Made by a program: the position numbers and the translations under genes. DNA of 46,326 nucleotides from Candidatus Eisenbacteria bacterium. GTDB taxonomy: Bacteria > Orphanbacterota > Orphanbacteria > Orphanbacterales > Orphanbacteraceae. The stretch is taken from the NCBI GenBank assembly GCA_016930695.1, contig JAFGGD010000004.1:1-46326 (forward strand), read 5' to 3'. The notes below the pieces were generated by a model. The model was not told the origin of the DNA. It searched no databases and was given only the letters and a program-made list of their open reading frames with translations. Positions 1 to 46,326 of the stretch are shown one piece after another (position 1 is the first letter of the stretch; each line of letters opens with the position of its first letter).

Positions 1-90
1 CATCAGGAAGCGGCGGCATGATCAAGACACCCGAGTCCACCTTAGCTCAGCCGCCTGACTGTCCAAGGAATAGGGGCCACTTCTGTTTGG

Positions 91-1788
91 ATGGATACCG
101 TTGTCAGTACATTTAGCGTGGTCGACAGGAAGGTCTATGCCGTACAAACCGCGTCACGAGTAATCGAACGCTGCCTACTCATGACCACCGATCCCGGCGA
201 CCTCGTCCTCGACCCTACATGCGGCGGGGGCACCACCGCCTATGTCGCCGAGCAGTGGGGGCGCCGCTGGATCACCATCGACACGAGCCGTGTCGCCGTC
301 GCGATCGCCCGCCAGCGCATCCTGACCGCCAAGTACGATCAATACCGTTTGCGGGACGAATCGCGTGGCCCGTCGAGCGGCTTCTTCTACAAGACCGTCC
401 CCCACATCACACTGAAGAGCATCGCCCAGAACCAGAACCTCGATCCCATCTTCGAAAAGCACGAGCCGATCCTGAAAGCCGCCCTCGACAAGTGCAACAA
501 AGCGCTCGCCGGCGTCTCGGACGAAATCCGCGAGAAGTGCCGGGCCAAGCTCCTCCAGAAAGAGAAAAAAGAGAAGAAGCGCTCCATCACCGACGCCGAC
601 CGGCGGCGCTGGCTCCTCCCGCCGGAGAACCGCGATATCAAGGCGAAGATGACCGTCCCCGTCGATTTCCCCGGCTGGTACGACTGGGAGGTCCCCTTCG
701 ACGTCGATCCGGATTGGCCGAAGGATCTACAAGACGCGGTGACCGATTACCGGAAGGCGTGGCGCGAGAAGATGGACGAGGTGAACGCGTGCATCGCCGC
801 GAACGCCGACCAGGAGGAACTGGTCGACAAGCCGGAGGTCGAGAAGGGGGTGGTCCGCGTCTCCGGTCCCTTCACCGTCGAAGGGGTCCGCCCCGGGGAA
901 CTCTCCCTCGGCGAAAGCGGCCTCTTCGGCGGCGCGCCGGAATCGTACGGTGACGACGGAGAGGGGGAGGACGTGCGGGACGACGCGCGGAATCTCCACG
1001 CCTACCTCACGCGGATGACCGCCCTTCTCCGGAAGGACGGCGTCACCTTCCCCGGCAACCGCTTCTCCCGCTTCGCGCGCCTCGACGCGCTCTACGAGGA
1101 GAAGAGCGGGACGACGGTCCACGCCGAGGGGATCTGGGAGGGGACGGACGAGGAGCGCCCCAACAACGTGGCGGTCGGATTCGGTCCTCCGCACGGGCCG
1201 GTGACCGCCGAGCAGGTGGAGGATCTGATCCGCGCGAGCCGGCGCTACGACGAGCTGGTGGTCGCCGGGTTCAGCTTCGACTCCGAAGCGTCGGCGGTGA
1301 TCCAGGAGTCGGCCAATCCCCGGCTCAAGATCCACATGGCCCACATCCGGCCGGACGTCGGCCCCGGCATGGAAGGGCTCCTCAAGGAGACGCCGGACAG
1401 CCAGCTCTTCACCGTCTTCGGACGGCCGGAGATCCGCGTGAAGAAGAAGAAAGAGGAGCATGTGGTCGAGCTGGTCGGCGTGGACATCTACGATCCCCTT
1501 AAGGGGGAGATCCGCTCCTCCAAGGCGGAGAAGGTGGCCGCCTGGTTCCTGGACGCCGACTACGACGGGCGCTGCTTCTGCGTCACCCAGGCCTTCTTCC
1601 CGGACAGGGACGCCTGGGGGAAGATCGCCAAGGCGCTCGGCTCCCAGGCCGATCCGGAGGCGTTCGAGGCGTTTCAGGGGACCGTCTCCCTCCCCTTCAA
1701 ACCGGGAAAACACAAGAGGATTGCCGTCAAGGTGATCGATCCCCGGGGGAACGAGGTGATGACCTTCGCCCATTTGGACGGGGAATGA
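91..1788 (+). CDS. Truncated type III-like (beta-class) DNA methyltransferase, C-terminal part
   Basis: This is the C-terminal part of an adenine-specific methyltransferase of the type III Mod kind. The S-adenosylmethionine pocket (motif I) is visible as DPTCGGGTTAYVAEQWGRRW near residues 50-68, after the family's usual VYAVQT and RCLLMTTDPGDLVL stretches. In this class the catalytic DPPY motif lies N-terminal to motif I, and it is absent here. The frame could open at position 46, where a W-x-D-T stretch around 82-93 still looks homologous, but in-frame stops at 19-21 and 43-45 block any longer protein. No other frame in the first 90 bases resembles the missing part. The gene is therefore truncated or rearranged at its 5' end and is probably inactive, unless the window edge coincides with a frameshift. 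The following ~500 residues are a long C-terminal extension typical of the partner methylases of large restriction helicases. It precedes the MNT-HEPN pair and the Res-like gene on the same strand. Confidence 0.75.
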   Translation: MDTVVSTFSVVDRKVYAVQTASRVIERCLLMTTDPGDLVLDPTCGGGTTAYVAEQWGRRWITIDTSRVAVAIARQRILTAKYDQYRLRDESRGPSSGFFYKTVPHITLKSIAQNQNLDPIFEKHEPILKAALDKCNKALAGVSDEIREKCRAKLLQKEKKEKKRSITDADRRRWLLPPENRDIKAKMTVPVDFPGWYDWEVPFDVDPDWPKDLQDAVTDYRKAWREKMDEVNACIAANADQEELVDKPEVEKGVVRVSGPFTVEGVRPGELSLGESGLFGGAPESYGDDGEGEDVRDDARNLHAYLTRMTALLRKDGVTFPGNRFSRFARLDALYEEKSGTTVHAEGIWEGTDEERPNNVAVGFGPPHGPVTAEQVEDLIRASRRYDELVVAGFSFDSEASAVIQESANPRLKIHMAHIRPDVGPGMEGLLKETPDSQLFTVFGRPEIRVKKKKEEHVVELVGVDIYDPLKGEIRSSKAEKVAAWFLDADYDGRCFCVTQAFFPDRDAWGKIAKALGSQADPEAFEAFQGTVSLPFKPGKHKRIAVKVIDPRGNEVMTFAHLDGE

Positions 1789-1802
1789 TTTTTGAGTGGA
1801 AA

Positions 1803-1822
1803 TACCACGCAATTGCGTGGTA
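1803..1822. promoter_or_regulatory. 20-bp perfect palindrome, candidate operator
   Basis: TACCACGCAATTGCGTGGTA is its own reverse complement over all 20 bases. It lies between the methyltransferase stop (1788) and the ATG at 1835, ending 12 bases before that ATG. The downstream protein begins with a winged-helix DNA-binding domain, so the natural reading is autoregulation by the nucleotidyltransferase fusion, as in toxin-antitoxin operons. No clear Shine-Dalgarno sequence stands between palindrome and ATG, so the message may be leaderless or the operator may overlap the transcription start. Confidence 0.6.
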
Positions 1823-1834
1823 AAAGCACGCATT

Positions 1835-2422
1835 ATGAGTCTACTCGGCGAACTGGTGGGGTCGAAGATACGGGCGGAGGTGTTCCGGCTCCTCTTCGCG
1901 GGGCCGGAGACGGAGATCCACGTCCGCGAGATCGAGAGAAGGACCGGCTTCAACGACCGGGCGATCCGGGAGGAACTCCGGAAGCTGGCGCGCCTGGACC
2001 TTCTGATCGCGAGGCGGGACGGAAACCGCCTCTATTACTCCGCCAACCGGAGCCACCCGCTCTTCCCGGAGATCCGGAGCCTGGCGCTGAAGACGGCGGG
2101 GCTCGCGGACCATCTCCGGGAGGCGCTTTCGGGGGAGGAGATCCGCGTCGCCTTCGTGTTCGGGTCGGTGGCGAAGGGAGAGGAGAAGGGCGGGAGCGAC
2201 GTGGACCTTCTCGTCGTCGGAAAGGCGGGGCTTCGGAAGATCGCGGGGGCGCTCCGGGGTGCGACCGAGGCGATTGGGCGGGAGGTGAATCCGGTGGTGA
2301 TGACGCCGGAGGAGTTCCGGCGGCGGCGGAAGGAAAAGGACCACTTCCTCGCCGGCGTTCTTCGGGGACCGAAGGTCTTCGTCCTGGGGAACGAGGATGA
2401 CCTTAGAGGATTGGCGCCGTAA
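1835..2422 (+). CDS. Winged-helix / MNT-type nucleotidyltransferase fusion protein
   Basis: A 195-aa protein with an N-terminal winged helix (about residues 1-75, MSLLGELVGSKIRAEVFRLL onward, with the helix-turn-helix near VREIERRTGFNDRAIREELR) followed by a minimal nucleotidyltransferase fold. The nucleotidyltransferase signature is FGS at 109-111 and D122-V-D124, matching the G-S-x10-D-x-D pattern. MNT proteins paired with HEPN proteins act as antitoxins, in known cases by AMPylating the HEPN partner; the winged helix suggests it also represses its own operon. A GTG at 1796 would extend the frame, but that start lies upstream of the palindrome and would put it inside the coding region, so ATG 1835 is preferred. 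It overlaps the next gene by 26 bases. MNT-HEPN modules are common beside restriction genes. Confidence 0.85.
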   Translation: MSLLGELVGSKIRAEVFRLLFAGPETEIHVREIERRTGFNDRAIREELRKLARLDLLIARRDGNRLYYSANRSHPLFPEIRSLALKTAGLADHLREALSGEEIRVAFVFGSVAKGEEKGGSDVDLLVVGKAGLRKIAGALRGATEAIGREVNPVVMTPEEFRRRRKEKDHFLAGVLRGPKVFVLGNEDDLRGLAP

Positions 2423-2840
2423 CGGGTGGCTGCAAACGCATCGGACGAGCCGTGAGGAGGTCCGCGGTCTCCTCGGCATCGTGCGGCGCGATTTGGAAGA
2501 CGCCGGAGGGGCGATCTCGCCGGACTGGCGTTTCGGGATCGCCTACAACGCCGCCCTCAAGCTGTGCACGCTCCTCCTCGCCGCGTCGGGTTACCGCCCG
2601 GCTCACACGGCTCATCATTATCGCGCCCTCGCCTCGCTCCCTCTCATTCTTGGGCCGGAACGGCGGGAGGACGCGGACTACCTGGAGACGTGCCGGCGCA
2701 AGCGGAACGAGGCAGATTACATCGTAGCCGGCGGGGTGACCGAGGTGGACGCGGAGGAACTCCGGGATTTCGCGCGGGGGCTGATGAAGGACGCGCGGGC
2801 GTGGCTCACGGAGAACCATCCGGAGCTTCTCGGGGAATAG
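2397..2840 (+). CDS. HEPN-domain protein (SAV_6107-like), partner of the MNT protein
   Basis: A 147-aa all-helical protein with the layout of small HEPN proteins: a central helix pair with YNAALKLCTLLL and H-T-A-H-H-Y, then a late R-rich signature (CRRKRNEADY, about residues 99-108). HEPN toxins cut RNA with an R-x4-6-H motif. Here the histidine place is taken by tyrosine, as in the SAV_6107-like branch, so RNase activity cannot be assumed. Its ATG lies inside the upstream MNT gene (26-base overlap), so the two are translationally coupled and probably form one complex. Only 19 bases separate it from the restriction gene, so all three are probably one transcription unit. Confidence 0.75.
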   Translation: MTLEDWRRNGWLQTHRTSREEVRGLLGIVRRDLEDAGGAISPDWRFGIAYNAALKLCTLLLAASGYRPAHTAHHYRALASLPLILGPERREDADYLETCRRKRNEADYIVAGGVTEVDAEELRDFARGLMKDARAWLTENHPELLGE

Positions 2841-2859
2841 GAGCGCGGGGAGAGCGTCG

Positions 2860-5800
2860 ATGAGCAAGGGGAGAGCGAGCCGCCGCGAGGAGACGCCGCC
2901 GCCCGATTGGAAGCCGACGCAGGCGGTGGACAATCCGGTCATCAACGATCCCTACGGCGAACCGACCAAGCACTGGCTCTATAAGGAGGGCGTCCCGAGC
3001 CTGATGGACGGGCGGCGGGAGGCGAGCTACTGGTTCAAGACGAAGAGGACCGGCGCGAAGGAGCAGGATCTCTTCGCCGAGGAGGAGAGGGACAGCCTCC
3101 CGTTGGTGAACGCGCTCCGCGGGGACGTGAAGCGGTGGCGTGAATCGGGTTACCGCGGCGCCTCGCGGGTGACCAAGGAACTCCTCGAATGGTGGATGGG
3201 GGAGGATCGCCCGAGGCGCCTCTTCTTCTGCCAGAGAGAGTCGGCGGAGACACTCATCTACCTGCTCGAGCTGGCTCTTCCCGGGCGGCTGCACGCCACC
3301 GGTTTCAAGAACTTCGAGGTGGGCGCCGGGGTCGTGGATCAGCTCCGTCGCGGCGAACCACCGGATCTCCCCTCGCTGGTCGGCGATCACCCGCCGCGTC
3401 TCATCGATCCCCCCTCCGACGCGGATCTGCTCCCGCTCCTGCGGCTCGGCTGCAAGATGGCGACCGGGAGCGGCAAGACGATCATCATGGGGATGCTGAT
3501 CGCCTGGGCGTTCTGCAACCGGGGGAGGAATCCGGCGTCGGCGCACTACCCGAGCGGGGTGCTGGTCTGCGCGCCGAACCTCACGGTGAGGAAGAGGCTG
3601 CAGGTACTCCGCCCGGAGGATCCGGACAACTACTACGACGCCTTCGATCTGGTGCCGCCCAAGTACCGCGAATACCTGAACGCGGGGAAGGTGCTCATCA
3701 CCAACTGGCACGTCTTCGCGCCGAAGAGCGAGCACGTGGAAGGGGGGAAGAGCTACGCGGTGGTGAACAAGGGGGAGGAGACCCCCGAGGCGTTCACCAA
3801 GGACCGGCTCGGCGATCTCGTGAGCCGTCTGCCGATCCTGGTGCTGAACGATGAAGGGCACCACTGCTGGCGGGGGCGGCCGCTCAGCAAGAAGGAGGAG
3901 AAGGAGGCGGTCGAGGGGCTGGACCGGGAGAAGAAGAAGGAGTTGTCGGAGGAGGCGGACACGGCGCGCGTCTGGCTCGCCGGACTCGACCGGATCAACA
4001 ACAGCGGGCTGGCCGGCCGGAACGGCGGAGGCCCGGCCCCGGCGATTCTGGGGTGCGTCGATCTCTCGGCGACCCCATTTTACCTCTCCACGAGCGGCTA
4101 TCCGGAGGGGAGCCCCTTCCCGTGGCTGGTGAGCGATTTCGGCTTGGTGGACGCGATCGAGTGCGGCATCGTCAAGGTGCCGAGGCTGCCGGTCCGTGAC
4201 GACGCGGGGACGAAGGACGACGCGGGGCGGCCCGACCCCAGGTACTTCCGCCTCTGGCATAACATCACCCAAAAGGATCTGAAGGCGGGAGACTACATCC
4301 GGCGGGGACAGCCCAAGCCGGAGGCGATCTACAAGTACGCCGAGGGGGCGCTGGCGACGCTCGCCGCGCAGTGGAAGAAACACTTCGAAAAGGCCCGGGA
4401 GGACGCGGACGGGCAACCCTTCGTTCCCCCCGCGATGATCGTGGTCTGCGACAACACCGATCTGGCGGAGGTTTTCTTCCGGAAGATCAGCGGGGAGCAG
4501 GAGGAGGAAACGGCGAACGAGCAGGGGAAGACGATCCAGGTCAAGAAATACCAGGCGAGCGCCATCCTGCCCGAGCTGGGGAACACCGAAAAGGAACAGC
4601 ACACCATACGGATCGACTCGGATCTGCTCAAGAAGATCGAGACGGAGGAGGGGGAGAGCAAGGACGAGGCAGCCCTCCGTCTCAGGGAGATCATCGACAC
4701 GGTCGGGAAGCGAGGGGGGGCAGGGGAGCAGGTACGGTGCATCGTGTCGGTTTCGATGCTCACCGAGGGGTGGGACGCAAACAACGTGACCCACGTGCTC
4801 GGCGTGCGGGCCTTCGGGAGCCAGCTCCTCTGCGAACAGGTCGTCGGGCGCGGGCTCCGGAGGATGAGTTATACGCCCGACCCGGAGACCGGGCTGCTGC
4901 CGCCGGAGTATGTCGACGTCTACGGCATTCCCTTCTCGCTGATTCCGTTCAAGTCGGTGACGCCGAGCAATCCACCCGTCCCGAGGACCTATCACGACAT
5001 CTACGCGCTGCCCGATCGGGCGGCGTTCGAGATCCGTATGCCGAACGTGGAGAGCTACGTGTACGCCCTGCGGGACTCGGGGATCCGGTGCGACGTGGAC
5101 GCGATGGAGCCCTTGATCGTGGATCAGGAGCCGGGCGAGGTGTGGCTCGCGCCGACGCGGGGGATCCGGGACGACGAAGGTGAGAGGGCGGACGCGGGGG
5201 ATTTCGTCCGGCAGACGAGGGACGAGTACTACGATTCCGTGCGTCCCCAGCAGCTGATCTTCCGTCTCGCCCAACTCATCCTGGACGATCTCCTCAGGGG
5301 CGCCGAGGCGGACGAGTCGGAGCGGGGAAAGATCAAGCTGCTCGCGCGGCACCAGCTCTTCCCGGAAATCGTCGCGATCGTGGAGGAGTACATCCGCAAG
5401 AAGGTGACCTTCCGCCCCGGCACGGACGAGAGGGAACTGGGCCTCGAACGGTACAGCCGGATGCTACGAGAGAGAGTGCGGGACAACATCCTGCCGGCCG
5501 TCGCGAGCGAGGACCGGAAGCTCCTCCCGGTGTTGAACTCCTTCGAGCAGTACACGACGACGGCGAATGTCAACTCGAAGACGACGCGGCCGGTCCGGCG
5601 GCTCGTGAAAAGCCACCTGAACGCGGCGGTGATCTTCAGCGATTTAGAGCGCCGGGCGATCGAGGTCATGGAGGAACTCGACTGCGTCGAGTGTTTCACT
5701 CCCAACGACCGACAGATCGGATTGATCGTTCCGTACGAGTACGGCGAAAACGCGCACAACTACGAGCCGGACTTCCTCGTGCGATTGAAGAACGGCGTGA

Positions 5801-6504
5801 TGGTGATGCTGGAGATCAAGGGGGGAGGAGGGCTCATCCACGCGGAAGACCAAGTCAAGGCGAAGAACGCCGCCGCGCGGAAATGGACCGCCGCGGTTAA
5901 TAACCTGGGGAAATACGGGCAATGGGATTTCGAGGTCTGCGAGGATCCGAACAAACTGTGGGCTATCCTGCGGAAGCATTGTCCGGAGGCGGGGGAGAAC
6001 CGGCCCTTCCGATTCGTCGAGCCGAATCGCGAAACCGCTTGGAGGGATTGCGTTCCGCTCACGACCTTGCAGGCGGCGGCCGGCCGTTTCGGGGAGGAGC
6101 AGCTTTCCTTCGATCGCTTCGACGAGTGGGCGGGAGAGTGGATTGTCTGGGACGGGGCGCCCAGATTCTCGGAGGGCATGTTCGTTGCGCGGGTGTACGG
6201 GAAGTCGATGGAACCGATGATCCCGGACGGCGCGTATTGTCTATTCAAGTCGCCGTCCGCCGGGACGAGGGTGGGGAAGGTCGTTCTCGTCTGGCATTCC
6301 GGCGTGTCCGATCCCCATACCGGCGGCCAGTACACCGTGAAGATCTATGAAAGCGAAAAGCGGGGCGCCGAAGAGGGGGAATGGGAGCACACACGGGTGA
6401 TTCTGAGGCCGAAGAACCCGGACTTCGAGCCGATCATCCTCGAGCCGGAGGAAGAGAACGAGGTGCGGGTCGTGGCCGAGTTCGTGACCGTTGTGGGGAG
6501 TTAG
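2860..6504 (+). CDS. Type III Res-like helicase-nuclease fused to a LexA/UmuD-like S24 module
   Basis: A 1214-aa protein. The superfamily 2 helicase core shows Walker A MATGSGKT (200-207), DEGH box (331-334), SATPF (403-407), TEGWD (635-639) and QVVGRGLRR (660-668). A PD-(D/E)xK nuclease follows: P970-D971 and E985-x-K987 in YEPDFLV...MLEIKG. These fit an ATP-dependent restriction subunit working with the upstream methylase. The last ~150 residues are an S24 peptidase-like domain: A1074-G1075 in LQAAAGRFGEEQ resembles the LexA/UmuD cleavage site, S1116 lies in GKSMEPMIPDG, and K1161 in YTVKIY fits the general-base lysine. Spacing from scissile bond to serine (41) is close to LexA and UmuD (35-36); serine to lysine (45) is longer than their 37. 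Standard Res subunits end with the nuclease domain, so this is a fusion. Its stop is 27 bases from the end of the convergent glycosylase gene. Confidence 0.88.
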   Translation: MSKGRASRREETPPPDWKPTQAVDNPVINDPYGEPTKHWLYKEGVPSLMDGRREASYWFKTKRTGAKEQDLFAEEERDSLPLVNALRGDVKRWRESGYRGASRVTKELLEWWMGEDRPRRLFFCQRESAETLIYLLELALPGRLHATGFKNFEVGAGVVDQLRRGEPPDLPSLVGDHPPRLIDPPSDADLLPLLRLGCKMATGSGKTIIMGMLIAWAFCNRGRNPASAHYPSGVLVCAPNLTVRKRLQVLRPEDPDNYYDAFDLVPPKYREYLNAGKVLITNWHVFAPKSEHVEGGKSYAVVNKGEETPEAFTKDRLGDLVSRLPILVLNDEGHHCWRGRPLSKKEEKEAVEGLDREKKKELSEEADTARVWLAGLDRINNSGLAGRNGGGPAPAILGCVDLSATPFYLSTSGYPEGSPFPWLVSDFGLVDAIECGIVKVPRLPVRDDAGTKDDAGRPDPRYFRLWHNITQKDLKAGDYIRRGQPKPEAIYKYAEGALATLAAQWKKHFEKAREDADGQPFVPPAMIVVCDNTDLAEVFFRKISGEQEEETANEQGKTIQVKKYQASAILPELGNTEKEQHTIRIDSDLLKKIETEEGESKDEAALRLREIIDTVGKRGGAGEQVRCIVSVSMLTEGWDANNVTHVLGVRAFGSQLLCEQVVGRGLRRMSYTPDPETGLLPPEYVDVYGIPFSLIPFKSVTPSNPPVPRTYHDIYALPDRAAFEIRMPNVESYVYALRDSGIRCDVDAMEPLIVDQEPGEVWLAPTRGIRDDEGERADAGDFVRQTRDEYYDSVRPQQLIFRLAQLILDDLLRGAEADESERGKIKLLARHQLFPEIVAIVEEYIRKKVTFRPGTDERELGLERYSRMLRERVRDNILPAVASEDRKLLPVLNSFEQYTTTANVNSKTTRPVRRLVKSHLNAAVIFSDLERRAIEVMEELDCVECFTPNDRQIGLIVPYEYGENAHNYEPDFLVRLKNGVMVMLEIKGGGGLIHAEDQVKAKNAAARKWTAAVNNLGKYGQWDFEVCEDPNKLWAILRKHCPEAGENRPFRFVEPNRETAWRDCVPLTTLQAAAGRFGEEQLSFDRFDEWAGEWIVWDGAPRFSEGMFVARVYGKSMEPMIPDGAYCLFKSPSAGTRVGKVVLVWHSGVSDPHTGGQYTVKIYESEKRGAEEGEWEHTRVILRPKNPDFEPIILEPEEENEVRVVAEFVTVVGS

Positions 6505-6531
6505 AGGCCGCCGGTTTCCGGTGGCGCGTGT

Positions 6532-7209
6532 TCAGAGCTTGTCGATGATCTCCTTGTAATTCTCGTAGATCGAGTAATCGAGCATCGATCCCAGGACCCC
6601 CAACTCATCCGCCACGTCGAGATAGAACCGTTCCTCTTCTTCATAGGTCGAGAAGGACAATCCCAGGGTGCGGGTGACGTTCTTGAATCGCGAGTCGAGC
6701 GCGATCGAGTGGGTTGCATCGGGATCGTTGATGTCGCGGAGGATGTTCCTTGAGTACTTCTGGCCGATTCCGGAGAGTTGTTCGAGGTATCTTGTTTTCG
6801 GTTTCAGCCCCTCCATTCCAAGGATCTCTTCACCTATCCGGGCGGGGCCTCCTCTCTCGGCGATCCAATCCACGTTGCGAGCAAGATAGAGCGCCTTCTT
6901 TTCCGGATAACGCACCTTCGCCCGGCGGAGAACCGGTTCGATATGATTGCGGCGTTTCTCGAAAGGCATTGCCAGTAGTTTCTCGTATTCCACCTGCGAA
7001 CGGTTCTCGGCATTGTTGATCAGGCCTTCCGCCCCGTATGAGGAGCCCCAGGTGGCGAAACTGAGCAGGAGATGGTCCCAGAGCCAGTCCGGGGACAGTT
7101 TCTCCTTCCAGTCCTTCTCCGGGCCTCCGGGGGAGGGTTGCCGGTCCCGGGGAAGGGCACGAACGGCTCGGACGAGCCTCCTTTTCGCTTCATCGATTCG
7201 TGGATCCAT
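6532..7209 (-). CDS. HhH-type DNA glycosylase / AP lyase-like protein
   Basis: A 225-aa protein with a helix-hairpin-helix at LSGIGQKYSRN (residues 145-155) followed by IALDSRFKNVTRTLGL. This matches the HhH-GPD order in endonuclease III, where the hairpin lysine (here K151) and a downstream aspartate (here D172, compare V-D-T-H) are the catalytic pair. Both are kept, so base excision with AP-lyase activity is plausible. There is no iron-sulfur cluster motif, and outside the core the sequence is not that of ordinary Nth, MutY or Ogg. A good Shine-Dalgarno (GAGGAG) sits before ATG 7209. It is the last gene of a three-gene minus-strand operon, 18 bases behind the second glycosylase-like gene. 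Inference: a damage- or modified-base-specific enzyme linked to defence rather than housekeeping repair. Confidence 0.7.
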   Translation of the reverse strand: MDPRIDEAKRRLVRAVRALPRDRQPSPGGPEKDWKEKLSPDWLWDHLLLSFATWGSSYGAEGLINNAENRSQVEYEKLLAMPFEKRRNHIEPVLRRAKVRYPEKKALYLARNVDWIAERGGPARIGEEILGMEGLKPKTRYLEQLSGIGQKYSRNILRDINDPDATHSIALDSRFKNVTRTLGLSFSTYEEEERFYLDVADELGVLGSMLDYSIYENYKEIIDKL

Positions 7210-7227
7210 GGTTTCTCCTCGAGGCGG

Positions 7228-8031
7228 CTACTCGCGTCTCGTCGAAAGACCGGTTCCCGGGCAAACCGCTGTCAGCGGGCATTCCGCGCAGTCCGGCCGG
7301 CGCGGCCGGCAGTATTTCCGTCCGATGTCCCAACAGGGAGCGTCGAGGGATCCGGGAAAATCGGGGGCGAGTTCACGGGCGGTGTCCATGACCTCCCGGT
7401 CGGATGCTCCTCTTTTCACGAGACCGGAGCGGATGAAAACGCGGCGAACGTGGACGTCCGGTTTGACGTTGATATGGGGTTTCGCCTTTCTGCCGCCGAG
7501 AAGTCCTTTATTGCGGGCGAGAATCAGTAGGGTCATTTCCGCGATTCCGGTGCCGATACCCGGGATTTCGAGAAGGCGCTCACGGACGACATTCACGTCT
7601 CTCTGAGCGTTCCAGATCTTGCGGGGATCGCCGTTATATTCATCGATCATCACTTCAGCGGTTTCCTTGAGCCACCTCGAAAAACCCTTGTAATAACGGT
7701 GAACGGCCCGGCCCCCACGGCCATACCGAAGGAAGTTCCTGAGACGAACGGCCGGCATCGACCGCAGGTTGGTCCAAAGCGACTTCGGGTCGTTCGGATC
7801 CCTCGTCAGCACCTCCGCCACCCATTCGCCGTTATCCCAGGCTCGATCCGCGTTTACGGCTCTATCTAGTATTGCTCCAAGCAAGAAACCGTTCGCTTTT
7901 TCATGGGTCATTCTTGTCGGTTTGCGAGCCCATCGAGTCCATTCAGAATCCACTCTTCTTCTGAGCTTCTTTTCATGCTCTCTCAAAGAGACGACTACTT
8001 TTTGCTTGGTTCGGGGGCCGGCTGTCGTCAT
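7228..8031 (-). CDS. Endonuclease III-like iron-sulfur DNA glycosylase
   Basis: A 267-aa member of the HhH-GPD superfamily. The hairpin is IPGIGTGIAEM (IPGIG at 156-160), the catalytic aspartate is D192 in VKPDVHVRR, and the C-terminus carries the endonuclease III-type 4Fe-4S spacing C241-x6-C248-x2-C251-x5-C257. The lysine that makes endonuclease III a lyase is replaced by glycine in the hairpin (GIGTG against GVGRK), so it should be a monofunctional glycosylase, as in MutY-type enzymes. The ~130-residue N-terminal part is not a typical Nth sequence. The start is ATG 8031, preceded by GGAGAGG; a longer open frame upstream is only the antisense of the neighbouring gene. Gaps of 11 and 18 bases to its neighbours show a tight operon. 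Confidence 0.82.
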   Translation of the reverse strand: MTTAGPRTKQKVVVSLREHEKKLRRRVDSEWTRWARKPTRMTHEKANGFLLGAILDRAVNADRAWDNGEWVAEVLTRDPNDPKSLWTNLRSMPAVRLRNFLRYGRGGRAVHRYYKGFSRWLKETAEVMIDEYNGDPRKIWNAQRDVNVVRERLLEIPGIGTGIAEMTLLILARNKGLLGGRKAKPHINVKPDVHVRRVFIRSGLVKRGASDREVMDTARELAPDFPGSLDAPCWDIGRKYCRPRRPDCAECPLTAVCPGTGLSTRRE

Positions 8032-8042
8032 ATTTTCCTCTC

Positions 8043-9215
8043 CTACCCAACTCCCTTCGCCTTCACGATCCGTACGATCAACCCCTCGCAGCCGATGCCG
8101 AGGACGTCGGCGCGGATGGGATCGACGTCGGCGCGGGCGAGCATTTGGTCGTGGGCGGCGGGATTGCGATAACGGCGGAGGTCGTTCACCTCGCTCGGGA
8201 GGCGTTCGAGGAGCCAGACGGCGTGGCGGGGGAGGGCCGCGCGGACCGCGTCCTTGAAGATCGTGCTGTTCTTCAGAAGATGCTGGATCGATCCGATCGT
8301 TTCGTGACGGTCGTGGGCGGCGAGGTCGATCTCGGGGCGCTTGTCCGACGTGATGATCCTCTTCGCCGCCGGCGCGTCCGCCAGTTTCCGCGCGATCGGC
8401 GGGAACAGAAGGGCGTGGAGTTCCGTTTCCACCGCCTTGGCGTATTCCACCACCACCGGCGAGAAATCGAAGCGCGGATCCTCCCGGCGGGCGCGGTAGA
8501 CCGCCTCGCCCGCCGACAGGAAGCGGCGCGTCTCCGGCTCCATCCCGTGCCAGATTTCCTTCCCGAAGAGGTTTTCCCGCAATTCCTTGGCGAGCCGGCT
8601 CGACTCGCCCCGGTGTTCGGCGTCCGCTCTCGCCCAGATGCGCCCGCCCGTTACTTCCTCCCTCCCGGCGAACCAGGTGCGCGGACGCTTTTGCCGGACG
8701 ATGAGCGGCACGTCCACCATACCGCCGTAGATGGAGACCGGCTTGTCGTCGTATCGGGTGTTGAGAAGCCCTCCCATCTCGCGGCACGCCTCGGTGGTGT
8801 CGTGCGCGACGATGCAGCGGATGTCGCGCAGCTTCATCCAGCAGTCGACCGGCCAGGAGGCTTCGCGATAATAGGACGGCAGATGGTCTTTCTCCGATTC
8901 CATCCCGCGCAAATTGTCGCAGACGATTCCGGCCAGCCATCCGACGTAGAGAGACTGATAATCGGTGACGTAGAGATGGGTCTCCACACCGGCGGCGATC
9001 TGCTCATTCAACGCGAGGATCTGTTCCATGTGATCGAGAGGGGAGGGGCGCCGGGGCGACCGTACTTTCGCCCACCAGACGTAGACGTCCTCTTCCTTCG
9101 CCCCGTTTTGCAGGGCGCGTTCCCCCCAGTCGAGGAGAATGGTGATGTGCTGGTCGAGCGCGTCCGCGCAGTAGTAGGGATTCCAGACGGTGAGTAGGTG
9201 GTTCGCTTCGGACAT
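8043..9215 (-). CDS. Uncharacterised defence-associated protein with C-terminal HEPN-like motif
   Basis: A 390-aa soluble protein with no signal peptide or membrane segment. Its first ~200 residues (MSEANHLLTVWNPYYCADAL..., with DVYVWWAKVRSP and VTDYQSLYVGWLAGI) belong to no family I can name with certainty. The C-terminal part is helical and ends with LRRYRNPAAHDQ. R350-N-P-A-A-H355 fits the HEPN R-x4-H ribonuclease motif, and VVEYAKAVETELHALLF (about 285-300) fits the preceding HEPN helix. The start was set at ATG 9215; 29 further upstream residues in frame look non-coding. It is the first gene of the minus-strand operon with the two glycosylase-like genes. An RNase effector or a sensor for the glycosylases is an inference. 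Confidence 0.7.
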   Translation of the reverse strand: MSEANHLLTVWNPYYCADALDQHITILLDWGERALQNGAKEEDVYVWWAKVRSPRRPSPLDHMEQILALNEQIAAGVETHLYVTDYQSLYVGWLAGIVCDNLRGMESEKDHLPSYYREASWPVDCWMKLRDIRCIVAHDTTEACREMGGLLNTRYDDKPVSIYGGMVDVPLIVRQKRPRTWFAGREEVTGGRIWARADAEHRGESSRLAKELRENLFGKEIWHGMEPETRRFLSAGEAVYRARREDPRFDFSPVVVEYAKAVETELHALLFPPIARKLADAPAAKRIITSDKRPEIDLAAHDRHETIGSIQHLLKNSTIFKDAVRAALPRHAVWLLERLPSEVNDLRRYRNPAAHDQMLARADVDPIRADVLGIGCEGLIVRIVKAKGVG

Positions 9216-9330
9216 GGCTCTTTCCGGTGTCGATGTTTCGCGGATTGTAGCAGGCGGAGAAGAAAAAAAGAAGAGTCTCGCGCGGGTTCGGGCATTAGGC
9301 AAACAGGGGCGCTCACCACTGCAATAACAG

Positions 9331-9350
9331 GTGACCGTCCCTATTTGATT
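9331..9350 (+). repeat. Short dispersed repeat, copy 1
   Basis: GTGACCGTCCCTATTTGATT. The core CCGTCCCTATTT recurs with two changes at 9635-9646 and exactly at 18826-18837. It resembles the GTCCCTATTT-type repetitive extragenic motifs seen in many bacterial genomes next to transposase-like RAYT genes. No such gene is present here. Confidence 0.5.
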
Positions 9351-9473
9351 TTATCGGACCGTCTGTTCCGTTCTCGAATCGTTTGCCTCGCGGTCCGGAC
9401 CGTCTCCGTAGAGGATGCAAACGGAGAGGAGGACCGCGAGCAGGACGAGACCGAGGATCTTCCGGGCGTTCAT
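9351..9473 (-). CDS. Possible 40-aa single-pass membrane peptide
   Basis: A short frame starting MNARKILGLVLLAVLLSVC, with one hydrophobic segment (about residues 5-20) and a polar acidic tail. ATG 9473 has a GAGG-type ribosome site upstream. It lies between two copies of a dispersed repeat, with no recognisable homology. It could equally be a chance frame in a spacer. Confidence 0.3.
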   Translation of the reverse strand: MNARKILGLVLLAVLLSVCILYGDGPDREANDSRTEQTVR

Positions 9474-9630
9474 CTCGCACCTCGCAGCGCATGGGAAACC
9501 GCAGGACGATTCCGATCCTGCGACCGCGCCGTGGAGGATGTCAACTATTAAGGAAATGCCGGAATGAGACGCCGGGTGCCGCGGAACCGTTGTCGGTATC
9601 CGGTGTCTTGTTTTCACTCGATCCGAATGG

Positions 9631-9650
9631 GTGACTATCCCTATTTATTC
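9631..9650 (+). repeat. Short dispersed repeat, copy 2
   Basis: GTGACTATCCCTATTTATTC, matching the copy at 9331 except for two substitutions and one missing base. The two copies are exactly 300 bases apart in the same orientation. Confidence 0.45.
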
Positions 9651-9730
9651 CGTCGTGGTATTGTTTTCATCCGGCGCAGGCGTGAATCTCTCGGACAAAC
9701 GAGAACTTCCCCGGATATAGAGGACCTGAA

Positions 9731-11647
9731 ATGCATGGAGCGACTTTGGCGCGCACGAGCCGCGCCCGGATTCCGTTCGTCGCGGCGCTTTGTCTCGCCG
9801 CGGCCGTGATCGTCCCGAACGCCGCCGCATCGGACGGAGGTGCGGGCGCGGCGCCGAACCCCGCCGAAGGGGCCGCCGAGTGGGACACCACCTTCGTCGC
9901 CGACCCGATCGTGGTGACCGCCACGCGCGTCGAGACGGCGAGGCGCAAGGTACCCGGCTCGGTGTCGGTGATCGAGGGGGAGGAACTCCGCGCCACCGGA
10001 GCGACGTCGGTTCTGGACGCGATCGCGTCCTCGTCTCCCGGGCTCTACGTCACGCAAAGGAACGTCGCCGGCTTCGGCCTCGGGCCGGGCGCGGCGGGGC
10101 AGATCGCCATGCGCGGGATCGGCGGCGAGGCCCCCAACAGCCAGGTGCTCGTCCTCGTCGACGGGCGGCCGGACTACGTCGGCCTCTTCGGGCACCCGGT
10201 GCCGGACGCCTACGCGCTCGGCGAGGTGGAGCGCGTAGAGGTGTTGCGCGGGCCGGCGTCGGCGGTGTACGGACAGAACGCGATGGGGGGGGTGATCCAC
10301 ATCCTCACGCGGCGGCAGGGCGCGCCCGGGCTTCGTTTCCCCTTCCGCGCCGAGTTCGGTCCCTGGGGGACTGTGGACGCCAGCGCCACCGCGGCCGGCA
10401 TGCTGCACAACGGCCTCGACTGGCGGATGACGATCGGCCGCACACAAACCGACGGCCACCGCTCCGACGCGCCGGACGACTACGAAAGGACGCAGGCGTC
10501 CGGGTCGATCGGCTGGCGGCGCGGGCCGTGGGATTTCCGCATGCAGGGGGCGATGGTCCCCATCGAAGGGAAGGATCCGGGGCCGGAGGGGGGCGCGCCC
10601 GGCCTCGAGATCGACATCACCCGCTACAACGGCTCCCTCTCGGCGACCTATCATGAAGGGGCGACGACGGCGCGGGTGCTCCCCTATGTGAACTGGGGGA
10701 GGCACGAGTTCAGCGACGGCTGGGATTCCTACGATCGCGTGATCGGCGTGACCGCCTTCGCGAGCCGCGCCCTCGGGCGTGGATACGTGGCGACCGCCGG
10801 GTTCGATTTCTCGCGCGCCGGCGGCGAGGCGGAGACGCGGACCGAGACGGGCGTCACCGACTGGGGCGCCTATCACATCGTCGAAACGGCGCCGTCGCTC
10901 ACGTTGCAGGCGCCGGTGACGAGCCGGATCACGCTGGCCGGCACGGCGCGGGCGCACCACCACACCACCTACGGCTGGATCTTCGTGCCCGAGGGGGGCG
11001 TGGCGGTGGAAGCGCTGCCGGTGCTGACGCTGCGCGCGTCCGCCTCGCGCGGCTTCCGCTCGCCGACGATCCGCGACCTCTATCTCCTCCCGCCGTCGGA
11101 CGAGGATCTGGAGCCGGAGCGCACGGTGAACGTCGAGTTCGGCGCGGCGTGGGAGATGACGCGCCGCGTCGCGACCGAGGTCTCTCTCTGGCGGATGACC
11201 GGCGACAACATGATCCTCTTCACCGCGCCGCCGCCCGCCTACGTGAACAGCGGAGAGTTCACCCATCAAGGGATCGAGTGGGAGTTGCGCTGGGCGCACC
11301 CGCTCTTTCGCGGCCGCCTCTTCGCCGCCTTCCAGGACCTGGAGGACGAGACGATCGGCAAGCCGGAGCAGATGCTCGGGCTCACCGTTTCGTCGCGCCG
11401 CCACGGTTTCCGGGTGAGCGGCGAGGCGAGGCGCGTCGACCGTCTCTACGGGGCGAACGGCCGGAAGGACGAACTCCCCGGCTACACCTTACTGAATCTC
11501 ACCCTCGCCCGTTCGATCGGCGCCGGCGTGGAGTTGCAGGTCGCCGGCCGGAACCTGCTGGACGAGGATTACGAGACGATCACCGGGTATCCGATGCCGG
11601 GCGCCCACGCCATCTTCGCGATCGCGGCGGAGCTCGGAGGGGAGTAG
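9731..11647 (+). CDS. TonB-dependent outer-membrane receptor
   Basis: A 638-aa receptor that would bring a scarce nutrient (siderophore, cobalamin or similar) across the outer membrane using TonB energy. A signal peptide covers about residues 1-33 (VAALCLAAAVIVPNAAA). A TonB-box-like segment, DPIVVTATR, is at 58-66. The plug runs to about 185 and has the usual signatures IAMRGIGG, VLVLVDGRP, VERVEVLRGPASAVYGQNAMGGVI. The rest is an aromatic-rich beta barrel ending with the GYPMPG-A-H-AIF motif common near the end of these receptors. The substrate cannot be told from sequence. No riboswitch or Fur-like box was recognised upstream, and it stands alone without transporter genes. A weak ribosome site, GAGGA, precedes ATG 9731. 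Confidence 0.93.
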   Translation: MHGATLARTSRARIPFVAALCLAAAVIVPNAAASDGGAGAAPNPAEGAAEWDTTFVADPIVVTATRVETARRKVPGSVSVIEGEELRATGATSVLDAIASSSPGLYVTQRNVAGFGLGPGAAGQIAMRGIGGEAPNSQVLVLVDGRPDYVGLFGHPVPDAYALGEVERVEVLRGPASAVYGQNAMGGVIHILTRRQGAPGLRFPFRAEFGPWGTVDASATAAGMLHNGLDWRMTIGRTQTDGHRSDAPDDYERTQASGSIGWRRGPWDFRMQGAMVPIEGKDPGPEGGAPGLEIDITRYNGSLSATYHEGATTARVLPYVNWGRHEFSDGWDSYDRVIGVTAFASRALGRGYVATAGFDFSRAGGEAETRTETGVTDWGAYHIVETAPSLTLQAPVTSRITLAGTARAHHHTTYGWIFVPEGGVAVEALPVLTLRASASRGFRSPTIRDLYLLPPSDEDLEPERTVNVEFGAAWEMTRRVATEVSLWRMTGDNMILFTAPPPAYVNSGEFTHQGIEWELRWAHPLFRGRLFAAFQDLEDETIGKPEQMLGLTVSSRRHGFRVSGEARRVDRLYGANGRKDELPGYTLLNLTLARSIGAGVELQVAGRNLLDEDYETITGYPMPGAHAIFAIAAELGGE

Positions 11648-11952
11648 GGGGGATCGGCGCGCGCCCGGAACCGCATACCTTTTCCTCCGCTTCGCCCGAG
11701 AAAAATGAATCCGGTTCCGAGGGCCCTTTCATCGCATCCCCTCTGTGGAAGGGGCGCGACAGGAGAGAATCGATACCTGTTGTGAATTTTCACACCACCT
11801 GCTAGTCTGACCGCGTCGGGCGGGGACCGTCCCGGATATATTTTTTCAACGCGTTGATCTAAAATGGGTTACAAAAAGCAAGCCCGCTCGTTCCCGTGGA
11901 GACGCGCGGGCACGGCCCTTGCGATGGACTCTCTCCGGGCTAGGAACCGGAG
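11648..11952. other. Spacer before the Omp85-NtrYX operon
   Basis: About 305 bases with no supported gene. It contains a CRP-like inverted repeat (11781-11794), a GGGACCGTCCC inverted repeat next to an AT-rich ATATATTTTTT stretch (11823-11847), and an AT-richer segment up to 11880 where the operon promoter probably lies. I cannot assign -35 and -10 boxes with confidence. Confidence 0.45.
11781..11794. promoter_or_regulatory. Inverted repeat resembling a CRP/FNR-family site
   Basis: TGTGAATTTTCACA is a perfect 6-bp inverted repeat with a 2-base centre. The half-sites TGTGA/TCACA match CRP-type sites, but the spacing is 4 bases rather than 6. It is about 160 bases upstream of the Omp85 start. 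No regulator is known to bind it. Confidence 0.3.
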
Positions 11953-13365
11953 GTGGAGAGGGTGTTCTCTTTGATACGAAACAGGCAAATGGCGGGAAGA
12001 CGGACGCGCGGGCTGCTTCTTCTTTACCTCGTCTGCGGCTCCGTTCTCGCCGCGGCGACGGGCGCATTCGCCGCCGCCGAGGAGTCGGGCGACGGGCTGA
12101 TCGTCGAGGCGATCGAAGTCACCGGGAACGACCGCACCAAGGAGTCGACGATCTGGGCCGCTCTCGGATTGGAACCGGGTGAGAGTGTGCCGCCCGATTC
12201 GCTCCCCCGAGCCATCGAGAACCTCCGCGAGAGCGAGATCTTCGCCGATGTGGATGTCTCCTCGCGGCGCGGCTCGGAGAGGGGACGTATCGTCCTCATC
12301 GTCGACGCGAAAGAGAAGCCGGTGGAGTGGCGCTTCGGCGCAGGCTATCAGGACCTCTCCGGTTGGTACTTGATCCCCGTAGAGTTTCGCGCCGACAACC
12401 GTCTCGGCAACGGCGAAAGAGTGCGCGCGCAGGTCGTCATCGGCAATCGCATGAGCGGAGCGACCTTTCGATATGAAGAACCTCGCTTCGGCGATCGCAA
12501 ATCCTACTATGGCCTGTACGGGTCCGCCATCGGCTACGGGCGGATCTACTTTTTAAACGGCGTCGAGTACCAGCACTCCGTCGCCCGCGGCGGTTTCGAG
12601 CTGTACGGCGGCCGCGAGATCCGCTCGAGGCTCACCCTCGAGGCGGGCGCCGGCTTCGAGGCGGCGGAGGTGGAGTCCGTCGCCGAGGCGTGGAACGATC
12701 GGGAGACGCGGGGGATCGAGACGGGGGATGAACTCGCCTATGAGGACCTTCCCCCGGAGATCCGCGCCGACGTGGGGGAGCGGGTAAGGGGAACGGCCCG
12801 CCTCGATCTGATCTGGGACAACCGGAGCGAGCGGCTCGTCGCCGCGACCCCGGCCGCCGGCGTTTGGGGACGGCTCCGCGTCGGCGGCGTCTTCGATCAC
12901 GACAAGGGATTCCCCTATTCCACCGCCGATGTCCGCGCCTATCGCTCCGCGGGGGGGCTCTCCTTCGGCGCGCGGCTCCGCGCGGGCGTCACCACGCCGC
13001 GCGCCCCCTGGTTCGACCGCTTCTACGTGGGCGGCCTCTTCACGGTCCGCGGTTTCCCCACGCAGTCCCTCAGCGTCACCGAAGGGGAAACCCGCTTCTG
13101 GAGCGCCTCTCTCGAGATGCGCGGGGCGCTGGTCGGCGACCGGGCGAACCCGCGTCTCGCCGGACTGCTCTTCATCGACGCCGGGGACGGTTGGATCGTC
13201 GACGGAGAACCGACCTGGGGGGACGTGGCGATCGGTGCCGGGTACGGCCTTCGCTGCCGCCTCCCCTGGGTGGGATGGATCGGCTTGGACGTGGGCGTCC
13301 CTCTCACCGATACGCCGGCGAAAGAAAGTTATCACATCAATGGTTCTTTCGGGTGGACCTTCTGA
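11953..13365 (+). CDS. Single-POTRA BamA/TamA-family (Omp85) outer-membrane protein
   Basis: A 470-aa protein from GTG 11953 (GGAGG directly before it) or 458 aa from ATG 11989, which begins right at the signal peptide (RTRGLLLLYLVCGSVLAAAT...AFA). One POTRA-like domain at about 48-115 (IVEAIEVTGNDRTKESTIWAALGLEPG...ADVDV) is followed by a ~350-residue beta barrel. The Omp85 signature VRGF is at 365-368, a late GLLFIDAGDGW follows, and the C-terminal residue is phenylalanine (GWTF), the usual barrel end. Housekeeping BamA has five POTRAs and about 800 residues, so this is a short accessory Omp85 protein for outer-membrane insertion or secretion. Its stop TGA overlaps the next ATG (TGATG), starting a five-gene operon with a two-component system. 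Confidence 0.85.
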   Translation: MERVFSLIRNRQMAGRRTRGLLLLYLVCGSVLAAATGAFAAAEESGDGLIVEAIEVTGNDRTKESTIWAALGLEPGESVPPDSLPRAIENLRESEIFADVDVSSRRGSERGRIVLIVDAKEKPVEWRFGAGYQDLSGWYLIPVEFRADNRLGNGERVRAQVVIGNRMSGATFRYEEPRFGDRKSYYGLYGSAIGYGRIYFLNGVEYQHSVARGGFELYGGREIRSRLTLEAGAGFEAAEVESVAEAWNDRETRGIETGDELAYEDLPPEIRADVGERVRGTARLDLIWDNRSERLVAATPAAGVWGRLRVGGVFDHDKGFPYSTADVRAYRSAGGLSFGARLRAGVTTPRAPWFDRFYVGGLFTVRGFPTQSLSVTEGETRFWSASLEMRGALVGDRANPRLAGLLFIDAGDGWIVDGEPTWGDVAIGAGYGLRCRLPWVGWIGLDVGVPLTDTPAKESYHINGSFGWTF

Positions 13366-14054
13366 TGAAGCGGCGGCCCCCCTTTTCCCATATCTGTCCC
13401 GTCGTTCTCGCCGGTCTTCTCGTCGCGGCGCTTTCGGCCCTCGCCGCCGCCGCGTCCGAAGAAGGGCCGCGGGTGGTCGCCGTGGAGGCGGTCCTCTCCG
13501 GCGATACCCTTCTCTGCGACGTCGCCACCGCCGGTCTGCCGGACGAGCGGGCCGCGGAGTCGATGCGGGGCGGGCTCCCGTCTGCGCTGGACGTGGTCGT
13601 CGAGCTGGTCGACGAGGAGGAGCGCGTCCTGGTCCGCCGTTCCGTCCGCTTCCGGATCGCCTACGACCTCTGGGAAGAGATCTTCCGCGTACGCGACGAG
13701 GGGCGCGCCGCCGCGGAGCGCCGCCTCGAGGACATCGATTCCCTCCGGCGTTTTCTGCGCGACCTGAGCGGCCTGGAAGTAGCGCCCCTCGCGGCGATGG
13801 AGGGAAGCCGTCGCTACCGGATCCGGGCCGGCATCGTCTCCCACGCCATCGCTCCCGCCGAGAAGGAGAGGATCGGCGACTGGATCTCCGGCGGCGACGC
13901 GGGAACGGATCGCGACGCGGACCGCCGGGAAGTCTCCCTCGGCTTCGGCGGGTTGATTCGCTATTTCTTCGGCGGCGGCGACGAAGGACCGCCGGAGGGC
14001 GCCGCCTCTTCCGACTGGTTCCGTCCCGAGGAGCTTCGCGATGCGCAGGATTAG
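13365..14054 (+). CDS. DUF4390 family exported protein
   Basis: A 229-aa protein with an N-terminal signal or anchor segment (about residues 10-31, VVLAGLLVAALSALAAAA), then a mixed region with VEAVLSGDTLLCDV and RRSVRFRIAYDLWEEIFRVRDE. These fit DUF4390, a family known for sitting directly before NtrY-type kinases. It overlaps the Omp85 stop by one base and the kinase start by 14 bases, so it is translated in step with both. The position suggests a periplasmic partner or ligand-sensing accessory of the kinase; this is inference from context. Confidence 0.75.
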   Translation: MKRRPPFSHICPVVLAGLLVAALSALAAAASEEGPRVVAVEAVLSGDTLLCDVATAGLPDERAAESMRGGLPSALDVVVELVDEEERVLVRRSVRFRIAYDLWEEIFRVRDEGRAAAERRLEDIDSLRRFLRDLSGLEVAPLAAMEGSRRYRIRAGIVSHAIAPAEKERIGDWISGGDAGTDRDADRREVSLGFGGLIRYFFGGGDEGPPEGAASSDWFRPEELRDAQD

Positions 14055-15564
14055 GAATCGCCTCATCACCCTCTTCGTCGTGGTCAGCCTGCTCCCGGCG
14101 ATTCCCGCGAGTTTCTTGGTGTGGCATCTCCTCGCCCGGAGTCTCGGCCCCGGAACCGGCGATGTGGTTTCCGGCGCTCTCGCCGCCGGCCTGGACGAGT
14201 CGCGGGCGCGACTCCGCGCGGCGAAAGCGGATTTTCGGGGCGAGACGGAGAGGATCTGGCTGCCGCGGATCGCGCGAAACAAGCTTGATATCGAAACGAT
14301 CAACGCCCTCCCCGGCGGGGAAAATCTGCTGATCCTTCCGCTCTCGGAGGGGAGGGACGCCGCCGCCGGGCCGTCTCCGGAGGACGCGGAGCTGATTGCC
14401 TGGGCGGCGGGCCGCGGCCCCGTTCCGGGAGAGAGAACCACCGCGCCGGAGAGGATCGGGGGGAGGCTCGCCCTCGTCGCCGCCCTCCCCGACGGCGAAC
14501 GGGTGCTCTTCGCGCGCCCCCTCGAACCGGAAATGATCGAGCGGGCGGAGAGAATCGTGGAGGCGATGTCGCTCATCGAGGGGCTCCGCCTCTCACGGAG
14601 CGCCGTGGTTCGCAGCTACGCGGTTCCCTTCCTGCTCAGCTATCTATTCCTTCTGCTCATCGCCGTGGCGATCGGCGCCGTGTTGGCTCGGCGCCTCGCC
14701 CGGCCGATCGAGGACCTCGTGGCGAGCACCGGCCGCGTCGCCGCCGGCGACCTGGAGACGCGCGTCCCCATCCGCGGCGGCGGCGAGACGCGGGTCCTGC
14801 AGGAGGCGTTCAACCGGATGGTGGAGCGCCTGGCGGAGCAGCGCGTCACCGTCGCCCGGCTGGAGAGGAAAGCGGCGTGGCGCGACCTCGCCCGCACCCT
14901 CGCCCATGAGATCAAGAATCCCCTCACGCCGATCCAGCTCGCGGTGCAGGAGATCCGGGACCGTTATCCCGGCGACGGCGACGACGAGTACCGCCGCTTC
15001 CTCGAAGAAGCGACGGAGATCGTCGACGAGGAGGTGCAGGCGCTCCGCCGGCTGGTCCGGGAGTTCCACGACTTCGCCCGCCTTCCGGAACCGAAGCCGC
15101 GCCGCGGCGATCTGATCGCTCTCCTGGAGGAGCTGTCGCGCCTCTACGGTCCGGAACGGGTCGGGCTCGATGCGCCCCGGGGGTCCGTCGCCGCCCGCTT
15201 CGATCCGGAAGAGCTGCGCCGCGCGCTCATCAATCTGATCGACAACGGCCTCGCCGCCTGTCGCGCCGCCGGCCGCCCCGAGAGGGTCCGCCTTCGCGCC
15301 GAGAGCGCGGACGGGATTCGCATCGCCGTGATCGATGGCGGATGCGGCATCCCGGACGCCGACCGGGAGCGCGTCTTCGAGCCGGACTTCACCACCAAGA
15401 GCGGCGGCATGGGGCTCGGCCTCCCCATCGTGGAGGGAATCATCACCGCCCACGGCGGGACGATCGGCATCCGGAGCGAGCCGGGCCGCGGAACGACCTT
15501 TACGATTCAACTGCCCGAGGCGCCGTATGGAGCGCCGGAACCCGAGGACGGCCATGACCGGTAA
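14041..15564 (+). CDS. NtrY-like membrane sensor histidine kinase
   Basis: A 507-aa kinase. It has a transmembrane segment near the N-terminus (about 9-30), a periplasmic sensor region of ~160 residues, a second segment at about 196-218 (FLLSYLFLLLIAVAIGAVLA), and a HAMP linker to ~275. The dimerisation/phosphoacceptor domain has H289 in LAHEIKNPLTPIQLAVQE. The ATPase domain shows the N box around N398-N402 and G boxes at D432-GGCG and GGMGLGLPIV. The HEIKNPLTPI signature and partnership with an NtrX-like regulator mark it as NtrY-type; there is no cytoplasmic PAS domain. It overlaps its regulator by 11 bases. With an Omp85 protein and a barrel protein in the same operon, envelope stress is a more likely input than nitrogen; that is inference. 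Confidence 0.9.
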   Translation: MRRIRNRLITLFVVVSLLPAIPASFLVWHLLARSLGPGTGDVVSGALAAGLDESRARLRAAKADFRGETERIWLPRIARNKLDIETINALPGGENLLILPLSEGRDAAAGPSPEDAELIAWAAGRGPVPGERTTAPERIGGRLALVAALPDGERVLFARPLEPEMIERAERIVEAMSLIEGLRLSRSAVVRSYAVPFLLSYLFLLLIAVAIGAVLARRLARPIEDLVASTGRVAAGDLETRVPIRGGGETRVLQEAFNRMVERLAEQRVTVARLERKAAWRDLARTLAHEIKNPLTPIQLAVQEIRDRYPGDGDDEYRRFLEEATEIVDEEVQALRRLVREFHDFARLPEPKPRRGDLIALLEELSRLYGPERVGLDAPRGSVAARFDPEELRRALINLIDNGLAACRAAGRPERVRLRAESADGIRIAVIDGGCGIPDADRERVFEPDFTTKSGGMGLGLPIVEGIITAHGGTIGIRSEPGRGTTFTIQLPEAPYGAPEPEDGHDR

Positions 15565-16975
15565 GATCCTGATCGTCGACGACGAAAAGAACATCCGCCG
15601 CACCCTGGACATGATTCTCCGACCCGAGGGATTCGAGACCGTCGAGGCGGCGAGCGGGGAGGAGGCGATTCGCCTGTTCGGAGAAGGGGGCGCCGACCTT
15701 GTCGTTTTGGATGTGAAGCTCCCCGGCATGGACGGTATCGAAACGCTTCGCGAGATTCGACGGGCCGAGCCGGAGCAGATGGTGATTATGATCTCCGGGC
15801 ACGCCACCGTCGCCACCGCCGTCGAGGCGACCCGCGAGGGAGCCTTCGATTTCCTGGAGAAGCCGCTCACCAAGGAACGGGTGCTGGTGGCGGTGCGGAA
15901 CGCCCTCCGCTTCGGCACCATCGGACGCGAGGTGCGGGAGTTGAAGGCGCGTGAGGCGGGTCGCCACGTCATGCTCGGCGATTCGCCGGCAATGCGCCGC
16001 GTCCGCGCCGAGATCGAGCGGTCGGCGCCGACCACCGCGCGCATCCTGATCCGCGGCGAGAGCGGCACCGGCAAGGAACTCGCGGCGCGCGCCGTCCACG
16101 AGTCGAGCCCGCGACGCGGGCGGCCCTTCGTCAAGGTGAACTGCGCCGCCATCCCGGAGGAGCTGATCGAGAGCGAGCTCTTCGGCGCGATGAAGGGCGC
16201 CTACACCGGCGCCGTCTCCTCCCGCGAGGGGAAGTTCCAGCAGGCCGACGGCGGGACCCTCTTCCTGGACGAGGTGGCCGACATGAGCCTGCGCGCCCAG
16301 GCGAAGGTGCTCCGGGTGCTGCAGGAGGGGGAGATCGAGAAAGTCGGCGGCGGAGGCGTGATCAAGGTGAACGTGCGGGTGATCGCCGCCACGAATAAAA
16401 ATCTCGATACGGAGGTCGCGGAGGGTCGCTTCCGAGAGGACCTCTTTTTCCGTTTGAACGTGGTGCCGATCGAGGTGCCGCCGCTACGCGAGCGCCGCGA
16501 GGACATTCCGAAGCTCACCGCTCATTTCCTCGAGCGATATCGCATAGAGAACAACCAGCCGCCCCGCGCGATTTCGGAAGAAGCGCAGGTCGTTCTCGAC
16601 CGCCTTCCCTGGCCGGGCAACGTGCGCGAACTGAACAACGTGGTGGAGCGTCTGGTGATCATGTCCCGGGGGCCGGAGATCGGTCTCGCCGATCTGAGAG
16701 CGGCGGGGATTCTCGCCGATTCGGCGCCCGGGGACGAGGCGCCGGCGGAGCGCGGGATAAGCGCCGCCCCGCCGGGGGAGATCCTCCGGCTCGGCGGGCT
16801 GGTCGAAGCGCGGCGCCGGTTCGAGGCGGTCTGTATTCGCGAGGCGCTCTCCGAGTCCAAGGGGAACGTCTCCGAGGCGGCCCGCCTCTTGAGAATCGAC
16901 AGAACCAATTTGCACAAGAAGATCCAGGCCTACCGCATCGAAGCGGAGAGGGACGGATCCATTCGCGAGGAGTAA
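15554..16975 (+). CDS. NtrX-like sigma-54-dependent response regulator
   Basis: A 473-aa protein from ATG 15554. Receiver domain about 1-120 with phospho-acceptor D53 (LVVLDVKLPGMDG), AAA+ domain with Walker A GESGTGKE (168-175), the sigma-54 contact loop GAYTGA (a GAFTGA variant), and Walker B GGTLFLDEVADM. A C-terminal Fis-type helix-turn-helix (NVSEAARLLRIDRTNLHKKI) is characteristic of NtrX. It should activate sigma-54 promoters after phosphorylation by the upstream kinase. Earlier in-frame codons belong to the overlapping kinase gene. The next gene follows after 4 bases. Confidence 0.92.
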   Translation: MTGKILIVDDEKNIRRTLDMILRPEGFETVEAASGEEAIRLFGEGGADLVVLDVKLPGMDGIETLREIRRAEPEQMVIMISGHATVATAVEATREGAFDFLEKPLTKERVLVAVRNALRFGTIGREVRELKAREAGRHVMLGDSPAMRRVRAEIERSAPTTARILIRGESGTGKELAARAVHESSPRRGRPFVKVNCAAIPEELIESELFGAMKGAYTGAVSSREGKFQQADGGTLFLDEVADMSLRAQAKVLRVLQEGEIEKVGGGGVIKVNVRVIAATNKNLDTEVAEGRFREDLFFRLNVVPIEVPPLRERREDIPKLTAHFLERYRIENNQPPRAISEEAQVVLDRLPWPGNVRELNNVVERLVIMSRGPEIGLADLRAAGILADSAPGDEAPAERGISAAPPGEILRLGGLVEARRRFEAVCIREALSESKGNVSEAARLLRIDRTNLHKKIQAYRIEAERDGSIREE

Positions 16976-16979
16976 CGTC

Positions 16980-17639
16980 ATGAGACAGCGAATCACCGGA
17001 CGGAGAATGGGAGGCGTCTACCTCTCGGCGCTCGCCGTCCTGCTTCTCTTCTTCGTTCCACGGGTCGCCCGGGCGGAGGCGGAGGTGGAGGGCTTCTTCC
17101 TCGGTCTCGGGCTGCACACCGATAATTTAGGCGCGGAGGACCGCAAGGAAGGTTCGCCGCCGGGGAGCGTTTACATCGACGAGGACGGCGGCGGGCTGGA
17201 TCTGCAGCTCGGCTGGGCCTTCACGGAATCCTTCCTCCTCCGCCTGCGCCTCTCCGTCGCCGAGCACGACACCGACAAGGACAATATCGATTTCTACTCC
17301 GGCAGCGGCGTCTTCGAGGCGGCCTACCTTTTCCGGCTCGGCCGGCCCCTCCGTCCCTACGTCATGGGTGGGTTGGGAGGTTTCTTCATGTCCGCCGAGG
17401 AGGGCGACGCGTACTCCTATGAAACCACCGGTTCCGGCGCGGTGATCGGCGGCGGACTGGTCTATTTCTTCAACGATCATTTCGCCCTCGACACCTGCCT
17501 CCGCCTCTCCTTCATCAACTGGGCGAACAAGACCGCGGAGACCAAGCTCCCCGACGGGACCACCTTCCGCGTGGAAACGCCCATCGAGGAAGAGGGGGAG
17601 GGAGGGAACCTGATGATCGGTCTCTCCTATTACTTCTGA
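16980..17639 (+). CDS. Small outer-membrane beta-barrel protein
   Basis: A 219-aa protein with a signal peptide to about residue 33 (LSALAVLLLFFVPRVARA, cleavage after ARA), then alternating amphipathic strands (GGGLDLQLGWAF, FLLRLRLSVAE, RPYVMGGLGGFFM, AVIGGGLVYFF), ending in LMIGLSYYF with terminal phenylalanine. This is the plan of OmpW/OmpX-like 8-stranded barrels, without a closer assignment. It is the last gene of the Omp85-DUF4390-NtrYX operon, only 4 bases after the regulator, and a terminator-like hairpin follows. It may be a client of the Omp85 protein or a target of the two-component system. Confidence 0.75.
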   Translation: MRQRITGRRMGGVYLSALAVLLLFFVPRVARAEAEVEGFFLGLGLHTDNLGAEDRKEGSPPGSVYIDEDGGGLDLQLGWAFTESFLLRLRLSVAEHDTDKDNIDFYSGSGVFEAAYLFRLGRPLRPYVMGGLGGFFMSAEEGDAYSYETTGSGAVIGGGLVYFFNDHFALDTCLRLSFINWANKTAETKLPDGTTFRVETPIEEEGEGGNLMIGLSYYF

Positions 17640-17660
17640 TCCCGACCATGCTTCGCGTCT

Positions 17661-17700
17661 CGGGGCGTCCGGTCTTTCCGCCGGGCGCCCCGTTCCTTTT
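17661..17700 (+). terminator. Rho-independent terminator-like hairpin after the barrel gene
   Basis: CGGGGCG (17661-17667) pairs with CGCCCCG (17686-17692), with a further CCGG/CCGG pairing inside the loop, followed by TTCCTTTT. It ends the five-gene operon. Confidence 0.6.
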
Positions 17701-17915
17701 CCCGTGAAAAGAAACAGCAACCGTGAAAGCGCGCGACGGCGCTCGATCCGGGGTTCGCGCGGACCCCAACGGGCAACGCGTTGTTTTGGAATGGATTGCC
17801 GGATCGGCTTTCCTGCGGCTTCCCTGGCACGGCTCGTGCAATACATCTTCTTCGTCAGGGAAAGGCGGGCTTCCTCCGGGGGGCCGAGGACGACGCGCAG
17901 GGAAAGGAGAAGGAG

Positions 17916-18722
17916 ATGAAGAAGCGATGGATCGGCAGGGCGGGGGCGGCGCTGATCGGGCTCGCGCTGATCGCGGGATGCGCCGAAAACGCGCCCACCG
18001 CGCCGGAGAAGAACGAATCACCACCGGTCCTTCCGGACGCGGCCTCGCTCGATTTTGAAACCGGGTTCTTCGACGGAGGCGCGAAGGCGCTGAACGGTTC
18101 GCATCAGAACTTTTTGAACGCGGCGATCCGCGTGGTCGCCCTTCACGCGTTCACCGAGATCGCCCTCGCGCCGCCCGTGGCCGCCCTCGCCCTCGCGGTG
18201 CACACTTTTCCGAGCCGGCAACCGGATGGGGCATACCTCTGGGTGTACACGCACGTGATGGCCGACGAGGATGTGCAGATCCGCCTCCGCGGAAAGGACG
18301 AGGGGGACCACGCGACGTGGGAGATGCGGGTCACCGCCCTCCATCTCGACCCGCCGGTCGACCGCGAACTCTGGTTCGAAGGAGAGACGAGTCCGGGCGG
18401 ACACTCCGGCGTTTTCCGTTTCTACGACTGGAACCTGGCGGGGAAGCCGAAGATGGTGACCCTAGAGTGGGAGAACGACGCGGACTTCGAGGAGCTGCGC
18501 GTCACGGATCACATGGAGAATCCGGGGGACGAGTTGAGTTACATCCGTTACGACGCCGACTGCCGGATCGACTACCACGAAGACGCGGCGGGGGCGGACT
18601 GGTTCATCCGGTGGAACGAGGCGGACGGAACGGGAAGTCTGTTGGTGGAGGATTACAACGGCGGGGAAGAGGCTTGTTGGGACGAGAACCGGGAGGACAT
18701 CTCCTGCGCGCCCGCGCCCTGA
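17916..18722 (+). CDS. Predicted lipoprotein of unknown function
   Basis: A 268-aa protein with a lipoprotein signal peptide: MKKRWIGRAGAALIGLALIAGC with the lipobox cysteine at residue 22. A proline-rich linker (ENAPTAPEKNESPPVLP) follows, then a domain rich in beta-strand and acidic residues (YLWVYTHVMADEDVQIRLRGK, FRFYDWNLAGKPKMVTLEW). I recognise no family. The acidic and DxD-containing C-terminal half, with two late cysteines (about 251 and 263), suggests an extracytoplasmic binding protein. The start at 17916 is supported by a strong AAGGAG site and the lipobox. It forms a single-gene unit ended by a strong terminator. Confidence 0.75.
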   Translation: MKKRWIGRAGAALIGLALIAGCAENAPTAPEKNESPPVLPDAASLDFETGFFDGGAKALNGSHQNFLNAAIRVVALHAFTEIALAPPVAALALAVHTFPSRQPDGAYLWVYTHVMADEDVQIRLRGKDEGDHATWEMRVTALHLDPPVDRELWFEGETSPGGHSGVFRFYDWNLAGKPKMVTLEWENDADFEELRVTDHMENPGDELSYIRYDADCRIDYHEDAAGADWFIRWNEADGTGSLLVEDYNGGEEACWDENREDISCAPAP

Positions 18723-18760
18723 TCCGGACTGTTGGCACCCAAAGGACCCTCCGCCGGCGG

Positions 18761-18790
18761 GGGACGGGCGACTCGTCCGTCCCTTTTTTT
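18761..18790 (+). terminator. Rho-independent terminator after the lipoprotein gene
   Basis: GGGACGGGCGA and TCGTCCGTCCC form an 11-pair stem with one G-T wobble (18761-18783), followed by seven T residues. It lies between convergent genes. Confidence 0.8.
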
Positions 18791-18820
18791 GTGGGGATGC
18801 GGGGCGAGGGGAAGAAACTC

Positions 18821-18840
18821 GGGATCCGTCCCTATTTACC
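18821..18840 (+). repeat. Short dispersed repeat, copy 3
   Basis: GGGATCCGTCCCTATTTACC shares CCGTCCCTATTT with the copy at 9331. It overlaps the last codons of the convergent secreted-protein gene. Confidence 0.35.
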
Positions 18841-21261
18841 TATCAGCACCACCTTGCGGGTCGCCTCGAAACCGGGCGCGGCGATGCGGAGGAGGTAGAC
18901 GCCTTCCGCGGCGCGGCGCCCGGAGGAAGTGCGCCCGTCCCAGAGTATCTCCGCGCTCCCCGCGTCGATCCGGAGCGTCTCCGGCCCGTGGACGCGCCGT
19001 CCCGCCGCGTTGTAAACGGAGAAGTCCGCATCCATCGGGCGGGGCGTCTCGATCGTCCACCGTACCGCCGCGCGGCTCGGATTGGGGAAGGGGGCGGAGG
19101 CCTCCGCCGCGCTTTCCGTCCCGATCGAATGCGCGAGCGTGACGAGCGTCTTCTCCATCCCGTAAGCGCGTTCGATCACGCGGTAGCGGAGTCCCGCCGC
19201 GCCATCGTCCAGATCCCAGGCGAGGAGGGTCGCGTCGCCGTTCAACGGACGCGGAGGGTCGGGACGCTCGGTCCACGGTCCGTCGTCGGACGGCGCCGAG
19301 GCGAGGTGGTAACGGGAACGGTTCGCCCATCCGTCGAACAGCAGAACGAGCCGCCCGCCCTCGACGCGCGCCTCTAGAAACCCCGCGCCGCTTTCAGTGT
19401 CGAAGAGGATCGGGGGGACGGCGAAATATCTGAATCTATGTCCATCATCGTATCTGGACGAGAAATGGAGATGCATGTATTCCGTGCCCGGTGGCACTCG
19501 GATTCGGCAGGTCCAGAGATCGGGGTCCGCGATTCTCGAGAGAAATACCTGCAGCGGGCTCGTCGACCACGAAACACTCAAGAGCGGATCGCTCCCTCCC
19601 GAATCGAGCGGGGAGTCGCCCTTGTGGAGGAAGACGGTTACCTCCTCCCCCGGTCGAGGATGATAGGGGGACCAGGAGACGACACCTTCCGACGGATCCC
19701 GGTTCGCGCCGATCACGGCGAACCTCGGAAACCCCTCCGGTATGGTTATCGTTCCGAGGGGGCCGGCGTCGCTTTCGAAATGAAGCGATCCGCCGCCCGG
19801 GAGATCGACGATCGCGCCTCCCGGCACGCGCTCCACGATCCGCCCGTTGGTGCGGAGGCCCACCGGGTCGTAGGGGATTCCGTCCGGTCCCGCGAAGACG
19901 ACCGCCGAGCCCCCCCACTCGGAGAAGGCGTTCCTCCCGTCCGCCGTCTTCAGTATCCAGGTGCGGGCGCGCAGTGATTCCCCTTCCGCGCCGGTCGCCT
20001 CCGCCTCGACGAGATACGCCCCCGGCGGCAGCGCGGGGGGATGAATGAAGGTCGGCCCTTCCTCCAGGGGTTGCACCGCGCTTCCCGCCGGACCCGTGTA
20101 GACGAGGACGCGCCCGTCGGTTCGATAGTCATAGGAATAGGTCGTCACCCTCTCGAAAAGCAGAACGTAGAGCCATCCCGGATTCACGCCGCCGGAGGCG
20201 GCGGTGGGGAAGAGGGCGAGGAAAGAGCCCAAACGAAAATCCTCGAAAGCGATGGAGCGGGCGGAGAGCCATCGGCTCGGCGGGAAAACACCGTCCACCG
20301 GCGAGTTCCAGGCGCGGTCCACGGCGGATCTGAGAATACGAGGTTCGTACGACAGACGTTCCGCATTCATCTCCTCCACGAAACGCCGCATCGGATGTGG
20401 TGCGCTTCTCCCCTCCGCCAGTTCCGCGAAGATCGGGAGTAGAAGCGTCGCGCCGGCGTGCCGGTAGGCGAGATTCCGGTCCACGCGGTCGATCAGCCGG
20501 ATTCCCCCGCCGAGCACCTGCGCCCCCGCCTCGTCGTGGAGGTCCAGATTCGCCACCGGCTCGGCGATCGATTCGATGCCGAGGCGGCGAGGGCAGCCGT
20601 CCCGCTCCGCCTCGAAGGGGATCAGGTACTCCGCCGCCCGGGCGAAGGCCTCGACGAGCCAGTTCGGCGTGATCGGACTCCAGATGAGCTGGCTCTGCCA
20701 CACATGGGTCAGTTCATGGATGAACATGTTGTCCCAGGAGGGGACATTGTCCGGATCCTCGTCGATCCGGCCGTCGCCGTCGTCGTCGATCCCGTTGTAG
20801 GGATCCTCGTCGACGAGCCCGTCGCCATCCCCGTCGGCGCCGATGGTGGGACTGATTCTCGGCATCCGGAGAGCGCCGTATCCGGCGTAGGCCATGTTGG
20901 TCAGGGTGCTGTCGATGCTGAATCCGAGCGCGCCATCGTAGAGCACCGGCCCGTAGACCTTTTCCATGTAAGGGACCAGCGTCTGAAAGAGCTCCACGAT
21001 GTAGACCGAGTCGCGGGCGCTCACCGTCTCGGCGAGCCGGATCGGGTAGGGCTCCAGATCGACGACCCTGTAGTCGAGCGCGCCCGTCCGCTTCGCCTCC
21101 TCCTCCTCGGTGAGGAGTCCGAGGCAGGTGAAACCGGTCCCCTCTTCTGCGGAACGCGGCTCAGACGGATCGGGCGGAGCGGCGAGGGGAATGCCCGGCG
21201 CGGCGGCGAAGAGCGCGGCGAAGAGGAAGAGCGCGAACGGGAACGGGCGGAACGGGCGCAT
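18832..21261 (-). CDS. Secreted HExxH metallopeptidase-like protein with calcium loops and FlgD-like sorting domain
   Basis: An 809-aa protein with a signal peptide (FALFLFAALFAAAPGIPLA, to about residue 27). At 141-172 there are repeated D-x-D-G-D-G calcium loops (GADGDGDGLVDEDP and DDDGDGRIDEDP), then HELTH at 182-186. This is a zinc-binding HExxH motif, with WLVEAFARAAEYLIPFEAE downstream offering a glutamate as possible third ligand. The middle is a chain of beta-sandwich domains. The last ~75 residues (FSVYNAAGRRVHGP...LWDGRTSSGRRAAEGVYLLRI) are a FlgD Ig-like domain used in several FCB phyla as a C-terminal surface or secretion signal. Peptidase activity is likely but unproven. ATG 21261 has GAGGTG upstream; the extra 29 in-frame residues are unlikely to be translated. 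Confidence 0.85.
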   Translation of the reverse strand: MRPFRPFPFALFLFAALFAAAPGIPLAAPPDPSEPRSAEEGTGFTCLGLLTEEEEAKRTGALDYRVVDLEPYPIRLAETVSARDSVYIVELFQTLVPYMEKVYGPVLYDGALGFSIDSTLTNMAYAGYGALRMPRISPTIGADGDGDGLVDEDPYNGIDDDGDGRIDEDPDNVPSWDNMFIHELTHVWQSQLIWSPITPNWLVEAFARAAEYLIPFEAERDGCPRRLGIESIAEPVANLDLHDEAGAQVLGGGIRLIDRVDRNLAYRHAGATLLLPIFAELAEGRSAPHPMRRFVEEMNAERLSYEPRILRSAVDRAWNSPVDGVFPPSRWLSARSIAFEDFRLGSFLALFPTAASGGVNPGWLYVLLFERVTTYSYDYRTDGRVLVYTGPAGSAVQPLEEGPTFIHPPALPPGAYLVEAEATGAEGESLRARTWILKTADGRNAFSEWGGSAVVFAGPDGIPYDPVGLRTNGRIVERVPGGAIVDLPGGGSLHFESDAGPLGTITIPEGFPRFAVIGANRDPSEGVVSWSPYHPRPGEEVTVFLHKGDSPLDSGGSDPLLSVSWSTSPLQVFLSRIADPDLWTCRIRVPPGTEYMHLHFSSRYDDGHRFRYFAVPPILFDTESGAGFLEARVEGGRLVLLFDGWANRSRYHLASAPSDDGPWTERPDPPRPLNGDATLLAWDLDDGAAGLRYRVIERAYGMEKTLVTLAHSIGTESAAEASAPFPNPSRAAVRWTIETPRPMDADFSVYNAAGRRVHGPETLRIDAGSAEILWDGRTSSGRRAAEGVYLLRIAAPGFEATRKVVLIGK

Positions 21262-21433
21262 GGCGTCACCTCGCGCCGGCGCGGGGAAGAAAAGTCCGGC
21301 CTCCGAATCATACCACATACGAAGCATTCCGCCGAGCCCGGCGCTCAACCCTTTTCAGTGCAACGAATTGACGCCCCTCCCCGGATCGCGTTTCACGGAG
21401 GCGACCCCGCCCCTCGCACCCCGCCCGAAGCCG

Positions 21434-21462
21434 TTGGGGTTCCCGGGAGACTCATGTATACT
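21434..21462 (+). promoter_or_regulatory. Sigma-70-type promoter of the transketolase-like gene
   Basis: TTGGGG (21434-21439), 17-base spacer, TATACT (21457-21462). The -10 box is strong and the -35 weak. Transcription would start near 21469, giving a ~60-base leader before ATG 21530. Confidence 0.6.
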
Positions 21463-21483
21463 TGTTTTCCTCGACACAAAAGC

Positions 21484-21500
21484 GGCGGGGATTCCCCGCC
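21484..21500 (+). promoter_or_regulatory. Leader hairpin upstream of the transketolase-like gene
   Basis: GGCGGGG ATT CCCCGCC is a perfect 7-bp stem with a 3-base loop in the predicted 5' leader, ending ~20 bases before the AAGGAG ribosome site. It may stabilise the message or tune translation. It is not followed by a T-run, so it is not a terminator. Confidence 0.45.
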
Positions 21501-21529
21501 TTCACGGCACGCGGAACAAGGAGACGACC

Positions 21530-23887
21530 ATGGGATTCGAACTCGGACCGAGACGCGGCGTCTACATCGACATCACAAAGGAACTCCAAACGGGCAAGGC
21601 CCCTCTCGGAAGCGAGGAGCAAAAGCACCAAGAAACCTTTGACCTGATTTATCGCTCGCTCTGCGCGCTTCTCTTCAACTATGTCCCCATGTCCGGCCAT
21701 CCGGGCGGATCGATCTCCTCGGGGCGGTTCGTGCAGCACGTCCTCTTCCGGACCATGGATTACGACGTGAGCGATCCGGACAGGGCCGATGCGGACCTGA
21801 TCAGCTACGCCGCCGGCCACAAGGCGCTCGGTCTCTATGCCATGTGGGCGCTCCGGAACGAGATCGCCCGCATCGGCGCGCCCCAGCTCCTTCCGAAGGA
21901 CGCGCGAAACCAGCTCCGTCTGGAGGACCTGCTCGGCTTCCGCCGCAACCCGGTCACCGACACCCCCCTCTTCAAGAAGTTCCACTCCAAGGCGCTGGAC
22001 GGCCATCCCACGCCGGCCACTCCTTTCGTGCGCCTTTCCACCGGCGCCTCCGGCGTCGGCGTCGCCTCCTCCCTCGGCCTCGCCTACGGCGCCATCGACT
22101 ACTACGGCAAGGACGCGGCGCCCAAGGTGCACGTCATCGAGGGCGAAGGGGGCCTGACGCCGGGCCGCGTCGCCGAGACGCTCGCCGCCTCCGGCACCGC
22201 TTCGATCGGGAACGCCATCGTCCATGTGGACTGGAACCAGGCCTCCATCGACTCGAACCACGTCTGCCGCACCGGCGACAAGCCGGGCGATTACGTGCAG
22301 TGGGACCCGACCGAGCTGTTCTTCCTCCACGACTGGAACGTGATCGCCGTCCCGGACGGCACCGACTTCCAGCAGATCGCCGCGGCGCAGCGGAAGGCGT
22401 TGAAGATGGGGAACGATCAACCCACGGCGATCGTTTACACCACAACCAAAGGTTGGCGCTACGGCATCGAGGGCCGCGCATCCCACGGCGCCGGCCACAA
22501 GCTCTGCACCGACGGTTTCTTCGAGTCGGTGGAGCCCTTCCTCTCCGGCGAGAAGATGGAACTGCCCAAATGCGCGGCGGGGAAGCACCGCTGCGACGGC
22601 CCGGACGGAGCGGCGGTCATGGAAGAGTGTTTCTGGGACGCTCTTCTGGTGATCCGCAAGGCGATGGAGAGCCATGGTGAAATGGTGGACGCCCTCGCCG
22701 CCGCCCTCGTCGCGTCACGGGAGCGACTCGACCGTCGCGCCCGGAAGCCGCGCAAGGGGGCGCCGGACAACGAGAAGGCGTACGAACTCGCCGCCTCGTC
22801 GGTCATGGAGAGGCCGGCGTCGCTCGCCCTCGAGCCAGGATCGAGCGCCACGCTCCGCGGCGAGCTGGGCAAGGTGCTGAACCATTACAACCTCGCCACC
22901 GGCGGCGCCTTCTTCTCCGCCGCGGCGGACCTGCTCGGCTCCACGAGCGTGAACCTCGTCGCCGGCGGTTTCCCCGAAGGCTTCTACAACGCCGCGACAA
23001 ACCCGGAGGCGCGCCTGCTCTCCATCGGCGGCATCTGCGAGGACGCGATGATCGGCATCATGTCCGGTCTGGGCGCCTACGGCCGGCACATCGGCGCCGG
23101 CTCCTCCTACGGCGCCTTCATCGCTCCCCTCGGCCACATCCCGGCGCGGCTCCACGCGATCGGCATGCAGGCGAAGCGGGAGGCGAGCGGCAAACCCTTC
23201 CACACCCTCTTCCTGATCTGCGCCCACGCGGGCATCAAGACCGGCGAGGACGGCCCGACGCACGCGGACCCGCAGGCGCTTCAGCTGTTGCAGGAGAACT
23301 TCCCCCGCGGCACGATGATCACCCTCACTCCTTGGGACCCGCAGGAGATGTGGTACCTGGTGAGCGCGGCGCTCGCGAAGCGCCCCGCGGTGATCGCCCC
23401 ATTCGTCACTCGTCCGAACGAGAACATCCTCGATCGGAAGGCGCTCGGATTGGCGAGCGCGTCGGAGTCCGTAAAGGGCGTCTACCGTCTGCGCGCCGCC
23501 AAGGGGAAAGGAGACGGCGTGGTGGTCCTCCAGGGGAGCGGCGCCGCCTACGCCTTCGTCGAGGGAGCGCTTCCCCTTCTCGAGAAGGACGGCGTCGACC
23601 TGGACGTTTACCATGTCTCCAGCGCGGAGCTGTTCGACCTTCTGCCCAAGGAGGAGCAGGACCGGATCTTCCCCGAGGAAGCCGCCCGAAAGGCGATGGG
23701 GATCACCGGCCTCACCCTCTCCACCATGTACCGTTGGATCCGCTCCGACCGGGGCCGCGCCGCGACGCTCCACCCCTTCCAGAAGGGGCACTTCCTCGGC
23801 TCCGGCCAGGCGGCGATGGTGCTCAAGGAGGCGGGTATGGACGGCGAGAGTCAGTACCGCGCGGTGAAGAAATACGTGGGCAAATAG
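21530..23887 (+). CDS. Transketolase-like thiamine-diphosphate enzyme
   Basis: A 785-aa protein with transketolase landmarks in order: MSGHPGGSISSG (substrate-site histidine), ISYAAGHKALGLYAMW, DGHPTPATPFVRLSTGASGVGVASSLGLAYG, a diphosphate-binding segment GEGGLTPGRVAETL...VDWNQASID (GEG in place of GDG), SIGGICEDAMIGIMSGL with the glutamate that activates thiamine, and a C-terminal regulatory-type domain. It would move two-carbon units in the pentose phosphate pathway or a related aldehyde-transfer reaction. It is about 120 residues longer than standard transketolase, with extra sequence at about 370-440 between the domains (Lys/Arg-rich RARKPRKGAPDNEK). It may belong to a divergent branch with another substrate. 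The start is set by AAGGAG; upstream in-frame codons lie before the promoter. Monocistronic. Confidence 0.85.
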   Translation: MGFELGPRRGVYIDITKELQTGKAPLGSEEQKHQETFDLIYRSLCALLFNYVPMSGHPGGSISSGRFVQHVLFRTMDYDVSDPDRADADLISYAAGHKALGLYAMWALRNEIARIGAPQLLPKDARNQLRLEDLLGFRRNPVTDTPLFKKFHSKALDGHPTPATPFVRLSTGASGVGVASSLGLAYGAIDYYGKDAAPKVHVIEGEGGLTPGRVAETLAASGTASIGNAIVHVDWNQASIDSNHVCRTGDKPGDYVQWDPTELFFLHDWNVIAVPDGTDFQQIAAAQRKALKMGNDQPTAIVYTTTKGWRYGIEGRASHGAGHKLCTDGFFESVEPFLSGEKMELPKCAAGKHRCDGPDGAAVMEECFWDALLVIRKAMESHGEMVDALAAALVASRERLDRRARKPRKGAPDNEKAYELAASSVMERPASLALEPGSSATLRGELGKVLNHYNLATGGAFFSAAADLLGSTSVNLVAGGFPEGFYNAATNPEARLLSIGGICEDAMIGIMSGLGAYGRHIGAGSSYGAFIAPLGHIPARLHAIGMQAKREASGKPFHTLFLICAHAGIKTGEDGPTHADPQALQLLQENFPRGTMITLTPWDPQEMWYLVSAALAKRPAVIAPFVTRPNENILDRKALGLASASESVKGVYRLRAAKGKGDGVVVLQGSGAAYAFVEGALPLLEKDGVDLDVYHVSSAELFDLLPKEEQDRIFPEEAARKAMGITGLTLSTMYRWIRSDRGRAATLHPFQKGHFLGSGQAAMVLKEAGMDGESQYRAVKKYVGK

Positions 23888-23914
23888 CCGCGGCAACGCG
23901 AACGTTCCCGATTC

Positions 23915-23950
23915 GGCGCCCGGGCTTCCACGGTCCGGGCGCCTTTCTTT
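23915..23950 (+). terminator. Rho-independent terminator of the transketolase-like gene
   Basis: GGCGCCCGG (23915-23923) pairs perfectly with CCGGGCGCC (23935-23943), 11-base loop, then TTTCTTT. Confidence 0.85.
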
Positions 23951-24205
23951 CGGCCTCGCGCGTCCCGGCTTTCCCACCCCGGCCCCCCCCGGCCCCCGGC
24001 GCGCCCGTTCTCCTCAAACCGCCGGATCCTCGTTTATAAAAAGGGTGTTGCGGGCCTTCTCGCCCGAAAAGATCAAGACGCTGCTCCATCCTACCGATAA
24101 TTCGTGTGAGACTTCCTCGATCGAAAGCACCTCGCTAACGCAACGGTGAAGGGGAACTGTGGGCGGATTCGCGGCCACAACGATAATCCGTGGGGGGTTC
24201 CGGCG
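23951..24205. other. Spacer and probable promoter region of the H-NOX operon
   Basis: About 255 bases without a gene. AT-richer stretches TTTATAAAAAGG (24034-24045) and GATAAT (24095-24100) are candidate -10 regions, but neither has a convincing -35. No operator-like repeat stands out. Confidence 0.35.
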
Positions 24206-24778
24206 TTGAAGGGGATCATCAATCAAGCGATCCAGGAGTATGTCGTCCATACCCGGGGCGACGAAGCCTGGTGGAAGATCAGAGAGGAAACGGGCATCCG
24301 GGAGGTCAGCTTCAACCCTTCCCGGGATTACCCCGACGAGTGGACCGCGCGGCTCTTGGATCATCTCAGCGCGGATTCCGGCCGGATCAAAGAAGACCTG
24401 CTACGGGACATCGGCCGTTTCCTGGTTCCGCACACGTTGAAGCGGGTCTACCCCACCTACATCGCCCTCGCCGGAAACGACGTCTTTTCCTTCCTGGCTC
24501 GGGTGGGTCTAATCCATCGCAAAGTGGTGAGCTGCATCCCGAACGCCAAGCCTCCCTCCATCGAAGTTCTGGAAAGGGGGGAGGATCGTATGGTCGTGCG
24601 CTATCGATCCGAACGCCGCCTCTTCGCCCTCTTCCAAGGTTTACTGGAAGGCGTAGGCGATCTTTTCGATCGACCGATCACCGTTCGTGAGATCGAAACG
24701 AACGGCGACATCGGAGAAAACGAATGCAGGTTCGAAGTGAGCCTCGTGAGACAACCGAGTCCGGCGCGTTCCGTGTGA
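24206..24778 (+). CDS. H-NOX haem-based nitric oxide sensor
   Basis: A 190-aa haem NO/O2-binding protein. It begins MKGIINQAIQEYVV, the usual H-NOX N-terminus, so TTG 24206 is taken as start. The proximal haem ligand is H104 in FLARVGLIHRKVVSCIPNAKPP, with the conserved PP after it. The haem-propionate motif Y-x-S-x-R is Y133-S135-R137 in VRYRSERRLFALFQGLLEG. No membrane segment: it is cytoplasmic. In known systems NO binding breaks the Fe-His bond and changes the activity of a partner kinase. Here the kinase gene overlaps the H-NOX end by 55 bases, so the two are made together. It opens a five-gene signalling operon. Confidence 0.9.
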   Translation: MKGIINQAIQEYVVHTRGDEAWWKIREETGIREVSFNPSRDYPDEWTARLLDHLSADSGRIKEDLLRDIGRFLVPHTLKRVYPTYIALAGNDVFSFLARVGLIHRKVVSCIPNAKPPSIEVLERGEDRMVVRYRSERRLFALFQGLLEGVGDLFDRPITVREIETNGDIGENECRFEVSLVRQPSPARSV

Positions 24779-26790
24779 CGGTCCGGCCCGAGCGGCTGGA
24801 GTTTCCATTCGCGGTTGAGGCGGACGGAAACGGGATCGTTCTCGACGTTTCCGCCGCCGTCCTCAGCCGGGTCACTCGCCCCGCCGGGCGCCGGATCGAC
24901 GATCTGTTGCGCGGTCCGGCGACGGGAGGCTGGGCGGCGTTTTTCGCCGGAGATCCGGATCGTTCCGTGGAGGCTGCGCTCATCGCCGACGGCGGGGACG
25001 TACCGCTCGCCGGGTTCTGGGTCCCATCGGAGCGAGGGCGCCTTTTTCTCGGCCGTCCCCTCGTTCGCGGCCGGGATGACCTCCGCCATTTCGAACTGGA
25101 GGAACTGGAAGGAACGGCGTCGATCCTGGACGTTTTTACGACAATGGACGAGGCGGAGAGCCTGAGCCGCGGAACGGAGAGGGCGCTCAGCGCGCTACAG
25201 GTCGAGTCCCGCCGGCTTCGCGGTCTCGTGCGCAACACCGGCGGGTTTCTCATCGTCACCAATCGGTCGAACAATATCGTGCTGGTCGGTTCGGGACTGT
25301 TGGAAGCTCTCGGAAAAGAGAAACAGGAGGTGCTCTCCAAGCCCCTGTTCGACGTCATCGACTCGCCGGAGTTCCGGGAGTGGGCGAATAGCCGGGGCGG
25401 ATCGGGCGAATACGCGTCGGATGGGGATGAACGATTTGAGTGCACTTCCGCGCTCCCCGGCGCCGGTGAGCGCATGGTGGACTGGATCATCACCGCCGTA
25501 CGTGATCGGGAAGGCGCCCGGACGGGTTTCGTCGTTTCCGGCGCCGATGTGACCGAACGGATGAACCGGGTCGCCACGGTGGAGCGAGCACGCGACGAGC
25601 TGAACATGATTCTGGACACGCTTCCCTTCGGCGTGATCCTGATCGACGAGACACGGAAGATTCAATGGATCAATCTGGTCGGCATGGAGATGGCGGGAGA
25701 ACTCCGGCGCGAAGAGATAATCGGCAGATCTTGCTCGAAATGGTGTTGCCATGCCGAGAAGGGCTGTTGTCCCGTTTATGATCAGGGAAAATATTTCAGC
25801 AACAAAGAGATGTGGTTTTACCCCCTGGAGGGGAATGCTTTCCCGGTGCTGAAAAGCGTCGCTCCGGTCCGGATCGGCGGCAAGGAGTACCTGCTCGAGG
25901 TTTTCATCGACATCGCGGACCGGAAAAGCATGGAGTCCGAGCTGGAGCAGGCGCGGCGTCTGGAGAGCATCGGCCAACTCGCGGCGGGGATCGCTCACGA
26001 GATCAACACGCCCACCCAGTTTCTGAGCGACAACATCATCTTTCTCTCCCAAGTCGTCAAGGCGATGCTGGACCATCTGGAGGACTACGCCGATCTGGTA
26101 CGGCGGTTGGAGGGGCCGGACTGGTCGCCGGAAGATTTGGAGAAAAACCGCCGCTCCCTGAAAAATTTCGACATAGCGTTTTACCGGGAAGAGATCCCGG
26201 AGGCGTTGAATCACTCCCGGGACGGCATCCGCCGTATCAGCGAGATCGTGCAGGCCATGAAGGAGTTCTCCCACCCCGGCCAAAAGCAGAAAGTGCCTAC
26301 CGATATCGAGCACGCCGTCCGGACGACGGCGACGGTGGCGAGAAACCGTTGGAAGTACGTAGCCGATCTGGAAATCGATGTGGGCGAGGGGCTTGATGAA
26401 GTGCCTTGCAATCCCGGCGAGTTCAATCAGGTGATCCTGAACCTGATCGTGAACGCTGCGGACGCCATCGCCTCGAAAATCGAGGGGAGTACCGACGAAA
26501 AGGGAATGATCCGCGTCAAAGCGAGACGGGACGGCGATTGGGTGGAGATACGGATCGGCGATACGGGCGGCGGCGTTCCTCCGGAGATCCTGGGGAGGAT
26601 CTTCGAGCCGTTTTTCACGACCAAGGAAGTGGGGAAGGGAACCGGTCAGGGCCTGGCGATCGCGCGAAGCGTCATCGTGGACAAGCACGACGGCGTCATC
26701 CGATGCGAGAGCGAGCCGGGGGTCGGAACCACATTCATCGTGCGGTTGCCCATCCGCGAGAAGAAAACGACGGAATCCCCCATCGTATAG
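24724..26790 (+). CDS. Soluble PAS histidine kinase, H-NOX partner
   Basis: A 688-aa kinase without membrane segments. Residues ~25-120 ([21 protein letters not shown]) resemble the H-NOX-associated domain. A helical linker is followed by two PAS domains (~170-285 and ~288-405). The second contains an unusual cysteine cluster C337, C341, C342, C348, C349 in [18 protein letters not shown]. The phosphoacceptor is H425 in [19 protein letters not shown], and the ATPase domain has [19 protein letters not shown] and [15 protein letters not shown] should gate this kinase; the cysteines could add a redox, zinc or iron-sulfur input (inference). The kinase probably signals to the three receiver proteins encoded next. 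The long overlap with the H-NOX gene implies coupled translation. Confidence 0.9.
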
Positions 26791-26805
26791 GGGCAGGAGA
26801 CGGAC

Positions 26806-27915
26806 ATGGAGAAATCGGTGCTCTTCGTCGACGACGATCCGCACATTCTCTCCGCCCTTCGGAGGATGCTGATGGCCTCCGGGTGCGTCTGGGATCTCAC
26901 CTTCGCCGGTGGCGGCCGGGAGGCGCTTGAGATTCTGGAAGGACGACCCCACGACGTGATCGTTTCGGACATGCGGATGCCGGGGATGACCGGCGCCGAA
27001 TTGCTCGAGAAGGTGCGATCGCTTTATCCGGAGACGGTCCGCATCGTCCTCTCGGGCCACACCGAGCTGGAGACGGCGATGCGTTTGGTTCCCATCGCCC
27101 ACAACTATATCGCCAAACCGTGCGACAGCGAGACGATCATCCGGCTGGTGCAGCGCGCCTGTGACATGCACGACCGGCTGAACAACGAAGAGCTGAAACA
27201 GAGGATCGGAAAGATCGGCGGCTTGCCCAACCTGTCCACCACCTATCACGAACTCGTTCGCCTACTGAGCGATCCCGACGCGGCGCTGGACGAGGTCGTG
27301 AAAATCATCGAGCGGGACGTGGGGATGGTCGCCAATATTCTTCATTTGGTGAACACGGCGTTCTATGCGCCCAAGCAGAGGATCACCAAAATCAATCAGG
27401 CCGTCTCCTACATCGGGATCACCGTGTTGAAGAGCCTCTTCCTGTCCGCCGAGGCCTTCCGGGCCTTCGAGGGCAAGATCCCCGCCGAGTTCTCGCTCGA
27501 GGAATTCCAGAACCACGGGATGGAGGTGGGGAGCGAGGCGGCGGAGATGATGGGAACGCAGCGGGAGCGGGACGACGCGTTTCTCGCGGGGATGCTGCAC
27601 GACGTGGGCAAGCTCGTTCTGCTGACGGAGCACCCCGATCAGTATCAGGAGGTGTTGCGCCGCGCGGAATCGGGCCAAAGCTCCTGCGTCGAAACGGAGA
27701 GGGAGATCTGGCAGGTCACCCACGCCGACGTGGGCGGATACATTTTAGGACTCTGGTTTTTACCCTACACGATCGTCGAGGCGGTTACCTACCATCACAA
27801 TCCGCCGGCCCCCATGGCGGAAGGGCTCGACGTCACCACCGCCGTCTATCGGGCTAACGAACGAGTGAACAGCCGAAAGGATCGCGCGGAAGAGTACACG
27901 GGAGCGAAGGAGTGA
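26806..27915 (+). CDS. Response regulator with HDOD output domain
   Basis: A 369-aa protein: receiver domain ~1-125 with phospho-acceptor D55 (VIVSDMRMPGMTG) and switch/lysine KPCDSE, then an HDOD domain ~140-330 (LPNLSTTYHELVRLLSDPDAALDEVVKIIERDVGMVANILHLVNTAFY; later MLHDVGKLVLL). HDOD domains are HD-fold relatives, generally without phosphohydrolase activity, that act in signalling complexes. The C-terminal part has a further histidine-rich stretch (TYHHNPP). A GGAG ribosome site lies before ATG 26806, 15 bases after the kinase stop. Confidence 0.9.
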   Translation: MEKSVLFVDDDPHILSALRRMLMASGCVWDLTFAGGGREALEILEGRPHDVIVSDMRMPGMTGAELLEKVRSLYPETVRIVLSGHTELETAMRLVPIAHNYIAKPCDSETIIRLVQRACDMHDRLNNEELKQRIGKIGGLPNLSTTYHELVRLLSDPDAALDEVVKIIERDVGMVANILHLVNTAFYAPKQRITKINQAVSYIGITVLKSLFLSAEAFRAFEGKIPAEFSLEEFQNHGMEVGSEAAEMMGTQRERDDAFLAGMLHDVGKLVLLTEHPDQYQEVLRRAESGQSSCVETEREIWQVTHADVGGYILGLWFLPYTIVEAVTYHHNPPAPMAEGLDVTTAVYRANERVNSRKDRAEEYTGAKE

Positions 27916-27993
27916 TGTCGACCGAAGGAATGCCCGCACGCCGGGCGTGGAGAAGAACGCAGGCAGTGAATTCGCGGGAGGGGGGGGTGCGCC

Positions 27994-29211
27994 GTGAATT
28001 GGAGTAAACCGCCGATTCTGTGCGTCGACGACGAGGAACAGGTGTTGAAAGCCCTCTCGCGGCTTCTCCAACTCCGGTTCTCGGTGCATACAGCGACGGG
28101 CGGCGAGGAGGGGCTTCGTATCCTCGGCGAGAAGGGTCCCTTCGCCGTGGTGGTGTCGGACATGCGGATGCCCAACATGAACGGCATCCAGTTTTTGGAA
28201 AAAGTCCGCCAGGCACACCCGGACACGGTCCGCATCCTGCTCACCGGACAGGCGGATCTGAAGAGCACCATCTCGGCGATCAACCAGACCCAGATCTTTC
28301 GTTTCCTGAGCAAGCCCTGCGAGCACGAGATATTGGCCCGCGCGTTGGACGAGGGAGTCCGTCAGTATCGCCTCATCGTGGCGGAGAGGGAACTTCTCCA
28401 ACACACGCTCCGCGGGAGCATCAAGCTCCTCACCGACATCCTCTCCCTGGTGCACCCCGAGGCGTTCGGTAAAGCGGTGCGTTTCCGCAAGTACATCGTC
28501 GACTTCATCGGAGCGCTCGACCTGGAGGACAGCTGGGCGATCGAGATCGCTCCCATGCTCTCCCAGCTCGGATGCTTCACGCTTCACCCCGAGCTGGTGA
28601 AGAAGCTTTACCACTATGAGGATCTCGACGCCGAAGATCTGGAACAGGTCGGGCAGCTCTTCTCCGTGACCGATCAGATGCTCGCCAACATCCCCCGCCT
28701 CGAACCGGTGCGCGAGATCCTGGCCTATCAGACGAGCCGTTTTGACGGGAGCGACATCCCTCATAGCCGTGTGAAGGGCAAGGAAATTCCGACCGGTGCG
28801 CGCATCCTGAAGATCGTGACCGATTTCGACGACCTTCTCGCCCGCAAACGGCTCTCCGTTCCGGCGGCGTTGGACACCCTGCGGGGGCGGGAGGGCGCCT
28901 ACGATCCCGAGCTGCTCGGCCTCTTCTGCGACATCCACGGCCGCCCGGAGAAGGAACAGGATGTACGCGAACTCCGCGTGCAGGAGCTGACGCCCGGCAT
29001 GGTGATCGACGAGGACGTCCGCGCGCAAACCGGTACGTTGCTCATCGTGAAGGGGCAGGAGGTGACCGAGAGCGTGCTCAAGCGGATATACAGCTTCCAC
29101 AACCGCATCGGGATCCGGGAGCCGATCCGCACAATTCTCAAAACGACCGACGAAGCCGGCGGCGAGGCGTCCGGAAAACAGCTCTCATCGTCTTTGACCG
29201 GAGGCGTTTGA
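27994..29211 (+). CDS. Response regulator with degenerate HD-GYP domain
   Basis: A 405-aa protein starting at GTG 27994 after a GGGAGGGGG stretch. Receiver domain ~1-125 with D56 (VVVSDMRMPNMNG), then an HD-GYP-like domain. Where active enzymes have H-D-I-G-K, this has S190-Q-L-G-C; the GYP loop reads S253-D-I-P in RFDGSDIPHSRVKGKEIPTGARIL. Metal ligands are therefore lost and cyclic-di-GMP hydrolysis is not expected. In Shewanella, HnoD is also a degenerate HD-GYP receiver protein in the H-NOX pathway, where it inhibits a phosphodiesterase; the parallel is close, but no phosphodiesterase gene is in this window. A C-terminal ~70-residue segment (ELTPGMVIDEDVRAQTGTLLI) is an extra small domain. 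Confidence 0.88.
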   Translation: MNWSKPPILCVDDEEQVLKALSRLLQLRFSVHTATGGEEGLRILGEKGPFAVVVSDMRMPNMNGIQFLEKVRQAHPDTVRILLTGQADLKSTISAINQTQIFRFLSKPCEHEILARALDEGVRQYRLIVAERELLQHTLRGSIKLLTDILSLVHPEAFGKAVRFRKYIVDFIGALDLEDSWAIEIAPMLSQLGCFTLHPELVKKLYHYEDLDAEDLEQVGQLFSVTDQMLANIPRLEPVREILAYQTSRFDGSDIPHSRVKGKEIPTGARILKIVTDFDDLLARKRLSVPAALDTLRGREGAYDPELLGLFCDIHGRPEKEQDVRELRVQELTPGMVIDEDVRAQTGTLLIVKGQEVTESVLKRIYSFHNRIGIREPIRTILKTTDEAGGEASGKQLSSSLTGGV

Positions 29212-29212
29212 T

Positions 29213-29782
29213 ATGGCACATACCGTTTTGTTCGTGGACGACGATCCCCATCTCCTGAAGGGACTCCGCAGGAGCATGCGGGAGGAACCCTTCCGGGTTC
29301 TGTTGGCGAAAGACGGCGCCGCGGCCCTGGGAGTCCTGGACGAGCACGAAATCGACGTGCTGGTGACCGACCAAGAGATGCCCGGGCTGAAGGGGACGAT
29401 GCTCCTCGATCTGGTGCGGACGCGCTACCCGGACGTCATCCGGATCCTCCTGACCGGCAACGCGAACCTGGATGTGGCCCTTCAAGCGATTAATAAAGGG
29501 GAGGTTTTCCGTCTCTGCACCAAGCCGATCGACTCCCGGGAACTCGCCGCCGTCATCCGCTCCGCCCTGGAGCAGAAGGATTTGCTCGCCACGAGCCGCG
29601 ATCTCCTACACACCGTGCGGAAGCAGGCGACGGTCATGGAACGTCTCGAACGGGACAATCCGGGAATCACCAAAGTGGATCTGGATCAGGAAGGCCGCAT
29701 CGTCCTTTCCGACGATTCCCTGGCCGATCTCGCCATTTTCCTCGAAGACGCCAAGAGGGAGCTGGGGCGCACGAAGCCCTGA
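29213..29782 (+). CDS. Response regulator with short C-terminal tail
   Basis: A 189-aa protein: receiver domain ~1-125 with D53 (VLVTDQEMPGLKG) and conserved KPIDSRE, followed by a helical linker and a ~35-residue acidic tail (TKVDLDQEGRIVLSDDSLADLAIFLEDAKREL) of no known family. It starts one base after the preceding stop and closes the operon before a strong terminator. It could be a phosphate sink or a relay to an unlinked output. Confidence 0.85.
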   Translation: MAHTVLFVDDDPHLLKGLRRSMREEPFRVLLAKDGAAALGVLDEHEIDVLVTDQEMPGLKGTMLLDLVRTRYPDVIRILLTGNANLDVALQAINKGEVFRLCTKPIDSRELAAVIRSALEQKDLLATSRDLLHTVRKQATVMERLERDNPGITKVDLDQEGRIVLSDDSLADLAIFLEDAKRELGRTKP

Positions 29783-29813
29783 AAGCCGCCCCCCCGATCG
29801 CGAAACAAACCTC

Positions 29814-29840
29814 CGCCCGGACCGCTCGGTCCGGGCGTTT
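29814..29840 (+). terminator. Rho-independent terminator of the H-NOX operon
   Basis: CGCCCGGACCG (29814-29824) and CGGTCCGGGCG (29827-29837) form a perfect 11-bp stem, then TTTTCGT. Confidence 0.85.
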
Positions 29841-29867
29841 TCGTCGTTTCCCTCCCCCCGCATTCTC

Positions 29868-31034
29868 TCAGTGCCAGTTCACCAGAGGGAGCACCTTCCG
29901 CCACCCCTCGTTGTTCCCCGCGTAATTGATCGCGCCGATCTGAACGCCGTCGAGAACGGCGGCGATGTTGACGACGCCGATGGTGAGGCCCCGGCTGGTT
30001 CCCTCCATTCGCGTCACCGCGCCTGTGGCGAAACCGCGGAAGGAACTCTTGGTGTGCGTGTAGAGGCCGCCGATCGCGGCGCCCCGCACCCTCTCCGCGG
30101 CGATGAAGGAGCCGACGAAGGCGCCCCGCAGACTCCCGCCTCCCACGCCGGCCAGTCCGGCGCCGAACCCGCGGAAACGCTTCGCGCCGACCCCCGCGCC
30201 GCCGATCGCGATTCCCCGTATTCTCTCCGCGCCGAGGCCGATCCCGCCGAGCGCCAGCCCATGGATGTCCTGCGCGCCGACGCCCACGCCGCCGATCACG
30301 ATCCCCCGCACGCTCTCGGCGCCGACGCCGATCCCGCCGACGAAGAGACCGGCCATCCTCTCGCCCGCCATCCCCACTCCGCCGATTCCGATCCCGGTGA
30401 AATCCTCCTTGGCCAGGCCGATCGATCCGCAGGCGAACCCGCGCACCGACTGAGCCGCCGCACCGATTCCGCCGATCAGGATCCCCCGGACGTCCTCCGC
30501 CGCGATCCCCACGCCGCCGAAGGCGATTCCGTCCAGATCCTGAGCCGCGGCGCCGACGGTGCCGAAGAGGATCCCGTTTACGTCCTCGGCCGCGCAACCG
30601 ATCCCCCCGGCGATGATCCCGGTCGCGTCCTGCGTGGCGCACCCCAGACCGCCGATCAGCACTCCATTCACTTTCTCCGTCGCGCAACCGATCCCGCCGA
30701 TGCCGATCCCGTAGATGTCGCCGCCCGCCAGACCGCCTCCGCCGACGGCGATCCCCCTCATCCGTCCGAAGCAGGGGGCCGCCAGACCGGCCGCGATCCC
30801 ATCCATATGGAAACGGTTATTTTCCTCGGGGATCCAAAGCGTGACATTCACCCCCCGCACGCTCCGCACTCTCTCGTCCACGAGGTTGAACCGCAACCCG
30901 TTCCATTTTTTAGAGTTACCAAAAGAAATCCCCGTCCGGGCCGCCCCCAGGTCGAGGGATGCCGCGGTGACGGGCGCCGCGGCGGCGGCGAGGAGCAGAG
31001 CCGTGAGGGAGAGGGCGATGGGGGTACGCTTCAT
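29868..31034 (-). CDS. Surface repeat protein of 15-residue tandem repeats (LA_2272-like)
   Basis: A 388-aa exported protein. Signal peptide ~1-25 (ALSLTALLLAAAAAPVTAAS). After a short domain (ISFGNSKKWNGLRFNLVDERVRSVRGVNV), residues 77-301 are fifteen back-to-back 15-residue repeats of the form hxGIxhGGhGhxAED (for example VRGIVIGGVGVGAQD, IHGLALGGIGLGAER), followed by weaker units. The regular glycine and hydrophobic spacing predicts a beta-solenoid. Three consecutive units (3-5) carry cysteine at the same place (GCATEK, GCATQD, GCAAED), so the residues would stack. It resembles LA_2272-type surface repeat proteins, whose function is unknown. ATG 31034 is chosen because it starts the signal peptide; 17 in-frame residues upstream were dropped. 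Divergent from the DUF3857 genes. Confidence 0.8.
   Translation of the reverse strand: MKRTPIALSLTALLLAAAAAPVTAASLDLGAARTGISFGNSKKWNGLRFNLVDERVRSVRGVNVTLWIPEENNRFHMDGIAAGLAAPCFGRMRGIAVGGGGLAGGDIYGIGIGGIGCATEKVNGVLIGGLGCATQDATGIIAGGIGCAAEDVNGILFGTVGAAAQDLDGIAFGGVGIAAEDVRGILIGGIGAAAQSVRGFACGSIGLAKEDFTGIGIGGVGMAGERMAGLFVGGIGVGAESVRGIVIGGVGVGAQDIHGLALGGIGLGAERIRGIAIGGAGVGAKRFRGFGAGLAGVGGGSLRGAFVGSFIAAERVRGAAIGGLYTHTKSSFRGFATGAVTRMEGTSRGLTIGVVNIAAVLDGVQIGAINYAGNNEGWRKVLPLVNWH
30132..30806 (-). repeat. 45-bp coding tandem repeats (15 units)
   Basis: Fifteen in-frame 45-bp units encoding the 15-residue solenoid repeats. Units are diverged at DNA level but keep GGCGGGATCGG-like blocks in register, so they arose by duplication and have since drifted. 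Confidence 0.75.
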
Positions 31035-31190
31035 TCCGTGAAACCTCCTCTGCTTTCGGCGTCGAATCTCGTTACCGGCCAACATAATTCAGTACGCAGC
31101 AGGATCATCCGGGTTTCAGCGGCTCTCCTTCCGGTGTCCTCGTTCCGATTCCCGGCACCGGCACCGGAGTCCGCGCAAACTCGTGCATCG

Positions 31191-31219
31191 TTGATTTTTT
31201 CCGGCTTCTCCTGGACAAT
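31191..31219 (+). promoter_or_regulatory. Sigma-70-type promoter of the DUF3857 operon
   Basis: TTGATT (31191-31196), 17-base spacer, GACAAT (31214-31219), about 80 bases before ATG 31298, in an AT-richer divergent spacer. Confidence 0.5.
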
Positions 31220-31297
31220 AGGCTTTCCATGCAGCGATTCCAATCAACCCTGTTGTTCCATCCGGGAGAATCCCCCCGATCACCCAAGGAGGTTCGG

Positions 31298-33271
31298 ATG
31301 CGATTGCCCGCTCTCTTGCTGTTGATCCTCGTTCTCGCCCCGGCGGCGCCCGCCGTGATCGCCGGGCCCGATCTCCTCGAACCGGGGGCGGCGACGGCGC
31401 TTCTCGAAGGGACGGACGACGACGCCTACGAAGGCGCGGCTCGCCTGCTCCTCTTCGACCGCACCGAGGTGGAGGTGGAGGAGAGCGGCCTCTCCCACGT
31501 TTTCCAGCACCGCTTCCTCAAGGTGCTCGATTGGGAGGGCGCGCGCGGACTACGCGCCGTCCGATTCGACTACGATCCGGCCACCAACCTGACCGAGTTC
31601 CGCGCCGTGCGGATTCACCGGAAGGAGGGGGGGCACGAGGACGTGGACCTGACGACGGTCCTCGATTCCGAGGCGCCGGCCCATCTCATCTTCTGGGGCG
31701 GTCGGATGCTGGTCCTCCCGCTCCCCGCGCTCGAGCCGGGGGACGGCGTGGAGACGATCACTTATAAGAAGGGTTTTCAGATCGCCTATCTCGACGCCGG
31801 CGGCGAAGACGAGAAGTACATCCCGCCGATGCGGGGCCACTTCTACGACGTGGTTCTCTTCCGCGACGCGGACCCGATGCTGGAGAAACAGTACACGGTC
31901 CACGTCCCCCGGGACAAACCGCTCCAGTACTCGATCTACAACGAGGCGGTTATGAGCAGCCTCACCTTCGGCGAGGAGAGCTTCATCTACCACTTCTGGA
32001 TCCACGACGCGCCGGCCGCCCCGGAGGAGCGCCGCGCCCCCGATTTGTCCGACTACGTTCCCAAGGTGGTGATGGCGACCGTCTCCGACTGGCCGGAGAA
32101 AAGCCGCTGGTTCTACAAGGTCAACGAGGACCGGGAGATCTTCGCCTGGACGCCGGAGATCAAGGAGAAGGTGGACGAGATCACCGCCGGCATGAAGTCC
32201 GACGACGAGAGGATCGCCGCCCTCCTGCATTGGGTCGCCCAGAACATCCGTTACAGCGGCCTCAACATGGGCGAGGGGGAGGGGTACACCATCCACCCCG
32301 GCATCATGAGTTTCCGGGACCGCGCGGGCGTGTGCAAGGACATCGCCGGCATGCTGGTCACCATGCTCCGCGCCGCCGGTTATCCCACCTTCGCCGCCAT
32401 GACCATGGCCGGCGCCCGCGTGGAGGCGATCCCGGCGGACCAGTTCAACCACTGCGTGGTGGCGCTGCAAAAGGAGGATGGAAGCTATCTGATGCTCGAT
32501 CCGACCTGGGCGCCCTGGAACAACCCGCTCTGGAGCCGCTGGGAAGGGGAGCAGCACTACGTGATCGGCAGCGAGAAGGGGGAGGAGCTGATGATGATCC
32601 CCGCCTTCAAGCCGGAGGACAACCTCTTCGCGATTCGGAGCGACGCCCGAATCCTCCCCGACGGCGCGCTGGAGGGGACGCTCCGCTTCGAGGGGAAGGG
32701 GATCTCGGACGGACGGATCCGGAGCGCCGTGGGGGATCAACCGAAGCACGGCCGCCGCGCCTTTCTCGAAGGGTGGCTCGGCGCCATCGATCCGCGGGTG
32801 GAGCTGATCGACGTGGACATCACCGACCACCGCGACTTCACCATCGACAGCGTCATGCGCCTCACCTATCGGGTGCCCGGTTATGCCGACCGGCTCGGCG
32901 ACGACCTCGCCTTCCATTCGCCGGCGCTCCTCTTCATCACCCGCAACGAGCGGATCTCCCGGCTCCACAACGTGCCCGAGAGCGACGAGCGAACGACCGG
33001 CGTTTTCCTCTACGGTCCGCAGAAAGTCACGATCGACGAGACCGTTCGCCTTCCCGGCGGATACGAAGCGGAGGCGCCGGAGGGGCTCGACAAGGACGGA
33101 ACGCTCGCCGCGGCGCGGCTCGACTGGAACGCCGAGGGGAGCCGCCTCGTTTTGAACGCCGAATACGAATTGAAGAACCGGTTCGTCACCGTCGACGGTT
33201 ATCCGGACGTGATCGAAACCATCCGCGAGCTTCGGGAGAAGACCGAAGCGGACCTGTTCGCGACGCGATAG
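31298..33271 (+). CDS. Exported DUF3857 / transglutaminase-like protein, catalytic triad intact
   Basis: A 657-aa protein with a signal peptide (LPALLLLILVLAPAAPAVIA, to about residue 21). The N-terminal half is a DUF3857 beta domain (VEESGLSHVFQHRFLKVLDWEGARGLRAVRFDYDP). The transglutaminase-like fold has the triad C346 (DRAGVCKDIAGM), H385 (QFNHCVVAL) and D401 (YLMLDPTW). A C-terminal beta domain (~460-657) follows. Proteins of this type are periplasmic or surface enzymes in many FCB bacteria; a protease, transamidase or peptide-modifying role is possible, but no substrate is known. AAGGAGG lies 6 bases before ATG 31298. The next gene, 13 bases on, is a paralogue lacking the triad. Confidence 0.85.
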   Translation: MRLPALLLLILVLAPAAPAVIAGPDLLEPGAATALLEGTDDDAYEGAARLLLFDRTEVEVEESGLSHVFQHRFLKVLDWEGARGLRAVRFDYDPATNLTEFRAVRIHRKEGGHEDVDLTTVLDSEAPAHLIFWGGRMLVLPLPALEPGDGVETITYKKGFQIAYLDAGGEDEKYIPPMRGHFYDVVLFRDADPMLEKQYTVHVPRDKPLQYSIYNEAVMSSLTFGEESFIYHFWIHDAPAAPEERRAPDLSDYVPKVVMATVSDWPEKSRWFYKVNEDREIFAWTPEIKEKVDEITAGMKSDDERIAALLHWVAQNIRYSGLNMGEGEGYTIHPGIMSFRDRAGVCKDIAGMLVTMLRAAGYPTFAAMTMAGARVEAIPADQFNHCVVALQKEDGSYLMLDPTWAPWNNPLWSRWEGEQHYVIGSEKGEELMMIPAFKPEDNLFAIRSDARILPDGALEGTLRFEGKGISDGRIRSAVGDQPKHGRRAFLEGWLGAIDPRVELIDVDITDHRDFTIDSVMRLTYRVPGYADRLGDDLAFHSPALLFITRNERISRLHNVPESDERTTGVFLYGPQKVTIDETVRLPGGYEAEAPEGLDKDGTLAAARLDWNAEGSRLVLNAEYELKNRFVTVDGYPDVIETIRELREKTEADLFATR

Positions 33272-33284
33272 GGAGGACGAAGCG

Positions 33285-35213
33285 ATGACCAAGAGCAAGG
33301 TATTGTTGTGGACGGCGCTTCTGGCCCTGTTCGTCGCGGTTCTTCCGGCGGCGGGCCAGACGGCGCATCGCGGCGTGGACGGACCGCTCGGCGAGGAGGC
33401 GATCCGGTCCATCGTCGGCGCGGCCCCCGCCGAGGCCGCCCGCCCGGGCGAAGACGGGCTGATCCTTTTCGAGGGGGTTTGGGTCGATTGGCGGGACGGC
33501 AGGGCGGAGGTCCGCGTCCAGCGGTTGACCAAGATGTACACGGAATGGGCCGTCGAACACCTGGGCGATCCGCGTATTCCCTGGGACGACGGGCGGCAGG
33601 AGATGATCGTTCACGCGAGCCGCACCTACCTTCCCGGCGGCGGCGTGGTGGACACGCCCACTCCGGAGGAAAACGGCTACAGCGGCACCAACGAGGTGAC
33701 GCCCGACGAACTCGCCCTCGCCGTCGACCACCTGGACATCCGCGAGATGGTGGTGACCCGGGTGGGGCTCGTGCGGGAGGCGGTCATTCTCCTGGACTAC
33801 ACGATCCGCGATCTCGAGCCGGCCGCGCTCCCCTTCCACATGCTTCTCTTTCCCCAGAGCGAGTTCCCGATTCTGGAAGGGACGGTTTCCGTGGGCGGCG
33901 GGCTCACCGCCGAGACGGTGAACCCTCCGGACCGCCTGTTCACGCTGCCCGAGGCGGAGCTGCGGGGCGGGCGAACCATTTGGACCATGAAGGATCTTCC
34001 GGCGAGGCCCCACGACTCCGGCCGCCGGCTCGGCGACCAGATTCCCTGGATCGCTCTCTCTTCGGCGAAGGACTGGCAGGAGGCGGTGGAGAATTTCGAC
34101 GGAGCGGTGCGGCGCGCGGCGAAGGCGGACGAGGCGCTCCGGGCGGCGCTCATGGAGATCGAGGAGGAGCGGCCTTCCCTCGGCGTTCGGGAGACGCTGG
34201 AGTCTTGGACGTCGATGGCGAAAGAGCGGACCGAGACGATCCACTATCGGCCTTGGGAATTTCTCGCCTCTCCCCGGACGGTCGGCGCCGTGCTCGACCG
34301 TGCCTACGCCACGCCCGCGGAGCGGGCGGCGCTGCTGCTCGCCTGCTGTGATACCCGCGGCTGGAAGACGGAGCTGATCCTTCCCGCCCGTTGGGCCGCC
34401 CTTTCCGTCGCCGCGCCCGCGCTGAACGCGCTCGGCGACCCGCTCCTTCGCGTGACCGACGACGGGGGAGTCCTCTGGTGGGTCGACCCGATGGGCGGCG
34501 CCGTGTCCTCCCTGCCGCCGATGGACGGCGGGATCCCCTATTTCGCCTCCGACGGCTCCCGGGTCCGCCGCGAAACCGCGCCGGTCCGCGGGGACCGGAT
34601 CGACGTGCGCGTCTTCTGGAACCTCGTCTCGGGCGAGGGGAGCGCGGAGGTCGTGATGAGCGGCCCGATGCTGGCCGCCCTCGGTCCGGAGAAACCGGAG
34701 GAACTCGCCGGGGCGTGGGTCGCCGATTGGTGCGAGGGCGCCTCCGTCGAGGACCTGCGCGTGCACGAGTCGGGCGAGGACCGTATCCGGTTCTCCGCGA
34801 AGATCGAAGCCTCCCCGCCGGAGCCGGACGACCGGGGTCGGATCGTGATCGAGCCGCCCCTTTTCGCGGCGGATCTCTCCGGCCTCACGCCGCCCGGGAT
34901 GGAGCGTTCTCACGGCGCCTGTGACGCCGTCCTCTTTCCCGCGGGGCCCGTCGATGCGCGGGCGCTCTGGGTTTTCGAGATCCCCGGGGACAGGAGCGTT
35001 CTCGACGTCGATCCTTTAGACGCGAAGTGGAACGGCGCGGAAGCGGGCCTCTCCCGCACGATCGAAGGGAGCCGGCTCACGATGAACGCCCGTCTCCTCT
35101 GGAGCGGCGAACCGGTCCGCCCGGAGGATTACGTCGCTTTTCGCGGCTTCCTCGCGCGGGTCCTGGACGCGCGGGCGGCGCGGATCGCGCTCGTCTCCGT
35201 GGGCGGAGAGTAG
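33285..35213 (+). CDS. Exported DUF3857-like paralogue without transglutaminase triad
   Basis: A 642-aa protein with a signal peptide (VLLWTALLALFVAVLPAAGQ, to about residue 24). It shares the general plan of the upstream protein: an N-terminal beta domain with RTYLPGGGVVDTPTPEENGY and VREAVILLDYTIRDLEP, a central helical segment (AYATPAERAALLLACCDTRGWKTELIL) matching the transglutaminase core helix, and a C-terminal beta domain. Where the active cysteine should lie there is ACCDTRGW instead of a VCKD-type motif, and no NHC histidine motif is present. It probably lost activity and acts as a partner or scaffold of the neighbour (inference). GGGAGGA precedes ATG 33285. Confidence 0.72.
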   Translation: MTKSKVLLWTALLALFVAVLPAAGQTAHRGVDGPLGEEAIRSIVGAAPAEAARPGEDGLILFEGVWVDWRDGRAEVRVQRLTKMYTEWAVEHLGDPRIPWDDGRQEMIVHASRTYLPGGGVVDTPTPEENGYSGTNEVTPDELALAVDHLDIREMVVTRVGLVREAVILLDYTIRDLEPAALPFHMLLFPQSEFPILEGTVSVGGGLTAETVNPPDRLFTLPEAELRGGRTIWTMKDLPARPHDSGRRLGDQIPWIALSSAKDWQEAVENFDGAVRRAAKADEALRAALMEIEEERPSLGVRETLESWTSMAKERTETIHYRPWEFLASPRTVGAVLDRAYATPAERAALLLACCDTRGWKTELILPARWAALSVAAPALNALGDPLLRVTDDGGVLWWVDPMGGAVSSLPPMDGGIPYFASDGSRVRRETAPVRGDRIDVRVFWNLVSGEGSAEVVMSGPMLAALGPEKPEELAGAWVADWCEGASVEDLRVHESGEDRIRFSAKIEASPPEPDDRGRIVIEPPLFAADLSGLTPPGMERSHGACDAVLFPAGPVDARALWVFEIPGDRSVLDVDPLDAKWNGAEAGLSRTIEGSRLTMNARLLWSGEPVRPEDYVAFRGFLARVLDARAARIALVSVGGE

Positions 35214-35245
35214 GCCCGGCGCGCCCGGCCCGAAGGGGAAATGGC

Positions 35246-36121
35246 ATGACGCAATCGAGCCGCCCCGATCACGCCGTCTCGGCGGAGTGGAGCGGGCTCT
35301 CCTGGAAGTGGTTCCGCCTCCGGAAGGCAATCCGGAGGCGGTCCCCCTTCACCCGGCGCCCGCCGGAGAGCGTTCTCTTCGTGATGGGATGCCAGCGGTC
35401 GGGAACGACCATGCTGAGCCAGCTCTTCGAGCGCGATCCCCGGTCGCGGGTGTACGGCGAGTACAGCCCCCTCTCCGCGGGGGACAAAGAGGAGGGGCTC
35501 CGCCTCGACCCCATCGAGCGCGTGCGCCGGCGGATCGAGTCGGACCGTGTCCGGCTCGTGGTTTTGAAGCCGATCGTGGAGAGCCAGAACACGCCGGAGC
35601 TTCTCGACGGCGTTCCCGGCGCGAGGGCGCTCTGGGCCTTCCGCCATTACCGGGACGTGGCCGCGTCGAACCTGAAAAAATTCGGGATCGACAACGGCGT
35701 TCGGGACCTCCGCCCCATCGCGGGCAACGATCCGGCGAACTGGAGAAACGACGGCGTTTCGAAGGAGACACGCGCCCTGATCCGCCGGTTCTACTCGGAG
35801 GAGATGAAGCCTTACGACGCGGCGGTTCTCTTCTGGTGCGCCCGGAACCGGGTCTTTCTGGAGCGTCGTTTCGACGCGGACCCGCGGATACGGATGATCC
35901 GTTACGAGGATCTGGTCGTGGAGCCGGCGGCTTGGTTGCGCCGGATCTATGATTTCGCAGGCGCCGCCTATCCGGGAGACCGGATCGTGTCGGACGTACA
36001 CGCCCGATCGGTGAAGAAGGGGGAAGAGATCGACCTCTCGCCGGAGGTCGTCTCCCTCGCCGAGGAGACGCTGCGCGGCATGGAGGAGGCGTACGCGCGG
36101 CAATCGGCGCGAACCGCCTGA
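35246..36121 (+). CDS. Sulfotransferase family protein
   Basis: A 291-aa protein with the PAPS-binding signature FVMGCQRSGTTMLSQLFERD (5'-phosphosulfate loop at Q50-T55) and the 3'-phosphate segment WAFRHYRDVAASNLKKFG. Late MIRYEDLVVEPAAWLRRIYDFAG is the usual RYEDL motif of the family. It would move sulfate from PAPS to a glycan, lipid or protein acceptor; the acceptor is unknown. Soluble, no signal peptide. ATG 35246 follows AAGGGGAAA. It is 32 bases after the DUF3857 pair and probably in the same operon. Confidence 0.85.
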   Translation: MTQSSRPDHAVSAEWSGLSWKWFRLRKAIRRRSPFTRRPPESVLFVMGCQRSGTTMLSQLFERDPRSRVYGEYSPLSAGDKEEGLRLDPIERVRRRIESDRVRLVVLKPIVESQNTPELLDGVPGARALWAFRHYRDVAASNLKKFGIDNGVRDLRPIAGNDPANWRNDGVSKETRALIRRFYSEEMKPYDAAVLFWCARNRVFLERRFDADPRIRMIRYEDLVVEPAAWLRRIYDFAGAAYPGDRIVSDVHARSVKKGEEIDLSPEVVSLAEETLRGMEEAYARQSARTA

Positions 36122-36147
36122 TCGCCCGCGACGCGACGATTCATGAA

Positions 36148-36186
36148 AGAAGCCCGGAGCGCGCGCCCCGGGCTTCTCTTTTTTTT
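36148..36186 (+). terminator. Rho-independent terminator after the sulfotransferase gene
   Basis: AGAAGCCCGG (36148-36157) and CCGGGCTTCT (36168-36177) form a perfect 10-bp stem with a 10-base loop, followed by C and eight T residues, between convergent genes. Confidence 0.88.
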
Positions 36187-36221
36187 CGCGATCGCGGCGC
36201 GCGGCCGCCGGTTTATCCGCG

Positions 36222-37010
36222 CTAAGAAACCGCGGGCGGCTCGACCTCGCCCTTGCGGTGTCCCCCCAGTTTCCGGAAGAGCCCTTCGATCATCTCCAGC
36301 GGGAGGGGGAAGATGATGGTGGAGTTCTTCTCCGCCGACACCTCCGTCAGCGTCTGCAGGTAGCGGAGCTGGATCGCCACCGGTTCCACGGCCATTTTTT
36401 GTGCCGCCTCGGTCAGCCTCCCCGCCGCCTGAAACTCGCCGTCGGCGTGGATCACCTTGGCGCGGCGCTCGCGCTCCGCCTCGGCCTGGCGGGCGATGGC
36501 GCGCTGCATCTCCTGGGGCAGGTCCACGTCCTTCACCTCCACCGCCGTTACCTTCACGCCCCAAGGATCGGTCCGTTCGTCGATGATCGATTGCAGCTGC
36601 TGGTTGATCTTCTCCCGGTTGGCGAGCAGGTCGTCCAGGTCGTGCTCGCCCAGCACGCTCCGGAGTGTGGTCTGCGCCATCTGGCTCGTGGCGTAGAGGA
36701 ACTTCTCCACCGCCACCACCGCCTTTTCCGCGTCCAACACCTTGAAATAGAGCACCGCGTTCACCTTAACCGTCACGTTGTCGCGGGTGATTACGTCCTG
36801 GGGAGGGACATCCATGGCGAGCACCCGGAGAGAGACCTTCACCATTCGGTCGATGACGGGGATGAGGAAGATGAGCCCGGGCCCCTTCGCGCCGACCAGG
36901 CGGCCGAGCCGGAAGATCACGCCCCGCTCGTATTCGCGTAGCACGCGCAGAGCGCTTGCGAGAACGATCACGATCAGCACGAACAGAATAAACAGGGGAG
37001 GCGCGATCAT
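36222..37010 (-). CDS. Slipin / stomatin-like SPFH membrane protein
   Basis: A 262-aa protein with one N-terminal membrane hairpin ([18 protein letters not shown], residues ~4-22), then an SPFH domain ([68 protein letters not shown]) and a coiled-coil region ([29 protein letters not shown]). Stomatin-like proteins form membrane microdomain scaffolds. The partner, an NfeD-type membrane protease, lies just upstream, one base away; in archaea the homologous protease cleaves the stomatin C-terminus. The AAGGAGG ribosome site is inside the end of the protease gene, so translation is coupled. Confidence 0.93.
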
Positions 37011-37011
37011 T

Positions 37012-38385
37012 TCAACCCTCCTTGCGATCCGGGCCGGCTTTGCGGACCCGGAGCGTCATGCCGTGTACTTCTTCGACCAGCACCCGTTCCCCCGCCTCGA
37101 TCGGTTCGTCCGATTCGGCGGTCCAGTGAGCGCCGTCCAGGTAGACCTTTCCCGTCGGGGCGATCGTCGTGCGCGCCTCGCCGACGGCGCCGACGAGCGC
37201 CCGCCGGCCCACCGCCGGCCTGCGCCGCGCCGTGCGCAACGCCATGGCGACGGCGAAGAGGAAGAAGGCGGCGGAGAAAGCCACCGCCGGCAGGATCACC
37301 GCGAGGGAGACCCGGAAAAACGGTTCCGGGCTGCGGAAGAGAAGCAAGGAACCGATGGTGAGCGACGCCACTCCCCCCGCGGAGAGTATGCCGTAGGTGG
37401 GCGTCAACAGTTCGGCGATGAAGAAAACGACCCCGAGAACCATAAGCAACAGCCCCGCGTAATTGATGGAGAAGCTCTGGAGCGCGTAAAGCCCGAGCAC
37501 CAGGCTGATCGCGCCGATCACGCCCGGGTAGATCGAGCCCGGCGAGGAGAGTTCGAAGAAGAGGCCGTAGAACCCGAGCAGGAGGAGCAGATAGGCGGCG
37601 TTCGGATCGTTCAGAATGTTGAGGAGGCGGTAGCGCTTGCTCATCGGGAACTCGCGCGTTTCCGCCCCTTCGGTGCGCAGCGTCTTCTCGCCGCCGGCGG
37701 TCGTCACGACGCGCCCTTCCAGCTTCTCCAAGAGCTCCCCGCGGCTCTCGGCGATCAGGTCCGCCACGCCGATCTCCACCGCTTCGTGGGCGGCGACGGA
37801 AACGCTCTTCCGGACCGCATCCTCCGCCCAGTCCGCGTTCCGCCCTTTCTCCTCGGCGATGCTCCGGATGTAGGCGACCGCGTCGTTGGTCGCCTTCTCC
37901 GTCATCGTCGAATCGGAGCCCCCGGCGAGGTTGACCGGATGCGCGGCGCCCGTGTTCGTCCCGGGCGCCATGGCGATGACGTGGCAGGCCTGGGCGATGA
38001 AGACGCCCGCCGACGTGGCCCGGGAGCCGCTGGGCGACACATAAAGGATCACCGGAACCTCGCTGGCGAGAATCTTCTTCACGATCACCCGCATCGACGT
38101 GTCCAGCCCGCCCGGCGTGTCCAGCTCGATGACGAGACAGGCCGCGTCCGTTCGGTTCGCCTCGGCCACGGCGTCTTCGAGATAGCTGGCGGAGATGGTG
38201 CCGATCACCCCCTGGTAGGTCGCCCAGAGGACCGGGCCGGCCGCCTCCGCCCGGACGGCGGCGGTATCGCCCTCGGCCGACGGTTCTTCCGGAGGGGGGG
38301 CCGCGCCGGCGTGCCACCGGAGAAGCAGGAGAACGGAACCGAGAAGGAGAAGGGATCGTCGGAACAGGCGTTCGCGGCTTTTCAT
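37012..38385 (-). CDS. NfeD-family membrane serine protease
   Basis: A 457-aa protein. Signal/anchor at ~10-28 ([18 protein letters not shown]), then a ClpP-like serine protease domain: [13 protein letters not shown], the catalytic serine S125 in [16 protein letters not shown], with a lysine expected downstream ([12 protein letters not shown]). Five or so membrane segments (~265-390) follow, then a soluble NfeD OB-fold domain ([48 protein letters not shown]). This matches long-form NfeD (1510-type) proteases that cleave slipins. It is co-transcribed with the slipin gene. Confidence 0.93.
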
Positions 38386-38469
38386 GGCTGACCCTTTCGG
38401 AGGGGCGGGCGCCCCTCTCTTCCATCATAGTCGGGTCGGACCGGGTCGGCAAGCCGTCCGCCGTGCCGG

Positions 38470-39801
38470 TCAGCGCGGCAGAACGATCCCCTGGAGCCGG
38501 CGGAAGACGGAAACGGCGTAGCCGTCGGTCATACCGGAGACGAAATCGGTGATGCGGAGGATGCGGCGGTAGTCGTCGTCCCCCTCCGCTTCCCGGAACA
38601 GATCGGGCATCAGGATGCGGATCTTCCCCGCGCCGGGCCGGGACGGTTCGAGGGTCGCCTCGACGAAACGATCGAGCAGGGCGGCGATCACTCGGAAACC
38701 GGCGATCTCCGTCTCCAGCACTTCCGGCGCCTGGTAGCAGGTGTGGAGCACGAGGCGGGTGATGGCGTCCACCTTCTCCTTGGAGGGGATCGCGTCGACC
38801 AGCGCCCCGTCGAACGCGCCGGCGAGGATCTCCTCCTCTTTTTCGAGGAAGAGGTCCGCCGTCTCGCGGATCAGGGCGTCCACGGCGCGGGCGCGCAGGT
38901 AGCCGATGAAGGCGCGGCGCTCCTCGGCCGTCTCGACGCCGTGGCGGCTCTTCTCCGGCACGATCGCCGCGAGGAGATCCCGCGCCTCGTCGAAGGCGAC
39001 CTTGCCGAGCCGGTATCCGTCCTCCAGATCGAGGATCTGGTAGCAGATATCGTCCGCCGCCTCGGTCAGGAAGACGAGGGGGTGGCGGCGCCACCAATCA
39101 CCGGCGCCTTCCACCGGCGGGAGGCCGAGCACCTCCGCCGTTTCGGCGAAGAGATCCCTCTCGCTCCTGTGGAAACCGTGCTTCTTGCCGCTCCGCCGCT
39201 TCCCCGGGTCGACGGCGATGATCGATGCGCGCGGATATTTCATGTAGGCGCCGAGCGTGGCGTGGGTGAGGCGCATCCCGCCCCGTCCCCGCGCCATCTG
39301 CAGGCGGGTGATCACGCGAAAGCCCTGGGCGTTTCCCTCGAAGCCCTCCAGGTCCGCCCACTCCTCCGGCGTCATCCGGGGCGCGAGCATGTCCCGCCGC
39401 TCCCGGAACCAGGAGCGGAAGGCGTGTTCGCCGGAGTGGCCGAAGGGGGGATTGCCGATGTCGTGAGCGAGGCAGGCGGCGGCGACGATGTCTCCGATGT
39501 CGCGGGCGTCGTCGTCGTCGTCGAGGCCGCGTCGCCGGACCAACTCGCGGCCGACGCGCGTCGCGAGCCCGCGGCCGACGCAGCTCACCTCCAGGCTGTG
39601 GGTGAGCCGCGAGTGCACGTGGTCGTTCTCCGGCATCGGAAAGACCTGGGTCTTGTCGTGGAGGCGGCGGAAGGCGGGGGAGAAGACGATCCGGTCGAAG
39701 TCGCGCTGGAACTCGTTGCGCGCCTCGTCCGGCGCGGGCCCGGACCGCGTGCCGAGCCGCTCCGACGAGAGCAGCCTTTCCCAGCGCATCTCTCCGGCCA
39801 C
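38470..39801 (-). CDS. dgt: Deoxyguanosinetriphosphate triphosphohydrolase (dGTPase)
   Basis: A 443-aa HD-domain dNTP triphosphohydrolase that cuts dGTP to deoxyguanosine and triphosphate. Signatures: SPAFRRLHDKTQVFP, HVHSRLTHSLEVSCVGRGL, and the metal-binding H113-D114 in ACLAHDIGNPPFGHSGEHAFR. The later LTEAADDICYQILDLEDGYRLG is also typical. The start is taken at GTG 39801 after GGGGGA; ATG 39789 would remove four residues, but its ribosome site is too close. Besides nucleotide balance, dNTPases of this family can restrict phages. The gene stands alone, 143 bases from the divergent thiD gene. Confidence 0.93.
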   Translation of the reverse strand: MAGEMRWERLLSSERLGTRSGPAPDEARNEFQRDFDRIVFSPAFRRLHDKTQVFPMPENDHVHSRLTHSLEVSCVGRGLATRVGRELVRRRGLDDDDDARDIGDIVAAACLAHDIGNPPFGHSGEHAFRSWFRERRDMLAPRMTPEEWADLEGFEGNAQGFRVITRLQMARGRGGMRLTHATLGAYMKYPRASIIAVDPGKRRSGKKHGFHRSERDLFAETAEVLGLPPVEGAGDWWRRHPLVFLTEAADDICYQILDLEDGYRLGKVAFDEARDLLAAIVPEKSRHGVETAEERRAFIGYLRARAVDALIRETADLFLEKEEEILAGAFDGALVDAIPSKEKVDAITRLVLHTCYQAPEVLETEIAGFRVIAALLDRFVEATLEPSRPGAGKIRILMPDLFREAEGDDDYRRILRITDFVSGMTDGYAVSVFRRLQGIVLPR

Positions 39802-39944
39802 GATTTTCCCCCGCGGGTTCGCGGCGGCCCGGCGTAGGCCGCGCGCCGCTCAGTGTATCCGCACGGCCCGCCCCTCCGCAAGGGCGGGGTTGGCCGGCGG
39901 AGGCGGTTCCCCTATAGTCATGGGCGCGAGAGAAGGGAGGCGCC

Positions 39945-40751
39945 ATGCGCCAGGTGATGACCATCGCCGGCTCCGATTCGGGCGCCGGCGCGGGGATTCA
40001 GGCGGACCTGAAGACGTTCGCCGCCCTCGGCGTCTACGGGCTGTCGGCGATCACGAGCCTTACCGCCCAGAACACGCGGGGGGTGACCCACGTCCACGAG
40101 GCGCCCGTGGAGAGCGTGCGCGCTCAAATCCGCGCCCTCTTCGACGATTTCGACGTGGCGGCGGTGAAGACGGGGATGCTCCCCACGGAGGCGATCATCG
40201 ACTGCGTGGCGGAAGAGTTGGAGCGTGCGGGTCCGCGGCCGCTCGTCGTCGATCCGGTGATGGTCTCCACCACCCGGGCCGAGCTGATGCGCGGCGATGC
40301 GCTCCCGGCGCTCCGGGACCGTCTCGTTCCGCTCGCGACGGTGGTGACGCCCAACCGTTTCGAGGCGTCGGCGCTGATCGGGCGCGACCTTCGCGGCGCG
40401 GAGGATCTGCGCGCCGCCGCCGCCGAGATCGCGCGGCTGGCGCGGGGATGGGCGGTCCTCAAAGGGGGGGACCTGGAGGAGGAGGAGGAGTCGACGGATT
40501 TCCTCTCCGACGGGACGGAGACGGTCGCTCTTTCCGCGCCCCGGATTCGCACGCGCGGCACCCACGGCACCGGATGCACGTTCGCGTCGGCCCTCGCCGC
40601 GCGCCTCGCCCTGGGGGACGATGTTCCCGCCGCGGCCCGCCGCGCCAAGGCGTACGTCACCGGCGCGATCCGCGGCGGCCCGGACATCGGCGGCGGCCGC
40701 GGCCCGGTCGATCACTTCTGGTTTCAACGACCCTGGTCGCCGGAGGACTGA
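39945..40751 (+). CDS. thiD: Hydroxymethylpyrimidine / phosphomethylpyrimidine kinase
   Basis: A 268-aa ribokinase-fold enzyme of thiamine synthesis that phosphorylates HMP and HMP-phosphate. MTIAGSDSGAGAGIQADLKTFAALGVYG is the ThiD N-terminal signature, KTGML and DPVMVSTTRAEL the central ones, TPNRFEASAL precedes the ATP lobe, and GTHGTGCTFASALAA forms the anion hole with catalytic region. Length is normal for a single-domain ThiD. The start is ATG 39945 with GGGAGG upstream. An esterase gene follows after 32 bases. Confidence 0.93.
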   Translation: MRQVMTIAGSDSGAGAGIQADLKTFAALGVYGLSAITSLTAQNTRGVTHVHEAPVESVRAQIRALFDDFDVAAVKTGMLPTEAIIDCVAEELERAGPRPLVVDPVMVSTTRAELMRGDALPALRDRLVPLATVVTPNRFEASALIGRDLRGAEDLRAAAAEIARLARGWAVLKGGDLEEEEESTDFLSDGTETVALSAPRIRTRGTHGTGCTFASALAARLALGDDVPAAARRAKAYVTGAIRGGPDIGGGRGPVDHFWFQRPWSPED

Positions 40752-40783
40752 CGAAGAGAACCCGCGACGGGAGGAGGAGCGTC

Positions 40784-41815
40784 ATGCCGGTTCACAATTT
40801 TCAGGCGCCTCGCGGGGAGATCGCGCGGATCACCGTCGGCTCGAAAGCGCTCCTTGGGAACCTTCTCGGCGACCCGGCGGAACGGAGCGTCTGGGTTTAC
40901 CTCCCCGAAGGGTACGGTGACTCGAAGGAGGAATATCCGCTCTTCGTCGACCTGGCCGGCTATACCGGGAGCGGGCCGAAGCACCTCGCATGGACCCTCT
41001 TCGGAGAGAGCCTACCGCAGCGCGCCGACCGTCTCGTCGCGGAAGGGAAGATGGGCCCGGCGGTGTTCGCCTTCCCGGACTGCTTCACATCTCTCGGCGG
41101 GAATCAGTACATCGACTCCGTCGCGATGGGGCTCTGGGAGGTCTTCCTCGTCGAGGAGATGATCCCCGCGCTGGAGAGGGAGTTCCGGATCCGGCGCGGG
41201 CGGGAGCACCGCGCGCTCTTCGGCAAGTCGAGCGGCGGCTACGGCGCCGTCGTCCACGCCATGAAGCACGCCGACGCGTGGAACGCCGTCGCCTGCCACA
41301 GCGGCGACATGGCTTTCGACCTGGTTTACCGCGTGGAGTTTCCGGCTGCGCTCGACCGGCTCGCCGCCTTCGGCCACGACACGATCGCCTTCGTGAACCA
41401 CATGAAGAAGGCGCGCAAGGTCGACGGCGGGGATCTGACCGCGCTGATGGCGCTCGCCATGGCCGCCACCTACGATCCCGATCCGGAGGCGCCCTTCGGC
41501 GCGCGGCTCCCCGTCGACCCGGAGACCTGCGAGATGGACGAGGAGCGCTGGGCCCGCTGGCTGGAGCACGATCCGATCACGATGGTCCGGAAGCCGGAGC
41601 GCCAGGAGAACCTGCGCCGCCTCGCCGGGCTCTACATCGATTGCGGCTCCCGGGATCAGTACCGCCTGCACTACGGAAACCGCGTCTTCGTCCGGGAACT
41701 GAAGCGCGCCGGGATCCCGCACCGCTACGAAGAGTTCGACGACAACCATTCCGACGTGAATTATCGGATGGATGAGTCGCTTCCCTTCCTCTGGAAGGCG
41801 ATTACCGGCGGTTGA
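40784..41815 (+). CDS. Putative esterase (esterase D / Fes-like alpha/beta hydrolase)
   Basis: A 343-aa cytoplasmic alpha/beta hydrolase. SVWVYLPEGYGDSKEEYPLFVDLAGYTGSG is the usual start of this esterase family, and the nucleophile is S149 in FGKSSGGYGAV (GxSxGG). Late YIDCGSRDQYRLHYGN supplies a likely acidic residue and EFDDNHSDVNYRMDESLPFL the histidine. No signal peptide, so it acts on an internal ester. Substrate unknown; family members hydrolyse siderophore, mycolyl or S-formylglutathione esters. GGGAGGAGG precedes ATG 40784, 32 bases after thiD. Confidence 0.85.
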   Translation: MPVHNFQAPRGEIARITVGSKALLGNLLGDPAERSVWVYLPEGYGDSKEEYPLFVDLAGYTGSGPKHLAWTLFGESLPQRADRLVAEGKMGPAVFAFPDCFTSLGGNQYIDSVAMGLWEVFLVEEMIPALEREFRIRRGREHRALFGKSSGGYGAVVHAMKHADAWNAVACHSGDMAFDLVYRVEFPAALDRLAAFGHDTIAFVNHMKKARKVDGGDLTALMALAMAATYDPDPEAPFGARLPVDPETCEMDEERWARWLEHDPITMVRKPERQENLRRLAGLYIDCGSRDQYRLHYGNRVFVRELKRAGIPHRYEEFDDNHSDVNYRMDESLPFLWKAITGG

Positions 41816-41967
41816 GGGCGGATGCTTGTGATTCGTACCGCGGATTCAGAATATCGAAGGGACTTCGAATCTCGCTTGTGTGAAGACGGACAACCGGATC
41901 CACTCTTTTCCTGTCGATAAACGCCCTCGGGTTACCGTGTAACCTCAGTTCTTATAACCGGATCCGC

Positions 41968-41996
41968 TTGTTTGTGGAGAGCCCCCCCACTACAAT
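41968..41996 (+). promoter_or_regulatory. Sigma-70-type promoter of the rRNA methyltransferase-tpx unit
   Basis: TTGTTT (41968-41973), 17-base spacer, TACAAT (41991-41996). The 150 bases upstream hold two inverted repeats, TCGAAG-GGA-CTTCGA (41854-41868) and GGTTAC-CGT-GTAACC (41930-41944), which may be operator sites. Confidence 0.65.
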
Positions 41997-42008
41997 GGGC
42001 GGTGCGCA

Positions 42009-42029
42009 CGGGGAGGCGGTCCCCGTTTT
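42009..42029 (+). promoter_or_regulatory. Terminator-like hairpin in the leader, possible attenuator
   Basis: CGGGGA (42009-42014) pairs with TCCCCG (42020-42025), 5-base loop, then TTTT. It lies just after the likely transcription start (~42003) and before ATG 42053, so it could stop transcripts early. Confidence 0.45.
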
Positions 42030-42052
42030 CTATCACCGGCACCGGAGAAACG

Positions 42053-43222
42053 ATGTTCACCTATCAGCAAGATGACGCCTATTTCGCCCAGGCCGGCGAG
42101 GGGACGGAGGAGCTGGTCGCCGCCGAGATCGAACGGCTCGGCGGGGAGACGGCGCGGACCGTCTTCCGGGGCGTCGCTTTTCGAGCGGACCGGGCGGCGC
42201 TCTACCGGATCGTGTACGCTTCGCGTCTGGCGACGCGCGTTCTCGCGCCGCTCATCGGTTTCGACTGTCACAGCCCGAACTACCTCTACAAGACCGCCCT
42301 CTCCTTGGACTGGGCGTCTCTGCTCGGGCCGGACGACACCTTCGCGGTGCGCGCCGGCGTCGCCAACAGCCGGATCCGCCATTCCGGCTTCGCCGCGCTC
42401 CGGGTGAAGGACGCCGTCGCCGACGCGATGCGGGGGCGTTTCGGCCGCCGCCCGAACGTGGACCGGGAGAACCCGAGCCTTCTCGTTCATGTCCACATCC
42501 ACGCGGACCACGCGACGATCCACGCCGACGCGTCCGGCGGATCGCTTCACCGCCGCGGTTATCGTCTCGAAGGAGGAGAAGCGCCCATGCGGGAGACCAC
42601 CGCCGCGGCGGTTCTGGAGATGGCCGGATGGAACGGCGACCGCCCCCTCCTCGACCCGATGTGCGGCAGCGGCACCATACTCGCCGAGGCGTGGATGCGG
42701 GGGTGCCGAATCCCGGCGGGGAAGCTCCGGACACGCTTCGGCTTCGAGCGCCTCCCCGACTTCGACCGCGCCGTCTGGGAGAGAGTGCGGAGCGAGGAGG
42801 ACCGCCGTTTCCGCCCGTTGCCGGCCGGGTTCGTCGCGGGGAGCGACGCCGATCCTCTGGCGGTGCGCGCCGCCCGCGCCAACCTCGCCCGCCTCCCCGG
42901 CGGCGACCGGGTGCGCATCGAGCGCCGCCGCTTCCAGGAAATCTCCCGCGTCGAAGGGGGAGCCATCGTCAGCAACCCTCCCTACGGGATTCGCTCCGTG
43001 CCGGACCAAGACATGAACCGTTTTTGGCGCGACGTCGGCGATTTCCTCAAGCAGCGGTGCGCCGGTTCCGACGCCACCCTATATTTCGGAGAGCGGCAGT
43101 GGATCCGCTCGATCGGCCTCCGGCCCTCCTGGAAGCGCCCTCTCACGAGCGGCGGCCTCGACGGGCGGGTGGTCCGTTATGAAATGTACGAGGGCGCCAA
43201 GCCCCGTTCGGGAAAGGAGTAA
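42053..43222 (+). CDS. RlmL-like THUMP-domain 23S rRNA (guanine-N2) methyltransferase
   Basis: A 389-aa protein of the UPF0020/RlmL N-terminal-half family. A ferredoxin-like plus THUMP domain (about 1-160; DDAYFAQAGEGTEELVAAEIERLGG, RFGRRPNVDRENPSLLVHVHIHAD) binds RNA. The methyltransferase domain has the SAM motif LLDPMCGSGTILAEAW and the catalytic N308-P-P-Y311 (IVSNPPYGIRS). It should methylate guanine N2 in 23S rRNA (G2445-type). It lacks the RlmK second half present in E. coli RlmL. GGAG lies before ATG 42053, and the thiol peroxidase follows after 4 bases. Confidence 0.88.
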   Translation: MFTYQQDDAYFAQAGEGTEELVAAEIERLGGETARTVFRGVAFRADRAALYRIVYASRLATRVLAPLIGFDCHSPNYLYKTALSLDWASLLGPDDTFAVRAGVANSRIRHSGFAALRVKDAVADAMRGRFGRRPNVDRENPSLLVHVHIHADHATIHADASGGSLHRRGYRLEGGEAPMRETTAAAVLEMAGWNGDRPLLDPMCGSGTILAEAWMRGCRIPAGKLRTRFGFERLPDFDRAVWERVRSEEDRRFRPLPAGFVAGSDADPLAVRAARANLARLPGGDRVRIERRRFQEISRVEGGAIVSNPPYGIRSVPDQDMNRFWRDVGDFLKQRCAGSDATLYFGERQWIRSIGLRPSWKRPLTSGGLDGRVVRYEMYEGAKPRSGKE

Positions 43223-43226
43223 AAAG

Positions 43227-43727
43227 ATGGCGAAGACGACTTTCCGGGGAGACCCTGTCGAGACGGTCGGCGCGCTCCCGGCGCCGGGGACGAAAGCCCC
43301 CGATTTCACCCTCGTGAAGGGGGATCTGTCGGAGATGTCCCTCGCCGAGGCGAAGGGGAAGCAGGTGGTGCTGAACGTCTTCCTCAGCCTCGACACGTCG
43401 ACCTGCGCCGCGTCGGTCCGCCGCTTCAACGAGGAGGCGGCCAAGCGCCGCGACACGGTGGTGCTCTGCATCTCCATGGATCTCCCCTTCGCGGCGGCCC
43501 GTTTCTGCGCCGCCGAGGGACTGGAGAACGTGATCACCCTCTCCGATTTCCGCGAAGGCGCTTTCGGACGGGCTTACGGGCTCCGGATCACCGGCGGGCC
43601 GTTCACGGGGCTTCTGGCGCGGTCGGTGTTCGTCCTGGACCGGGAGGGTAAGGTGGTCCACGCCCAGCTCGTCCCGGACATCTCCAAGGAACCGGATTAC
43701 GAAGCGGCCCTCGCGGCGCTCCTTTGA
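43227..43727 (+). CDS. tpx: Thiol peroxidase
   Basis: A 166-aa atypical 2-Cys peroxiredoxin that reduces peroxides with thioredoxin. Peroxidatic C60 is in LDTSTCAASVRRFNEEA and resolving C94 in PFAAARFCAAEGLENV, one residue off E. coli numbering (61 and 95). GALPAPGTKAPDFTLV and the terminal EPDYEAALAAL are also standard. The start is ATG 43227 after GGAAAGGAG; the longer frame upstream is inside the methyltransferase gene. Cotranscribed with the rRNA methyltransferase. Confidence 0.95.
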   Translation: MAKTTFRGDPVETVGALPAPGTKAPDFTLVKGDLSEMSLAEAKGKQVVLNVFLSLDTSTCAASVRRFNEEAAKRRDTVVLCISMDLPFAAARFCAAEGLENVITLSDFREGAFGRAYGLRITGGPFTGLLARSVFVLDREGKVVHAQLVPDISKEPDYEAALAALL

Positions 43728-43880
43728 GGCGCGGTCCGTCCTTGCGTTCCCACGATCCGATCCTTTAACCTGGATGAGGAGTATCCGGAGGAACGCGGGG
43801 TCCCGGGCCGGTCTCGGTCGCCCGTCCGGTCCCGTGGCGTTTCCCCCCCGAAACCCCCGACCGAGGGAGGATGGGAGCGA

Positions 43881-44363
43881 ATGGAAGAGACCAAAAACCA
43901 AGAGGCCCGGCCGGAGCCGAAGCCGGAAGGACCGGCGCACCGCGCCACGGCCAAGGCGGACCTGGGCAAGCGTTTCGTCGCGATCCTGATCGACGGGATC
44001 TTGTCGGGATTGATCGGCCTGGTTCCGGTCATCGGCGGCCTGATCGGAGCGGCGTACATGCTCACCCGTGACGGCCTCAACTTCGACTTCATGGACAAGC
44101 GTTCTCTCGGCAAGAAACTGATGAAGCTGCGCCCGGTCCGCGTGGACGGCGGCGAAGTGGACGTGAGCGTCTCGGTGAAGCGGAACTTCATCTTCGCGAT
44201 TCCCCTGGTGCTCATGATCATCCCGGTTCTGGGGTGGATCCTCGCGCCGATCCTTTCCCTCGTGGTGATGATCCTCGAGGTGGTGCTCGTCCTCTCCGAC
44301 GAGGAGGGGCGGCGCTGGGGGGATAAGTTCGCCGGCACCAAGGTGATCGAAGTCGACGAGTAG
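43881..44363 (+). CDS. RDD-family membrane protein
   Basis: A 160-aa protein with a charged N-terminal tail rich in E, P and K (1-25), then the RDD signature GKRFVAILIDGILSGLIGLV, with KRF in place of RDD's arginine start and the aspartate of LID kept. A loop FMDKRSLGKKLMKLRPV, and two or three membrane segments (36-60, 105-140) follow. RDD proteins are small membrane proteins; some act as Na+(Li+,K+)/H+ antiporters or in compatible-solute transport, but function here is unknown. GGGAGGATGGGAG precedes ATG 43881. Confidence 0.85.
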   Translation: MEETKNQEARPEPKPEGPAHRATAKADLGKRFVAILIDGILSGLIGLVPVIGGLIGAAYMLTRDGLNFDFMDKRSLGKKLMKLRPVRVDGGEVDVSVSVKRNFIFAIPLVLMIIPVLGWILAPILSLVVMILEVVLVLSDEEGRRWGDKFAGTKVIEVDE

Positions 44364-44365
44364 AC

Positions 44366-44389
44366 GCGGGGGCGCGCCTCGCTCTTTTT
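44366..44389 (+). terminator. Weak terminator-like hairpin after the RDD gene
   Basis: GCGGGG (44366-44371) pairs with CCTCGC (44377-44382) with one G-T pair, 5-base loop, then TCTTTTT. Confidence 0.5.
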
Positions 44390-44427
44390 GCTTTCGCTGT
44401 ATCACATCGGGCGGCCGCGCCGGGGTC

Positions 44428-44441
44428 GGCGCGGCCGCGCC
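44428..44441 (+). promoter_or_regulatory. 14-bp GC palindrome in the asnS leader
   Basis: GGCGCGGCCGCGCC is a perfect palindrome ending 15 bases before ATG 44457. GCGGCCGCGCCGG occurs twice (44411 and 44431), so two competing stems can form next to the ribosome site GGGGAG. This may modulate translation of the synthetase. Confidence 0.35.
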
Positions 44442-44456
44442 GGATCGGGGAGAATC

Positions 44457-45857
44457 ATGACGGTCTGGTCCATCGCGGGTCTTCTCGCCGGGGGCGTGGC
44501 GGCCGGGGAGCGCGGGATCGTGCGCGGCTGGGTGCGCACGCGCCGCGACTCGAAGGCGGGCTTCAGCTTTCTGCACGTGAGCGACGGCTCCTGCTTCGCG
44601 CCGATCCAGGTGGTGGCGCCCGCCGACCTGCCCAACTACGAAAGCGAAATCCTGCGGCTCACCAGCGGCTGCGCCGTCGAGGCGGAGGGGGAACTGGTCG
44701 AGTCGAGCGGGAAGGGACAGACCGTGGAGCTTCGGGCTTCGCGGATCACGGTGGTCGGCTGGGTGGACGACCCCGACACCTACCCGATCACGCCGAAGCG
44801 GCACAGCTTCGAGTATCTGCGGACGGTGGCGCATCTCCGGCCGCGCACCAATACCTTCGGCGCGGTGGCGCGCGTGCGGCACAGCATGGCGATGGCGATC
44901 CACCGCTTCTTCGACGAGCGGGGTTTCGTCTGGGTTCACACGCCGATCATCACCACCAGCGACGCCGAGGGAGCGGGGGAGCTTTTTCGCGTCTCCACGC
45001 TCGATCTGTTGAACCCGCCGCGCACGCCGGAAGGGGAGATCGATTTCGCCGAGGACTTCTTCGGCCGGCCGGCCTATCTGACCGTCTCGGGACAGCTGAA
45101 CGTCGAGAGCTACTGCCAGGCGCTCACCAAGGTGTACACCTTCTCGCCCACGTTCCGCGCGGAAAACTCCAACACGAGCCGGCATCTCGCCGAGTTCTGG
45201 ATGATCGAGCCGGAAATAGCGTTCGCCGATCTTTCCGATGCGGCGGAACTCGCCGAGGAGATGTTGAAGCACGTTTTCCGTGCGTTGCTCGACGAGCGCC
45301 CCGACGACATGGCCTTCTTCGACCAGCGCGTTCTGCCGGGCTGCGTGGCGCGCCTGGAGAAGCTGGTGGCGTCGGACTTCGAGAGGATGGAGTACGGCGA
45401 CGCGGTGAAGGCGCTGGAAAAGTCGGGGAAGAGCTTCGAGTTTCCGGTCGGATGGGGGGCGGACCTGCAGTCGGAGCACGAGCGTTATCTGACGGAGGAG
45501 TTCGTGGGGCGCCCGGTGGTGGTGATGAACTACCCGAAGGAGATCAAGGCGTTTTATATGCGCCAGAACGACGACGGGAAAACCGTCGCCGCCATGGACG
45601 TGCTCGCCCCCGGCATCGGCGAGATCATCGGCGGGAGCCAGCGCGAGGAGAGGCTGGACGTCCTCGACCGGCGGATCGAGGAGATGGGCCTTCCCCTGGA
45701 GCCTTACTGGTGGTACCGCGACCTCCGCCGCTACGGCACCGTTCCCCACGCCGGTTTCGGCCTCGGTTTCGAGAGGACGATCAACTACGCCACCGGCCTC
45801 GCCAACATCCGCGACGTGATCCCCTTCCCCCGCGCGCCCAAGAGCGCCGAGTTTTAG
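44457..45857 (+). CDS. asnS: Asparaginyl-tRNA synthetase
   Basis: A 466-aa class IIb aminoacyl-tRNA synthetase, the same length as E. coli AsnRS. N-terminal OB-fold anticodon domain (~1-105, [22 protein letters not shown]), then catalytic domain with motif 1 ([27 protein letters not shown]), motif 2 ([24 protein letters not shown]) and motif 3 ([29 protein letters not shown]). The sequence [17 protein letters not shown] and the [11 protein letters not shown] motif favour AsnRS over AspRS. ATG 44457 has GGGGAG upstream. A long inverted-repeat element begins at its stop codon. An essential housekeeping gene, probably monocistronic. Confidence 0.95.
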
Positions 45858-46038
45858 TCCCCGCGGGGCGGGAGAGAATCCTGCTGCGGCGCCGGTCCGC
45901 GGGCTGCGAGGCGAATTCTCCATCGCCCCTTTCCTCATCGTAGCTCGGGCTACGATTCCGGGAAGGGGCTCGTCCGAATCCACCTCTCGCCTCACGTTCC
46001 GCCGCCTCGCGACGGATTCTCTCCCGCCCCGCGGGGAC
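45857..46038. repeat. 182-bp element with 25-bp perfect terminal inverted repeats
   Basis: The 25 bases at 45857-45881 are the exact reverse complement of those at 46014-46038. Between them the halves pair imperfectly, and the centre is a hairpin with a perfect 7-bp stem ATCGTAG / CTACGAT (45937-45956) flanked by GCCCCTTTCC and GGGAAGGGGC. The whole folds into one long stem. It starts on the last base of the asnS stop codon. No clear target-site duplication flanks it. It could be a MITE-like element, a structured non-coding RNA or an unusually long termination/mRNA-protection stem. Confidence 0.7.
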
Positions 46039-46130
46039 GCGAATGAGGAGAGTCTCTGCAATCGGGGCGGGCCGGGGGAGGGCGGGCTTTGCTCAAACAC
46101 TCCCTCACACGTCCCCGTACTCGAAGCGCG

Positions 46131-46152
46131 ATCGAAATCGAAATCGAAATCG
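46131..46152 (+). repeat. ATCGAA hexanucleotide microsatellite
   Basis: Three full ATCGAA units and a partial fourth in tandem. Such tracts can vary in length between strains. Confidence 0.6.
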
Positions 46153-46174
46153 GATTCCCTCTTCCGCCCCCGGC

Positions 46175-46295
46175 TCTCCCTTCGGGGCACGGTGTGGGAA
46201 AGAGGACGGACGGGTAATCCTTCTCGGAGTCCGGGGCGCTTGGAATCGGTATCGATTCATTCTCTTCCCCCACCGGTCTCCCTTCGGGGCACGGT
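46175..46295 (+). repeat. Spaced direct repeat of 19 bases
   Basis: TCTCCCTTCGGGGCACGGT occurs at 46175-46193 and 46277-46295, 102 bases apart. Each contains a small CCC-TTC-GGG stem with a UUCG-like loop. They may be edges of a repeat unit continuing beyond the window. Confidence 0.6.
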
Positions 46296-46326
46296 CCGGA
46301 TGCTTCCGCATCCTCCCTCTTCTCGC

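Follow-up and report, generated by a model that had tools for sequence, protein, structure and literature searches.

Why should a restriction enzyme end in a domain of the kind with which LexA and UmuD cut themselves, and would such a cut turn restriction on or off? The question is raised by a single large ORF of Candidatus Eisenbacteria bacterium (contig JAFGGD010000004.1, positions 1–46,326; this whole 46,326-nt stretch of analysed DNA is hereafter called the window), which lies at nt 2860–6504 of the forward strand and encodes a BPTD_3080-family restriction helicase-nuclease of 1214 aa with a C-terminal S24 module. The helicase-nuclease part (nt 3427–5979, + strand; residues 190–1040) matched the NCBIfam equivalog model NF046055 (BPTD_3080 restriction endonuclease) with 854.2 bits, above the curated cut-off of 800. 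The SF2 motifs MATGSGKT (Walker A, starting at residue 200), DEGH (in NDEGHHCW, from residue 330), SATP and QVVGRGLRR are all intact. The PD-(D/E)xK nuclease residues D971, E985 and K987 (nt 5770–5820, + strand) are invariant in an alignment of 40 homologues, in whose numbering they are 952, 966 and 968. Thus, the SF2 helicase and the following nuclease, which a first-pass annotation had read from the letters of the sequence, were both recovered, with the nuclease residues at the positions proposed there.

The tail of the window enzyme is a LexA/UmuD-type S24 module (residues ≈1050–1214; nt 6007–6501, + strand), as the same annotation had suggested. Peptidase_S24 (PF00717) matched residues 1071–1207 (E 6.8e-8; 32.7 bits, cut-off 23.3), and the best PDB folds retrieved by Foldseek with the tail as modelled by AlphaFold (pLDDT 80, pTM 0.77) were LexA, lambda CI and UmuD, all with probability 1.00 (top match 3k2z, E 1.7e-5), RecA-bound structures of LexA and UmuD being among the matches. 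A sequence search of the PDB with the tail profile gave no match, so that matches came from the fold search only. By alignment, the predicted self-cleavage site is A1074-G1075 in LQAAAGRF (nt 6079–6084), and the predicted catalytic serine and lysine are S1116 (nt 6205–6207) and K1161 (nt 6340–6342), all on the + strand and all as originally assigned. A chance resemblance of motifs was rejected on the Pfam score, the fold match and the conservation of site and dyad in nearly all relatives (see below). In the full-length model (pTM 0.52) the packing of the S24 domain against the nuclease is unreliable.

The module shares with LexA, UmuD and lambda CI (MEROPS S24) the fold, the Ser-Lys dyad and the Ala-Gly site in their usual order; it differs in being carried on, or in, a DNA-translocating nuclease, and not a repressor or a polymerase subunit. 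It also has extra segments and forms a subfamily of its own: 42 residues separate P1 from the serine and 45 the serine from the lysine, against 35 and 37 in the LexA of the same genome. This ordinary LexA and the window restriction enzyme are the only two S24 matches in the whole genome.

A partner DNA methyltransferase of Type III-like N6/N4 type is encoded upstream, its C-terminal part at nt 91–1788 (+ strand) and its N-terminal part at the end of another contig of the same genome (G000:C51:9808-10566). The gene is split by an assembly gap (window nt 1–90), with residues 1–253 ending contig C51, residues from ≈449 onward beginning the window and ≈195 residues missing; no sign of a genuinely broken gene was found. 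The cognate methyltransferase gene thus adjoins the restriction gene, and in the L010 locus a complete methyltransferase gene stands beside the restriction endonuclease. Between the two window genes (nt 1796–2840) lie an HTH-nucleotidyltransferase and a HEPN protein (PADLOC PDC-M05A/B, type VII toxin-antitoxin-like), a pair that is missing from the closely related L010 locus. Just downstream of the restriction gene (nt 6532–9302, − strand), two HhH-GPD glycosylase-like ORFs and an HP0729-family protein are possibly another defence or repair unit.

Within the BPTD_3080 family the module is a minority feature. About 80 relatives were retained after scanning genome contigs; 12 of them run on into it and nearly all the others stop near residue 1033. 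Likewise, NF046055 stops before the module. In a tree of the restriction part the fused proteins fall in two places, which implies at least two gains of the module, or else a gain followed by loss. A confinement of the module to this family was rejected by the genome surveys, which retrieved it from many other hosts.

In these surveys whole genomes, many of the loci being from metagenome assemblies, were searched with the tail profile (alignment A1), and the counts are lower bounds, only the best first-look candidates having been scored. The S24 subfamily occurred in at least 18 of 386 genomes sampled for their relatedness to the window genome, most of them from other phyla and only 7 from the window's own phylum. 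It also occurred in at least 13 of 345 and at least 10 of 395 genomes of two large phyla, and in at least 20 of 392 genomes of the phylum to which L006 belongs (Planctomycetota, as given in its record). Of these 20 positive Planctomycetota genomes, 6 had two or more module places against a rough Poisson expectation of less than one, a count that contig-split genes inflate.

The host proteins, which come from many phyla, were identified by Pfam and PADLOC, or else through the clusters they form with proteins so identified. Among them are Type I HsdR enzymes of several subtypes (L119, L121–L123, L125, L128, L150, L151, L205, L212, L216 and others), a Type ISP enzyme (L127), a Type III enzyme (L218), PLD-helicase "Type IV" proteins with DUF3427 or an N-terminal HIT domain (L157–L159, L219, L223), DrmMI/Type IIG methylases (L124, L211, L207), DruE-like DEAD-MZB helicases (L118, L217 and others) and 16 Schlafen-group-3 (SLFN-g3) helicases, some with GIY-YIG. 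The Type ISP, Type I, Type IV, DISARM DrmMI and Druantia DruE proteins thus carry in some genomes the same S24 subfamily as the window enzyme, whereas their enzyme cores are unrelated to it and the family models that they match are devoid of an S24 module. XRE-type regulators were represented by L130 and L136 only; a role of these two as regulators of nearby restriction genes was considered and dropped, since no such gene stood out when the retrieved neighbourhoods were inspected by eye.

In a tree of 70 modules the host labels switch many times. A well-supported pair joins the Type ISP enzyme L127 with the HsdR L128 (100/90), the Schlafen helicase L126 falls inside the BPTD_3080 group with L004 (98/90; both genomes of family f30), and the DruE-like L208 groups with the HsdR proteins L150 and L151 (99/94). 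Such switches and supported mixed pairs indicate that the module passes from one enzyme to another. Its origin from a phage or a plasmid was rejected, since tblastn with the tail retrieved nothing from phage records and a single record, from Halomonas, from the plasmid collection, and no relative of the tail was found in viral contigs.

Three further architectures were observed. In L203 (nt 2082–5243) the S24 module is a separate ORF right after a ResIII helicase ORF, fused in the sister locus L201, which would reflect either a split gene or a frameshift. L219 and L223 combine HIT, PLD, helicase and S24 in a multi-domain, defence-like arrangement. In L039 (Candidatus Viridilinea; nt 9016–10958), the C-terminus of a BPTD_3080 enzyme is extended by a different sequence, at least 647 residues long up to the end of the contig and weakly CHAT-protease-like with an E-value of 0.005, below the cut-off; it may be a protease of another kind, attached where other members bear S24.

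Is self-cleavage what the module is kept for? Both dyad positions were readable in 74 modules, or 73 after dropping L120, a duplicate of L004. The alignment retained Ser and Lys together in 71 of the 74 (70 of the 73 without the duplicate); the other three have Ala and Arg in their place, and no module has lost just one of the two residues, an all-or-none pattern that a working self-cleavage unit predicts. Over the 73 readable rows, P1-P1' is A-G in 63, A-S in six, A-T in one, C-G in one and V-R in two, both V-R rows being proteins with a replaced dyad, and P2-P1 is AA in 63. The first-pass annotation had asked for invariance of the Ala-Gly site, the serine and the lysine, and had counted homologues with either catalytic residue replaced against its reading: the site and dyad proved widely kept, and strict invariance failed in three proteins (L002, L003 and L008), in which both catalytic residues are replaced together. 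As site and dyad are kept on many different restriction enzymes, self-cleavage is very probably the selected function of the module in most relatives.

The three exceptions all belong to the fused BPTD_3080 proteins, in whose alignment L002, L003 and L008 have Ser replaced by Ala and Lys by Arg, the others preserving the dyad wherever it is readable; L002 and L003 are also without the Ala-Gly site. The window and L010 proteins, both intact, are sister to L002 and L003 in the host tree, with L008 outside, whereas in the module tree the three dead-dyad modules cluster together. These placements would be explained by one loss followed by module exchange or by two losses, and we do not choose between them. 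All tested helicase and nuclease motifs are intact in the three proteins, and the comparison of the dead modules of L002 and L003 gave a pN of 0.21 and a pS of 0.69. With pN well below pS, the dead-dyad domain appears to be under purifying selection and thus to have, at least in these proteins, some use that does not involve proteolysis.

This retention of dead-dyad modules is also what would be expected if the S24 fold acted mainly in dimerisation or in docking, for instance on RecA filaments or the methyltransferase, with self-cleavage secondary or vestigial. LexA, CI and UmuD do form dimers. As a general account of the module we nevertheless judge this unlikely, because both catalytic residues persist in 70 of the 73 modules on many unrelated hosts and are lost only together, so that catalysis would be selected almost everywhere.

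What a cut would do to the enzyme is best approached from the modules that are not at the C-terminus. The module is mostly C-terminal; in L214, L215 and L221, however, it lies inside the N-terminal nuclease domain (HSDR_N) of an EcoEI-type HsdR. Residues 7–46 of L214 align to residues 1–40 of L229, an uninserted HsdR relative on a cyanobacterial plasmid, and residues 217–550 to residues 41–372 (75% identity), which places the insertion exactly between residues 40 and 41 (L229 numbering), ahead of the GRADY...VIEAKK nuclease core. L215 and L221 have the same domain order, and L202 resembles a fourth HSDR_N insertion with a broken frame. In L222, an HsdR of another type, the module comes immediately before the Walker A motif GVIWHTQGSGKS; the contig ends upstream, leaving the nuclease outside it. 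Self-cleavage would split the nuclease in L214, L215 and L221 and would separate the motor from the part preceding it in L222. These modules within the HsdR nuclease domain or before the HsdR motor strengthen the idea, already put forward in the first-pass annotation, that restriction may be switched by the module.

We favour, at a probability of roughly one half, a transferable self-cleavage switch that most likely works as an off-switch, that is, a built-in restriction alleviation triggered by RecA filaments. The window enzyme, a helicase-nuclease, would serve a Type III-like restriction-modification locus as its restriction subunit, and its S24 module would cut its own chain at A1074-G1075 by means of S1116 and K1161. 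The cut would be stimulated by RecA-ssDNA filaments arising after damage to the host DNA or from the enzyme's own cutting, RecA filaments being assumed as the trigger by homology. Cleavage would part the module from the enzyme and leave on the latter an ...LQAAA-COOH end similar to the ClpXP tag of cut LexA, and restriction would go off, a restriction alleviation acting in cis. Three observations make us prefer an off-switch: the insertions in HSDR_N or before the motor, where cleavage would break the nuclease or detach the motor; the motors and nucleases kept by the dead-dyad enzymes, which would be useless if activity needed cleavage; and the ...AA terminus that the enzyme would bear once cut. 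LexA cut at a site of this kind ends in ...VAA and is reportedly a ClpXP substrate (Neher et al. 2003, among the references of PMC4231737), and the ...AA-COOH end is by analogy a possible ClpXP tag. This end may be inherited and not selected, since it is also present in LexA itself, and HsdR or SLFN proteins might well stay active after losing a C-terminal module, unless the newly exposed end is a real degradation tag.

The outcome proposed is that of the restriction alleviation of the Type I enzyme EcoKI, in which damage to the host DNA, or its lack of modification, leads to a shutdown of the restriction subunit: ClpXP degrades HsdR while on host DNA, through a mode of recognition described in that work as unidentified (PMC4231737). 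EcoKI relies on an outside protease, ClpXP, whereas the window enzyme has a built-in, predicted self-cleaving domain, which may itself create the tag.

The opposite effect, in which the S24 module would hold the nuclease inactive until phage infection or DNA damage sets off a self-cleavage, stimulated by RecA, that frees it, is in our opinion improbable. It would likewise account for the conserved site and dyad. In window-type proteins the module comes straight after the nuclease, which it could mask, and damage sensing would suit effector hosts such as the SLFN/Nhi-like and DruE-like proteins. Yet L002, L003 and L008, with no dyad, should not cleave and would therefore be permanently inactive despite their intact helicase and nuclease motifs, so that this branch argues against an obligatory on-switch, and cleavage of the modules inserted in HSDR_N would break the nuclease fold that it is supposed to release.

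A further possibility is that the module cuts itself constitutively, shortly after the protein is made and whether or not DNA is damaged, and so serves in processing or timing, for example to hold restriction back until methylation is in place. This is in keeping with the slow spontaneous self-cleavage of S24 proteins at high pH, established for LexA, and such a delay would be useful with a methyltransferase partner gene upstream. It nevertheless appears very doubtful, as a conditional switch accords better with the wide re-use of the module on differently organised enzymes and with its insertion within a nuclease fold.

Returning to the off-switch, its extension to all the hosts, namely that one mobile LexA-type module has repeatedly been grafted onto unrelated restriction and anti-phage enzymes, in some cases within the nuclease fold itself, giving a general class of defence enzymes that destroy themselves, are coupled to the SOS response and have restriction alleviation built in, is put forward tentatively, at slightly less than even odds. 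Both S24 self-cleavage and the restriction enzymes in question are already well known. In the open-licence literature searched, we found no description of S24/LexA-like fusions to restriction or Druantia proteins, the texts of a YprA-helicase preprint and of the RptR paper making no mention of S24 or LexA; the same open papers yielded no earlier description of such a combination re-used across many enzyme types, even within nuclease domains. The way in which a cell is protected from its own restriction enzymes once its DNA is damaged has been worked out in just a few Type I systems, which depend on an outside protease. If the proposed reading is true, a self-cleaving SOS module in most kinds of ATP-dependent restriction would provide a general and directly testable answer to this problem of self-protection, and would link defence directly to the SOS response.

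Follow-up and report, generated by a model that had tools for sequence, protein, structure and literature searches.

We lean towards the view that five adjacent genes in the window (the whole stretch of 46,326 nucleotides analysed) encode an NO-responsive two-component system with several outputs, in which an H-NOX and HNOBA sensor half would have been joined to a kinase-and-receiver module native to the phylum. At the sequence level, the gene order, the domains, the residues, the HNOBA-like similarity, the occurrence of the module without H-NOX and the differing affinities of sensor and kinase core are established. Each part belongs to a known kind, and the whole is of the HnoX-HnoK or NosP-NosK-NosR type. 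If this view is correct, gas sensing would have been rewired by giving a kinase a new sensor half and keeping its core and receivers, and an H-NOX/HNOBA pair resembling that of soluble guanylate cyclase (sGC), split over two genes, would be placed in a little-sampled phylum. Modules with the same outputs and different sensors would form a natural series, and thus a way into the role of paired REC-HDOD and degenerate HD-GYP regulators.

Organization of the operon and of its proteins

The operon (24,206–29,782, + strand) comprises five genuine genes that encode, in this order, an H-NOX protein, a PAS histidine kinase, a REC-HDOD, a REC-degenerate HD-GYP and a short REC protein. The start of the kinase gene overlaps the end of the H-NOX gene by 55 bases; from the kinase gene on, the genes are separated by 15, 78 and 1 bases. 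Gene calls and Pfam domains bear out the five-gene H-NOX operon with three receivers proposed by the sequence-only reading, and the residues that it had named (H104, Y133-S135-R137, H425 of the kinase, D55, D56 and D53) all check exactly. A terminator-like hairpin (29,814–29,837, + strand, readable on the other strand too) has 10 pairs, nine of them G-C, and a modest T run; it is a consensus match only, from a scan in which 11 sites of this sort were found where shuffles predicted 5.6. A consensus scan found no sigma-70-like promoter.

H-NOX sensors are relatives of the human nitric-oxide receptor. The one encoded here, P0001 (24,206–24,778, + strand), has a TTG start, which fits because homologues begin with M-K/H-G-I at the same place, and is assigned to HNOB by Pfam (E = 3.1e-38; 131.7 bits against the curated PF07700 cut-off of 25.5). 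It keeps the proximal heme histidine H104 and the YxSxR motif (Y133, S135, R137); in the H-NOX alignment, the Y, S and R are present in 39 of 39 rows and the proximal histidine in 36. A search for H-NOX in a phage collection gave no match.

The soluble histidine kinase P0002 (24,724–26,790, + strand) consists of an HNOBA-like domain, two PAS domains, a DHp domain carrying H425 within HEINTPTQ and an HATPase domain. Pfam recognizes HATPase_c (E = 2e-26) and two PAS stretches, HisKA reaching just 20.9 bits, under its cut-off. HEINT at H425 fits the H-E/D-x-x-T/N phosphatase motif as given in PMC12570481. The N-terminal domain, which the earlier reading did not mention, spans residues 18–168 (24,775–25,227, + strand) with a coiled-coil end. 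Residues 1–169 match no Pfam family at E 10, HNOBA (PF07701) included, and the region is called HNOBA-like only because the PF07701 cut-off is not reached. A profile of it (A6) searched against the PDB has sGC beta-1 (residues 204–375) as first match (E = 0.0016), and its predicted fold resembles sGC beta 206–386 (VIA Z 12.1) and the PAS of a Nostoc punctiforme kinase (VIA Z 12.7); the top Foldseek and VIA rows are sGC or Nostoc kinase PAS. By profile and predicted fold, which point to soluble guanylate cyclase, the region is HNOBA/H-NOXA-like, and it is likely the docking site for H-NOX.

The response regulator P0003 (26,806–27,915, + strand; D55) matches Response_reg and HDOD (PF08668; E = 2.1e-50, 171.4 bits against a cut-off of 22.9). 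Its HDOD keeps H237, H265-D266, H306 and H330-H331 (H...HD...H...HH). The idea that an HDOD with HD residues is a rarity is weakened by L129 (3,238–4,080) and by L096, an HD-GYP-HDOD fusion encoded on contig 46 of the same genome, which keep them too. P0004 (27,994–29,211, + strand; D56) matches Response_reg and HD_5 (E = 6.2e-30, 104.6 bits) but its catalytic positions are degenerate, HD being replaced by SQ (190–191), HH by YQ (245–246) and GYP by DIP, and the signature residues of HD-GYP phosphodiesterases (HD, HH, GYP) are missing. Its best NCBIfam model is NosR (NF053512), at 264.3 bits, below the 400-bit cut-off; its relatives in another genome of the phylum (G002, 214.5 bits) and on contig 8 of its own genome (268.8 bits) likewise score below it, and those of Burkholderia, Pseudoalteromonas and Vibrio pass it. 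In its own genome, its nearest receivers are the contig-8 paralogue and then the other two of the operon (E = 4.8e-20 and 8.5e-20; next 2.8e-15), a proximity expected of receivers sharing one kinase.

The short receiver P0005 (29,213–29,782, + strand; D53) matches Response_reg alone (76.2 bits). Its conserved PGI..V tail, absent from the earlier reading, is common to a receiver of G003, another genome of the phylum, and to many other short receivers; a model of the tail matches at 46 places in 43 of 195 genomes. Thirty tail-receiver stretches of about 3 kb each were read: the receivers of L140 and L141, which belong to the L072 and L074 neighbourhoods described below, lie next to an H-NOX/kinase pair, and no such pair is seen at most of the others. 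The short receiver was therefore rejected as an H-NOX-specific partner, tailed receivers being widespread and most lacking H-NOX and kinase in these stretches.

Affinities of the sensor half and of the kinase-and-receiver module

In the H-NOX tree, P0001 groups with the H-NOX of HNOBA-bearing hybrid kinases (97/90), its branch being long (1.89) and its position inside that clade unsure. This tree holds 39 of 40 loci: L072 was dropped, as a TAG interrupts its H-NOX frame, and L024, L089 and L090 were not among the 40. In the kinase tree, drawn without row L075 (where the motif search found no phospho-acceptor), one clade (100/100) unites the P0002 core, the contig-8 paralogue and two H-NOX kinases of Myxococcota; the HNOBA-bearing hybrid kinases lie outside it. 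P0002 thus looks chimeric, since its sensor half and its core fall in different tree groups. The core is nearest to kinases of G002 (50%) and G004 (49%), both from the phylum.

A survey of genomes of the phylum recovered the REC-HDOD/REC-degenerate-HD-GYP pair repeatedly (four of the seven phylum genomes) but H-NOX in one of the seven only; three of the six other genomes (G002, G003 and G004) thus carry the pair without H-NOX. By pairwise identities, their HDOD and degenerate HD-GYP regulators are like those of the operon (42–48% and 41–48% identical, respectively). The sensors joined to the pair differ: H-NOX/HNOBA here, an adjoining REC-PAS kinase in G002 and an adjoining kinase with a Tll0287-like domain in G004. 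G003 groups the HDOD, the degenerate HD-GYP and a tailed short receiver at 52% identity to P0005, with no recognized kinase up to the contig end. These similarities suggest that the kinase core and its receivers are native to the lineage, and the sensor looks swapped in, given that in close relatives the same response proteins are found with other sensors. A bolder and decidedly improbable idea is that the pair is one output device for any sensor, in which the HDOD would be a metal phosphohydrolase gated by phosphorylation and the dead HD-GYP its regulatory subunit, as a split counterpart of L096.

Known NO signalling systems and alternative readings

In Shewanella oneidensis, NO and H-NOX control HnoK within a network that includes a degenerate HD-GYP regulator (PMC6335343, PMC8846402). 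The likeness claimed earlier to the Shewanella and Vibrio H-NOX kinases holds: in the HnoX-HnoK-HnoB/C/D systems described there, as here, H-NOX adjoins a soluble kinase with several receivers, one of them a degenerate HD-GYP. The network is further characterized by inhibition of the kinase by NO-bound H-NOX and by one kinase serving all the receivers. The inactive domain of HnoD is an HD-GYP in PMC6335343, which is followed here, and a DGC in PMC8738867. Unlike that network, the operon has no EAL regulator (HnoB) and, by Pfam, no DNA-binding regulator among its three receivers; it adds an HDOD regulator and a short receiver in the same operon, and an HNOBA-like domain in the kinase. Burkholderia NosP-NosK-NosR, where NosK phosphorylates the degenerate HD-GYP protein NosR, similarly combines an NO sensor in trans, a kinase and a REC-degenerate HD-GYP, but its sensor is a FIST protein instead of an H-NOX (PMC12570481). 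The Legionella hnox2-lpg2458-lpg2457 operon encodes H-NOX2, a kinase and a single-domain receiver, as here, but is without an HDOD or HD-GYP regulator as described in PMC11237717. In sGC beta-1, too, an HNOBA-PAS domain and a coiled coil follow the H-NOX; here, this arrangement is split over two proteins and a histidine kinase stands in place of the cyclase. Among the papers searched, none combines H-NOX with HDOD.

In Pseudoalteromonas xiamenensis and Vibrio coralliilyticus, H-NOX, kinase, REC-HDOD and REC-HD-GYP genes lie near each other, and in the latter the REC-HDOD and a lone receiver sit beside a REC-EAL and the REC-HD-GYP. These neighbourhoods differ from the operon in gene order and strands, in an HDOD without HD residues, in short kinases in which a custom HMM finds no HNOBA and, for Vibrio, in the EAL regulator. 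The pattern-based genome scan gave 3 loci from 368 pattern matches and hence is no census. Plasmid records with H-NOX number 23; 10 loci were read and HDOD is nearby in two (L020, L132). Other Vibrio plasmid records look alike in search listings. Custom HMMs found no HDOD or HD-GYP at 30 H-NOX places in 27 of 195 genomes of the phylum of G007 (L027 included), where many stretches stop at contig ends (5.9–20 kb) and two places are weak. At L072 and L074, H-NOX is accompanied by a tailed short receiver and by a kinase that has the same core, without HDOD.

According to the sequence-only reading, the operon is an otherwise ordinary HnoX-HnoK network in which an HDOD and a short receiver have taken over from the EAL and DNA-binding outputs. 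The degenerate HD-GYP regulator common to the Shewanella network (PMC6335343, PMC8846402) and the lack of an EAL match in the genome are consistent with it. It nevertheless appears distinctly unlikely, since genomes of the phylum that have no H-NOX carry HDOD and degenerate HD-GYP together, HDOD stands beside EAL in Vibrio, and pairwise identities favour the arrival of the HDOD and short receiver with the phylum module, not with H-NOX. As the REC-HDOD and lone receiver of V. coralliilyticus sit with a REC-EAL, the receiver set did not arise by substitution within this operon.

It is also unlikely, if a serious possibility, that two neighbouring systems are present, an H-NOX/kinase/short-receiver triad and an HDOD/degenerate-HD-GYP pair served by this and other kinases. 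L072 and L074 would exemplify such a triad, tailed receivers are common and usually apart from HDOD, and a 78-base gap precedes P0004; against this, G003 groups both regulators with a tailed receiver in the absence of H-NOX, and the G002 and G004 kinases adjoin the pair. L072 and L074 also bear against the swapped-sensor view, as H-NOX, kinase core and short receiver may have belonged together from early on, HNOBA having been lost elsewhere. The long and insecurely placed H-NOX branch, the lack of a recognized kinase in G003 and the missing Pfam HNOBA match weigh against it as well. That P0001 is a decaying or heme-free remnant, P0002 working through its PAS domains, is highly improbable: its long branch, and the absence by alignment of most Cys/His positions corresponding to the published zinc site (PMC7108781), would agree with decay, but its frame is intact at 131.7 bits, the proximal histidine and YxSxR are retained, and its gene overlaps that of a kinase bearing an HNOBA-like domain.

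Proposed signalling and c-di-GMP enzymes

If the sensor half was indeed joined to a native module, signalling could be viewed as follows. NO, the presumed ligand, would bind the H-NOX heme, and H-NOX would act in trans by putative docking on the kinase at its HNOBA-like domain. At H425, the kinase or the phosphatase activity would then be raised or lowered, and phosphate would move to D55, D56 and D53, presumably to all three. The degenerate HD-GYP regulator P0004 would work by protein contact, most likely on an intact HD-GYP or GGDEF enzyme of the genome, so that a net effect on c-di-GMP would follow. P0003 would be a second contact output, possibly an enzymatic one, and P0005 a phosphate sink or adaptor.

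The earlier reading of the output, by protein interaction or unlinked genes, is upheld only in part. Pfam finds no EAL or GGDEF within the operon, and the genome gives no EAL match (the same search was positive in 6 of 14 control genomes). The claim that the operon has no active c-di-GMP enzyme fits the degenerate residues of P0004 but is unproven for P0003, because its HDOD keeps HD-type residues. Two FIST (NosP-like) genes are present in the genome, with no kinase recognized by eye beside them in stretches of about 3.6 kb. As for the EAL and GGDEF genes that were to be sought elsewhere in the genome, the former gave no match, and the genome carries GGDEF genes together with five intact HD-GYP genes.

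Operon layout and the H-NOX sensor

Five genes at 24206-29782 on the forward strand encode an H-NOX protein, a histidine kinase, a REC-HDOD protein (P0003), a REC-degenerate HD-GYP protein (P0004) and a short receiver (P0005). Gene calls, Pfam and a residue check recovered all of them with every residue named in the sequence-only reading, and chance is excluded as the source of the domain matches, as the family scores range from 3e-38 (H-NOX) to 3e-21 (the lowest-scoring receiver). Since the kinase start (24724) falls within the H-NOX gene, which ends at 24778, and the gaps after the kinase are short (15, 78 and 1 bases, in order), the five genes likely form one transcription unit. A sequence scan recognised no promoter for the operon; a terminator-like hairpin that matches the consensus lies at 29814-29837 (+). 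A convergent ORF of 405 aa, composed of numerous short glycine-rich repeats, is found at 29868-31085 (−).

The H-NOX retains H104 and the YxSxR motif. A distal tyrosine distinguishes O2-sensing from NO-sensing H-NOX proteins and, as no tyrosine occurs within 20 residues after YxSxR, the sequence suggests a NO sensor rather than an O2 sensor. In an alignment of 39 H-NOX rows, the window protein lacks the C-M-H stretch of most relatives and carries Phe at a column where 28 rows have Cys; it keeps the last Cys, present in 29 rows. The zinc site of the Shewanella oneidensis H-NOX is given as Cys139, Cys164, Cys172 and His161 in PMC7108781. The aligned Cys/His columns presumably correspond to this site; if so, the zinc/redox switch would be gone and heme alone would sense.

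The N-terminal region of the kinase

Pfam names only two PAS domains and a HATPase in the kinase. Its 168 N-terminal residues resemble the N-termini of kinases adjoining H-NOX in L027, L028 and L029, the loci with the closest H-NOX genes among the matches listed in the genome scan. The three best PDB matches of a profile built from these four sequences are all soluble guanylate cyclase (sGC) beta-1 (residues 204-375, E 0.0016, for two sequences; 204-385, E 0.012). Fold prediction from that alignment gave a model (pLDDT 71.8, pTM 0.59) whose top Foldseek matches are sGC chains (E 2e-4 to 4e-4). With VIA-align, the model scores Z 12.7 against the PAS domain of a Nostoc punctiforme kinase (102 aligned, rmsd 2.4) and Z 12.1 against sGC beta 206-386 (153 aligned, rmsd 5.5), the best other PAS chain reaching Z 10.2. 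As a search at E 10 gives no Pfam HNOBA match for this part of the window kinase, the region is named HNOBA-like only; the L028 kinase gives a weak HNOBA match, below the cut-off (E 0.036). In sGC, the H-NOX domain is followed by the HNOBA domain. By analogy with this order, the HNOBA-like domain may be the place where H-NOX acts on the kinase. HEINT, the phospho-acceptor stretch, conforms to H-E/D-x-x-T/N, a motif linked to phosphatase activity in PMC12570481.

Response proteins and c-di-GMP enzymes

P0004 has lost HD, HH and GYP (alignment and residue check); the Vibrio cholerae REC-HD-GYP protein VC1087, devoid of an intact HD motif, is described as inactive in PMC4212101. The best NCBIfam model for P0004 is NosR, with 264 of the required 400 bits, whereas relatives from Pseudoalteromonas (520), Vibrio (466) and Burkholderia (554) pass it. 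The same cut-off is missed by the relatives from G002 (a genome of the same phylum) and contig 8 of the window genome. The HDOD domain of P0003 retains H237, H265-D266, H306 and H330-H331, a set kept in three same-phylum relatives, with HE for HH in G002, unlike the Pseudoalteromonas, Vibrio and Salinivibrio forms, which have lost HD. Two points from PMC4114195 count against activity of this domain: HDOD domains are devoid of key residues, and the HDOD regulator GsmR is inactive.

In the phylum of G007, the P0005-type tail was found in 43 of 195 genomes. It sits on a receiver in all 30 stretches read, with a GGDEF gene nearby in five and a REC-HDOD gene beside it in one. Similar C-rich tails (...PICM.C.KIR...CPECLEKYYP...) occur on a receiver beside a FIST gene in L018 (contig 8) and on one beside H-NOX in L027 (4032-4625).

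The window genome has four GGDEF places (intact GG[DE]EF in the sequences obtained from three), three PilZ, no EAL match, and nine HD_5 places corresponding to eight genes, five of which (L006, L008, L010, L011 and L013) have HD, HH and GYP intact. As GGDEF and intact HD-GYP genes are present despite the lack of EAL, c-di-GMP turnover through HD-GYP enzymes is possible, and we propose these enzymes as natural unlinked targets of the operon output. In L096 (8434-10614, contig 46), a single protein fuses an intact-motif HD-GYP domain to HDOD, suggesting that the two types of domain cooperate.

Neighbourhoods and ancestry

Among the seven phylum genomes examined, the window genome alone has H-NOX. 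P0004 has full-length relatives in G003 (47% identity), G002 (44%) and G004 (40%), each preceded by a REC-HDOD gene, and on contig 8 of the window genome (51%); in G001, G005 and G006 the best matches, with E 7e-15 to 1e-14, are confined to the receiver. In G003, a tailed short receiver 52% identical to P0005 follows the degenerate HD-GYP gene, and no kinase was recognised as far as the contig end. The G002 kinase has REC and PAS at its N-terminus, and that of G004 contains a Tll0287-like domain, which scores 50.3 bits against a cut-off of 24.1. This same-core G004 kinase (L130, 3897-5963), which has CVSCH within the Tll0287-like domain, stands before the genes of a short receiver, a REC-HDOD protein and a REC-degenerate HD-GYP protein. 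The contig-8 system (L091, 8562-17507) comprises a 2157-aa kinase ORF that holds a GAF and many PAS stretches, followed in order by REC-degenerate HD-GYP and a REC-HD-GYP whose motifs are intact, the degenerate and intact regulators standing side by side.

All 30 H-NOX places of the G007 phylum (27 of 195 genomes) were read, and neither HDOD nor HD-GYP turned up within the stretches covered. HDOD lies near H-NOX in two of 10 plasmid loci read, drawn from 23 records with a match, so the grouping of H-NOX, HDOD and HD-GYP is not unique to the window. The P. xiamenensis plasmid carries REC-HDOD, H-NOX and kinase genes, a divergent degenerate REC-HD-GYP gene and hemH. V. coralliilyticus p319 carries REC-HDOD, a lone REC, CheC, a kinase, REC-EAL, REC-HD-GYP and Hpt, with H-NOX and its kinase about 5 kb beyond Hpt. 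The genes and residues of the sequence-only reading are confirmed and its interpretation is partly supported; its proposal that HDOD takes the place of EAL is not supported as worded, since REC-HDOD is near REC-EAL in V. coralliilyticus rather than substituting for it. The ferrochelatase gene hemH adjoins a REC-HD-GYP gene on two Pseudoalteromonas plasmids (L020, 4279-5298; L026, 6353-7375), one stretch with H-NOX and one without.

The window kinase core is 50% identical to that of G002, 49% to G004, 47% to contig 8, and 47 and 43% to the H-NOX kinases of the Myxococcota loci L072 and L074; the remaining kinases compared reach at most 41%. In the tree, the window kinase and the five named ones make up a single clade (100/100), separate from the hybrid kinases that carry HNOBA, whereas the window H-NOX groups, on a long branch, with the H-NOX of hybrid kinases (97/90). 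An H-NOX/HNOBA sensor half may have been joined to a kinase core and receivers of local type, which would explain all the core, H-NOX and neighbourhood patterns. The main alternative is that HNOBA was lost in L072 and L074, which have the layout H-NOX, kinase, tailed short receiver and no HNOBA match, instead of a sensor half being joined in the window kinase. The proposed sensor swap draws on seven phylum genomes and one long-branched H-NOX.

In L072 (about 9623-10006, G025 contig 1126), a TAG interrupts the H-NOX frame before the kinase and tailed receiver; it is possibly a defective copy or an assembly error. Just downstream of the H-NOX/hybrid-kinase pair of L029, two adjoining kinase genes (9883-11196 and 11309-13144) have nearly identical cores and are likely a recent duplication.
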